Source of the DNA: an uncultured Bacteroidales bacterium
GTDB lineage: Bacteria > Bacteroidota > Bacteroidia > Bacteroidales > F082
Length of the DNA: 36,028 nucleotides
Assembly: GCA_946185535.1 (NCBI GenBank)
Contig: CAMHJX010000031.1
Span: 1 to 36,028, forward strand
Direction of reading: 5' to 3'
The notes under the pieces were generated by a model. It was not told where the DNA came from and ran no database searches. It worked only from the letters and a program-made list of their open reading frames with translations. The stretch's first letter is position 1; the number at the start of each line of letters is the position of its first letter. This document shows, piece after piece, positions 1 through 36,028 of this stretch. Made by a program: the position numbers and the translations under genes.

Positions 1-2
1 TC

Positions 3-269
3 GGTAAGATCTTCCGCGAGGAAATCGGCAAGATCAAGAGCCCGATGATTGAGAAGGTGCGTGGTAAGGGTCTGTTGAATGCCGTTATCATCAAGCCTAA
101 AGACGGCAAGGAAGCTTGGGATGTGTGCCTCAAGATGCGTGATCTCGGCTTGTTGGCCAAGCCCACTCACCAGCACATCATCCGCTTTGCTCCGCCTTTG
201 GTCATCACCGAAGCCGAGCTCCGCGAAGCCATCGAAATCATCAAGAAGGCTATCGCCTCGTTCGAATGA
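3..269 (+). CDS. rocD: Ornithine--oxo-acid aminotransferase, C-terminal part
   Basis: Partial gene cut by the left edge; only the last 88 residues are present, in the frame starting at base 3, ending with TGA at 267-269. The visible part reads like the C-terminal small domain of class III PLP aminotransferases of the ornithine aminotransferase type: [10 protein letters not shown], then [20 protein letters not shown], then a helix rich in E, I and K. The motif [14 protein letters not shown] is characteristic of ornithine aminotransferase, which converts ornithine and 2-oxoglutarate to glutamate semialdehyde and glutamate. The PLP lysine lies outside the window, so activity cannot be judged. 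A clear terminator follows 26 bases after the stop, so this is the last gene of its transcript. Confidence 0.85.
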
Positions 270-294
270 TTGATGAGTGAACCTCTGATCGTTT

Positions 295-323
295 AGCCCG
301 CCTGTTTCCAGACGGGCTTTTTT
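295..323 (+). terminator. Rho-independent terminator after rocD
   Basis: Ten-position stem (295-304 with 309-318, one C/A mismatch) around a four-base loop, followed by a run of T to 323. It lies between rocD and the next plus-strand gene. Confidence 0.85.
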
Positions 324-341
324 GTTATAAAGATGTCTTTT

Positions 342-372
342 TTTGACAGTATTGGTTTTTTGTCTATTTTTG
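342..372 (+). promoter_or_regulatory. Bacteroidota-type promoter of the nitroreductase gene
   Basis: TTTG at 342-345, 19 bases, then TATTTTTG at 365-372, which fits the Bacteroidota TTTG/TAnnTTTG consensus exactly. The start codon is 21 bases downstream of the -7 box, so the leader would be very short. Confidence 0.75.
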
Positions 373-392
373 TCAAGCAAAATGATACAACT

Positions 393-1028
393 ATGAAAAA
401 AAACTTACTGATTTTAGCATTGGTTACCATTGCCTTGTTCTTCACTAGCTGTGGCCAAAAAGACAATGCAAACACCAACAAAGAACAAAAGACTATGAGC
501 ACTACTATGAACGACTTGCTGACGCGCCGCAGTGTGCGCAGCTACACTGATGAAATACCTCCCATGGAGGTGATTGAAGAGATTTGCAAAGCTGGCACCT
601 ACGCTCCGACTGGCATGAATCGCCAAGCGCCTGTTATCGTGGCCGTCACCAATAAGGAAGTGCGCGACCGTTTGAGCAAATTGAACGCAGCCGTCTTTGG
701 TCCTGACAACGACACGGATCCGTTTTATGGCGCTCCCGTGGTATTGGTGGTCTTAGCCGACACAACTGCAGCCATGACTTGGAAGGAAGACGGCTCCCTC
801 GTGATGGGTAACCTGCTTAATGCAGCTCATGCCAAAGGCTTGGGCTCCTGCTGGATACATCGTGCCAAGGAAGTCTTCGAGACCGAAGAAGGCAAAGCTA
901 TCTTGAAGGATGCTGGCATCGAGAATGAGAATCTGGTTGGGATTGGCAACTGCATCCTAGGCTATACCGCAGGCGAATATCCCGAAGCTGCACCTCGTAA
1001 AGACAATTACATCTATTGGATCAAGTGA
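393..1028 (+). CDS. Nitroreductase-family lipoprotein
   Basis: 211 residues. The start at 393 is chosen over the in-frame ATG at 333 because it opens a lipoprotein signal (MKKNLLILAL..., lipobox LFFTSC, Cys20) and lies just after a promoter. After a short polar linker comes a nitroreductase fold: RRSVRSY (FMN-contacting basic stretch), AGTYAPTGMNRQ, a central region with GNLLNAAHAKGLGSCWIH, and a C-terminal GIGNCILGY. Family members are FMN-dependent NAD(P)H oxidoreductases, usually homodimers. An alternative start at 495 (MSTTMNDLL) would give the classical cytosolic form without a signal, so the export signal looks like an added N-terminus. The substrate cannot be told from the sequence. 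The stop overlaps the convergent dihydrouridine synthase gene by 8 bases. Confidence 0.8.
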   Translation: MKKNLLILALVTIALFFTSCGQKDNANTNKEQKTMSTTMNDLLTRRSVRSYTDEIPPMEVIEEICKAGTYAPTGMNRQAPVIVAVTNKEVRDRLSKLNAAVFGPDNDTDPFYGAPVVLVVLADTTAAMTWKEDGSLVMGNLLNAAHAKGLGSCWIHRAKEVFETEEGKAILKDAGIENENLVGIGNCILGYTAGEYPEAAPRKDNYIYWIK

Positions 1029-2085
1029 CGATTCGGAGAGTGTGAGACTTGAAAACCGTTTCCACCGCTTCCTCATAATCCTTTAGCGCATTGATTTTCT
1101 TAATCTTGCGCCAAATGTCTTGTGGCTCATCGAAAGAATACATCAGGTACGACCATAGTTCTTTCATGCGCCCCAATACCTTCGGGCTGCCGCCCGCATG
1201 GTGTAGCCTGTCCTCGTATAAGTCGAGAACGTATGCGTGCAGCCGTTCTGACCGTTCAGGCGTATTCGATGCGTTCCTACAGATGTCTTCTGCCAAAAAA
1301 GGATTGGCCAAAATTCCCCGTCCCAGCATATAGCCTTTAAGCACAGGGGATTGAGGGCCTTTGTCCACAATGACACTTTTGGGTGACGTTTCTTCTATGG
1401 GTGTCATTGCGGGCTTGACCCGCAATCCCCCACATGATAGGGACTCTATAACTCCCCGAATCCTTTCAAAACTTTCCACCGAAACAATATCCCCATTATA
1501 CACCAATGGCGCATTAATCTGAGGCATTAATTCCTTAAAGCGTTCCACATCAGCTTCACCCTTGTATAATTGTTTCCCAATACGAGGGTGAATGATTAAT
1601 TCACTCAAAGGAAACTTGTTGAAAATCGGAATGATGGCATTAATCTCCTCTGGACTAAAATACCCCAAGCGGCATTTCACGCTGAACTTGATGTCGATTT
1701 CTTCAAAAACTCTGTCCAGCATGGCCTCTATCTTGTCGGGGTAGGGTAGTAGGCCACAGCCACGTTTCTTGTTGGCTACCCTTGGAAACGGGCAACCCAT
1801 ATTGAGGTTGATTTCCTTGTATCCCAGTTCCTTGCATTGCTTGGCAAAACGCAAAATCTCCTCAGCATCGGTGCTTAGGATTTGGGGCGTAAGTGTTTCC
1901 ACATCGTTGCACCTTGGGTCGATTTCCTCGCCTTGCAGGTTCTTGGCGTGGTCTTCTTTATGGATGCCTGTGAAGAATGGGGTGTAGAACTTGTCGATGC
2001 TACCGAAATGCCGCTTGAACACATTGCGGAAGGGCGCGTCGGTGATACCTTGGAAAGGACCTAAAGAAAGAAGAGGGTGGTTCAT
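1021..2085 (-). CDS. tRNA-dihydrouridine synthase family protein
   Basis: 354 residues; FMN- and NADPH-dependent reduction of uridine to dihydrouridine in tRNA. The start is the ATG at 2085 that overlaps the lnt stop (ATGA); a longer frame to 2157 would run deep into lnt. Visible motifs: GPFQGITDAPFR near the N-terminus, NMGCPFPRVANKKRGCGLL with the presumed catalytic Cys98, SVKCRLGY (Lys137, Arg139), IIHPR (His166, Arg168), NGDI (197-200) and MLGRGILANPF (253-263), the usual order for a DUS TIM barrel. About residues 215-249 are extra relative to the family and are encoded by an 85-bp palindromic element lying between the NGD and GRG flavin-binding motifs. It is the second gene of an lnt-dus transcript. 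The DUS subclass is not certain, so no symbol is given. Confidence 0.85.
   Translation of the reverse strand: MNHPLLSLGPFQGITDAPFRNVFKRHFGSIDKFYTPFFTGIHKEDHAKNLQGEEIDPRCNDVETLTPQILSTDAEEILRFAKQCKELGYKEINLNMGCPFPRVANKKRGCGLLPYPDKIEAMLDRVFEEIDIKFSVKCRLGYFSPEEINAIIPIFNKFPLSELIIHPRIGKQLYKGEADVERFKELMPQINAPLVYNGDIVSVESFERIRGVIESLSCGGLRVKPAMTPIEETSPKSVIVDKGPQSPVLKGYMLGRGILANPFLAEDICRNASNTPERSERLHAYVLDLYEDRLHHAGGSPKVLGRMKELWSYLMYSFDEPQDIWRKIKKINALKDYEEAVETVFKSHTLRIVT
1346..1430. repeat. Palindromic element in frame within the dus gene
   Basis: Long degenerate inverted repeat: arms 1346-1376 and 1401-1430 (GGGGATTG...CAATGACAC against its complement) with a 24-base spacer. The right arm itself holds a perfect 8-bp palindrome ATTGCGGG-CTTGA-CCCGCAAT (1407-1427). 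The element keeps the reading frame and encodes about residues 219-247 of the enzyme. It resembles dispersed GTCATTGCGGG-type palindromic repeats. Confidence 0.75.
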
Positions 2086-3749
2086 TTCTTCTTTCTTGTG
2101 ATGGCTTTGGTCGCCTTTCGGTTCTTGCCAAGGTCTAAAAATGACTTGGCAATCCAAGTGATGAGCAGCACGAAGGTGACATACACCGCGATGCGACTGA
2201 GGTAGTCGCCGTTCTTGGCGTAGAAAGTGACTTCCTTGTTGGCTTTCAATGTCGCTTTGATGGCGTCAGGTTCCCAATATTTGGTTTGTTGCAGCACGTC
2301 GCCGCGTTGGTTGAAGAATCCCGAGCGACCCGTATTGGCAGAGCGTGCAATGCAGCGGCGGTTCTCTATGGCTCTCAGTTTGGAGAACTCGAAATGCTGT
2401 TTATAGCCAGGTGTGTCGCCCCACCAACCGTCGTTAGTGATGACGAAGATTAGGTCGGCACCTTTGGCGCAGAACGAGCCAACATATTCACCGAAAGCCG
2501 ACTCGTAGCATATTGGCACAGCAACCTTATGTCCGTCAAAGGTCATGACTTTCGATTCTGGGTCGCCTTTCAACGTTCCACGTGCGATGCCCACGGTGAG
2601 ACTGAAGTTGCGCAAAAAGCCCATCCACTCGGGAATGGCCTCCACGACTGGTGTGAGCTGCGATTTGTTGCGGTGCTGCAAGCCGTCGCCACTGATGAGT
2701 AAAGCCGAGTTGTGGCAATAGTAGTATTTGTCTGTGCCGTCAATATGGCGAGCAGGGAAATCGTCTTCCATGCCTTTAGGCACCCACTCGTAGGTGGTAC
2801 CACCAATGACGAAGGACAGTTTTGAAAATCGTGAAACATAGTCGTGCAAGGTTTTGAGCGCCTTGGCCTTTTCGGTCTCATGCAGCCAGATGCCTTCCTG
2901 TATGGCCGACTCACTACTAACGATGAAACGGGTGTTAGGTGTCACCAAAGGCAACGACAGATTAATGTTGTTTTGGATGACTTGGTCATAGAAATTATTA
3001 TCGAATTGTTCGTTCCATGGGTCGCAGTTCTGCTGCACAACAATGACTTCCGTGTCGGTGCCTTGGTCTTCATAGTGTTTGTAAACTCGTGTGCTGAGAA
3101 TGATAGGTACGAGGAGAATAACCGCTTCAAGGCCAATACTGATTAAGATGGGTTTTGCCTTTTTGGTTTTGAAGAGCTGAAGGATATTGGTTATCAATAT
3201 GTTGACTATCAATATCCATAGGGTTCCGCCGGCTACACCCGTGTATTCATACCACTGCACCCAGCTGACTTGGCTTGAAAAAACGTGCCCAAGATTAAGC
3301 CAAGGCCATTTAATGGCCCAATGATAGGTGAGCAGTTCGAAAGCCATCCAGTAGGGGATGAGGATAAAATTGCCCCAAGGATTGTTGCACACTTTCTTTT
3401 TTGTGAGGTGGAACAGCCAAAACACGATGGCCATGAAGAGCGCGTTCAGTAGCCAAGCCAAAATGGCGGCGGGAGTGGCGTTCCACACCCACCAGGTCGT
3501 AGCCACATTCCATACGAAGAAGGCGAGAAACGAAAGCCAAAACATCCTGCCTCGTTCGCCTTCCGCGACAAAACCTTCGAGCAGCAGCAGAGGGACAAAG
3601 GCAATGAAGATAAAAGGAGCGATGCCCCAAATAGGCCAAGCTGCCGTGAGCAAACCTCCACTCAAAATAGCTAAGATTATATTGCGTGTACGCGGCCCTT
3701 GTGCCTGTCGAAGGGTCGCTGTCCCTTTGTTATTTGTCTTTTTCTTCAT
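2082..3749 (-). CDS. lnt: Apolipoprotein N-acyltransferase
   Basis: 555 residues; transfers an acyl chain from phospholipid to the N-terminal Cys of apolipoproteins at the periplasmic face of the inner membrane. The N-terminal half carries about seven hydrophobic segments (for example 23-38, 43-58, 70-88, 94-114, 171-191, 202-219). The C-terminal half is a carbon-nitrogen hydrolase domain with the expected triad: Glu280 (SSESAIQ), Lys362 (RNKSQLTP) and Cys414 (VPICYE), followed by NDGWWGDTPG. Residues about 10-22 (ATLRQAQGPRTRN) precede the first helix and look like translation of a common palindromic repeat rather than conserved enzyme. It is first gene of a two-gene transcript with the dihydrouridine synthase; a -7 box lies at 3770-3777. 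The many lipoproteins in this window are its expected substrates. Confidence 0.92.
   Translation of the reverse strand: MKKKTNNKGTATLRQAQGPRTRNIILAILSGGLLTAAWPIWGIAPFIFIAFVPLLLLEGFVAEGERGRMFWLSFLAFFVWNVATTWWVWNATPAAILAWLLNALFMAIVFWLFHLTKKKVCNNPWGNFILIPYWMAFELLTYHWAIKWPWLNLGHVFSSQVSWVQWYEYTGVAGGTLWILIVNILITNILQLFKTKKAKPILISIGLEAVILLVPIILSTRVYKHYEDQGTDTEVIVVQQNCDPWNEQFDNNFYDQVIQNNINLSLPLVTPNTRFIVSSESAIQEGIWLHETEKAKALKTLHDYVSRFSKLSFVIGGTTYEWVPKGMEDDFPARHIDGTDKYYYCHNSALLISGDGLQHRNKSQLTPVVEAIPEWMGFLRNFSLTVGIARGTLKGDPESKVMTFDGHKVAVPICYESAFGEYVGSFCAKGADLIFVITNDGWWGDTPGYKQHFEFSKLRAIENRRCIARSANTGRSGFFNQRGDVLQQTKYWEPDAIKATLKANKEVTFYAKNGDYLSRIAVYVTFVLLITWIAKSFLDLGKNRKATKAITRKKK
3694..3717. repeat. Short palindromic repeat fragment in the lnt N-terminus
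   Basis: Inverted GGCCCTT (3694-3700) and AAGGGTC (3711-3717) around GTGCCTGTCG. On the coding strand it contains CCTTCGACAGGC, a core I recognise from dispersed Bacteroidota repeats that translate as LRQAQGP or similar. Confidence 0.5.
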
Positions 3750-3769
3750 AGTTATTCAAAAAAATCGAG

Positions 3770-3777
3770 CAAAGGTA
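3770..3777 (-). promoter_or_regulatory. -7 box of the lnt-dus transcript
   Basis: Minus-strand TACCTTTG fits TAnnTTTG, 21 bases from the lnt ATG. No convincing TTTG box at the -33 distance. The 124-base divergent region up to 3873 thus drives both lnt and the kinase gene. Confidence 0.55.
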
Positions 3778-3849
3778 CGATTTTTTGTCCGTAACGTTCA
3801 TGCAATCGCTTTTTTTCTCCAAAACAAGCCTTTATATCAAAAAAACAAC

Positions 3850-3857
3850 TATTTTTG
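3850..3857 (+). promoter_or_regulatory. -7 box of the kinase-PqqD operon
   Basis: TATTTTTG fits TAnnTTTG; the ATG follows 17 bases later, so the mRNA leader would be only about 10 bases. No good -33 box is visible. Confidence 0.55.
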
Positions 3858-3873
3858 CACAAATTTTCATAAA

Positions 3874-4743
3874 ATGAAGAAAGTATATAAAGTTGCAGGT
3901 TTTGATTTTGCCATCATCATGCCTAACGATGATAGGACTTGGGAGACACTACAGAACTATGAACCGTTTGTTACAGAAGATAATGGCAACTATGTTTTTA
4001 CTGTCGAGTTGATTGATGCGATGCCGGATACGGCTGACAAGCAGAAGGTGACGACAAGTTGTGAAGCTCCTGAAGCACCGCGTTTTGATGTTTACGATTG
4101 GAAAGGGCAATGGCTGTTTGAGGGTGCTCCAACTTTTGAGGCTCCAGTGCGGTTCTATTTGATTACGGACAAAACTTTTACCAAGGCTCAGTTCCGTATG
4201 CTTGGTAGCACGAGATTTTCTTTCAATTCAGTGATGATGTTGATGTTTGCTTTTGCAACAGAACGTAGAAATACACTATTGATGCATTCTTCTGTCGTAG
4301 TGAAGGAAGGGAAGGGCTATCTTTTCTTGGGCAAGAGCGGTACTGGCAAGAGTACGCACAGCCAATTGTGGCTTAATCACTTGGAAGGATGTGAGCTGCT
4401 CAATGACGATAATCCCGTGCTTCGGTTTGAAGAAAACGGTGAGACGCGTGTTTATGGTTCTCCATGGAGTGGTAAGACACCTTGTTATCGTAATTTGGAT
4501 TATCCCGTGGGTGCCATTGTTGACCTACATCAAGCTAAAGAAAACAAGATTCAAAGGATGTCTGTCGTTAAGGCTTATGCGACGATGTATATGTCTTCCT
4601 CTGGTATTAGGTTCCTCAAGGAATTGGCCGATGGAATTCATGCCACTACCGAAAAGATAGTATGTTCGGTACCAATGTATTCGTTGGATTGCTTACCTAA
4701 TGCGGAAGCGGCTTATTTGTGTTGTAAAACAGTGACACAATAA
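3874..4743 (+). CDS. HPr-kinase-like P-loop kinase of a PqqD cluster
   Basis: 289 residues. The start at 3874 is chosen because it follows a -7 box; the frame is open further upstream into the lnt region but without a sensible start. The C-terminal half has the HPr kinase/PEPCK-type ATP site: Walker A GKSGTGKST (153-161), a Walker-B-like NDDNPVLRF with Asp178 and Asp179, then SPWSGKTPCYRN. There is no HPrK N-terminal domain and no HPr protein nearby, so this is not carbon catabolite control. In known lasso-peptide clusters of the paeninodin type an HPr-kinase homologue phosphorylates the precursor peptide; here the partners PqqD, nucleotidyltransferase and a small peptide are next door. By inference it modifies the peptide at 6735-6869. 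First gene of a four-gene operon; the next gene begins 5 bases after the stop. Confidence 0.7.
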   Translation: MKKVYKVAGFDFAIIMPNDDRTWETLQNYEPFVTEDNGNYVFTVELIDAMPDTADKQKVTTSCEAPEAPRFDVYDWKGQWLFEGAPTFEAPVRFYLITDKTFTKAQFRMLGSTRFSFNSVMMLMFAFATERRNTLLMHSSVVVKEGKGYLFLGKSGTGKSTHSQLWLNHLEGCELLNDDNPVLRFEENGETRVYGSPWSGKTPCYRNLDYPVGAIVDLHQAKENKIQRMSVVKAYATMYMSSSGIRFLKELADGIHATTEKIVCSVPMYSLDCLPNAEAAYLCCKTVTQ

Positions 4744-4748
4744 TAATT

Positions 4749-5186
4749 ATGGATAAGATTGTCCTTCCGAATGATGTGCTTCTGAACGAAGTCGTCCAGT
4801 TGCTTCGTGAAGGTCGCGAAGTGGTTATCACCCCTAAAGGCAGAAGTATGCTTCCATTCATTCGTGGTGAGGTCGATCGCATAAAATTGCATCAACCTAG
4901 TAGTTTGAGGGTGGGAGACATTGTGTTAGCTTATTTTGAAGACCGTTATGTATTGCATCGTATAGTTGCTATTAATGGTGAAGAAATTACCTTGATGGGC
5001 GATGGCAATTTGAAGGGTACAGAACAAGGAAGTCGTAAGGATGTGGTTGGTAAGGTGGTTGAGATTATTACGCCTGACCATCGTCAGCACAAGCCGGGTA
5101 AAGCATGGTTATGGCGACATACTTTGTTTCTTAGGAAATATCTGTTGAAAGTGTATAGAAAATGGAATAAGTTGAAAAACAAATAA
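4749..5186 (+). CDS. S26/S24-like serine peptidase (SipW-type Ser/His), soluble
   Basis: 145 residues. Motif GRSMLPFI with Ser33 matches the catalytic serine box of signal peptidase I/LexA-type enzymes, and RYVLHRIVAI with His70 matches the His that replaces Lys in SipW/ER-type signal peptidases; GDGN (about 86-89) fits the conserved GDN-like box. Unlike signal peptidases it has no N-terminal membrane helix; the C-terminus (KAWLWRHTLFLRKYLLKVYRKW) is aromatic and strongly basic and may bind membrane or nucleic acid. Such S24/S26-family genes recur beside PqqD and HPr-kinase-like genes. It may cut the leader of the small peptide, but that is inference. Five bases after the kinase stop and 20 before the PqqD gene, so co-transcribed. 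Confidence 0.65.
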   Translation: MDKIVLPNDVLLNEVVQLLREGREVVITPKGRSMLPFIRGEVDRIKLHQPSSLRVGDIVLAYFEDRYVLHRIVAINGEEITLMGDGNLKGTEQGSRKDVVGKVVEIITPDHRQHKPGKAWLWRHTLFLRKYLLKVYRKWNKLKNK

Positions 5187-5206
5187 TTCTAATAATATTA
5201 ATTGAT

Positions 5207-5482
5207 ATGAGATTTAAAAAAGGTTATAGATTGCGTTCTTTAGGTCAGGAGTTTATCCTAATTGCTGAAGGACTGGACGCGGTGGATTTCAGCCGTATGA
5301 TTTCAATGAACGAGAGTGCTGCTTTCCTTTGGAAGGAAGTGGAAGGTAAGGATTTCGATGCAGAAATACTTGCCACACTTTTGATGGACAACTATGGCAT
5401 TGCCCGTGAAACAGCTCAGAATGATGTCGCAGCGTTACTGGAGTCATGGTCGGCTGCAGGCCTCATAGAGGAAGAGAAATGA
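5207..5482 (+). CDS. PqqD family protein (RiPP recognition element)
   Basis: 91 residues, the usual size for free-standing PqqD-like proteins. Signature features: an N-terminal three-stranded part (RLRSLGQEFILIAEG), then MNESAAFLWKEVEGKDF matching the N-[ED]-[ST]-AAxxW motif, then helices ending in DVAALLESWSAAGLIEEE. PqqD-like RRE domains bind leader peptides of ribosomally made, modified peptides and deliver them to tailoring enzymes; in lasso systems the B1 protein has this role and reads a YxxP leader motif. A YxxP peptide is encoded 1.25 kb downstream. The gene sits between the peptidase and nucleotidyltransferase genes in the same orientation. Confidence 0.85.
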   Translation: MRFKKGYRLRSLGQEFILIAEGLDAVDFSRMISMNESAAFLWKEVEGKDFDAEILATLLMDNYGIARETAQNDVAALLESWSAAGLIEEEK

Positions 5483-5514
5483 GTTTAATGTATTAATATT
5501 AATAAGGTGTAGTC

Positions 5515-6621
5515 ATGTCGACTGTCGAACAGCATTATTTCGCATTGCTTCGTTCTGCCCTTTGGGACACGTCGGTTTCCCTTGTTGGTGAAATCGATTG
5601 GGAAGCTGTTATGAAGATGGCCGAGTTCCATAGCAATAATGTGTTGGTCGCCGATGTGGCTTCACGAATGACTGACGAAAGCAAGCCTTCACCCGTAATT
5701 CAGGCCAAGATGCAGTCGCTAATGCGCAGTAATTTGTTCCACCTTATGCAACTGAGACAAATTTTGGTGTCGGCGGTGAAGTTGTTGCGTGAACATGACA
5801 TTGAGCCGGTGGTGCTGAAAGGTTTTGGCTTAGCCCTGCTTTATCCCAATCCGAGCTTACGTCAGATCGGGGATATAGATCTTTTTATAGGGGTTGCGAA
5901 TTTTCATAAGGCTTGTACATTACTACGCACGTTGCCAGGCAGCTACAATTGGGGCGAGGAAATTGATGTGGGCAGGCATTACAACATTGAATTCGGAAGT
6001 ATCCCATTGGAGGTACACCGCGTGAGTGCTGATATTGAAAATGCGAGACTTTATCCTCATTATGCCGCTATGGAGCAGGAGGGTTTGATTGACCATCCAC
6101 AGCGCATCGATTATGAAGGCTTTGAGATATCCATTCCTTCCAAAGAGTTTGTGGTGTTCTTCACGTTTTATCATGCTTGGCACCACTATCTGGAAACGGG
6201 TGTGGGGTGGCGGCAACTCAGTGACGTTACAATGGCTCTTCATTCTTATCATGGGCAACTAGACTTGGATAAATTGCGAAAATGGCTCGACTACATGCGA
6301 GTCATGACCCCTTGGCAAACCTTTGGTTATTTGTTGGTGGAATGCCTTGGACTGCCAGAAGCAGAGATGCCCTTCTATGATGCCTCATGCCGAAAACGGG
6401 CACAAAAACTTTATCGCCAAATCATGAGGGAAGGTAATTTTAAGCGTACCAATGGTTTCAAACGTAAAAAGCCTAAGCATCTTTTTTGGCATAAAGTACA
6501 TGCTTTTATTAGCATTTTTGTGGATTTTTCCCATCATGTGAGCGTGTTTCCCGCTCAAGCATTTCGTGAGATGACCAATACAATTTCGAATAGTTTTGGA
6601 AAAAATTTGAAAAAAAAATGA
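5515..6621 (+). CDS. Nucleotidyltransferase family protein (NTP_transf_5-like)
   Basis: 368 residues. The core motif VVLKGFGLALLYP...RQIGDIDLFIG (about residues 99-124; Lys102, Asp120 and Asp122) is the family signature of uncharacterised NTP_transf_5 proteins, with the GD-x-D metal site of the polymerase-beta-type nucleotidyltransferases. A later His/Trp-rich helix HAWHHYLETGVGWRQLSDV (about 221-239) is also typical. The C-terminus is basic. Homologues are found in paeninodin-like lasso clusters next to the HPr-kinase homologue; their reaction is poorly known. Last gene of the operon; start at 5515 follows an AAGGTG at 5504-5509. The stop is followed by the promoter of the small peptide gene. 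Confidence 0.75.
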   Translation: MSTVEQHYFALLRSALWDTSVSLVGEIDWEAVMKMAEFHSNNVLVADVASRMTDESKPSPVIQAKMQSLMRSNLFHLMQLRQILVSAVKLLREHDIEPVVLKGFGLALLYPNPSLRQIGDIDLFIGVANFHKACTLLRTLPGSYNWGEEIDVGRHYNIEFGSIPLEVHRVSADIENARLYPHYAAMEQEGLIDHPQRIDYEGFEISIPSKEFVVFFTFYHAWHHYLETGVGWRQLSDVTMALHSYHGQLDLDKLRKWLDYMRVMTPWQTFGYLLVECLGLPEAEMPFYDASCRKRAQKLYRQIMREGNFKRTNGFKRKKPKHLFWHKVHAFISIFVDFSHHVSVFPAQAFREMTNTISNSFGKNLKKK

Positions 6622-6651
6622 AATTTTGTGTTTCAGTATGAATTAATTGTT

Positions 6652-6659
6652 TATTTTTG
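6652..6659 (+). promoter_or_regulatory. -7 box of the small peptide gene
   Basis: TATTTTTG fits TAnnTTTG, 75 bases before the peptide ATG. A TTTG at 6625-6628 is 23 bases upstream, a little far. The peptide and the lipoprotein after it may thus be transcribed apart from the enzyme operon. Confidence 0.5.
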
Positions 6660-6734
6660 CAGCGTCAAACAGTGTGAAAAGGACACGAACAAATAACTAA
6701 TCAACAAAAGTCTAACAAATTAAAAGTAAACAAA

Positions 6735-6869
6735 ATGAAAAAAATGAACAAAATGTATGCTGCTCCCAAAGCTGAAGTGGTTGAGCTCAACATGAACAAG
6801 GATTTCATGCAAGGTGGTACTGGTAACTTAATTACTCCGTCGTTTGAACAAGAAGACGCAGACATGTAA
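6735..6869 (+). CDS. Candidate RiPP precursor peptide, 44 residues
   Basis: Too short for usual gene calling. It reads MKKMNKMYAAP at the N-terminus, KAEVVELNMNKDFM in the middle, and QGGTGNLITPSFEQEDADM at the C-terminus, ending TAA. Starts at M4 or M7 are possible. Tyr8-Ala-Ala-Pro11 is a YxxP motif, the start of the leader motif read by lasso B1 (PqqD-like) proteins. The tail holds Gly, Thr, Ser and acidic residues; Gly30 to Glu38 would give a nine-residue Gly-to-Glu ring if a cyclase existed, but the lasso Thr at -2 does not fit well and no cyclase is in the window. Thr29, Thr34 and Ser36 are possible phosphorylation sites for the nearby kinase. I recall similar short MKKxYxxPxxEVVEL peptides in other Bacteroidales. 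The coding status is well supported; the precursor role is inferred. Confidence 0.6.
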   Translation: MKKMNKMYAAPKAEVVELNMNKDFMQGGTGNLITPSFEQEDADM

Positions 6870-6925
6870 TGAGTTAACCTCATGGATTAAAAGAGTATTT
6901 AATAATTAAAACTCAAGTAAAAAAG

Positions 6926-7924
6926 ATGAAAAAAGTAATGAAATGTTTAGGCATGATGGCGTTGGTCGCTTTGGCTTTCACCTCATGCAAAAAAGCAGAA
7001 ACTAAATCGAGTATTACAGTTGCTTCAGAGGATCTCATCACCGTTGATATGGATGAAGACAGAGCTTTTCTCGATGATGCCTCAAATCACACTTTCTTTG
7101 AAATCGGTGATAGAGTCATGGTCTTCAATATCAGTAAAACGACTCCTAATATGAGTAACTGTGGCGTGTATGAATGTATCGATCAAGGAAGTAATGTTCA
7201 ATTTGTGAACAGTGGCTACGGTGATGCCGCTCAGGATGCCCTTGATGGCGGCTATTATGCCTACTATCCATTTGTCGAGCCCTTTGAAAATATTATTTCT
7301 GAGCTTCCGGATGGAGAAAACAAGAGCAAGTTCCATGTCCAAGCTGAACAAACCTATCGTGCAGATAAGGTTTCTTTGGGAGACTTGTACATGGCTGGCT
7401 ATTCCGATGCCCCTAATCTGGACGCTGCGGTGGCAAATTTCCAAATGCAGAACATCATGGGTGTTCTTCGCCTGTTGCCTTATGAAAATGCTCAAAGGAC
7501 TGTCACTAAGATTCAGGTTGTTGACAACCGCTTCCACCTTAGTGGTTGGGTTGAATTGATTATCCCTGAAGTTAATGCTACGGAGTTGAAAAGTACCTTC
7601 AACCTCTATAATCCGGCAGATCCGGACAATGCGACATTTGTCTCGAAAGTGAACGAAATTAAGAATAGAATGGGCTACAATGTTACCGATGGTGGCTATA
7701 GCATTACTCTTAATGTCCCGGAAGGTGTGAAATTGGGTGCTACTAAGGCTACCACTCCTGCCTTCAACATCGTTTTGCGTCCTATGGCTATGTCACAAGG
7801 TTTCCACATCATCTTCACATTTGCTGATGGTACTACCAAGGATGTTGACGCCTCTGCTATCCACAACTTCTGCATTAAACCTAACACTCGTTTGAACTTA
7901 GGTTTGAACATGGATAATTACTAA
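6926..7924 (+). CDS. Fimbrillin-like lipoprotein
   Basis: 332 residues. A lipoprotein signal (MKKVMKCLGMMALVALAFTS, Cys21 followed by KK) is followed by beta-rich sequence: a region with FEIGDRVMVFN, a GGYYAYYPF motif, MQNIMGVLRLLP in the middle and NTRLNLGLNMDNY at the end. The YAYYPF and F.MQNI.GVLRL pattern is typical of Bacteroidales fimbrillin (Mfa-like) or related surface lipoproteins, which are sorted to the outer surface and may be processed by gingipain-like proteases. It lies 56 bases after the small peptide with no terminator between, so it may be co-transcribed and could be the surface partner of the peptide system. Function otherwise unknown. Confidence 0.6.
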   Translation: MKKVMKCLGMMALVALAFTSCKKAETKSSITVASEDLITVDMDEDRAFLDDASNHTFFEIGDRVMVFNISKTTPNMSNCGVYECIDQGSNVQFVNSGYGDAAQDALDGGYYAYYPFVEPFENIISELPDGENKSKFHVQAEQTYRADKVSLGDLYMAGYSDAPNLDAAVANFQMQNIMGVLRLLPYENAQRTVTKIQVVDNRFHLSGWVELIIPEVNATELKSTFNLYNPADPDNATFVSKVNEIKNRMGYNVTDGGYSITLNVPEGVKLGATKATTPAFNIVLRPMAMSQGFHIIFTFADGTTKDVDASAIHNFCIKPNTRLNLGLNMDNY

Positions 7925-7956
7925 TCCGTATTAGAAGTTTAAATAATCGAAAAGAA

Positions 7957-7985
7957 AAGCACTTCCCTAGAGAGGTGCTTTTTTT
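7957..7985 (+). terminator. Rho-independent terminator after the fimbrillin-like gene
   Basis: Nine-position stem (AAGCACTTC at 7957-7965 with GAGGTGCTT at 7972-7980, one wobble), six-base loop, T run to 7985. Confidence 0.8.
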
Positions 7986-8045
7986 ATGTCTTGTTGTATG
8001 GCGCGATTCATTGCGTCTTTGATTGCGTATGAGAGGAAGGTATAC

Positions 8046-8074
8046 AAAAAAGAGACGCGATTCATCGCGTCTCT
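8046..8074 (-). terminator. Terminator of tRNA-Phe
   Basis: Perfect 10-bp palindrome AGAGACGCGA/TCGCGTCTCT (8051-8060, 8065-8074) with a four-base loop; on the minus strand it is followed by six T. It begins nine bases beyond the tRNA 3' end. A degenerate half copy (GCGATTCATTGCGTC) lies at about 8003-8017. Confidence 0.8.
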
Positions 8075-8082
8075 TCAAGAGG

Positions 8083-8155
<73 letters not shown>

Positions 8156-8428
8156 TCCGTTTTAACTTCGTTGAACCTCTCGGTTTGTGGCTGCAAAAAT
8201 ACGACATTTTTCTCAATTGGCAAGAAAAAAACTTCAAAAACTGAGAAATTTTTGTTTTTTGAAATGTTTTATGCTGGTTCTCAATGATATAGCGAATAGT
8301 GTTCACAATTAAAACAATAAAAACTTGCTCAACGAGTTAAAAAATCGGATATTTGCACGCTCTAATGCCCTTCTGTTTCCACTTAAAGAGAGTAGAGGGG
8401 TGAAGAGTGTGCCTAAGATGTTATTGTT

Positions 8429-9730
8429 ATGAGAACACCTTTTATTAAAAGCATCATGTTCGTTTGCCTGCTGGCTGGGTTTGGCCTTGTCGCTAATGCC
8501 CAAGCTGATGTGGATTCTCCTTATTCATTGTTCGGCATCGGACAGGTGAACGGACGCTCCATGAATGTGAGGCTGAAAGGCATGGGCGGCGTGGCCAACG
8601 CCATGTTTGGTGGTGGCATCATCAATGCCGAGAATCCCGCTTCCTATGCCAAGATTGACTCCTTGGCATTCCTTTTCGACGCTGGATTCTATTTCAAGTC
8701 GTCAACCTTTAGCACAGCCACCCTTTCGGAAAAGGCGAACAATGCATCGTTCGACTATGTGTCGATGGCCTTTGGCGTGACGCCTTGGTGGAAGATGGCA
8801 TTGGGCGTGCAGCCTTTCAGCACTTCGGGCTACAATATGCTCATTGATGATATCGAGCCTGGCATTGGCAAGACCACTACGCGCTTCAAAGGCAGCGGTG
8901 GCCTCAACCAAGCTTTTTGGGGCAATGCCTTCAAGATTGGCAAACATTTCGCTGTGGGTGCTAATGCCTATTATGTGTTTGGCAACAGTAAAGCCGAAAC
9001 CTCGCTCTTTTTCCCTGACACGGTCTATTTTATTGGTTCGCGCCGTAGCGTTGACGTGATGGTGCGCTCTTTCATGTTTGATTATGGCATGTTGTTCAAC
9101 ACGAGCGTGGGTAATGATATGGAGTTGAGTTTGGGCTTAACTTATACCCAAAAGATAAATCTCAATGGTGACCAAACATTGTTCATCCGTTCGTTTGAGG
9201 AGGACGTTGATACCGAGGTGGAGTATTTGATTGATACTATTACCTACGTTACCAATAAAACGAAGATTACAATGCCGCAAGGCATAGGTTTTGGAGTAGC
9301 TTTGCAGAAGGGCAGTGACTGGGCCGTAGGTACCGACTTCAATTGGACACAATGGTCGAAGTTTGCCCGACAAGGGAAGACGGAAGGACTGCAGGATTCA
9401 TGGAGGGTGTTGGCAGGTGCTGAATTTACGCCCAAACATACCTCTATTTCTGGATATTTTTCACGCGTCACCTATCGTTTCGGTGGCTTCTATGAGCAAG
9501 GTTTCATCAATCTGCCGGGCAACGACGGACTAGATCATTCTATTAATAAGGTGGGTGTTACGGCAGGTATGTCGCTTCCGTTGCCCAAAACCATGTCGAA
9601 GGTCAACTTGGCTCTTGAAGCCGGTCAATACGGCACTCGCGAAGGCGGTCTGATACAGGAACGCTATGCCAAGGTGAGTGTAGGCGTTTCGGTGTTCGAG
9701 CATTGGTTCATGAAGCGCAAGTACAAATAA
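8429..9730 (+). CDS. Outer membrane beta-barrel protein
   Basis: 433 residues. Signal peptide MRTPFIKSIMFVCLLAGFGLVANA, cut before QADVDSPYS. The mature part begins SPYSLFGIGQ....KGMGGVANAM....NPASYAKID, the pattern of FadL/OmpP1-like barrels in Bacteroidota, with alternating amphipathic strands and a basic end (HWFMKRKYK). It heads a syntenic block with a TPR protein, lptC, a GldE-like protein and a PpiD-like foldase, typical of Bacteroidales envelope clusters. A weak -7 box (GATATTTG, 8348-8355) lies 73 bases upstream. Substrate unknown; transport of hydrophobic compounds is only suggested by the fold family. Confidence 0.7.
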   Translation: MRTPFIKSIMFVCLLAGFGLVANAQADVDSPYSLFGIGQVNGRSMNVRLKGMGGVANAMFGGGIINAENPASYAKIDSLAFLFDAGFYFKSSTFSTATLSEKANNASFDYVSMAFGVTPWWKMALGVQPFSTSGYNMLIDDIEPGIGKTTTRFKGSGGLNQAFWGNAFKIGKHFAVGANAYYVFGNSKAETSLFFPDTVYFIGSRRSVDVMVRSFMFDYGMLFNTSVGNDMELSLGLTYTQKINLNGDQTLFIRSFEEDVDTEVEYLIDTITYVTNKTKITMPQGIGFGVALQKGSDWAVGTDFNWTQWSKFARQGKTEGLQDSWRVLAGAEFTPKHTSISGYFSRVTYRFGGFYEQGFINLPGNDGLDHSINKVGVTAGMSLPLPKTMSKVNLALEAGQYGTREGGLIQERYAKVSVGVSVFEHWFMKRKYK

Positions 9731-9804
9731 GGAAAGACTGCGGAAAAAATTTGGAATGATATTTGAATAAGAGCAAACAAGTCTAACACTAAAAATAAGA
9801 AGAG

Positions 9805-11256
9805 ATGAAAACGAAAAGATTAATGATGATTGCCGTTATCTTTGGAATGGCAATGAGCGTATCCGCCCAAGAGGTGTCAGAGTCGAAGTATGGAACCGAC
9901 AGCGTGGCCTGCGTGACCAATCTGTCCATCTATGGTGAGGCTTACAAGCAATGGGAAGCGGCCAAGTTTGCGCCGGAAGCCATTAGCACCGAAATGGTCA
10001 ACGCCTGGAGAGAGGTCTTCCTCAACTGCCCACGTTCCAGCCAACTTATCTACACGAGAGGTGAGAAGATTATGGACTATTTCATCCGCACCAACCCCGC
10101 CCAGAAAGATGCCTACATTGATACGATTTGCATGATGATGGACAACAGAGCCCAGTATTTCCCGGTCGATCCGAAGACTGGCAAATCGCAGGTGGCTGGC
10201 ATCATGGGCCGTAAAGGCTTGCTCATCTACACTTACAACAAGAACCGCTATGAAGAGGCTTACAACGTGCTGAAATCCGCCGTTGACCTTGATGCCTCAC
10301 AGTTGCAGGGTGCCTATATCGATGCTTACTTCAAGGCTACCATCGACATGGTGAACAACGACAAGGCTGAGAAGATGACCATCATCAATGTCTATCAGGA
10401 GCTCTCCGAAGTGCTTGATAACAACATCGGTGCTTTGGCTACGACAGAGACGGAACTTGAGACTGCCAAGGAAGAGGCTTTGGCAAGTGGCGATTCCGAA
10501 GCTGTAGCCGGCTTCGAAAAGCAGATGGAGAAGAATGAAAAGAACATCAACATCAACAAGGGTGTGAAGAACAACCTCGACAACCTGTTCTCTCCCTTTG
10601 CTTCTTGCGACGACCTGATCAAGGTGTTCAGCGCCAAGATGAAGGAGACGCCTGACGATGTGACGTTGCTCAAGCGCATCACCACCATTCTTGATAAGAA
10701 GGATTGCACCGACTCGAAGCTCTTCCTTGATGCCGCTGTCAAACTGAATGAGCTGGAGCCCAGCCCCGAGGCTTCCTACAGCTTGGGTATCAAGTTCTTC
10801 AAGGACAAGAAGTATAGCGAAGCTGCCACCTTCTTCGAGCAAGCCACGAAGACCGACAACAACGACCGTAAGTATCGTGCCTACCGCAACTTGGCTATGT
10901 GCTACCAGAACATGGGTAGCTTAAGCAGAGCCCGCGATATCGCAAGAAGAGCTGCACAGGTTGACCCGACCGCTGGTGAGCCTTACCTCATCATCGCCCA
11001 ACTCTATGCTTCAAGTGCCTCACAGTTCAACGATGATATTGAAAAGGGTGCCGTGTATTGGGCTGCTGTCGACAAGTGCCAGAAGGCCAAGTCCATCGAC
11101 TCCTCAATCGCCGACAGAGCTAACCGCATGATTAGTTCCTACACCGCTGGCTTCCCGAAGGCAGAAACCATCTTCTTCAATGACTATAGTGAAGGCCAGT
11201 CCTTCAACATTGGCGGCTGGATTGGTGAAACTACCACCATCAGAGCTAGAAAGTAA
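9805..11256 (+). CDS. Tetratricopeptide repeat protein, exported
   Basis: 483 residues with a signal peptide (MKTKRLMMIAVIFGMAMSVSAQ). The mature protein is helical. A charged coiled-coil-like stretch lies at about 205-255 (TETELETAKEEALASG, then a K/N-rich helix). TPR units are clearest towards the C-terminus: ASYSLGIKFFKDKKYSEAATFFEQA, then NLAMCYQNMGSLSRARDIARRA. The end (FNIGGWIGETTTIRARK) is conserved-looking. It probably acts as a periplasmic scaffold. The gene lies 74 bases after the barrel gene and abuts lptC with no gap (stop 11254-11256, lptC start 11257), so the two are translationally coupled. Confidence 0.75.
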   Translation: MKTKRLMMIAVIFGMAMSVSAQEVSESKYGTDSVACVTNLSIYGEAYKQWEAAKFAPEAISTEMVNAWREVFLNCPRSSQLIYTRGEKIMDYFIRTNPAQKDAYIDTICMMMDNRAQYFPVDPKTGKSQVAGIMGRKGLLIYTYNKNRYEEAYNVLKSAVDLDASQLQGAYIDAYFKATIDMVNNDKAEKMTIINVYQELSEVLDNNIGALATTETELETAKEEALASGDSEAVAGFEKQMEKNEKNININKGVKNNLDNLFSPFASCDDLIKVFSAKMKETPDDVTLLKRITTILDKKDCTDSKLFLDAAVKLNELEPSPEASYSLGIKFFKDKKYSEAATFFEQATKTDNNDRKYRAYRNLAMCYQNMGSLSRARDIARRAAQVDPTAGEPYLIIAQLYASSASQFNDDIEKGAVYWAAVDKCQKAKSIDSSIADRANRMISSYTAGFPKAETIFFNDYSEGQSFNIGGWIGETTTIRARK

Positions 11257-11817
11257 TTGAAACGCATCCTGAAAATAGGAATCATACTCAACATCACAGC
11301 CTTCATGGCTGTGATGTTGTTTTCGTGTTCAAACCCCGATGCCATCGTGCAAGCCATGGGATCGGACGACACGCTGTCGGGTATCATCGCCGATAGCGTT
11401 GTTTTCTATCGCAGCGACTCGGGCATAGTCAACCTTGAATTGCACACACCACGCATGGTGCGCATGGAAACAGAGGACGACATAATGGAATTCCCCCTTG
11501 GTTTCGATGTGTATATGTACGACAAGGGTGAAAAGACCACAGAACTCCATGCCGATTATGGGAAGAACTACGGCAAAATGGGATTAATTGAGGCACAAGG
11601 CAATGTGATCGTGCAGAACTTTGGTAGCAACGAGACCATGTATTCCGACAAGTTATTCTGGTATCAAGATACGAAGATGATCCACACCCGCTCACATGTC
11701 AAGATTGTCACGCCTGACAAGCAAATTGAGGCTGACAGCCTCGTGGCGCGTGAGGACTTTTCGGAATACACCATGTATTCGGGCAGTGCCTTGCTCGATG
11801 TGGATGAGGAGGATTGA
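11257..11817 (+). CDS. lptC: LPS export system protein LptC, TTG start
   Basis: 186 residues. The start is TTG at 11257, directly after the TPR stop; no ATG fits, because the lipoprotein signal (MKRILKIGIILNITAFMAVM, lipobox LFSC, Cys24) needs this start. The periplasmic part DSVVFYRSDSG....LHTPRM....LIEAQGNVIVQN....SDKLFWYQDTKMIHT....IEADSL is a clear LptC/OstA-like beta-jellyroll, the bridge that passes LPS from LptBFG to LptA. As in Bacteroidota it is a lipoprotein rather than helix-anchored. A perfect 13-bp hairpin sits in the signal-peptide codons (11289-11319). The next gene begins three bases after the stop. Confidence 0.85.
   Translation: MKRILKIGIILNITAFMAVMLFSCSNPDAIVQAMGSDDTLSGIIADSVVFYRSDSGIVNLELHTPRMVRMETEDDIMEFPLGFDVYMYDKGEKTTELHADYGKNYGKMGLIEAQGNVIVQNFGSNETMYSDKLFWYQDTKMIHTRSHVKIVTPDKQIEADSLVAREDFSEYTMYSGSALLDVDEED
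11289..11319. repeat. Perfect 13-bp hairpin in the lptC start region
   Basis: CAACATCACAGCC (11289-11301), loop TTCAT, GGCTGTGATGTTG (11307-11319), followed by TTTTCG. It lies 32 bases inside lptC and resembles an intrinsic terminator on the coding strand. Confidence 0.7.
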
Positions 11818-11820
11818 GTT

Positions 11821-13107
11821 ATGGACAGTTGGATTATCGTTGCCGTTACTTTGTTTTTCTCAGCCCTATGTTCGGGACTTGAGATTGCCTTCAACAGCAT
11901 TAATCGCCTTCAGCTTGAGGTGGAACTGACGAAAAACACCTTCTCGGCTAAAATCATTAGGCTGTTTTTGAAAGACCAGTCGCACTTCCTCACTTCTTTG
12001 TTGTTGGGCAACAACATCGCCCTCATCGTTTATGGCATGAGCATGTCGCAACTGCTTGACGCACCTGTCAACCATTGGTTGCAATACATCTCTTTCGACA
12101 ATGCATTTATGGTGCTGCTGGTGAAAACTATCCTCTCCACCTTGCTTGTCTTGCTGGTGGCCGAGTTTCTTCCTAAGGTGCTGTTTCGCATTAATCCCAA
12201 TGCCATTCTATCATTCTTCGCTTTGCCGACTTTCATTTGTTATTGTCTGCTCTATCCGCTGATTCTCATTTACACAGGCATTTCGGAGTTCATTATCCGC
12301 TATTTTCTTCGTCTTAAAGTCGACCGACAGGAATACCGGTTCTCTACCGTAGACCTCAATGATTACATCGCTGAATATGCCGATCCTGAGGAAGCGGATG
12401 AAGACATGCAGCAGGAAATACAGTTGTTCCAAAACGTGATGGAGTTTCGCTCGGTGAAACTCCGCGAGTGTATGGGACCACGCAACGAGATTGAGTCAGT
12501 GAAACTTTCCGATAGCATTGAGGCCGTGAAAGCCCGTTTTGAGGAAACCAAACACTCGAAGTTGATTGTCATAGGTGAAAGCATCGACGATATTGTAGGC
12601 TACGTCCATTTGAACGACGTGGTACGTGTTGTTTCAGAACATAGGGAAGTGGCCTTGGCCGACATCATTCGCAAGATCGACTTTTTCCCCGAAACCTATA
12701 CTGCCGATAGGCTCTTGAAGCATTTCATCCAGCACCGTCAGGGTGTGGCGGCGGTCGTCGACGAGTTTGGTGGCACTGCCGGTATTGTCACTATGGAAGA
12801 TGTGGTGGAGGAAATCTTTGGCGAGATCGATGACGAGTACGATGTGGAGGATGAAGTGGAAAAGGTGGTGGACGACAACACCTTTGTCTTCTCCGCCCGT
12901 CTCGAGATCGACTACCTCAACGACACTTATAAGCTCGATTTGCCCGTTTCCGACGACTATGAGACCTTGGCTGGCATGATTTTGCACTATTGTGAGAGCA
13001 TTCCTGAGCAAGGTCAAGTGCTCCAAATCGGCAATTATCGGGTCAAAATTTTGAAAGCCTCGAACATGAAATTGGATGAGGTGGAACTGAAAATTCAAAA
13101 TAAATAG
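11821..13107 (+). CDS. CNNM/CBS domain protein, HlyC/CorC family (GldE-like)
   Basis: 428 residues. The N-terminal CNNM (DUF21) membrane domain has segments at about 4-20, 58-80, 95-115 and 128-160, starting with the typical FFSALCSGLEIAFNSINR. A CBS pair follows: MGPRNEIESV...VKARFEETKHSKLIVIGE (about 215-255) and HRQGVAAVVDEFGGTAGIVT (about 305-325). The C-terminal CorC_HlyC domain holds FSARLEIDYLN and LAGMILHYCESIPEQG. Relatives are proposed magnesium/cobalt efflux or gliding-associated (GldE) proteins; in Bacteroidota this gene commonly follows lptC and precedes the PpiD-like gene, as here. Gliding itself cannot be inferred. Confidence 0.85.
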   Translation: MDSWIIVAVTLFFSALCSGLEIAFNSINRLQLEVELTKNTFSAKIIRLFLKDQSHFLTSLLLGNNIALIVYGMSMSQLLDAPVNHWLQYISFDNAFMVLLVKTILSTLLVLLVAEFLPKVLFRINPNAILSFFALPTFICYCLLYPLILIYTGISEFIIRYFLRLKVDRQEYRFSTVDLNDYIAEYADPEEADEDMQQEIQLFQNVMEFRSVKLRECMGPRNEIESVKLSDSIEAVKARFEETKHSKLIVIGESIDDIVGYVHLNDVVRVVSEHREVALADIIRKIDFFPETYTADRLLKHFIQHRQGVAAVVDEFGGTAGIVTMEDVVEEIFGEIDDEYDVEDEVEKVVDDNTFVFSARLEIDYLNDTYKLDLPVSDDYETLAGMILHYCESIPEQGQVLQIGNYRVKILKASNMKLDEVELKIQNK

Positions 13108-13201
13108 TTGATATTCAGTCTTTTTTGGTAAAATAAAGCAAAAATTGATGCTTTTGGAAAATAAAAATAAAACATTTTTCCCAGCGAGTGGAAATCTTTA
13201 C

Positions 13202-13209
13202 TAAATTTG
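13202..13209 (+). promoter_or_regulatory. -7 box of the PpiD-like gene
   Basis: TAAATTTG fits TAnnTTTG, with a T-rich stretch at the -33 distance (13175-13179). It lies 43 bases before the ATG in the 145-base gap after the GldE-like gene. Confidence 0.6.
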
Positions 13210-13252
13210 CACGCTCAAAATTGAAGTTTAATAGTAATTAGAAAATAGAATT

Positions 13253-15382
13253 ATGGCAGCAATTGAAAAAATCAGAAGACGCTCCGGATTGTTGATTGCA
13301 ATCATTGGTATCGCATTGTTAGCGTTTGTCTTACAAGACCTTTTCCAAAGTCAGGGAAGAAACACAGGTCCCACCGTGGCCACTGTTGATGGTGACAAGA
13401 TTTCGGTGAGAGACTATGAAGCGCTCAAGGAAAAGAATCTTGAAAACAGAAGGTCTTCAAACAACAACCTCTCTTCCTCCGAAACTTACGGCATTTATAA
13501 CAGCACTTTGGAAGAGATGATCAAGGATAACATCATGACCAAGGAATATGAGGCCGCAGGTATCGGCATCACCACCGAAGAACTGATGGACCAGATTACT
13601 GGCGACAAACCTCACCAATGGGTGGTTCAGAGCTTTGGCGATGGCAACGGCAATGTTGACAAACAACGTGTGACCGAATACCTTCAGAACCTCAGCAACC
13701 TTCCTCCAGAGTATTATAACCGCTGGCTCGATTTCGAAAAAGCCGTGAAGCAAAACCGTTTGGAGACCAAGTTCGACAATCTGGTGAAGGCTTCTTATTT
13801 CCTTCCCACTCCTTTGGCCAAGAAATACTATGAAAACAAGAACATGAAGGCTTCTGCCGATGTCATCGTTTTGCGTTATTCCTCTATTCCGGATTCGACC
13901 GTGACTGTGACCGATGCCGACAACAAGGCCTTCTATGAGGAGAACAAGTACCGCTATGAGACTGACGAAAGACGCGACATTGAGTATGTTCTGTTCGAAA
14001 TCAAGCCTTCGTTGGAAGACCGTCAAGAAGCTCTGAAGTTCGTGCAAGAAAGAAAGCCCGAATTTGAGGCTGCTGAAAGTGCTGCCAACTTCGTGAACGA
14101 CAGCTACAACTCCGACAAGCGCTACGACAGCACTTGGATGGGTCGCAAGGATGTCCCTGAGATGATTGAACAAGCCATCTTTGACAATGGCAATGGCGTG
14201 GGCTATGTGTATGGTCCCTACGAAAACGAGGACGCTTTCAACTTGGTTCGCATCGTTGACATGCAAAACCGCCCCGACTCACTGCGTGCCAGCCACATTT
14301 TGATTGGTTATAAGGGTGCTATGGGTAGCCAAGACACAATCACAACCAAAGAGGAAGCCGAAGCCAAGGCTAACGAACTTCTGGCTCAACTGAAGGCCAC
14401 GAAGAACAACGACGACTTGTATGCTGAAATGGCTTCAGAATACAACACCGATGGCACAAAGGACAAAGGTGGCGACCTTGATTGGTTCACTGATGGTACG
14501 ATGGTTCCTGCATTCAACGAATACGTGATCAACAATCCTGTGGGTTCGTTGGGCATTGTGGAGACTCCCTTTGGTTATCATATTGTGAAGGTCACAGGAA
14601 AAACCGAGCCTCAACCCAAGGCACGTCTTGCATTCCTTGAGCACAAAATCACATGGAGCACGAAGACTTACCAGAATGTTTATGCCGAGGCCAACAAGTT
14701 CTTCGCTGAAAACAGAACTTACGACCAGTTCAACAAGGCTATTGAAGAACAAGGTCTTACCAAGCGTACGATGCCTGGCATCCAGAAGTCGACTTACCAA
14801 ATCACCGGTCTTGAGAGCCCGCGTGAAATCGTCCGCTGGGCTTTCGACGAGAAGACCAAGAAAGGTGACATCTCCGATAAGATCTTTGAGCTTGACAACA
14901 ATCAGTTGGTCGTAGCTGCTCTGACGGGTGTCATCAATGAAGGTTATGCTCCTTTGGAGACCGTCGCCGAGCGTTCCAAGTATCAAATTCTCAACAAGAA
15001 GAAGGGTGAGATGGCTGTTGAGAAGATGAAAGCTTGTGGAAGCGATGTCAATAGAATGGTGAACGAGCTGGGTGCTGAGTCCACCACAGTTTCCGATGTC
15101 AACATTGAATCGCGTGTGTTGGGTAACTTTGGCGTTGAAGGCGACATCGTTGGTATGATCATGGGTATGAAGGAAGGTGAGGAAGTCGGCCCCGTTGCCG
15201 GTAACTCCAGCGCCTTCATCATCAAGAACGTGAAGTTCACGGCTCCCGAAGAGACTACCGACTACAGCAGCATCATCAGAGAGAAGACTAGCCAGTTCTC
15301 CAATAGAGCTCTGAACAATGGCGTGTACAATGCCTTGAGAAACAACGTGAAGATTAAGGACAATAGAACCGAGATTTTCTAA
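13253..15382 (+). CDS. PpiD/SurA-like peptidyl-prolyl isomerase
   Basis: 709 residues. One N-terminal membrane anchor (about 11-30, GLLIAIIGIALLAFVLQDLF) after a basic start, so the rest is periplasmic. A SurA_N-like chaperone region follows (about 40-200, including TVDGDKISVRDYE and SSETYGIYNSTLEEMIKD). The parvulin domain spans about 343-450: LRASHILIGYK, DLYAEMASEYNTDGTKDKGG, LDWFTDGTMVPAFNEYV, TPFGYHIVKVTG. The long C-terminal part is a second helical chaperone lobe. It fits the membrane-anchored foldases that assist outer membrane proteins, in line with the neighbouring barrel and LptC genes. A promoter of its own lies upstream and a terminator after it. Confidence 0.85.
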   Translation: MAAIEKIRRRSGLLIAIIGIALLAFVLQDLFQSQGRNTGPTVATVDGDKISVRDYEALKEKNLENRRSSNNNLSSSETYGIYNSTLEEMIKDNIMTKEYEAAGIGITTEELMDQITGDKPHQWVVQSFGDGNGNVDKQRVTEYLQNLSNLPPEYYNRWLDFEKAVKQNRLETKFDNLVKASYFLPTPLAKKYYENKNMKASADVIVLRYSSIPDSTVTVTDADNKAFYEENKYRYETDERRDIEYVLFEIKPSLEDRQEALKFVQERKPEFEAAESAANFVNDSYNSDKRYDSTWMGRKDVPEMIEQAIFDNGNGVGYVYGPYENEDAFNLVRIVDMQNRPDSLRASHILIGYKGAMGSQDTITTKEEAEAKANELLAQLKATKNNDDLYAEMASEYNTDGTKDKGGDLDWFTDGTMVPAFNEYVINNPVGSLGIVETPFGYHIVKVTGKTEPQPKARLAFLEHKITWSTKTYQNVYAEANKFFAENRTYDQFNKAIEEQGLTKRTMPGIQKSTYQITGLESPREIVRWAFDEKTKKGDISDKIFELDNNQLVVAALTGVINEGYAPLETVAERSKYQILNKKKGEMAVEKMKACGSDVNRMVNELGAESTTVSDVNIESRVLGNFGVEGDIVGMIMGMKEGEEVGPVAGNSSAFIIKNVKFTAPEETTDYSSIIREKTSQFSNRALNNGVYNALRNNVKIKDNRTEIF

Positions 15383-15409
15383 AAGAAAGGCTCAGCGCTT
15401 GAATGAAAG

Positions 15410-15440
15410 GGTGCGTCGACTTTTTCGGCGCACCTTTTTT
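15410..15440 (+). terminator. Rho-independent terminator after the PpiD-like gene
   Basis: GGTGCGTCG (15410-15418) pairs with CGGCGCACC (15426-15434), one wobble, seven-base loop, then six T. Confidence 0.88.
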
Positions 15441-15515
15441 AGTTTCAACATAATAATCAAACGTAAATTGCGTTTTAGGAAAAAGAGAAAAGAGTAGAAA
15501 CATAATACCAAACCG

Positions 15516-17168
15516 ATGAAAAAACTTACTTTTTTGATTATTGCAGCCTTGGCTTTTGCTGTGGTGGGCTGCCGTAAGCCTGTAGAGGTGTCGTTTGACA
15601 AAACAACTCTGGGGATTGACCCACAAGGAGGTTCTGCTGAAGTATCGTTGAAGTCGAATGGAGAATGGACCATTGCTATGACCGAAGGCTGGGTCATGGT
15701 TTCTTCGATGTCGGGCAAAGGCGATGCCACCCTTACTTTAACGGTAGCACCAAACACGACAGGAGAGAGCCGTTCAACTGAAATCACTGCCAGTACCAAG
15801 GACAATACTGCTGTTTTGAAGTTGACCCAAGACGTGCCTCAGCATTATGTTGAAGTTAGTCCTGCGTCTATTATCTGTGGCGCTGTAGGAGGTGAGTATA
15901 CAGTTCAGGTGTCGTCAGATATCGAATGGGAGGTCATTACCCCTCAATGGGTAACCAGTTCGATGACGAATGGTACCAATGACGCTACCCTTACTTTGAC
16001 CATTAGCCCGATTGAAGTCGGTACGACCGAATCTCAAATTGGGGAAGTCGTTATTGGAAAACATGATATTGCTTCGGATACCGTAATTATCGAACAGAGA
16101 GTATCACCTGTTTTCGGCATAGAGGTTGTTCCTGGACACCTTGAATTTATCTGTACAGGTGAGACTAAGACTGTTGCGGTGACTACTGAAGACAACTGGA
16201 CGGTCACTGTTGGAGAGGAATGGGTCATGCTGAATCAAAATGAAGGACAGGGTAATGCTGAAATCAGTGTTACCGTAGGCGAGAATCCCTTGTATATCTC
16301 GCGTCGAACAAGTATCATCTTCAATACGGCTAGTGGCGCTCATGCCATGCTTGTCATCAGGCAGGAAGCTTCACCCGATCCGCATTTTCTTGAGGTTTCA
16401 CCCCAAATGTTCCAATTTGGAAAAGAAGGCGGCGAGCGAGAGATTAGCGTGAGTTGTGATGATGAATGGATATTTGATTTGGATTGTGACTGGTTGTCGG
16501 TTTCACAACAGTCTGGGATGGGTAATGCCAATGTTATTCTTACGGCTGAACCTAATACGCTTGGTATTTCGAGAATGTTGGACTTTAATATCAAATCGGG
16601 GAGCTTGAATGTGCAATTAACAGCAAGTCAAGCCCCGGGTGACACTCCAATTGCAGCCAATTTTGAACCTGATACCTTGTTTGTCTCCTTTGCTGGTGGT
16701 GTGCAAACTGTGCATCTGGCCACGAACACCACATGGCAACTACAGGCGAGCAGTTGGATAACTTTGGTTACTAACTCAGGTGAGGGTGACGCCACTTTTG
16801 ATATTGTAGTGGATAACAATTCTAATCCTAATGAAAGAGTAGGTTTTGTGAGAGCTATTCATAATGGACAAGTGCTGGGCACGATGGCCGTCGTTCAAGA
16901 GGGTAGGGTCGATATTTTGGAAACAGATATAACAGAACTTATTGTCCGTCCAGAAGGTGGCAGTTATGAAATCCATGTGTCAGCGAACCAAGCGTGGTCG
17001 GTGAATGTAGATGTGGTGTGGATACATTGCGATCCTTTGAGTGGTTTTGGCAATAAAACCCTTACCGTCACGGTTGATGCCATGTCGAGTACGCGACCAC
17101 GAACTGGACATATCAAGTTGAGTGGTGAAGCGGGGAATAGCGTCAACATCGTAGTGGAACAGTATTAA
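15516..17168 (+). CDS. Lipoprotein made of six BACON domains
   Basis: 550 residues. Lipoprotein signal MKKLTFLIIAALAFAVVG with Cys19. The rest is six tandem repeats of about 85-90 residues, each with the BACON pattern (strand ending in a GG turn, W-T/W-x-V, WV or WL, SG.G.A.L....N, then a strand ending in Q): about 26-108, 112-197, 203-288, 293-378, 385-468 and 471-550. BACON domains are Bacteroidota-associated and thought to bind carbohydrate or mucin; usually they accompany a catalytic domain, which is absent here. It would sit on the outer membrane as a binding or spacer protein. It is flanked by terminators on both sides, so it is probably monocistronic. Binding partner unknown. Confidence 0.85.
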   Translation: MKKLTFLIIAALAFAVVGCRKPVEVSFDKTTLGIDPQGGSAEVSLKSNGEWTIAMTEGWVMVSSMSGKGDATLTLTVAPNTTGESRSTEITASTKDNTAVLKLTQDVPQHYVEVSPASIICGAVGGEYTVQVSSDIEWEVITPQWVTSSMTNGTNDATLTLTISPIEVGTTESQIGEVVIGKHDIASDTVIIEQRVSPVFGIEVVPGHLEFICTGETKTVAVTTEDNWTVTVGEEWVMLNQNEGQGNAEISVTVGENPLYISRRTSIIFNTASGAHAMLVIRQEASPDPHFLEVSPQMFQFGKEGGEREISVSCDDEWIFDLDCDWLSVSQQSGMGNANVILTAEPNTLGISRMLDFNIKSGSLNVQLTASQAPGDTPIAANFEPDTLFVSFAGGVQTVHLATNTTWQLQASSWITLVTNSGEGDATFDIVVDNNSNPNERVGFVRAIHNGQVLGTMAVVQEGRVDILETDITELIVRPEGGSYEIHVSANQAWSVNVDVVWIHCDPLSGFGNKTLTVTVDAMSSTRPRTGHIKLSGEAGNSVNIVVEQY

Positions 17169-17172
17169 AAAA

Positions 17173-17206
17173 GAAGGGGGAAGGCAAACGCATTCCCCCT
17201 TCCTTT
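17173..17206. terminator. Bidirectional terminator between convergent genes
   Basis: Perfect 10-bp stem GAAGGGGGAA (17173-17182) with TTCCCCCTTC (17193-17202), loop of ten, followed by TTTT on the plus strand and by A-rich sequence upstream that gives T on the minus strand. Confidence 0.8.
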
Positions 17207-17220
17207 TGTCATAAGATGGG

Positions 17221-18822
17221 CTAAAAACCGAAGCTGAACCAATACCAGAACTTGTTTTCCATTTCCTTCCAGGCTTGTCGCGTGGAAGCTGCAAAGTCTG
17301 TTGTGTATTGATTGAGAATCTCGGTGGCTTCTTTGTTTTTGCCTTCGGCAAGCAAGCTCTTTGCCCTTTCTTCTACAGCGGGAATTTCGTCAAAAGCTTT
17401 TTGCTCGAAACGGTTGGCTGTGCCGAGAAGCGTACTCTTGCAGCGGCCCCATTGAACGGTGGCTAGTTTGTTGGCCTTACGGTAATGCCAAATCCAAGCC
17501 TCGTCGCGGTAGCGTAGCTGACCGCATTTGTCGAAGCCTTCGGGCAGGGTGGTGGAGCCTGAGAAGATGGGGATGCGTGGGCTTTGGCCTGGGTTGTCGC
17601 AAGCCATCCAGCAGATGGCGCCTATTTCGTCAGACATCCAACTGCGGCATTGGATGATGTGATGGTAGCTGCTCCAAGCCACGGCCACGGTGCGTTGGAA
17701 GTTGATGGTTCCGGGAGCGAGATAATTAATGGTGTTCATCATCGCGCTACCCACCCAAGGGTTGGCTACGGGGCTGATGATGGTGTCTTCAACCACGCCG
17801 TCATCAGTACGTTTCTTTGCAACCATCTTCACATTGCGCGTCATGTCCATATCGGTGCCTTCGTAGGTGCTGCGGAAGAGTTCCATCACCTTGCGCACGT
17901 CGACGCTCTCATCGGGTTTCACGGAGAAGGGTAGTTCTGGCATGTCGCGGTTGAGGTTCAGCGAAGGTGCCAGCTGGCTGAGGATGAAGAATTCGCGGTC
18001 GCTGTAGTTCTTGCCGCCACCATAGGAGGCGCGGAAAGCCTTCCAGAAGATGAAGTCGCCCTTGCCATCCCAGAGGCCATATTTCTTCGCTACGGCCTCA
18101 CAGTTGTCGGAGCAATAAAAGTCTTTGCTCTTGCGCTCCAGCTTGCCGATGCGGGCAATATTGGCCGAAACACCCACTTCATCGTCGGGGATGCGCTTGG
18201 CAGCCCAAACACCACCGATTTTGTCGGGACCTTCGCCAAGGATTTCCATTTGCCACACTTCATTCTTGTCCGCAATGGTGATGCATTCGCCACCGTCACC
18301 ATAGCCATATTCCTTCACCAGTTTGCCGATGAGTTGGATGGCATCGCGGGCGTTGTCGCAGCGCATTAAGGCCACGCGTTCCAGCTCCTCGATCATGAAC
18401 ATGCTTTTGTTGTTGACCAAGGTGTCAGGACCGGAAAAAGTGGTCTCGCCGATGGCTAGTTGTTTCTCATTGAGGCAAGGGTAGGCCGTGTTGAGGTAGG
18501 CGTAGGTGTGTGCCACTTGAGGGATTTCGCCAGCCAGTTCCACGTTGCGGTTATCGAAGGGATCTTCGGTATGCATGGTGCCTTTGTAGACTTTGTGCAT
18601 TTCACCTTTTTCGTGGTCGGCAGCGGCTTCCCAGCGCATCCAGGTACGGTAGCGACCGTCGCAGGTGTGTGAGGTGATGACAGAGCCGTCGGTGGAGGCG
18701 TTCTTGCCTACCATGATGCTCGTGCAGTTGGCGCCAACGAGGCGTTCATTTTCATCTTGAGCCATCGTGTTCAAGCCGATGAGCAGAAGAGCGGATAGGA
18801 GTAATGATTTGATTTTTAACAT
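17221..18822 (-). CDS. C69 family dipeptidase
   Basis: 533 residues with signal peptide MLKIKSLLLSALLLIGLNTMAQ. The mature region begins ANCTSIMVGKNASTDGSVI, the hallmark of peptidase family C69 (U34): these Ntn hydrolases mature by removal of a propeptide so that the Cys (Cys33) becomes the N-terminal nucleophile. Other family features: a D-G-R-Y stretch, AQLAPSLNLNRDMPELPFSV, FRSTYEGTDMDMT, SPVANPWVGS and a long C-terminal part with WRW/W-rich strands, length as usual. It probably cleaves dipeptides in the periplasm, feeding peptide use. Convergent with the BACON gene; its own promoter may lie at about 18928-18935. Confidence 0.85.
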   Translation of the reverse strand: MLKIKSLLLSALLLIGLNTMAQDENERLVGANCTSIMVGKNASTDGSVITSHTCDGRYRTWMRWEAAADHEKGEMHKVYKGTMHTEDPFDNRNVELAGEIPQVAHTYAYLNTAYPCLNEKQLAIGETTFSGPDTLVNNKSMFMIEELERVALMRCDNARDAIQLIGKLVKEYGYGDGGECITIADKNEVWQMEILGEGPDKIGGVWAAKRIPDDEVGVSANIARIGKLERKSKDFYCSDNCEAVAKKYGLWDGKGDFIFWKAFRASYGGGKNYSDREFFILSQLAPSLNLNRDMPELPFSVKPDESVDVRKVMELFRSTYEGTDMDMTRNVKMVAKKRTDDGVVEDTIISPVANPWVGSAMMNTINYLAPGTINFQRTVAVAWSSYHHIIQCRSWMSDEIGAICWMACDNPGQSPRIPIFSGSTTLPEGFDKCGQLRYRDEAWIWHYRKANKLATVQWGRCKSTLLGTANRFEQKAFDEIPAVEERAKSLLAEGKNKEATEILNQYTTDFAASTRQAWKEMENKFWYWFSFGF

Positions 18823-18927
18823 GATATAATTATTAGTTGATAATTCTTATTATCAGTCCTTCGGCCCTTTGATTGGCCTCAGGAACCACGGGTTCAGGGA
18901 CCTTTGCTGTATCGAGGTTTGGGAGTC

Positions 18928-18935
18928 CAAAAATA
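18928..18935 (-). promoter_or_regulatory. Possible -7 box of the C69 dipeptidase gene
   Basis: Minus-strand TATTTTTG fits TAnnTTTG, 105 bases from the ATG; no -33 box seen. The 157-base gap to hemW holds nothing else I recognise. Confidence 0.4.
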
Positions 18936-18979
18936 GGAAAGAAAACGGTAGGTTTTGATGTTTTGGGATAAAAAAATAC

Positions 18980-20197
18980 TTATTCCCAAAACAATTCCTC
19001 GGCTACTCCGTCGGCGAAAAGCATTTGCTTGTCGGTGAGGTAGAGGAATTCTCTTGTCTGTGAGAGCCTATCTTGGGCAATCAAAGGTTGGGCATGTTGT
19101 TCACAGTAAGAAGAAAACCTTTCGCCCATCTCGCGTTTCAGCCATTTTAGGTCAATGCCCCAGTGGGTGCGCAGACGGAGCATGACGTATTCGTTGTATT
19201 GCTGCTCGGGAGTTAATCGTTCATTCTCTGATACTGGTTCTTGGACTCGCTTTGCGTCATTGCGAGGAACGAAGCAATCCAGAAAAGGAAGCTTGTTCCC
19301 TGGATTGCTTCGTTCCTCGCAATGACGTGATGCGGCAGCGAAAACCTCACAGTAACGTTCAACACTGGAAATATTCCATTGCCGTGAGGCTCCATCGAAG
19401 GAATGCGCCGAGGGACCAAAGCCTATGTATGGTGTGCCGAACCAATAGCTGGCATTGTGCTTCGAGTGCATCCCTGGGCGGCAGAAGTTGGAAATCTCAT
19501 AGTGCAGATAACCTTTTTCGATAGCACGCTTGCATAGGATTTCATAATCACGCAAGGCATCCTCCTCGTTGACAGGAAGCACCTTTCCTAGTTCGATTTG
19601 TTTGGTCAAAATCGCATTGGGTTCCAAGGTAAGTGCGTAGGCGGAGAGGTGGGGGAGGTCCAATGCGAAAAAGAGGTCAAGGTTGCGGTTCCATTGCTCA
19701 GCGTTTGAGGTGGGCAAACCATAAATCAAATCAATGCTGATATTGCTGAAGCCCGCATGTTTGGCCCAATTGATACATTGTAGGGCGTGTTGTGAGTCGT
19801 GGCGACGGCTCAGATACTTCAAGTCGTTGTCGAAAAAGCTCTGGATACCGATGCTGAGGCGGTTGACCCCAAGTTGGCGCAAGCCTTCAAGATATTCTAA
19901 CGATAGCGTGTCGGGGTTGGCCTCAAGGGTAATCTCAGGTTTTTTCCCAATGGAATATGCATCATTAATAAGGTGTAGTAACTCACCGATTTCGTTGATG
20001 GAGAGCAGGGAAGGGGTGCCGCCTCCGAAATAGATGGTGTTGATGGCTTCGCCATTCAAGTAGTCTTTGCGCATAGCGATTTCCTTTTTCAAAGCCTCAA
20101 GGAACCTGTCTTTCAGCTTAAAGGAAGGCAACGAATAGAACCCGCAGTAAGCGCATTTCGACTTGCAGAAAGGGATGTGGATGTAGATGCCTGCCAT
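18980..20197 (-). CDS. hemW: Radical SAM heme chaperone HemW
   Basis: 405 residues. The start at 20197 (MAGIYIHIPFCKSKCAYC) is preferred to the ATG at 20224 because HemW proteins begin there. Cys11, Cys15 and Cys18 form the radical-SAM CxxxCxxC site; then FGGGTPSLL, EANPDTLSLEYL, NRLSIGIQSF, DLIYGLPTSN and GFGPSAHSFDG follow in the HemN/HemW order. The HemW C-terminal part (LTPEQQYNEYVMLRLRT) is present. HemW binds heme and a 4Fe-4S cluster and delivers heme to enzymes; older annotation calls it oxygen-independent coproporphyrinogen oxidase. Residues about 290-314 are encoded by a perfect palindromic element and are not part of the family. The promoter box ends only four bases before the ATG, so the mRNA may be leaderless. 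Confidence 0.9.
   Translation of the reverse strand: MAGIYIHIPFCKSKCAYCGFYSLPSFKLKDRFLEALKKEIAMRKDYLNGEAINTIYFGGGTPSLLSINEIGELLHLINDAYSIGKKPEITLEANPDTLSLEYLEGLRQLGVNRLSIGIQSFFDNDLKYLSRRHDSQHALQCINWAKHAGFSNISIDLIYGLPTSNAEQWNRNLDLFFALDLPHLSAYALTLEPNAILTKQIELGKVLPVNEEDALRDYEILCKRAIEKGYLHYEISNFCRPGMHSKHNASYWFGTPYIGFGPSAHSFDGASRQWNISSVERYCEVFAAASRHCEERSNPGNKLPFLDCFVPRNDAKRVQEPVSENERLTPEQQYNEYVMLRLRTHWGIDLKWLKREMGERFSSYCEQHAQPLIAQDRLSQTREFLYLTDKQMLFADGVAEELFWE
19255..19327. repeat. Perfect palindromic element in frame within hemW
   Basis: A perfect 27-bp inverted repeat, arms 19255-19281 and 19301-19327 (CGTCATTGCGAGGAACGAAG... and its complement), with a 19-base centre that itself can pair GGAA with TTCC. 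It encodes RHCEERSNPGNKLPF then LDCFVPRNDAK in frame. The core GTCATTGCGAGGAACGAAGC is one I recognise as a dispersed palindromic repeat in diverse genomes. Confidence 0.9.
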
Positions 20198-20201
20198 GGT
20201 G

Positions 20202-20209
20202 CAAAAATA
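20202..20209 (-). promoter_or_regulatory. -7 box directly before hemW
   Basis: Minus-strand TATTTTTG fits TAnnTTTG; its last base is four bases from the hemW ATG, which puts the transcription start at or next to the start codon. Confidence 0.55.
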
Positions 20210-20211
20210 AG

Positions 20212-20239
20212 AAAAGTCCCGCATTGGCTAATGCGGGAC
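20212..20239 (-). terminator. Rho-independent terminator of aqpZ
   Basis: Perfect 10-bp stem GTCCCGCATT (20216-20225) with AATGCGGGAC (20230-20239), four-base loop; on the minus strand it is followed by TTTTC. It separates aqpZ from hemW. Confidence 0.88.
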
Positions 20240-20268
20240 CGTTCATTATTCAGATGATTTCAATCTTG

Positions 20269-20997
20269 TTACTTTTCGCTTTTCTTGCAACCACCAAGGC
20301 ACTTGTAGACCAGTCCGGCGAGGCAAGCACCGACGAGCGGGGCCACGATGAAGAGCCACACTTGACCCATGGCACTCCATTCACCGCACTTCGAGAACAA
20401 GGCAACGCCAAGCGAACGGGCAGGGTTGACGGAGGTGTTGGTCAGCGGGATGCTGATGAGGTGGATGAGCACCAAGGTGAGACCGATGGCCAGACCACCG
20501 AATTTGCCGTTGGCATGACGATCGTCAGTGACACCGAGGATGACCATCAAGAATACGAAGGTCAACAGGGCTTCAACAAGGAAGGCGCCGCCTGTGGAAA
20601 TTGTTTGATAACCTGTCTCAGGACCACCGCAAGCTTTTTGGAATGCTTCGCCAAAGCCGTTGGAAGCAAAGACACCAGTAGCTCCACCACCGATGGCATT
20701 CCAAATCACGAGGAGCAAAGCACCAGCGATGATGCCGCCGATGAACTGTGCGAGCCAATAGACGAGCATTTCCTTTAAGCTCATGCGTCCGTTAACAAAG
20801 ACACCAAAGCTGACAGCGGGGTTGAGGTGAGCACCTGAAATGTGGCCGATGCCGTATGCCATAGCCACCACGGTGAGACCGAAGGCGATAGCTACACCAA
20901 GGAAGCCAACATGGCCAAACAAAGCGGTACCGCAACCACCAAATACCAAAACGAATGTGCCGAACAATTCGGCGAAAAACTTGTTACTTGTTTTCAT
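20269..20997 (-). CDS. aqpZ: Aquaporin Z, water channel
   Basis: 242 residues, normal for MIP channels, with six membrane helices and both half-helix motifs: HLNPAVSFG (Asn59-Pro-Ala61) and TSVNPARSLG (Asn191-Pro-Ala193, Arg194). The TSVNPAR context and the small second loop favour an orthodox water channel (AqpZ) over a glycerol facilitator (GlpF), which has longer loops and Asp after NPAR. The C-terminus is Cys/Lys-rich (GGCKKSEK). A loop of about 25 residues (GGGATGVFASNGFG, then GGPETGY) is typical of Bacteroidota AqpZ. A well-spaced promoter lies at 21084-21114 and a terminator after the gene, so it is monocistronic. Confidence 0.92.
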   Translation of the reverse strand: MKTSNKFFAELFGTFVLVFGGCGTALFGHVGFLGVAIAFGLTVVAMAYGIGHISGAHLNPAVSFGVFVNGRMSLKEMLVYWLAQFIGGIIAGALLLVIWNAIGGGATGVFASNGFGEAFQKACGGPETGYQTISTGGAFLVEALLTFVFLMVILGVTDDRHANGKFGGLAIGLTLVLIHLISIPLTNTSVNPARSLGVALFSKCGEWSAMGQVWLFIVAPLVGACLAGLVYKCLGGCKKSEK

Positions 20998-21083
20998 AAC
21001 GTTTTAATTTTAAGTTAGTTATTAGTTAATTTAAATAATATGCTCTTTTCATTGATTCTTAAAAAACCTCTTTTGAAACACTG

Positions 21084-21114
21084 CAAATGTACAAAATAAT
21101 CTATGGTTGACAAT
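21084..21114 (-). promoter_or_regulatory. Promoter of aqpZ
   Basis: On the minus strand: ATTG (21114-21111), 19 bases, TACATTTG (21091-21084), the Bacteroidota consensus with correct spacing; 87 bases upstream of the ATG. Confidence 0.7.
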
Positions 21115-21282
21115 TGTTTTTCAAAAATAAAGACCATACAGGGAAAGTATTATTAATTGTTTCTGTTTAATTCAATCCTCAAGTAAGTAAAATTTTCTGT
21201 TTTTAAATAATTGATAATCAATCATGTAAAAAAAATGTGGAAAAAAAATGAAAATTTGTTGTAGAATTTCACAAAAAAGCAA

Positions 21283-21290
21283 TATTTTTG
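21283..21290 (+). promoter_or_regulatory. -7 box of the collagen-like small protein gene
   Basis: TATTTTTG fits TAnnTTTG; TTG at 21259-21261 lies 21 bases upstream. The rest of the 379-base gap after aqpZ is A/T-rich with no gene seen. Confidence 0.55.
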
Positions 21291-21376
21291 CCACATAATT
21301 ATTAAATGGAACGTTTTATACGTGAATGATTAGAATAGCATCGATGAATAAATAAATATAGAAAGGAAACAATAAA

Positions 21377-21679
21377 ATGAAAAAGAGAATCATTAGCGTT
21401 ATGGCCGTTTTGGCAATGATGTGTGGTCCGATTATGATGCAAGTTGCTGAGGCTCAAAATATTTTTGACAGCAATGAGGAGTTGAAAATTAAATTGCGTG
21501 GTGCAAAAGGTGAGAAGGGAGCAACAGGTGAGGCGGGAAATGATGCGATTAGTCTCGAAGAACAGGATGGTGATATTTCCTTAGAGTACTTTGCACCCTT
21601 GAGTGGGGGAATCCTTGTTCTGGGTTGCCTAGGCGGTGCCTATCTTCTTGGAAAAAGGAAGAAGGAGCAGAACTCCTAA
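21377..21679 (+). CDS. Small exported protein with collagen-like tract and C-terminal anchor
   Basis: 100 residues, not assigned to a family. Signal peptide MKKRIISVMAVLAMMCGPIM then MQVAEAQ (cut about 27). A short collagen-like G-x-y tract follows, GAKGEKGATGEAGND (about 43-57). The C-terminus is tripartite: PLSGG (about 74-78), a hydrophobic segment ILVLGCLGGAYLLG and basic KRKKEQNS, resembling the small Bacteroidota C-terminal sorting or anchor signals with a P-x-x-GG start. A GAAAGGA (21361-21366) sits ten bases before the ATG, unusual here. Flanked by its own promoter and a weak A/T hairpin (21678-21697). It may be a surface-anchored short peptide; function unknown. No sortase or exosortase gene is in the window. 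Confidence 0.65.
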   Translation: MKKRIISVMAVLAMMCGPIMMQVAEAQNIFDSNEELKIKLRGAKGEKGATGEAGNDAISLEEQDGDISLEYFAPLSGGILVLGCLGGAYLLGKRKKEQNS

Positions 21680-21764
21680 TCAATTCGATTGATTTTTCAA
21701 TAGCTTTACGCTTTTTGTTTTCTGTTTTAATTGTATAATTGACAGAAAATTGCGATAGCTATGC

Positions 21765-21772
21765 TATATTTG
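21765..21772 (+). promoter_or_regulatory. -7 box of the efflux operon
   Basis: TATATTTG fits TAnnTTTG, with TTG at 21739-21741 upstream (23-base spacing). Transcription would start near 21778, so the hairpin at 21800-21837 would be in the leader. Confidence 0.6.
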
Positions 21773-21799
21773 CATGGTTAATAAAGTTAATGTAATTAT

Positions 21800-21841
21800 A
21801 ATCCAGGTCAAGTTGATTTTATTAACGGACCTGGATTTTTT
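21800..21841 (+). terminator. Terminator-like hairpin just before the tolC start codon
   Basis: Perfect 10-bp stem AATCCAGGTC (21800-21809) with GACCTGGATT (21828-21837), 18-base loop, followed by T to 21841. It ends eight bases before the ATG at 21850. It may end transcripts from the gene upstream, or act as an attenuator of the efflux operon, because the nearest promoter box lies before it. Confidence 0.75.
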
Positions 21842-21849
21842 GGTTTAAT

Positions 21850-23157
21850 ATGACAACAATGACAAGACGCATAACCATACTCTCTCTATTTTTCCTCTTG
21901 GCATGCTCTGTCATGGCACAGGAAAGCCAATCTTATCGTTTTTCATTGGAGGATTGTATGCGTTTTGCTGTAGCAAACAGCTACGAGCGTAAATCGATGG
22001 AACTGGCGGGCAAGTCGTTGGAGGCAACTTACGAACAATCAAAACAGCAAAGGCTGCCTAACTTGAGTGCTTCAGTAGGACAAAACTTGTCGAAAAACGA
22101 AAACGGTTGGTCCACCTCGGGAAATGTGGGAGTTGGATCTTCCGTAACCATCTATCAGGGTGGCAACATCAACAATACTATTGAGCAGAGCCGCATAAAC
22201 GTGGAGCGTAACGAAGTGCAGTTGGAACGATACGACAACCAGCTTGCCACTCAGATTTTGCAGAGTTTCCTAACCATTCTCGGCAACCAGGAACTGTTGA
22301 ATTACCAACTCGAAGTGCTCAACACTAGCCGCGAGCAGGTGAAGCAAGGACGTGTGCGTCATAATGTGGGTACTATTCTCGAAAGCGACCTGCTGTTGCT
22401 CGAGGCGCAATACTACAGTGATTCGAACAACGTAGTCGACACGCGCATTAATATTGAGAACAATTTGCTGGATTTGAAGGTGCTGCTTTCGATGAACCCG
22501 ACAGACAATTTGGAGATCGTCACCCCGAATACCGACAACCTGGATGACCTGAAGGATTCATTGCCTTCAGAAGAAGAAACCGTCAATCTTGCCATGGAAT
22601 ATATGCCCGACTTGCGTATGAGCGACTACGACATCCGTTTGGCCGAAAAGAGCGTCGACATGGCACGAGGCAATTACTTCCCCTCCATCTCTGCCAATGC
22701 GAATGTAGGCATGGGTGTACTGTCGTTCGATTCTGATGGCAACTCGAAATGGTATGGTAAGCCGACAGAATCAGCAGGCATTTCGATGAGCATCCCGATT
22801 TACAGTCGTGGTCAAACTAAAGCCAACGTGAAAAAGAGTCGCATCGCCTTGGAGCAAGCCCAGTTGGATTATGAACAATCGGCTCTTGCGGTGCGCCAAA
22901 CCGTTGTGCAAGCCTACCGTAATGTGATTTCTGCTTACAATGCATATAAGGTCTCACAAGTCAAAGAAAACGCATACAGCAAGAGTTTCAATGCTTACAA
23001 CATCCAGTATCAGCATGGTGCCATTACGACGGTCGAACTGCTGCAACAACAGAACAATTATCTGAACGCCCTTAATTCGTATATCCAGAACAAGTATTCT
23101 TTGCTGATGAAACGCAAGATTCTGGACGTGTATATGGGCAAACAAATAGAGTTGTAG
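21850..23157 (+). CDS. TolC family outer membrane efflux protein
   Basis: 435 residues. Signal peptide (MTTMTRRITILSLFFLLACSVMAQ); a second start at 21859 is possible. Two TolC/OEP repeats are visible: YRFSLEDCMRFAVANSYE...ATYEQSKQQRLPNLSASVG in the first half and VDMARGNYFPSISANANVGMG...GISMSIPIYSRGQTKANVKK in the second, each followed by long coiled-coil helices (YNAYKVSQ..., VRHNVGTILESDLLLLEAQ). It forms the trimeric outer membrane duct of a tripartite pump with the MacA/MacB proteins downstream. A 13-base direct repeat (ATAGAGTTGTAGG at 23146-23158 and 23160-23172) overlaps its stop codon, followed by a 9-bp hairpin. Confidence 0.9.
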   Translation: MTTMTRRITILSLFFLLACSVMAQESQSYRFSLEDCMRFAVANSYERKSMELAGKSLEATYEQSKQQRLPNLSASVGQNLSKNENGWSTSGNVGVGSSVTIYQGGNINNTIEQSRINVERNEVQLERYDNQLATQILQSFLTILGNQELLNYQLEVLNTSREQVKQGRVRHNVGTILESDLLLLEAQYYSDSNNVVDTRINIENNLLDLKVLLSMNPTDNLEIVTPNTDNLDDLKDSLPSEEETVNLAMEYMPDLRMSDYDIRLAEKSVDMARGNYFPSISANANVGMGVLSFDSDGNSKWYGKPTESAGISMSIPIYSRGQTKANVKKSRIALEQAQLDYEQSALAVRQTVVQAYRNVISAYNAYKVSQVKENAYSKSFNAYNIQYQHGAITTVELLQQQNNYLNALNSYIQNKYSLLMKRKILDVYMGKQIEL

Positions 23158-23171
23158 GTATAGAGTTGTAG

Positions 23172-23192
23172 GGCTGTCACACCGTGGCAGCC
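23172..23192 (+). repeat. Intercistronic hairpin between tolC and the adaptor gene
   Basis: GGCTGTCAC (23172-23180) pairs with GTGGCAGCC (23184-23192), one wobble, three-base loop, with no T run after it. It may stabilise or separate mRNA segments. Confidence 0.45.
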
Positions 23193-23223
23193 GCTAAAAA
23201 ACGAGAATCGAATAATACGATAT

Positions 23224-24465
23224 ATGAAGAAAAAAAGAAAAATATGGTTGATTATCCTGGCTGTCGTTGTCGTGGCCATCGCTTCGATAATCATCATCAA
23301 GGCTATGAAATCAGCCAACAAGGAATTGGTCATCCGCACCCATGTGGTTGGAGAGTATACCGTTGAGAACACTGTGACCGCAACGGGCACCATTGAGCCA
23401 GTAGAGACTGTCGAAGTGGGTACGCAGGTGTCGGGCAAGGTGGAAAAAATCTACGTCGACTTCAACGACGTGGTGAAGAAAGGTCAGCTGATGGCCGAGT
23501 TGGACAAACAGACGCTTAATCAGAGCCTGAGTCGCGCCAAAGCTAGCCTCACTTCGGCGGAGAGCCAACTCAATTATGCGAAACTCACATACGAACGCAC
23601 GAAACAGCTCTATGAGTCGAATGCCGCCACCTTGGCCGCCTATCAGGAAGCGCAGAACACCTACACGCAGGCTCAGATGAGCAAGAGAAACGCTCAAGCC
23701 TCATACGACCAAGCTAGGGTTGATTTGGCCTACGCCGAAATCTATTCACCCATCGACGGCATCGTGCTCGATCGAGCCGTTGAGGTGGGTCAGACCGTGG
23801 CTGCGTCATTCAGCACGCCTACTTTGTTTACTTTGGCCAACGACCTGACCAAGATGCAGGTGGAAGCCGACGTCGATGAAGCCGACATCGGGCAAGTGAA
23901 AGTAGGGCAGAGGGTGAGCTTCACCGTGGATGCCTACATGGATGATGTGTTTGAAGGTACAGTGAACCAAATCCGTATGAAACCGACTACCACGAGTAAC
24001 GTGGTGACCTATACGGTCATCATCGAGGCTCCCAACCCCGACCAAAAGCTCTTTCCAGGCATGACTGCCAGTGTGACCATCGTCACGGAGGAAGAGACAG
24101 GCTTGGCTGTGCCTGCCGAGGCCTTCAATTTCACCCCAGACGAGCAAGTGCTAAAAGCCATTCGCAAGAGTGAAAAACCCGATGGACAACGCTCCGAACC
24201 TCCTCAAGGCCAGAAGCCTCAAATGAATGAAGGAGGGCAAGTAGCCAGTCATAACAGGGTGTGGTTGAAGAAAGGCGATGATATGATGCCCTGTCCCGTC
24301 AAGGTGGGCATGAGTGATGGCGCTTATAAGATTATAGAGCAAGGTTTGCAGGCTGGCGACTCAGTGGTGCTTTCGGCACAGTATGTCGTCAAGGAGAAAG
24401 AAGTGAAGAAAGGCGAAAATCCTTTCATGCCAGGCCCTCCTGGTAGGAACAGGAATAATAAATAA
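23224..24465 (+). CDS. macA: Efflux periplasmic adaptor (MacA/HlyD family)
   Basis: 413 residues. One N-terminal membrane helix (about 7-26, IWLIILAVVVVAIASIIIIK). Then the adaptor order: lipoyl half TGTIEPVETVEVGTQVSGKV, a coiled-coil hairpin (about 95-170, QSLSRAKASLTSAESQLNYA and AQMSKRNAQASYDQARVDL), second lipoyl half YSPIDGIVLDRAVEVGQTV, and beta-barrel domains (VEADVDEADIGQVKVGQRVS, KLFPGMTASVTIV). A Pro/Gln-rich linker (about 320-340) lies in the membrane-proximal domain, and the C-terminus is PGPPGRNRNNK. It links the MacB-type ABC transporter to the TolC duct. Between tolC and the ATPase gene, same strand. Confidence 0.88.
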   Translation: MKKKRKIWLIILAVVVVAIASIIIIKAMKSANKELVIRTHVVGEYTVENTVTATGTIEPVETVEVGTQVSGKVEKIYVDFNDVVKKGQLMAELDKQTLNQSLSRAKASLTSAESQLNYAKLTYERTKQLYESNAATLAAYQEAQNTYTQAQMSKRNAQASYDQARVDLAYAEIYSPIDGIVLDRAVEVGQTVAASFSTPTLFTLANDLTKMQVEADVDEADIGQVKVGQRVSFTVDAYMDDVFEGTVNQIRMKPTTTSNVVTYTVIIEAPNPDQKLFPGMTASVTIVTEEETGLAVPAEAFNFTPDEQVLKAIRKSEKPDGQRSEPPQGQKPQMNEGGQVASHNRVWLKKGDDMMPCPVKVGMSDGAYKIIEQGLQAGDSVVLSAQYVVKEKEVKKGENPFMPGPPGRNRNNK

Positions 24466-24498
24466 TAATAGTAAAAGCGGAAACCAAGGTAATCAGAA

Positions 24499-25254
24499 AT
24501 GATCATGAGCGAACGGCAATCCATCATCAAGGTTGAGAACCTCAAGCGGACGTTTGTCGTCGGTAGTGAGGAAGTTCATGCCCTGAAGGGTGTGTCGTTC
24601 GATATTTGTCAGGGCGAGTTTGTGAGTATCATGGGCTCGTCGGGTAGTGGCAAGTCTACTTTGCTGAATATCCTTGGTTGCCTTGACCAGCCCACCTCAG
24701 GCGAGTATTACATCGATGGTATTTCGGTCAGGGAAAGAAGCAAAAACGAGCTGTCGGAAATTCGTAATCGCAAGATTGGCTTCGTGTTTCAGTCCTACAA
24801 TCTCTTGCCGCGTACTTCAGCTTTGGAGAATGTGGAGTTGCCATTAGTGTACAATCCGGATGTATCGCATCGTGAGCGCCATGAGAGGGCACAACATGCT
24901 TTGGAATTGGTGGGCTTGAAGGACCGAATGGAACACATGCCCAACCAGCTTTCGGGTGGTCAGCAGCAACGCGTGGCCATTGCCCGCGCTTTGGTGAACG
25001 ACCCTGTCATTGTGTTGGCCGATGAAGCCACAGGCAACCTCGATACGCGCACTTCATACGAAATCATGAGCCTCTTTCAGAGCCTTCACGAACAGGGCAA
25101 GACTATTGCCTTTGTGACGCATGAGTCTGATATTGCGGTGTTTACAAGCAGAACAATCTTCCTTCGCGACGGTCACATCCTTCGGGATGAACCTGTAGTA
25201 ACCAAGTCAGCGGCAGAAGCATTGGCGGCATTACCCAAGGATAACGATTATTGA
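24499..25254 (+). CDS. MacB-type ABC transporter ATP-binding protein
   Basis: 251 residues. Walker A MGSSGSGKSTLLN (about 50-62), Q loop FVFQSYNLLP, ABC signature LSGGQQQRVAIARAL (about 152-166), Walker B VIVLADEATGNLD and the switch His in FVTHES. This is the LolD/MacB subgroup of ATPases that pair with FtsX-like permeases. Starts at 24499 or 24505 are both possible (MIMSERQ). The ATPase is a separate protein from the permease, unlike fused E. coli MacB. One base separates its stop from the permease ATG. Confidence 0.93.
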   Translation: MIMSERQSIIKVENLKRTFVVGSEEVHALKGVSFDICQGEFVSIMGSSGSGKSTLLNILGCLDQPTSGEYYIDGISVRERSKNELSEIRNRKIGFVFQSYNLLPRTSALENVELPLVYNPDVSHRERHERAQHALELVGLKDRMEHMPNQLSGGQQQRVAIARALVNDPVIVLADEATGNLDTRTSYEIMSLFQSLHEQGKTIAFVTHESDIAVFTSRTIFLRDGHILRDEPVVTKSAAEALAALPKDNDY

Positions 25255-25255
25255 T

Positions 25256-26476
25256 ATGGATATTCTGAACCTCATACGGATTTCGGCGAAAGCCCTGCTG
25301 CGTAACAAGACGCGCACGGCTCTTTCCATGCTCGGTATCGTGATTGGTATTGCTGCCGTCATCGCGGTGGTCAACTTGGGTGAGGGCTTGAAGCAGAGTA
25401 CGGCCAATCAGTTGTCGGATATGGGCACCAACCTCATCATGGTGATGCGTGCTAACCAGCGTCGTGGTGGCGTGAGCATGGGTTCATCCAATGTTCAATC
25501 GCTCAAGGTTAGGGATTGTGAGTTGATTGCCAAAGGCGCCAAAAACGTCACAATGGTCAGTCCGGTGGTCAATAGTGGTGGTCAGTTGGTGAATGGTTCC
25601 AAGAACTGGTCGGGCACGGTATATGGTGGCTCTCCAGAGTATCTTGAAATCAAGAAGTATGAGGTGGCCACTGGTGTGAACTTCACGGATGAAGATGTGA
25701 AGAAATATGCTAAAGTTGGTTTGATAGGGCAGACCATTGTGGAGAATCTTTTCGATGATGGTGAAGACCCCATAGGCAAGACTATCCGAGTGGGTAATAT
25801 GCCATTCAAAGTCATTGGGACCTTGAAAGAACGAGGCGAGAATGGCATGGGTATGGATCAGGATGACCTCGTGGTGATGCCATACAGTACAGTGCAAAAG
25901 CGTATGTTGGGCGTCGACTATATCCAGCAGATTGTTTGCTCGGCTGCTTCCGAAAACGTGGCAGAAGCCGCTGTAGAAGAAATTGAGAGCATTCTGCGAG
26001 CATCCCACAAGATACCAGAGGGAGGCAACGATGATTTTGAGGTTCGCACCCAACAGGAGATGTTGGAGATGATGTCTTCAATGACGGGCATGATCACTAC
26101 GGTTTTGGTCGCCATTGCCTTGATTTCTTTGCTGGTAGGCTGTATCGGCATCATGAACATCATGTATGTCACGGTGACAGAGCGTACCAAGGAGATTGGT
26201 TTGCGCATGTCCATCGGAGCAAAGAACTCTGCCATCTTGATGCAGTTCCTTACCGAAAGCATCATTTTGAGCCTGATTGGAGGTGTAATTGGACTGTTGT
26301 TGGGCCTTTTGCTCTCCTATGTCGTCTCAATGGCCATGTCGATGCCTTACGTTGTCAATGTGGCCTGGATGTTTATTTCGTTTATATCCTGCGCCATTTT
26401 GGGCCTCATTTCGGGCTTCTTCCCCGCTTTGAAGGCCTCGCGCACCGATCCGATTAATGCATTGAGGTATGAATGA
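25256..26476 (+). CDS. MacB-type ABC transporter permease
   Basis: 406 residues. First membrane helix at about 18-40 after ISAKALLRNKTRTALSMLGI, a MacB_PCD periplasmic domain (about 45-275), then three helices near the C-terminus (MITTVLVAIALISLLVGCIG, IILSLIGGVIGLLLGLLLSY, VAWMFISFISCAILGLISGF), ending FPALKASRTDPINALRYE, the standard FtsX/MacB pattern. VTERTKEIGLRMSIGAKNSA is the conserved cytoplasmic loop after the second helix. MacB acts as a mechanotransducer driving substrates from the periplasm through TolC; substrates may be drugs, peptides or lipids. The histidine kinase gene begins 14 bases later. Confidence 0.92.
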   Translation: MDILNLIRISAKALLRNKTRTALSMLGIVIGIAAVIAVVNLGEGLKQSTANQLSDMGTNLIMVMRANQRRGGVSMGSSNVQSLKVRDCELIAKGAKNVTMVSPVVNSGGQLVNGSKNWSGTVYGGSPEYLEIKKYEVATGVNFTDEDVKKYAKVGLIGQTIVENLFDDGEDPIGKTIRVGNMPFKVIGTLKERGENGMGMDQDDLVVMPYSTVQKRMLGVDYIQQIVCSAASENVAEAAVEEIESILRASHKIPEGGNDDFEVRTQQEMLEMMSSMTGMITTVLVAIALISLLVGCIGIMNIMYVTVTERTKEIGLRMSIGAKNSAILMQFLTESIILSLIGGVIGLLLGLLLSYVVSMAMSMPYVVNVAWMFISFISCAILGLISGFFPALKASRTDPINALRYE

Positions 26477-26490
26477 TTAAAATGTAGACC

Positions 26491-27702
26491 ATGAACAAGG
26501 ATACTTTTAATGAAGTGGATAATTACATTTCGCTGAAGCGAATAGTTATGCTATCGTTGACTATTACTTTAGCATACTATGCCATATTCATATTGACGCA
26601 TTATTTCAGTAGACCCATGTTTGACAATCCAATCGAGATAGAGAGTTTGGATGGCCAGGATTTTGTGGTTTTGAATGGTGATACGCTTCAATTGAAGGAA
26701 ATGACGCGACTTAGTCCCTCAATGCCTCATGAATCTCGAAATTATCATCCTGAACCTTTAGATCATAAAAAGCCACGGTTTTTGAATAAGGTTTTGGTGA
26801 ATATCCCCCTTACATTTATCATGGTTCTCATTTTGTTGCTTTTCGACAAGAAAATCATGAGCCTAAAACTCAAAAAGAAGAGGGATGAGTTTAGTACGAT
26901 TCTCATAGGTTCATTATTGGTTGGCATAATAATGAGTTCGTTGTGTATTGCCTTTCAATGGTATTGTTGGCCAAGTTGGAGACCGCCGCATTCGCTATTC
27001 ATTTGTATAGTAAAGGGTTGGTTGGGTGATTTGCCTTTATATGCTATTGCAGTTCTGTCGGCTTATTTGTTGCGTTCGGTCTATTTTGAGAAAAAAGCAG
27101 CCGTTGAAAACGAAACACTTCGGGCTGAGAACCTTAACTCACGCTATGAGACCCTGAAGACGCAGATGGATCCACATTTCCTTTTCAATTCGCTGAATAC
27201 CTTGAAAGCATTGATTGAAGTCGATGTCGAAAAGGCTGGCGATTTTGTCCATCAGTTGTCGACTGTGTTTCGTTATACATTGAAAAACGAGGAAGTGGTT
27301 ACTTTGGCCCAAGAGCTTGAATGTGTGCGTCCCTACTGCCAGATGATGAAGATTCGCTATGGCGACAACCTGCTTTTCGACCATCATATCGAACATGAGA
27401 AATACGACAACTACTATGTCCTTCCGCTTTCAATCCAAGGGCTTATTGAAAACGCCATCAAGCACAATGTGGTCTCCTCGAAACAGCCACTGACGATTGA
27501 TATTCATACGGATGATGATAATCATTTGATAGTCAGTAATAAAATTCAGCCGAAGATTGGAAAAGAGGAAGGAACGGGAATTGGATTGGCCAATCTTTCG
27601 GAGCGATATCGAATAAAATGGAACGAAAATGTTGAAATTTTTAACGACGGAAAGATTTTTAGCGTAACTTTGCCTCTTAAACTAAACGAACAATCACTAT
27701 GA
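26491..27702 (+). CDS. LytS/YehU-type sensor histidine kinase
   Basis: 403 residues. Four membrane segments at about 18-40, 105-123, 134-158 and 175-197, with a polar loop of about 60 residues between the first two that faces the periplasm. A short coiled coil (about 200-225) leads to the His_kinase domain: MDPHFLFNSLNTLKALIEVD with phospho-acceptor His229, then LPLSIQGLIENAIKHNVVS with Asn321 of the N box, and GTGIGLANLSERY in the G box. This family pairs with LytTR regulators, and the partner gene overlaps it by 4 bases. The kinase shares the operon with the pump, suggesting that it senses a pump substrate or envelope stress. Confidence 0.92.
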   Translation: MNKDTFNEVDNYISLKRIVMLSLTITLAYYAIFILTHYFSRPMFDNPIEIESLDGQDFVVLNGDTLQLKEMTRLSPSMPHESRNYHPEPLDHKKPRFLNKVLVNIPLTFIMVLILLLFDKKIMSLKLKKKRDEFSTILIGSLLVGIIMSSLCIAFQWYCWPSWRPPHSLFICIVKGWLGDLPLYAIAVLSAYLLRSVYFEKKAAVENETLRAENLNSRYETLKTQMDPHFLFNSLNTLKALIEVDVEKAGDFVHQLSTVFRYTLKNEEVVTLAQELECVRPYCQMMKIRYGDNLLFDHHIEHEKYDNYYVLPLSIQGLIENAIKHNVVSSKQPLTIDIHTDDDNHLIVSNKIQPKIGKEEGTGIGLANLSERYRIKWNENVEIFNDGKIFSVTLPLKLNEQSL

Positions 27703-28454
27703 AAGCACTGATTATTGAAGACGAAGTCATGGCTGCGAAGACGCTGAAGAAGCTTCTTCTGGAAGTCAGCCCAGGTATTGAAATCGTTGGCATGCTTGAA
27801 TCCATCGAAGACAGCGTCGAATGGATTGCCAACCATCCCATGCCCGACCTGATGTTTATGGACATTCATTTGGCCGACGGCTCATCGTTTGCCATATTTG
27901 ATCGTGTTACCATCACATGTCCGGTCATTTTCACCACGGCATACGATGAATATGCACTCAAGGCTTTTGAGGTGAACAGCATCGACTATCTGATGAAGCC
28001 CATCAGCAAGGATGCATTGGAGCGTGCCATGAACAAATATCATTCACTGGTGGAGAAAAGTGTGGATACCAACCAACTCAGCATGATTTTGAGCCAATTG
28101 GGAGAGAAGAAAAAATACAGAAGCTTTTTCTTGCTTCCCGAGCGCGACAAGTTTATTCCTTTGCCGGTCAGCAATATAGTCTACATTTATATTGATGCTA
28201 AGACGCTGAAGATCATCACAACGGATGGGAAGACATTCTATATGAACCACACCTTGGACGATGTGATGAGCGAGCTCGATCCGCATGAGTTCTTCCGTGC
28301 CAATCGTCAGTTTGTCGTTGCCCGCAGCTCCATCAAGGATGTGTCGGTTTGGTTTGGCAACAAGTTGGCCATCAACCTTTTCGTTGAAACGCCCGAGAAG
28401 ATTATTGTGAGCAAGGCTCGTGTGGCCGAGTTTAAGGTTTGGTTTACCAAATAA
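27699..28454 (+). CDS. LytTR-family response regulator
   Basis: 251 residues. Receiver domain with acidic pocket (IIEDE) and phospho-acceptor Asp55 (LMFMDIHLADG), conserved Thr/Ala (FTTAYDEYALKAF) and Lys (YLMKPIS). The LytTR DNA-binding domain spans about 145-250, with FIPLPVSNIVYIYIDAKTLK, MNHTLDDVMSELDPHEFFRANRQFVVA and a final IVSKARVAEFKVWF. ATGA overlap with the kinase gene indicates translational coupling. It probably controls the operon it sits in; LytTR sites are imperfect direct repeats, which I did not find convincingly near 21740-21850. The 99 bases before tRNA-Lys show no strong terminator. Confidence 0.93.
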   Translation: MKALIIEDEVMAAKTLKKLLLEVSPGIEIVGMLESIEDSVEWIANHPMPDLMFMDIHLADGSSFAIFDRVTITCPVIFTTAYDEYALKAFEVNSIDYLMKPISKDALERAMNKYHSLVEKSVDTNQLSMILSQLGEKKKYRSFFLLPERDKFIPLPVSNIVYIYIDAKTLKIITTDGKTFYMNHTLDDVMSELDPHEFFRANRQFVVARSSIKDVSVWFGNKLAINLFVETPEKIIVSKARVAEFKVWFTK

Positions 28455-28508
28455 ATATTTGATTTATAACTATTTATAGTAATCATTAAATTTTTTCCAT
28501 AAAAAAGC

Positions 28509-28539
28509 ATTGTGGGAACGAAAAAAGGTTGTACTTTTG
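28509..28539 (+). promoter_or_regulatory. Promoter of tRNA-Lys
   Basis: ATTG at 28509-28512, 19 bases, TACTTTTG at 28532-28539, the Bacteroidota spacing; 14 bases before the tRNA. Confidence 0.7.
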
Positions 28540-28553
28540 CACCCACAAACGAT

Positions 28554-28626
28554 GCTTCCGTAGCTCAGTTGGTAGAGCACCTGACTCTTAATCAGGGTGT
28601 CCAGGGTTCGACCCCCTGCGGGAGTA
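28554..28626 (+). tRNA. tRNA-Lys (anticodon CTT)
   Basis: 73 bases. Acceptor GCTTCCG with CGGGAGT (two G-T pairs) and discriminator A, D arm GCTC..GAGC with GTTGGTA, anticodon stem CCTGA/TCAGG with loop CTCTTAA giving CTT, T arm CAGGG/CCCTG with TTCGACC. CCA is not encoded. Accessory DNA begins directly after it, so it is a likely integration site. Confidence 0.94.
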
Positions 28627-28637
28627 CAAATTTTCAA

Positions 28638-28675
28638 AACCCCTAACTCTGTAAATCAACGAGTTAGGGTTTTTT
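28638..28675 (+). terminator. Terminator of tRNA-Lys
   Basis: CCCTAACTC (28641-28649) pairs with GAGTTAGGG (28661-28669), extended by AA/TT over a bulged C; T run to 28675. Confidence 0.8.
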
Positions 28676-28697
28676 GATGCCCAAAAGTCCCCCTGCC

Positions 28698-28792
28698 GTG
28701 TCAACCACGTGTCAACCGATTTTCAAAAACTTGAAAAATCGTGGTCAAATGACCTAAAAATTGTTGCTCATCGTTGACACGCCCGTTGACAC
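28698..28792. repeat. Symmetric array of GTGTCAAC boxes with central hairpins
   Basis: GTGTCAAC occurs at 28698-28705 and 28709-28716, and its complement GTTGACAC at 28773-28780 and 28785-28792. Between them are an A/T hairpin (28717-28741) and a GGTCA-AA-TGACC palindrome (28743-28754). The pairs are spaced 11 and 12 bases, about one helix turn, as for arm-type or iteron sites. A further GTGTCAAC is at 33719-33726. Confidence 0.7.
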
Positions 28793-28858
28793 GCCTCTCC
28801 TGTCCATCTTGTCCATTCTCTTATCACTTCTGAACACTCATTTTCCCTTTCTCTATTA

Positions 28859-28916
28859 TTGTGACATGCAACACAGGCGCTTCGCGTCCTCCTAAAATTT
28901 ATCTGCCATGTCACAA
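28859..28916. repeat. 10-bp inverted repeat spanning the first start codon of the element
   Basis: TTGTGACATG (28859-28868) and CATGTCACAA (28907-28916), perfect, 38 bases apart; the ATG at 28908 lies inside the right arm. It could be an operator or an mRNA stem that hides the start codon. Confidence 0.65.
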
Positions 28917-29882
28917 TCAAATTTCCATTTCCAGAGAAGGAAGTCCGTGGCCGATTTCCTTTCCGAGAACCTGCCTAACCAAATCCTGTACGCCACCGTC
29001 AAAGAGAGTTCCAACCTCCCCGACGAAGACATCCTCAAAGCATTCAACGATGCCTATGGCATCTGCCTCGAAGTCCTCGAGGCTCCTGAACTGAACACCT
29101 CCCGCAGCGACACCTATGAGACCATGACCGACGGCATCGCTTATTCCACCCTCGTCAGTCTCGCTTTCACCTATTTCCTGCTGTCCTTCCATCAGGAAGC
29201 GCCAAACCTCCGTCATTACCTCGGCAACCTCAAAAAGCTGCTCGATACTCGTCTGCCCGATTTCTTCCGTCCCATCTATATCGCCGCCAGCTCGATGTCT
29301 TCTCTCATCCCTGGCTCCAGCTCCTTCGGCTATCCAGTCGCGCAATCCTATTTTGCTCAGCTCTACGAGCCTCGCCAGTTCATCAGCATCCAACATCTGA
29401 TGCTCAAAGCCAAGGAGCGGCCAAGAGATGAATATCTCATCGTCCTTGACACCCTTCAGGATGCCATTCATGAGGCCTCGGGTGACTGGACGAAGATCAT
29501 CGAGAACGAAATCAAGCGCATCTCCCAAAAGAAAGAGAACATGATGCCCTGCAGCAAATACCGCATCAGTGATTATAACATCACCAAGTTTGTCAAAATC
29601 ATGCGTATCTGCTGCGAACTGCGCATCATCGAAGAGGACAACGGCCTCTATGTAACCAACAAAGCGAACTTCATCATCGCTTTAGGACGCTTTTTCAATA
29701 CTAAGATCAAAAACCCCAACAACATGTTTTCTGGTTCAAAAGAAAGAGACTTTCTGAAAATTTTCGATGATATGAAAACCACTGCTGAGAAACTGCTCAC
29801 AGAAGGCGATTCCCTTGATGAGCAAAAGAAAAAGCAGGCCTCTCGTAATGGAAAACGAGGATACGAAAGTGAACTTTTTTGA
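28908..29882 (+). CDS. Unknown protein, first gene of the accessory region
   Basis: 324 residues; I do not recognise the family. No signal peptide. The N-terminal two thirds are helical, with a hydrophobic stretch at about 84-96 (TLVSLAFTYFLLSF) too short and too polar on its flanks to call a membrane helix with confidence. Residues about 215-260 (YRISDYNITKFVKIMRICCE, then LRIIEEDNGLYVTNKANFI) look like a winged helix-turn-helix. The C-terminal tail is charged (EQKKKQASRNGKRGYESELF). The start codon lies in an inverted repeat and a near -7 box (TATTATTG, 28854-28861) precedes it. A terminator at 29935-29966 separates it from the replication-like genes. Position at the tRNA-proximal end and the winged helix suggest an element regulator; this is inference. 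Confidence 0.7.
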   Translation: MSQSNFHFQRRKSVADFLSENLPNQILYATVKESSNLPDEDILKAFNDAYGICLEVLEAPELNTSRSDTYETMTDGIAYSTLVSLAFTYFLLSFHQEAPNLRHYLGNLKKLLDTRLPDFFRPIYIAASSMSSLIPGSSSFGYPVAQSYFAQLYEPRQFISIQHLMLKAKERPRDEYLIVLDTLQDAIHEASGDWTKIIENEIKRISQKKENMMPCSKYRISDYNITKFVKIMRICCELRIIEEDNGLYVTNKANFIIALGRFFNTKIKNPNNMFSGSKERDFLKIFDDMKTTAEKLLTEGDSLDEQKKKQASRNGKRGYESELF

Positions 29883-29888
29883 ATGTAC

Positions 29889-29900
29889 CTACATATGTAG
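29889..29900. repeat. Perfect 12-bp palindrome
   Basis: CTACATATGTAG, just after the stop of the previous gene; possible operator or recombination site, no partner seen. Confidence 0.4.
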
Positions 29901-29934
29901 TACACGGTTTTTTCGCTCACAACTCCTCATTTTT

Positions 29935-29966
29935 GCCCACGAATTAACCGCCGTGGGCTTTTCTTT
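29935..29966 (+). terminator. Rho-independent terminator
   Basis: GCCCACG (29935-29941) with CGTGGGC (29952-29958), ten-base loop, then TTTTCTTT. Confidence 0.78.
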
Positions 29967-30009
29967 ATAGGTACCGTGAAGATGGGTCCTGGCACAAAAT
30001 GAAAATACT

Positions 30010-30393
30010 ATGTTAGACACCATCACATTTGACGAACTCCCGCAAGCCGTTTCCAATATACTCGACGGCATCGCGGAGATTAAATCCATTTGCGAAGACA
30101 TTCGCGGAAAGGATACTGGGCAAGACACCTACATGACCATCGAGGAATTGTGCGCCTACCATCCCGACCATCCTTCCCACCAAACCGTTCGCCGCTGGAA
30201 GCGCTTCGGTTATTTCCCTTATTATAAGGATGAAAAAACTCGCCGTATTAGGTTCAAAAAGTCCGAAATTGACGCTTGGATTGCTTCAAGCCGTCACATG
30301 TCACGCCAGGAACGAAACGCGCTCCTTGACGCCGAAATCTTCTCACAGCGTAAGCCCGTCGAGAAAGGAGACTTTGAAGATGATGACGAATGA
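30010..30393 (+). CDS. Helix-turn-helix protein, excisionase-like
   Basis: 127 residues. The N-terminal part (about 1-35) is a short acidic amphipathic helix (LPQAVSNILDGIAEIKSICE), a feature of Bacteroidota HTH proteins in mobile elements. Residues about 41-93 form a MerR/excisionase-type HTH: YMTIEELCAYHP....QTVRRWKRFGYFPYYKD....IRFKKSEIDAWIAS. The tail is acidic (EKGDFEDDDE). Such proteins serve as recombination directionality factors or as regulators of the adjacent replication genes. The following HTH gene overlaps its end by 14 bases, and GAAAGGAG near the end of this gene serves as that gene's ribosome site. Confidence 0.75.
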   Translation: MLDTITFDELPQAVSNILDGIAEIKSICEDIRGKDTGQDTYMTIEELCAYHPDHPSHQTVRRWKRFGYFPYYKDEKTRRIRFKKSEIDAWIASSRHMSRQERNALLDAEIFSQRKPVEKGDFEDDDE

Positions 30394-30595
30394 AGCCCCC
30401 AACGACATTCCTCTCCTCTACGACTGGATTGAGATGTCCGACCTACTTCGCATGCTTCACATCACAAGGAACACCCTCAAAGACTGGTGTACCGAAGATG
30501 AATTGAAGTGTTGCCGCGTCAAAAAGAAGATCTATTTCCTGCGTCAAGACATTGAACGCTTTCTCTATTCACACTATCAAACCTACACACCATGA
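30380..30595 (+). CDS. Second small helix-turn-helix protein
   Basis: 71 residues from the ATG at 30380 (a second ATG at 30383). The frame is open upstream to 30230, but that part is out-of-frame translation of the previous gene. GGAG at 30367-30370 lies nine bases before the ATG. The protein is one HTH_17-like unit: WIEMSDLLRMLHITRNTLKD, then WCTEDELKCCRVKKKIYFLR, then a helix DIERFLYSHY. It resembles the preceding protein in plan and may form a pair with it. The stop overlaps the next ATG (ATGA, 30592-30595), so the four genes from 30010 to 33161 are translationally coupled. Confidence 0.75.
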   Translation: MMTNEAPNDIPLLYDWIEMSDLLRMLHITRNTLKDWCTEDELKCCRVKKKIYFLRQDIERFLYSHYQTYTP

Positions 30596-31254
30596 ACAAA
30601 GACAAATCCAATGCCCCCGCTATGTACTTTTGGGGCACACCAAACAATTACGCCGTCAAACCGTCGCCCTCGTGTAACCTATCCAAGATGCCGTCCTTCT
30701 CCATCTACAGGCGACCCATCACCAATAAGAATCCCTACCAGGTCGTCAACCTGATTGATGTCTTCAACTACATCATCAGCGACTACGCCAAAGACCGCAC
30801 AAACGAGTACCGCGCCATCAAGGATGAGAGGTATCGCCGCCAGTACAAATCTGCCAAGTTTGACTATTGTACCTTCAGCGGCATCTTCTCCGAACGCACA
30901 GATAAGTCCATCATCCAGCACTCAGGGCTGATATGCCTCGACTTCGACCACCTGAAGGATGTCGAAGCCGTCTTTGAGGCCCTGAAGGATGACCAGTACT
31001 TTGAGACCCTGCTGCTGTTCCGCAGCCCCTCCGGGGATGGCCTCAAATGGGTCATCTCTTTCCACGACTCCTATTTCCGTTACGGCAAGGATGGCGAATC
31101 CTACGGCGACTACCAGGTCCGTTTCTTCGCCAGCCTCTACAACTACATCTTCAACCATTATAATGTTGAAGTCGACAAGCATTGTCGTAACATCTCCCGC
31201 GCCTGTTTCCTTCCTCATGATTCAGCCGCCTACCTCAATCCTTCGTTGCTATGA
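30592..31254 (+). CDS. BT4734/VirE_N-like protein, primase-like
   Basis: 220 residues. The VirE N-terminal (BT4734-like) family is recognisable from the fold order: FDYCTFSGIFSERTDKSIIQ, ICLDFDHL (Asp117 and Asp119, a D-x-D pair as in archaeo-eukaryotic primases), LLFRSPSGDGLKWVIS (about 141-156) and HCRNISRACFLPHDSAAYLN near the end. In Bacteroidota elements it is encoded directly before a DUF3987 protein, as here with ATGA overlap (31251-31254). By motif it may be the nucleotidyl-transfer half of a primase whose PriCT-2 and helicase-like parts are in the next gene. That catalytic reading is inference; the family is usually annotated without function. Confidence 0.8.
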   Translation: MNKDKSNAPAMYFWGTPNNYAVKPSPSCNLSKMPSFSIYRRPITNKNPYQVVNLIDVFNYIISDYAKDRTNEYRAIKDERYRRQYKSAKFDYCTFSGIFSERTDKSIIQHSGLICLDFDHLKDVEAVFEALKDDQYFETLLLFRSPSGDGLKWVISFHDSYFRYGKDGESYGDYQVRFFASLYNYIFNHYNVEVDKHCRNISRACFLPHDSAAYLNPSLL

Positions 31255-33161
31255 AAAACGAAGTCTTCAACCCTGCCGATTGGAACTCCGCCCCGGTGGA
31301 GAAAGTGCCTGCTGCACTTTCTCCATCCGTGGCTCCGTCGTCCAATCCCCCTTCAAAGGGGGTGGTCGCAGACCGGGGGATTAATCCCTCCATCCTCGCT
31401 GTCGTGGATGCTGTCGAAGCCTCCGGCATCGACATCACGCCCACTTACTCGGAATGGCTGGCCATCGGCTTCGCTCTCGTGGCTGAGCTCGGGGAAGATG
31501 GCCGTGCCATCTTCCACCGCCTCAGCCGCTTCAATCCTGAATACGACTACAACGAAGCCGACCGCCAGTATTCCCACTGCCTAAGCGATGGCAGCCGTGA
31601 AATCACCATCGCTTCCCTCTTCCACATCGCCCAAACGCACGGTGTTGGCATCGGCCACAAGCCGATGCCAACACCTGCTTCCTCACAAAATCAAGTTGAG
31701 GAAGTTGAGGAAGTTGAGGAAGTGAGGAAGCCCGTCCCATCCAAAAACACCTCTTTGATAGGCTCAAATGCTTTGAGCCAATCAAATTCGGTGTCAGTCG
31801 GCACCTTCTCGCAGTCCATCCGTGAGCAGCTGCCCGACATCCTGAAACGCATCGTGGCCGATGCCGTTTCAGATGTCGATGCAGATCTGCTCATCCTCGG
31901 CTCACTCACTGTCTTTTCGGCCTGCCTGCCGAATGTGTACGGCGTATATGATCGCCGTGAGGTCTTCTCCAATCTCTTCCTTTACGTCACTGCCAGCGCA
32001 TCGGCAGGGAAGGGGAGGCTGTCTCTTTGCCGCCACCTTGTCGCTCCGCTCCATCGGGAGCTGCGCGAGCAGTACCGCAAATCGATGGAGAAGTACAAAC
32101 AGGAACAGCTGCAGTATGTCCTGGACAAAAAGAAAGGTGAAGGCAAAGAGCCGGAAGAGCCGCCCTTCCTCACCTTGTTTATCCCTGCCAACAGCACCGC
32201 CACCGTGGTCTATCAGACGCTCAACCAAAACAACGGTGTCGGCCTTCTGTTTGAAACAGAAGGCGACACCTTGGCCAACGCTTTCAATTCAGACCTAGGC
32301 AACTACTCCGACGGATTCCGCAAAGCGTTTCACCATGAAACGATTTCCTATCTCCGAAAGAAAGACCGTGAGTATGTCGAGATTTTGAAGCCCAAGTTCT
32401 CGGCCATCCTTTCAGGCACGCCAGAACAGGTCTTCAATCTCATCCCCTCTGCCGAAAACGGTCTCTTCAGTCGCTTCATCTTCTATGTTATGCCCACGGA
32501 AATCGTGTGGCACGACATGTTTGACGATTCTGATGGTCCCACCGCCGATGAGCTTTTCAAGGAAATCGGCAGGGACTTCTACCAGTTCCACAAGCTGCTT
32601 GCCGCCCAAACGATTCGCTTCACGCTCACCACCGACCAGCAGCACCAGTTCAACGCCTTCTTCTCACAGACACAGGCCGAATACGCTGCGCTCTTCGGCA
32701 ACGATATCATTGCCTCTGTCCGTCGCCTCGGTCTCATCCTCTTTCGCTTCGCGATGATCCTGACCGTGCTCCGTCAGATGGACGCTGGCACCTTCCCGCT
32801 GCCTTCCGGCAACGAAGCTGGCCAGCGTCCCGAAACCGTCCTCTTTTGCGCAGACGCGGACTTTGCCACCGCTCTCGCGATGGTCAAAGTCCTGCTGCAG
32901 CACACCGTCACCGTCTTTCAGGCCCTGCCTCGCAGGGCTGAAAGACGCTTCCGTCAAGACCGCCGCCAGCGCACCGAAAGCCACATGCAGACCTTCCTGG
33001 CCGCCTTGCCTGAGTCATTCGACCGTCCCACCTACCTGAAGACTGCCTCCGACATTGGCATCAACGAGAAGACCGCTGAGCGATACATCACCGACCTCTG
33101 CAGGTCTGGCCAGCTCGACCATCCCGCCAGCGGCCAATACGCCAAACCCTCTAACACCTGA
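31251..33161 (+). CDS. PriCT-2 and DUF3987 replication-type protein
   Basis: 636 residues. Order: a low-complexity N-terminus partly encoded by a palindromic element (about 31-45); a PriCT-2-like domain (about 46-127; YSEWLAIGFALVAELGEDG and ITIASLFHIAQTHGV); a linker with a 9-bp triplication (VEEVEEVEEV); a DUF3987 P-loop core (about 180-530) with a modified Walker A ASASAGKGRLSL at about 248-259 (Gly-Arg where Ser/Thr is usual) and a Walker-B-like FETEGD; and a C-terminal winged helix (about 593-632, LKTASDIGINEKTAERYITD). With the VirE_N-like protein it probably forms a split primase-helicase for element replication. Several near-perfect hairpins lie inside the gene, one encoding the Walker-B-like segment. 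Confidence 0.8.
   Translation: MKNEVFNPADWNSAPVEKVPAALSPSVAPSSNPPSKGVVADRGINPSILAVVDAVEASGIDITPTYSEWLAIGFALVAELGEDGRAIFHRLSRFNPEYDYNEADRQYSHCLSDGSREITIASLFHIAQTHGVGIGHKPMPTPASSQNQVEEVEEVEEVRKPVPSKNTSLIGSNALSQSNSVSVGTFSQSIREQLPDILKRIVADAVSDVDADLLILGSLTVFSACLPNVYGVYDRREVFSNLFLYVTASASAGKGRLSLCRHLVAPLHRELREQYRKSMEKYKQEQLQYVLDKKKGEGKEPEEPPFLTLFIPANSTATVVYQTLNQNNGVGLLFETEGDTLANAFNSDLGNYSDGFRKAFHHETISYLRKKDREYVEILKPKFSAILSGTPEQVFNLIPSAENGLFSRFIFYVMPTEIVWHDMFDDSDGPTADELFKEIGRDFYQFHKLLAAQTIRFTLTTDQQHQFNAFFSQTQAEYAALFGNDIIASVRRLGLILFRFAMILTVLRQMDAGTFPLPSGNEAGQRPETVLFCADADFATALAMVKVLLQHTVTVFQALPRRAERRFRQDRRQRTESHMQTFLAALPESFDRPTYLKTASDIGINEKTAERYITDLCRSGQLDHPASGQYAKPSNT
31341..31383. repeat. C/G-rich palindromic element in frame in the DUF3987 gene
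   Basis: Outer AATCCCCC (31344-31351) pairs with GGGGGATT (31375-31382); inside are CCCCCTT/AAGGGGG and GGTC/GACC. It translates as SNPPSKGVVADRGIN. A related copy is at 34104-34180. Confidence 0.7.
31641..31675. repeat. Perfect 15-bp coding hairpin in the DUF3987 gene
   Basis: GGTGTTGGCATCGGC (31641-31655), loop CACAA, GCCGATGCCAACACC (31661-31675). Confidence 0.85.
31696..31722 (+). repeat. Triplicated 9-bp unit GTTGAGGAA
   Basis: Three exact tandem copies followed by a partial one, coding VEEVEEVEEV. The reverse complement of the unit occurs twice at 34059-34067 and 34077-34085. Confidence 0.8.
31761..31779. repeat. 8-bp coding hairpin
   Basis: GGCTCAAA (31761-31768) and TTTGAGCC (31772-31779) with a three-base loop, inside the DUF3987 gene. 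Confidence 0.6.
32235..32270. repeat. 17-bp near-perfect coding palindrome
   Basis: GGTGTCGGCCTTCTGTTT (32235-32252) against AAACAGAAGGCGACACC (32254-32270), one bulged G, one-base centre. It encodes the Walker-B-like segment GVGLLFETEGDT. Confidence 0.85.
32912..32947. repeat. 16-bp near-perfect coding hairpin
   Basis: CGTCTTTCAGGCCCTGC (32912-32928), loop CTC, GCAGGGCTGAAAGACG (32932-32947), one bulged G, inside the DUF3987 gene. Confidence 0.85.
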
Positions 33162-33165
33162 ACCT

Positions 33166-33411
33166 ATGAAAACAACCATCCTCATCAAAACCCACTCGAC
33201 GAGCGCGTACCGCGCCATCCGTCCCGCTCTCGTTGCCGCTCATATCGGCAACATCAGCGTGTCCGGCCTCACCATCACGGCCACCATCAACCCCAAGGAT
33301 TTCGACAGCCTCCTCGATGTCGTCGACGACGCAGCCGACAGCGCCAACGTCTCTCGCGAAGACTACGAAATCAAGACCATGCACAAAGTTTCCAAACCTT
33401 CAAAACGCTAA
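33166..33411 (+). CDS. Small unknown protein, tandem paralogue 1
   Basis: 81 residues, start at 33166 four bases after the DUF3987 stop. No known family recognised. Pattern: TTILIKTHSTSAYRAIRPAL, VSGLTITATINPKDFDSLLD and a final DYEIKTMHKVSK. It aligns by eye over its whole length with the next small protein (positions of VKT, A..P.L, T..ATI, D.L.D...A, Y.I.T agree), so the two look like an old tandem duplication. No signal peptide or cysteine; an alpha-beta fold is plausible. Probably part of the replication operon. Confidence 0.65.
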   Translation: MKTTILIKTHSTSAYRAIRPALVAAHIGNISVSGLTITATINPKDFDSLLDVVDDAADSANVSREDYEIKTMHKVSKPSKR

Positions 33412-33415
33412 GACC

Positions 33416-33676
33416 ATGTATTACAAGATCCACGTCAAAACCGACGCTGCTTTCGGCTCGCAAGCCCTACAGCCAATCCTTCGGAAAAACAACGTCGTTA
33501 AACGCCACACCACGTTAATCTACGAAGCAACCATCAGAACCAAGAAAGACCACCTCGTTGATGAAATCGTCGCTGCCTTTGATAGCAAAGGCATCAAGCC
33601 ATCAGAGTACAAAATCACCACCACGCCTTATGAGCGCAAAGCCCCTAAAAAACGCAAATCCAAAAGAACCCTGTAG
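33416..33676 (+). CDS. Small unknown protein, tandem paralogue 2
   Basis: 86 residues, start at 33416, four bases after the previous stop. Sequence pattern MYYKIHVKTDAAFGSQALQP, TLIYEATIRTKKDHLVDEIV, SEYKITTTPYERK, then a strongly basic tail (KAPKKRKSKRTL) that the first paralogue lacks. The tail suggests nucleic-acid binding. Family not recognised. Confidence 0.65.
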   Translation: MYYKIHVKTDAAFGSQALQPILRKNNVVKRHTTLIYEATIRTKKDHLVDEIVAAFDSKGIKPSEYKITTTPYERKAPKKRKSKRTL

Positions 33677-33700
33677 GGGTGCCACGACACTAACCAGGGT

Positions 33701-33735
33701 TGTCAACCCCTGGGCAGGGTGTCAACCCCTGGGCA
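33701..33735 (+). repeat. Tandem direct repeat TGTCAACCCCTGGGCA
   Basis: Two exact 16-base copies (33701-33716, 33720-33735), each able to pair CAGGG/CCCTG. The second begins with GGTGTCAACC and contains the GTGTCAAC box seen beside tRNA-Lys. Confidence 0.7.
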
Positions 33736-33750
33736 TAAACCCACGAAAAC

Positions 33751-33999
33751 ATGATAGAAATCATCGACGAAGACACCATCAGGACTTCCCTCTGGGGCAT
33801 CGTCCGCTTCAAGCAGGCCCCCAAAGGCAGAAACGCCGAATGGATTTGCAGGCACTGCCTATTCCTCCGCTCACAGTCTGATGAAGAATGTGGCCAAATC
33901 CCATGCCGTGCTTCTCGGCGTTCCGATGGTCTGAATGGCTATTTCTCCATCCAGTGCATCCCCATCGAGCCGCTGTTTCCATCCAGCGTATTCCAGTAA
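33751..33999 (+). CDS. Small zinc-ribbon-like protein
   Basis: 82 residues. Starts MIEIIDEDTIRTSLWGI. Four cysteines in the order CxxC-x(10)-C-x(4)-C: WICRHCLF, then EECGQIPCRAS, followed by RRSDGLNGYFSIQ. The C..C...G.PC.....DG pattern is common in small proteins of Bacteroidota elements and looks like a zinc site. The role is unknown. It is followed after two bases by a strong terminator, so it closes the plus-strand unit. Confidence 0.6.
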   Translation: MIEIIDEDTIRTSLWGIVRFKQAPKGRNAEWICRHCLFLRSQSDEECGQIPCRASRRSDGLNGYFSIQCIPIEPLFPSSVFQ

Positions 34000-34001
34000 A
34001 C

Positions 34002-34040
34002 AAAAAGCCCCGAGCATCTTCGATGTCCGGGGCTTTTTTT
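34002..34040 (+). terminator. Strong Rho-independent terminator
   Basis: AAAAAGCCCCG (34002-34012) pairs with CGGGGCTTTTT (34028-34038), with an inner CATC/GATG stem, and T to 34040. Confidence 0.92.
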
Positions 34041-34103
34041 CGTCTGCCTTTCCCCATTTTCCTCAACTTCCTCATTTTCCTCAACTCATTTTCGTGGGGA
34101 AAA

Positions 34104-34180
34104 CAGTCCCCCTCTTCCCCCTTTTAAGGGGGTGGCCATAGGCCGGGGGATTGGGGGTGCCGCGCAGCGGTGGGGGAGTC
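34104..34180. repeat. C/G-rich palindromic element between opposed genes
   Basis: CAGTCCCCCTCTTCCCCC at the left; then AAGGGGG, a GGCC-ata-GGCC centre, GGGGGATTGGGGG and TGGGGGAGTC at the right. It shares TTCCCCCTT..AAGGGGGTGG....CCGGGGGATT with the element at 31341-31383. The preceding 34041-34103 is C/T-rich with two TTCCTCAAC copies and no gene. Confidence 0.65.
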
Positions 34181-34181
34181 T

Positions 34182-35777
34182 TCATTTCTCTCGCTTTCCT
34201 CTCATCGCCTCAAACTTCTTACTATACTGCTTGTCCACCAGCCCATAAACCCCTTCGCCAAACAAGGCAAATCTCGCTTCATCCTGTTTGAGGCTCCACT
34301 TGACGCTTCGTTTATTGGTATTCGGATACACCTTCAGCACCTTCTTCATGATTTTGTCAATGTGCAGTGGTGTCTTGGCCTCTTTCAAAACATCGGCCAC
34401 CAATTGTCTGATGGTGCCTCGATACACATGCTCCCATTCAGTCAAGGCGTATCTCATTGACTTTCCGATGGGCTTGATGGTTTCCGCACGCGAAATCTTT
34501 CCCTTGAAATAATCCATGCTCATGTCCTTGGCCTCGGGTCGCCTCTTGATAAACGCCTTATACAGCTCCTCTATCCCCATCGGCTTGCCTTTCTTGCGCA
34601 GTATTTCGGTTGCTTCATAAATCACATCAATCCCTTGGGGCTGAAAAATGATGTTCTTGTCTTCGTCAACGGCAAGCCCGTAGGCCTTGCTGATGATGAC
34701 CGGCAAGGCTTTCATGTGAACACCCCTTAGTTCAACAGGAGCATCGTCCAACACATTACCAAGCGGGATGCTACAGGTTTCGCCTTTTATCCGATTATTA
34801 ATCGCATTGATTGTGCTGCAAGCCTTATAGATTACGCTTACATGCAGTTGGTCGTTCACAAAGAAATGCTTATCGTTCACTTTCGCCAATTTCAGCCCGA
34901 ACCCATCGGTACATATCTTGGCAAACGATTCAAAGGGTATGTTCACCTTTTCATTCTCGACGACGCTCTTATATAATTCATCGACATCTGGGATGACAAG
35001 ATCAGTGAGAAACTTGTAATGCAACCATCCATTATCTCTGAACAAATACCTTGGTGCTCTAACATAATAGCTCCTCACGCTCGGCTTTGAATAACCCATC
35101 TCCTTTCCTATCTCTTCAAGAGTCTTTGGATTTCCATCGTAAATGCCCGTCGCCTTGGCAAAAGTCCATTCAAACTTGTCCGTCGTGTTCATCAAATGTT
35201 CTCTTAACAAGAAAAACATGGGATAATACCCGTAGTTCTTATGGAAACCAGCAACGAAGCAGGTCTGCTCTTCCGTCAGATAACGATAGTTGTTGGCAAC
35301 AATGGACTTGCCCAGCTCGTCACCGCCAATGCCTTCGTACCAAAACAAGGTCTCTTTCAGTTCCGCTATCAGGAGCGTCAAAACCCTGTGTGAGTATCTC
35401 CAACACGACAACTTGTACCATAAATCATCTATCTCTCGATCTGTATGCTGAAACAACCCCAAAGCCTTCAAGTACGTAGGTATCAGCTTCTGCCTTACTT
35501 CTTTCAAGTCATATCTACCAAGATGCTGTTCGGCTCTGTTTTCAAAGTCGGTCACGAGGGCTCGCCTTCTCATCGCCAATGTCGGGTCTTTTACTTGTAG
35601 TTCTGCTGCAAACGTTTCGTCGCAGAACCAGATGATTGCCCGTGCCATGACGACCAACTCGTAGGTATAGGTGTCATCCAGCCCTTCTTTCCTAAACGAG
35701 GAATGAATATCTGAAAGCAGCTGATAACAATAATGTTTCAGCTCACGGCTTTTTAGGCCATTGAACCTTTCACACAA
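34182..35777 (-). CDS. Sigma-region-4-like HTH protein with two HARE-like winged helices
   Basis: 531 residues from a TTG at 35777; the frame is open only to a TAG about 27 bases upstream and the first ATG is near codon 44, so the true start is uncertain. Residues 1-210 are helical and not recognised. Residues 218-240 (KTLEEIGKEMGYSKPSVRSY) form a sigma-70 region-4-like HTH. Two segments near the end look like HARE-HTH (RNA polymerase delta-like) winged helices: about 382-446 (ILRKKGKPMGIEELYKAFIK) and 454-516 (VLKEAKTPLHIDKIMKKVLK, then FALFGEGVYGLVD). Such domain mixes occur in regulators and in restriction or mobile systems. It is opposed to the replication unit, with a palindromic element between. 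Function unknown. Confidence 0.6.
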   Translation of the reverse strand: MCERFNGLKSRELKHYCYQLLSDIHSSFRKEGLDDTYTYELVVMARAIIWFCDETFAAELQVKDPTLAMRRRALVTDFENRAEQHLGRYDLKEVRQKLIPTYLKALGLFQHTDREIDDLWYKLSCWRYSHRVLTLLIAELKETLFWYEGIGGDELGKSIVANNYRYLTEEQTCFVAGFHKNYGYYPMFFLLREHLMNTTDKFEWTFAKATGIYDGNPKTLEEIGKEMGYSKPSVRSYYVRAPRYLFRDNGWLHYKFLTDLVIPDVDELYKSVVENEKVNIPFESFAKICTDGFGLKLAKVNDKHFFVNDQLHVSVIYKACSTINAINNRIKGETCSIPLGNVLDDAPVELRGVHMKALPVIISKAYGLAVDEDKNIIFQPQGIDVIYEATEILRKKGKPMGIEELYKAFIKRRPEAKDMSMDYFKGKISRAETIKPIGKSMRYALTEWEHVYRGTIRQLVADVLKEAKTPLHIDKIMKKVLKVYPNTNKRSVKWSLKQDEARFALFGEGVYGLVDKQYSKKFEAMRGKREK

Positions 35778-36028
35778 GTCTTTCTGGTTGCAGAAGAAGA
35801 AAGCCTAAAATCCGCAACTATCATCCAATACACGATTAAGGGTAGATTTATGAGTCGTTAGTAGCAGCTTTCAGTAAAAAGCAACAGCACAACATCAATA
35901 TGTAGCCACCATCCCCTTACCCCACGATGCGACTTGAGGTAATACGCAGATTCTAACCGGAAAGAAAGGATTCTTATCCGAATCCAGTTTTGAAAGGTCT
36001 TGCATAAGCCCGGTTTTCAGTATAGATA
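35778..36028. other. No gene or clear signal seen
   Basis: 251 bases upstream of the minus-strand gene to the window edge. No frame of useful length, no tRNA and no clear TAnnTTTG box on the minus strand were found. Confidence 0.5.

Follow-up and report, generated by a model that had tools for sequence, protein, structure and literature searches.

Gene content at the locus

The DNA analysed, referred to here as the window, is a stretch of 36,028 nucleotides from an uncultured Bacteroidales bacterium, in which positions 3874–7924 hold six genes in the order K, S, Q, N, p and L, as established from the open reading frames and their translations; this confirms what an earlier, sequence-only reading had observed. 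All six lie on the forward strand, and the gaps separating K, S, Q, N and p measure 5, 20, 32 and 113 nt. K (3874..4743, 289 residues) is assigned as an HprK-like peptide kinase: its Pfam matches are to HprK/PEPCK-like models only, below cut-off, and its nearest NCBIfam models, ScmC (4.3e-7) and HprK_rel_A (9.8e-6), also score under the cut-off, while His138, Lys159 (within GKSGTGKST), Asp178 and Asp179 are at least 97% conserved in an alignment of 35 rows. S (4749..5186, 145 residues), a SipW-type peptidase, matches S24/signal-peptidase models in Pfam only, and sigpep_I_arch in NCBIfam (3.7e-6), in both cases under the cut-off; Ser33, His70 and Asp85 are at least 97% conserved (34 rows), and from its sequence S is a probable leader peptidase. 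The PqqD-like discrete RRE Q (5207..5482, 91 residues) matches PF05402 above the cut-off (1.8e-15), and the only solved relative found for it is the lasso RRE TfuB1 (6jx3_B, E 0.0013), with whose Asn and Asp the invariant Asn35 and Asp73 of Q (13 rows) align. N (5515..6621, 368 residues) belongs to the NTP_transf_5 family (PF14907, 8.7e-35, above the cut-off), has invariant Lys102, Gly103, Asp120, Asp122 and His168 (22 rows) and is predicted to adopt a nucleotidyltransferase fold (pLDDT 91.6). It is presumably a second tailoring enzyme, with nucleotidylation as no more than a possible activity.

The enzyme genes are followed by p (6735..6869), which encodes a 44-residue YxxP precursor peptide, and by L (6926..7924, 332 residues), a fimbrillin-like lipoprotein whose N-terminus carries a lipobox, read by eye, and whose predicted model has a FimA/Mfa-type fold, with 4k4k, 3sy6, 3t2l and 3ufi as structural relatives. 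The sequence TATTTTTG (6652..6659, forward strand), read ahead of p, resembles a promoter box and is read here as the -7-like element of a putative Bacteroidales-type promoter driving p-L. The motif TAnnTTTG occurs within 90 nt upstream of the peptide in 39 of 74 cases, against a mean of 2.0 for letter-shuffled sequences (peptides with E above 1e-3 excluded). Since p sits behind this promoter-like box, p-L may be transcribed separately from K-S-Q-N.

Co-occurrence, peptide family and lipoprotein pairing

The four enzyme genes, which the sequence-only reading had treated as a functional group, do co-occur in other genomes, K-S-Q-N being found in this order in 32 of 54 mapped sequences. In 31 of these 32 loci, the window included, p and then L follow (30 identified by search and one by hand), the remaining locus stopping at a contig edge; the peptide frame is conserved, as that reading had expected, and because p and L follow so regularly the K-S-Q-N-p-L arrangement is more than chance. 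Most of 80 mapped relatives keep K, S and Q together; the distance between N and K is 5 kb or less at only 20 of these loci, and in 48 an ABC gene is found at most 2.5 kb behind K. A Phocaeicola massiliensis plasmid carries p, lipoprotein, Q, N, ABC, K and S as a single run on one strand. Bacteroidales from rumen and gut repeatedly carry a matching set of enzymes, and Segatella baroniae B14 and P. massiliensis are cultured carriers. An MsbA-like exporter gene is absent from the window cassette; the window genome (93% complete) has no close relative of the exporter protein of one such locus (L055), its closest protein reaching only 29% identity, as compared with a median of 52% for the L055 counterparts at 52 other loci.

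Within the genus, peptides (E ≤ 1e-3) were detected in all 34 genomes whose K match scored at least 437 bits, a limit chosen after the scores were known, and in one of the 65 others. In this single exception (G012) a contig end truncates N just behind a YxxP peptide. Lower K scores (203–306 bits) were obtained in three genomes of the genus, and no peptide was found there. A sample of 247 genomes from the order gave K in 24 and peptides in four, all K carriers; one of the four is the window genome and another is doubtful, its match lying in a 370-aa frame. Beyond the genus, the peptide model at E 1e-3 thus detects only 4 of 24 K carriers. Three further genomes (G020, G078 and G097, respectively 98, 85 and 80% complete) keep L at the site and lack K and N genome-wide and S, Q and p at the site, and no peptide matches were obtained in them. 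In an lnt protein tree (35 rows, one gene, midpoint root, other K-less genomes left out) these three require at least two changes.

The YxxP peptides combine a conserved N-terminal leader with a variable core, a RiPP-type pattern, and from their sequences they look like RiPP precursors. Tyr8, Ala10, Pro11 and Glu14 of p are invariant among 32 sequences, and we infer a leader of about residues 1–25 and a core of about residues 26–44. The sequence-only reading placed the peptide beside the cassette; an adjoining peptide does recur, but further copies are dispersed over the genome, with one to eight peptides per genome and differing cores. From a list of 54 lower-scoring peptide matches, 42 were retrieved, from 40 regions. 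A Ser at Tyr+19 is found in 41 of 42 dispersed peptides and is missing from 18 of the 32 peptides adjoining the cassette or N, one of which (L032) adjoins N and an ABC gene rather than K; peptides with E above 1e-3 were excluded from both sets. In p of the window, this position is taken by Gly. In a third set of 25 peptides, with E up to 0.02 and some near-copies, the Ser is present in 20 of the 24 that remain when the one from the window genome (L207) is set aside. The cassette-adjoining cores are rich in Gly, Thr, Ser, Glu and Asp, with a mean net charge of about −3, and contain no Cys. Inspection of p by eye revealed no Sec signal and a core that is not strand-like.

The suggested link to the following lipoprotein gene also recurs elsewhere, a lipoprotein-like frame following 67 of 74 peptides (loose lipobox pattern, peptides with E above 1e-3 excluded). 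Of the 24 peptides of the third set named above (L207 set aside), 19 are followed by a lipoprotein and three more by a secreted-looking protein without a lipobox, as judged by eye. The window genome has five L-profile matches directly behind five peptides, in a search that for some genomes scored a part of the candidates (here 22 out of 34). Among ten lipoproteins picked from the dispersed set, some carry adhesin-like domains (fn3, beta-helix and Cleaved_Adhesin). Core similarity tracks L similarity, with Mantel correlations of 0.34 for 67 pairs and 0.49 for the 36 dispersed pairs, which could arise from shared descent of each locus alone.

A proposed pathway and its alternatives

Gene content and order, co-occurrence, the leader and core pattern, the pairing with lipoproteins and the conserved catalytic-motif residues were directly observed, the folds of L and N were predicted, and on this ground we consider it quite probable that K-S-Q-N is an LPP-like RiPP enzyme set (LPP being the linear polyphosphorylated peptides discussed below), acting on p and its dispersed paralogues, whose product would be exported to work with the adjoining lipoprotein. 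Several observations speak against it: the Gly at Tyr+19 in the window peptide and the missing Ser in 18 of the 32 cassette- or N-adjoining peptides, the lack of a close exporter relative in the window genome, the three genomes in which L persists without peptide or enzymes, the three genus genomes with lower K scores and no peptide, the few peptide matches among K carriers beyond the genus, and the small share of loci with N near K. By analogy, the peptides are probably phosphorylated and trimmed by the four enzymes. Q would bind the YxxP leaders of p and its dispersed paralogues, and K would phosphorylate a Ser shortly beyond the leader, for the majority of peptides that of [V/I]L[C/M]xS at Tyr+19. 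N could decorate the phosphate further, for instance with a sugar, and S would cleave the leader near the phosphorylated Ser; these four steps we infer from LPP, paeninodin and pseudomycoidin. As for the export route and the surface role, our guess is that the linear acidic core leaves the cell and works with the neighbouring surface lipoprotein as ligand, cap or cargo. A more specific version, in which one trans-acting LPP-like set modifies the dispersed family and each peptide is the dedicated partner of its adjoining fimbrillin-like adhesin, is put forward tentatively; if true, LPP-type peptides would tune or decorate surface adhesins.

Other explanations have to be weighed against this pathway. 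It is unlikely, in our view, that the pathway is real and its product a secreted signal or antagonist, with L as receptor or immunity protein. The cores vary strongly, their similarity follows that of L and many copies with differing cores coexist in a genome, all of which such a role would account for; however, the Mantel result is explicable by locus descent, some L partners have adhesin-like domains, and the cassette-adjoining cores, acidic and Cys-free, are to our knowledge unlike most known bacteriocins. Less probable again is that the peptide is built into a fimbrillin assembly as a structural element, such as a strand or tip, with K-S-Q-N merely maturing it: the predicted fold of L and the position of p immediately upstream of the lipoprotein gene in most cases would suit this, whereas the lack of a Sec signal in p, its core that does not resemble a strand and the three genomes that have L without p argue to the contrary.

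We find it highly improbable that the true substrate of K, S, Q and N lies elsewhere, with the peptide a bystander or serving to regulate L. Such a division would agree with the promoter-like box preceding p and with the missing Ser in the window peptide, but the co-occurrence of peptide and K is near perfect in the genus, including peptides far from the cassette, both are jointly missing in the three genomes that keep L, and the leader fits the RRE. Hardly any credence is given to a degenerate lasso-peptide cluster, even though a lasso RRE is the only solved relative of Q and a kinase and a nucleotidyltransferase are known lasso tailoring enzymes. No Asn-synthetase-like cyclase or B2 protease was found in the cassette, as had been noted before, and B2 (PF13471) was detected in none of 99 genus genomes and none of 25 K-bearing genomes hand-picked from 80; most of the 80 mapped relatives, moreover, have kept K, S and Q together. 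The window genome does contain two partial PF00733 (Asn_synthase) matches on other contigs, one of them over the cut-off (125 of 354 positions, in a 356-aa frame), which raises the odds of this reading very slightly.

Relation to known systems

Paeninodin-type and pseudomycoidin lasso peptides have an HprK-like kinase and a nucleotidyltransferase homologue as tailoring enzymes, the latter, PsmN of pseudomycoidin, being reported to install hexoses (PMC9266682), and lasso systems have a PqqD-like B1 and a Y/WxxP-type leader (PMC13381572). The cassette shares with paeninodin and pseudomycoidin the kinase, the nucleotidyltransferase homologue, the PqqD-like RRE and the YxxP-type leader; it differs in having a SipW-type peptidase in place of cyclase and B2, and its peptides have no conserved C-terminal Ser. 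SynChlorMet provides the best NCBIfam match of K (ScmC), and ScmD is among the weak matches of Q, but both scores are far under the cut-off and the cassette contains no radical SAM gene. With FimA/Mfa-type fimbrillins and Bacteroides cell-adhesion proteins L has in common the predicted fold and the lipoprotein-like N-terminus; unlike fimbrillins, L is paired with a YxxP peptide, and it is at most a putative pilus component. Among the matches listed in the open-licence PMC literature there was no paper joining RiPPs and fimbrillins, nor any LPP report from Bacteroidota.

The closest known system is that of the linear polyphosphorylated peptides (LPP) described from Bacillota by Popov et al. 2026 (PMC13381572), so that the sequence-only reading, which had seen a distinct class of peptide modification, is supported in part: the gene set, the peptide and the lipoprotein link recur, and the class was already in print. 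According to that study, the peptide is a substrate of the kinase, its leader is taken off by the SipW-type peptidase in an RRE-dependent manner, and deletion of lppN changed nothing visible; capsule loci are mentioned as neighbours, and a part in biofilms is offered as speculation (PMC13381572). The cassette looks like a Bacteroidales version of this pathway: both comprise a SipW-type leader peptidase, a discrete RRE, an HprK-like kinase and an NTP transferase (known here by sequence), both lack a cyclase, and both sets of peptides have a YxxP leader, a conserved N-terminus and a variable C-terminus. A Ser stands close behind the leader in either case, the LPP phosphosite at Tyr+18 and the Ser of most peptides here at Tyr+19; the full LPP leader motif YxxPxVLxHQxIxFETxxS, as given there, is absent here, only YxxP and, in most peptides, the shifted Ser being shared. 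LppB holds the leader Pro and Tyr through N33 and D70 (PMC13381572), and the invariant pair Asn35 and Asp73 of Q is spaced in a way compatible with these residues, in a comparison made via TfuB1 rather than the LppB sequence.

The Discussion of that study describes LPP as restricted to Bacillota (PMC13381572). With respect to that description, what is new here is the Bacteroidales host, a window genome in which no matching MsbA-like exporter was found, the dispersed peptides served by one enzyme set and the lipoprotein pairing. The set accompanies several peptides per genome, tied to surface lipoproteins of which some have adhesin-like domains. Together these peptides make up a sizeable family in gut bacteria that lends itself to experiment. 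No role is assigned to LPP in that study (PMC13381572), and the pairing of peptide and lipoprotein gives a genetic pointer to a cell-surface role for this type of peptide.

Organization and conservation of the cassette

In the window, the genes for an HprK-like kinase (K, 3874-4743) and a SipW-type peptidase (S, 4749-5186), whose matches to the HprK/PEPCK-like and signal-peptidase models fall below cut-off, are followed by those for a PqqD-type RRE (Q, 5207-5482) and an NTP_transf_5 protein (N, PF14907, 5515-6621), both above the Pfam cut-offs, and then by the YxxP peptide p (6735-6869) and a fimbrillin-like lipoprotein (L, 6926-7924). All six share the plus strand and are flanked on one side by lnt (apolipoprotein N-acyltransferase), on the opposite strand, and on the other by a tRNA-Phe directly downstream (8081-8155, minus strand); a tRNA-Lys is found at 28554-28627 (plus strand). 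Conservation of at least 97% among aligned relatives is observed for His138, Lys159, Asp178 and Asp179 of K (35 rows), Ser33, His70 and Asp85 of S (34 rows) and Lys102, Gly103, Asp120, Asp122, Glu166 and His168 of N (43 rows). The K residues match, by eye, a His-Lys-Asp-Asp motif that PMC9266682 describes in lasso kinases.

Matches to PF14907 occur in 46 of 99 genus genomes, and 53 stretches fetched around them, together with the window, gave 54 mapped sequences. The sequence-only reading had asked whether short YxxP peptides always accompany the four enzyme genes, and the co-occurrence is borne out: K-S-Q-N is present, order kept, in 32 of the 54 sequences and is followed by p and then L in 31 of these (30 by search, one by hand), while at the remaining locus, L056, the contig stops. 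The cassette is one unit, and its site is probably inherited, since neighbouring gene clusters recur in most loci (30 loci have an lnt-like one, and the others are found in 23 to 28). Variant orders are N-K-S-Q-ABC (L046 and L055, the ABC gene of the latter having ABC domains) and N-ABC without K (L032, L041). Stretch L070 (8811-11206) has one peptide and then two tandem L genes; the peptide-linked lipoprotein of L118 (5209-7788) contains two Cleaved_Adhesin stretches (PF07675, 5.7e-76).

Distribution of peptides and enzymes

The peptide model matched 86 places in 33 of the 99 genus genomes, 54 of them outside cassette-type loci, and a wider model found one to eight copies each in 35 (five in the window genome). 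The 35 comprise every genome whose K match reaches at least 437 bits (34 in all), a limit chosen after the scores were known, plus G012, where N is truncated by the contig end; this contig (L076, 1289-4089) carries two unambiguous YxxP peptides and a weak third. With the wider model, the peptide was not found in G044, G046 and G050, whose K match is weaker (203-306 bits). Of 247 genomes sampled across the order, 24 have K and four the peptide; each of the four is a K carrier, and they include the window genome and one doubtful match. Among 25 K-bearing genomes, a hand-picked subset of a wider relatives search, 23 gave a peptide match at E 0.01.

A distinct arrangement is seen in G020, G078 and G097, where L directly adjoins lnt (stretches L230, L231 and L232): S, Q and p were not found at this site, nor K, N or any peptide match anywhere in these genomes. 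Behind L the contig ends in G020, and the usual outer-membrane gene comes next in the other two. The lnt tree places the three among cassette carriers, its well-supported branches requiring at least two changes, whether gains or losses. Peptides and enzymes are therefore gained or lost jointly, and L is able to remain without either. The three lnt-L stretches, lacking K-S-Q-N-p, offer a natural comparison for function.

The peptide as a putative precursor

Across 32 sequences, Y8, A10, P11 and E14 of p are invariant, and mean pairwise identity (496 pairs) falls from 0.78 in residues 1-17 to 0.29 in residues 18-25 and 0.11 beyond. The cores span 13-25 residues, G, T, S, E and D being abundant and the net charge averaging about -3; all 32 contain Ser or Thr and none contains Cys. 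Over ten leader codons of the 32 sequences, differing codon pairs were synonymous in 1484 cases and non-synonymous in 1194, in agreement with a leader that would be translated and conserved. Of 74 peptides, 39 have a TAnnTTTG box in the 90 nt upstream, versus 2.0 after letter shuffling. Judged from these sequences, p looks like a RiPP precursor.

Comparison with linear polyphosphorylated peptides

The nearest described system (PMC13381572, also the source for what follows on it) is that of the linear polyphosphorylated peptides (LPP) of Bacillota, which has the same enzymes as K-S-Q-N plus an MsbA-like exporter, and shares the YxxP leader with the window peptide family. There, core Ser3, 18 residues past the leader Tyr, is polyphosphorylated in a kinase-dependent manner, and the SipW-type LppS cleaves the leader in an RRE-dependent one; the biological role is described as unknown. 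Q keeps Asn35 and Asp73, both aligning with the solved lasso RRE TfuB1 and possibly equivalent, by spacing, to N33 and D70 of the LPP RRE, LppB. A Ser at Tyr+19 is present in 41 of 42 dispersed peptides (paralogues of p away from the cassette) and in 20 of the 24 that come from genomes not in the genus set. Among the 32 adjoining the cassette or N, by contrast, only 14 have it, and p of the window has Gly there. Most of the family is thus consistent with LPP chemistry, while the window peptide may be modified at another position, Thr29 lying nearby, or its site may have been lost.

The same profiles matched K, Q, S and N genes on the Butyrivibrio fibrisolvens plasmid pNP243 (Bacillota), where a YxxP ORF separates K from Q. 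In strain D1 this LPP-like set (L227, 9584-11607) comprises K, PqqD, an S24/S26 peptidase and a Cys-rich YxxP ORF of 57 residues, ABC genes and two NTP_transf_5-like genes being close by. The unannotated record of a Phocaeicola massiliensis plasmid (OY725995.1; L229, 1270-9309) holds p, a lipoprotein-like ORF, Q, N, ABC, K and S as a single run, all on the same strand. In L079 (507-8760), a PqqD-like and an HprK-like gene stand among neighbours that, judged by eye, resemble radical SAM genes and an ABC gene, perhaps another peptide pathway.

Taken together, the cassette and its peptides are real and conserved and appear to form an LPP-type variant in Bacteroidales, whose architecture is new relative to LPP and offers a clue to function.
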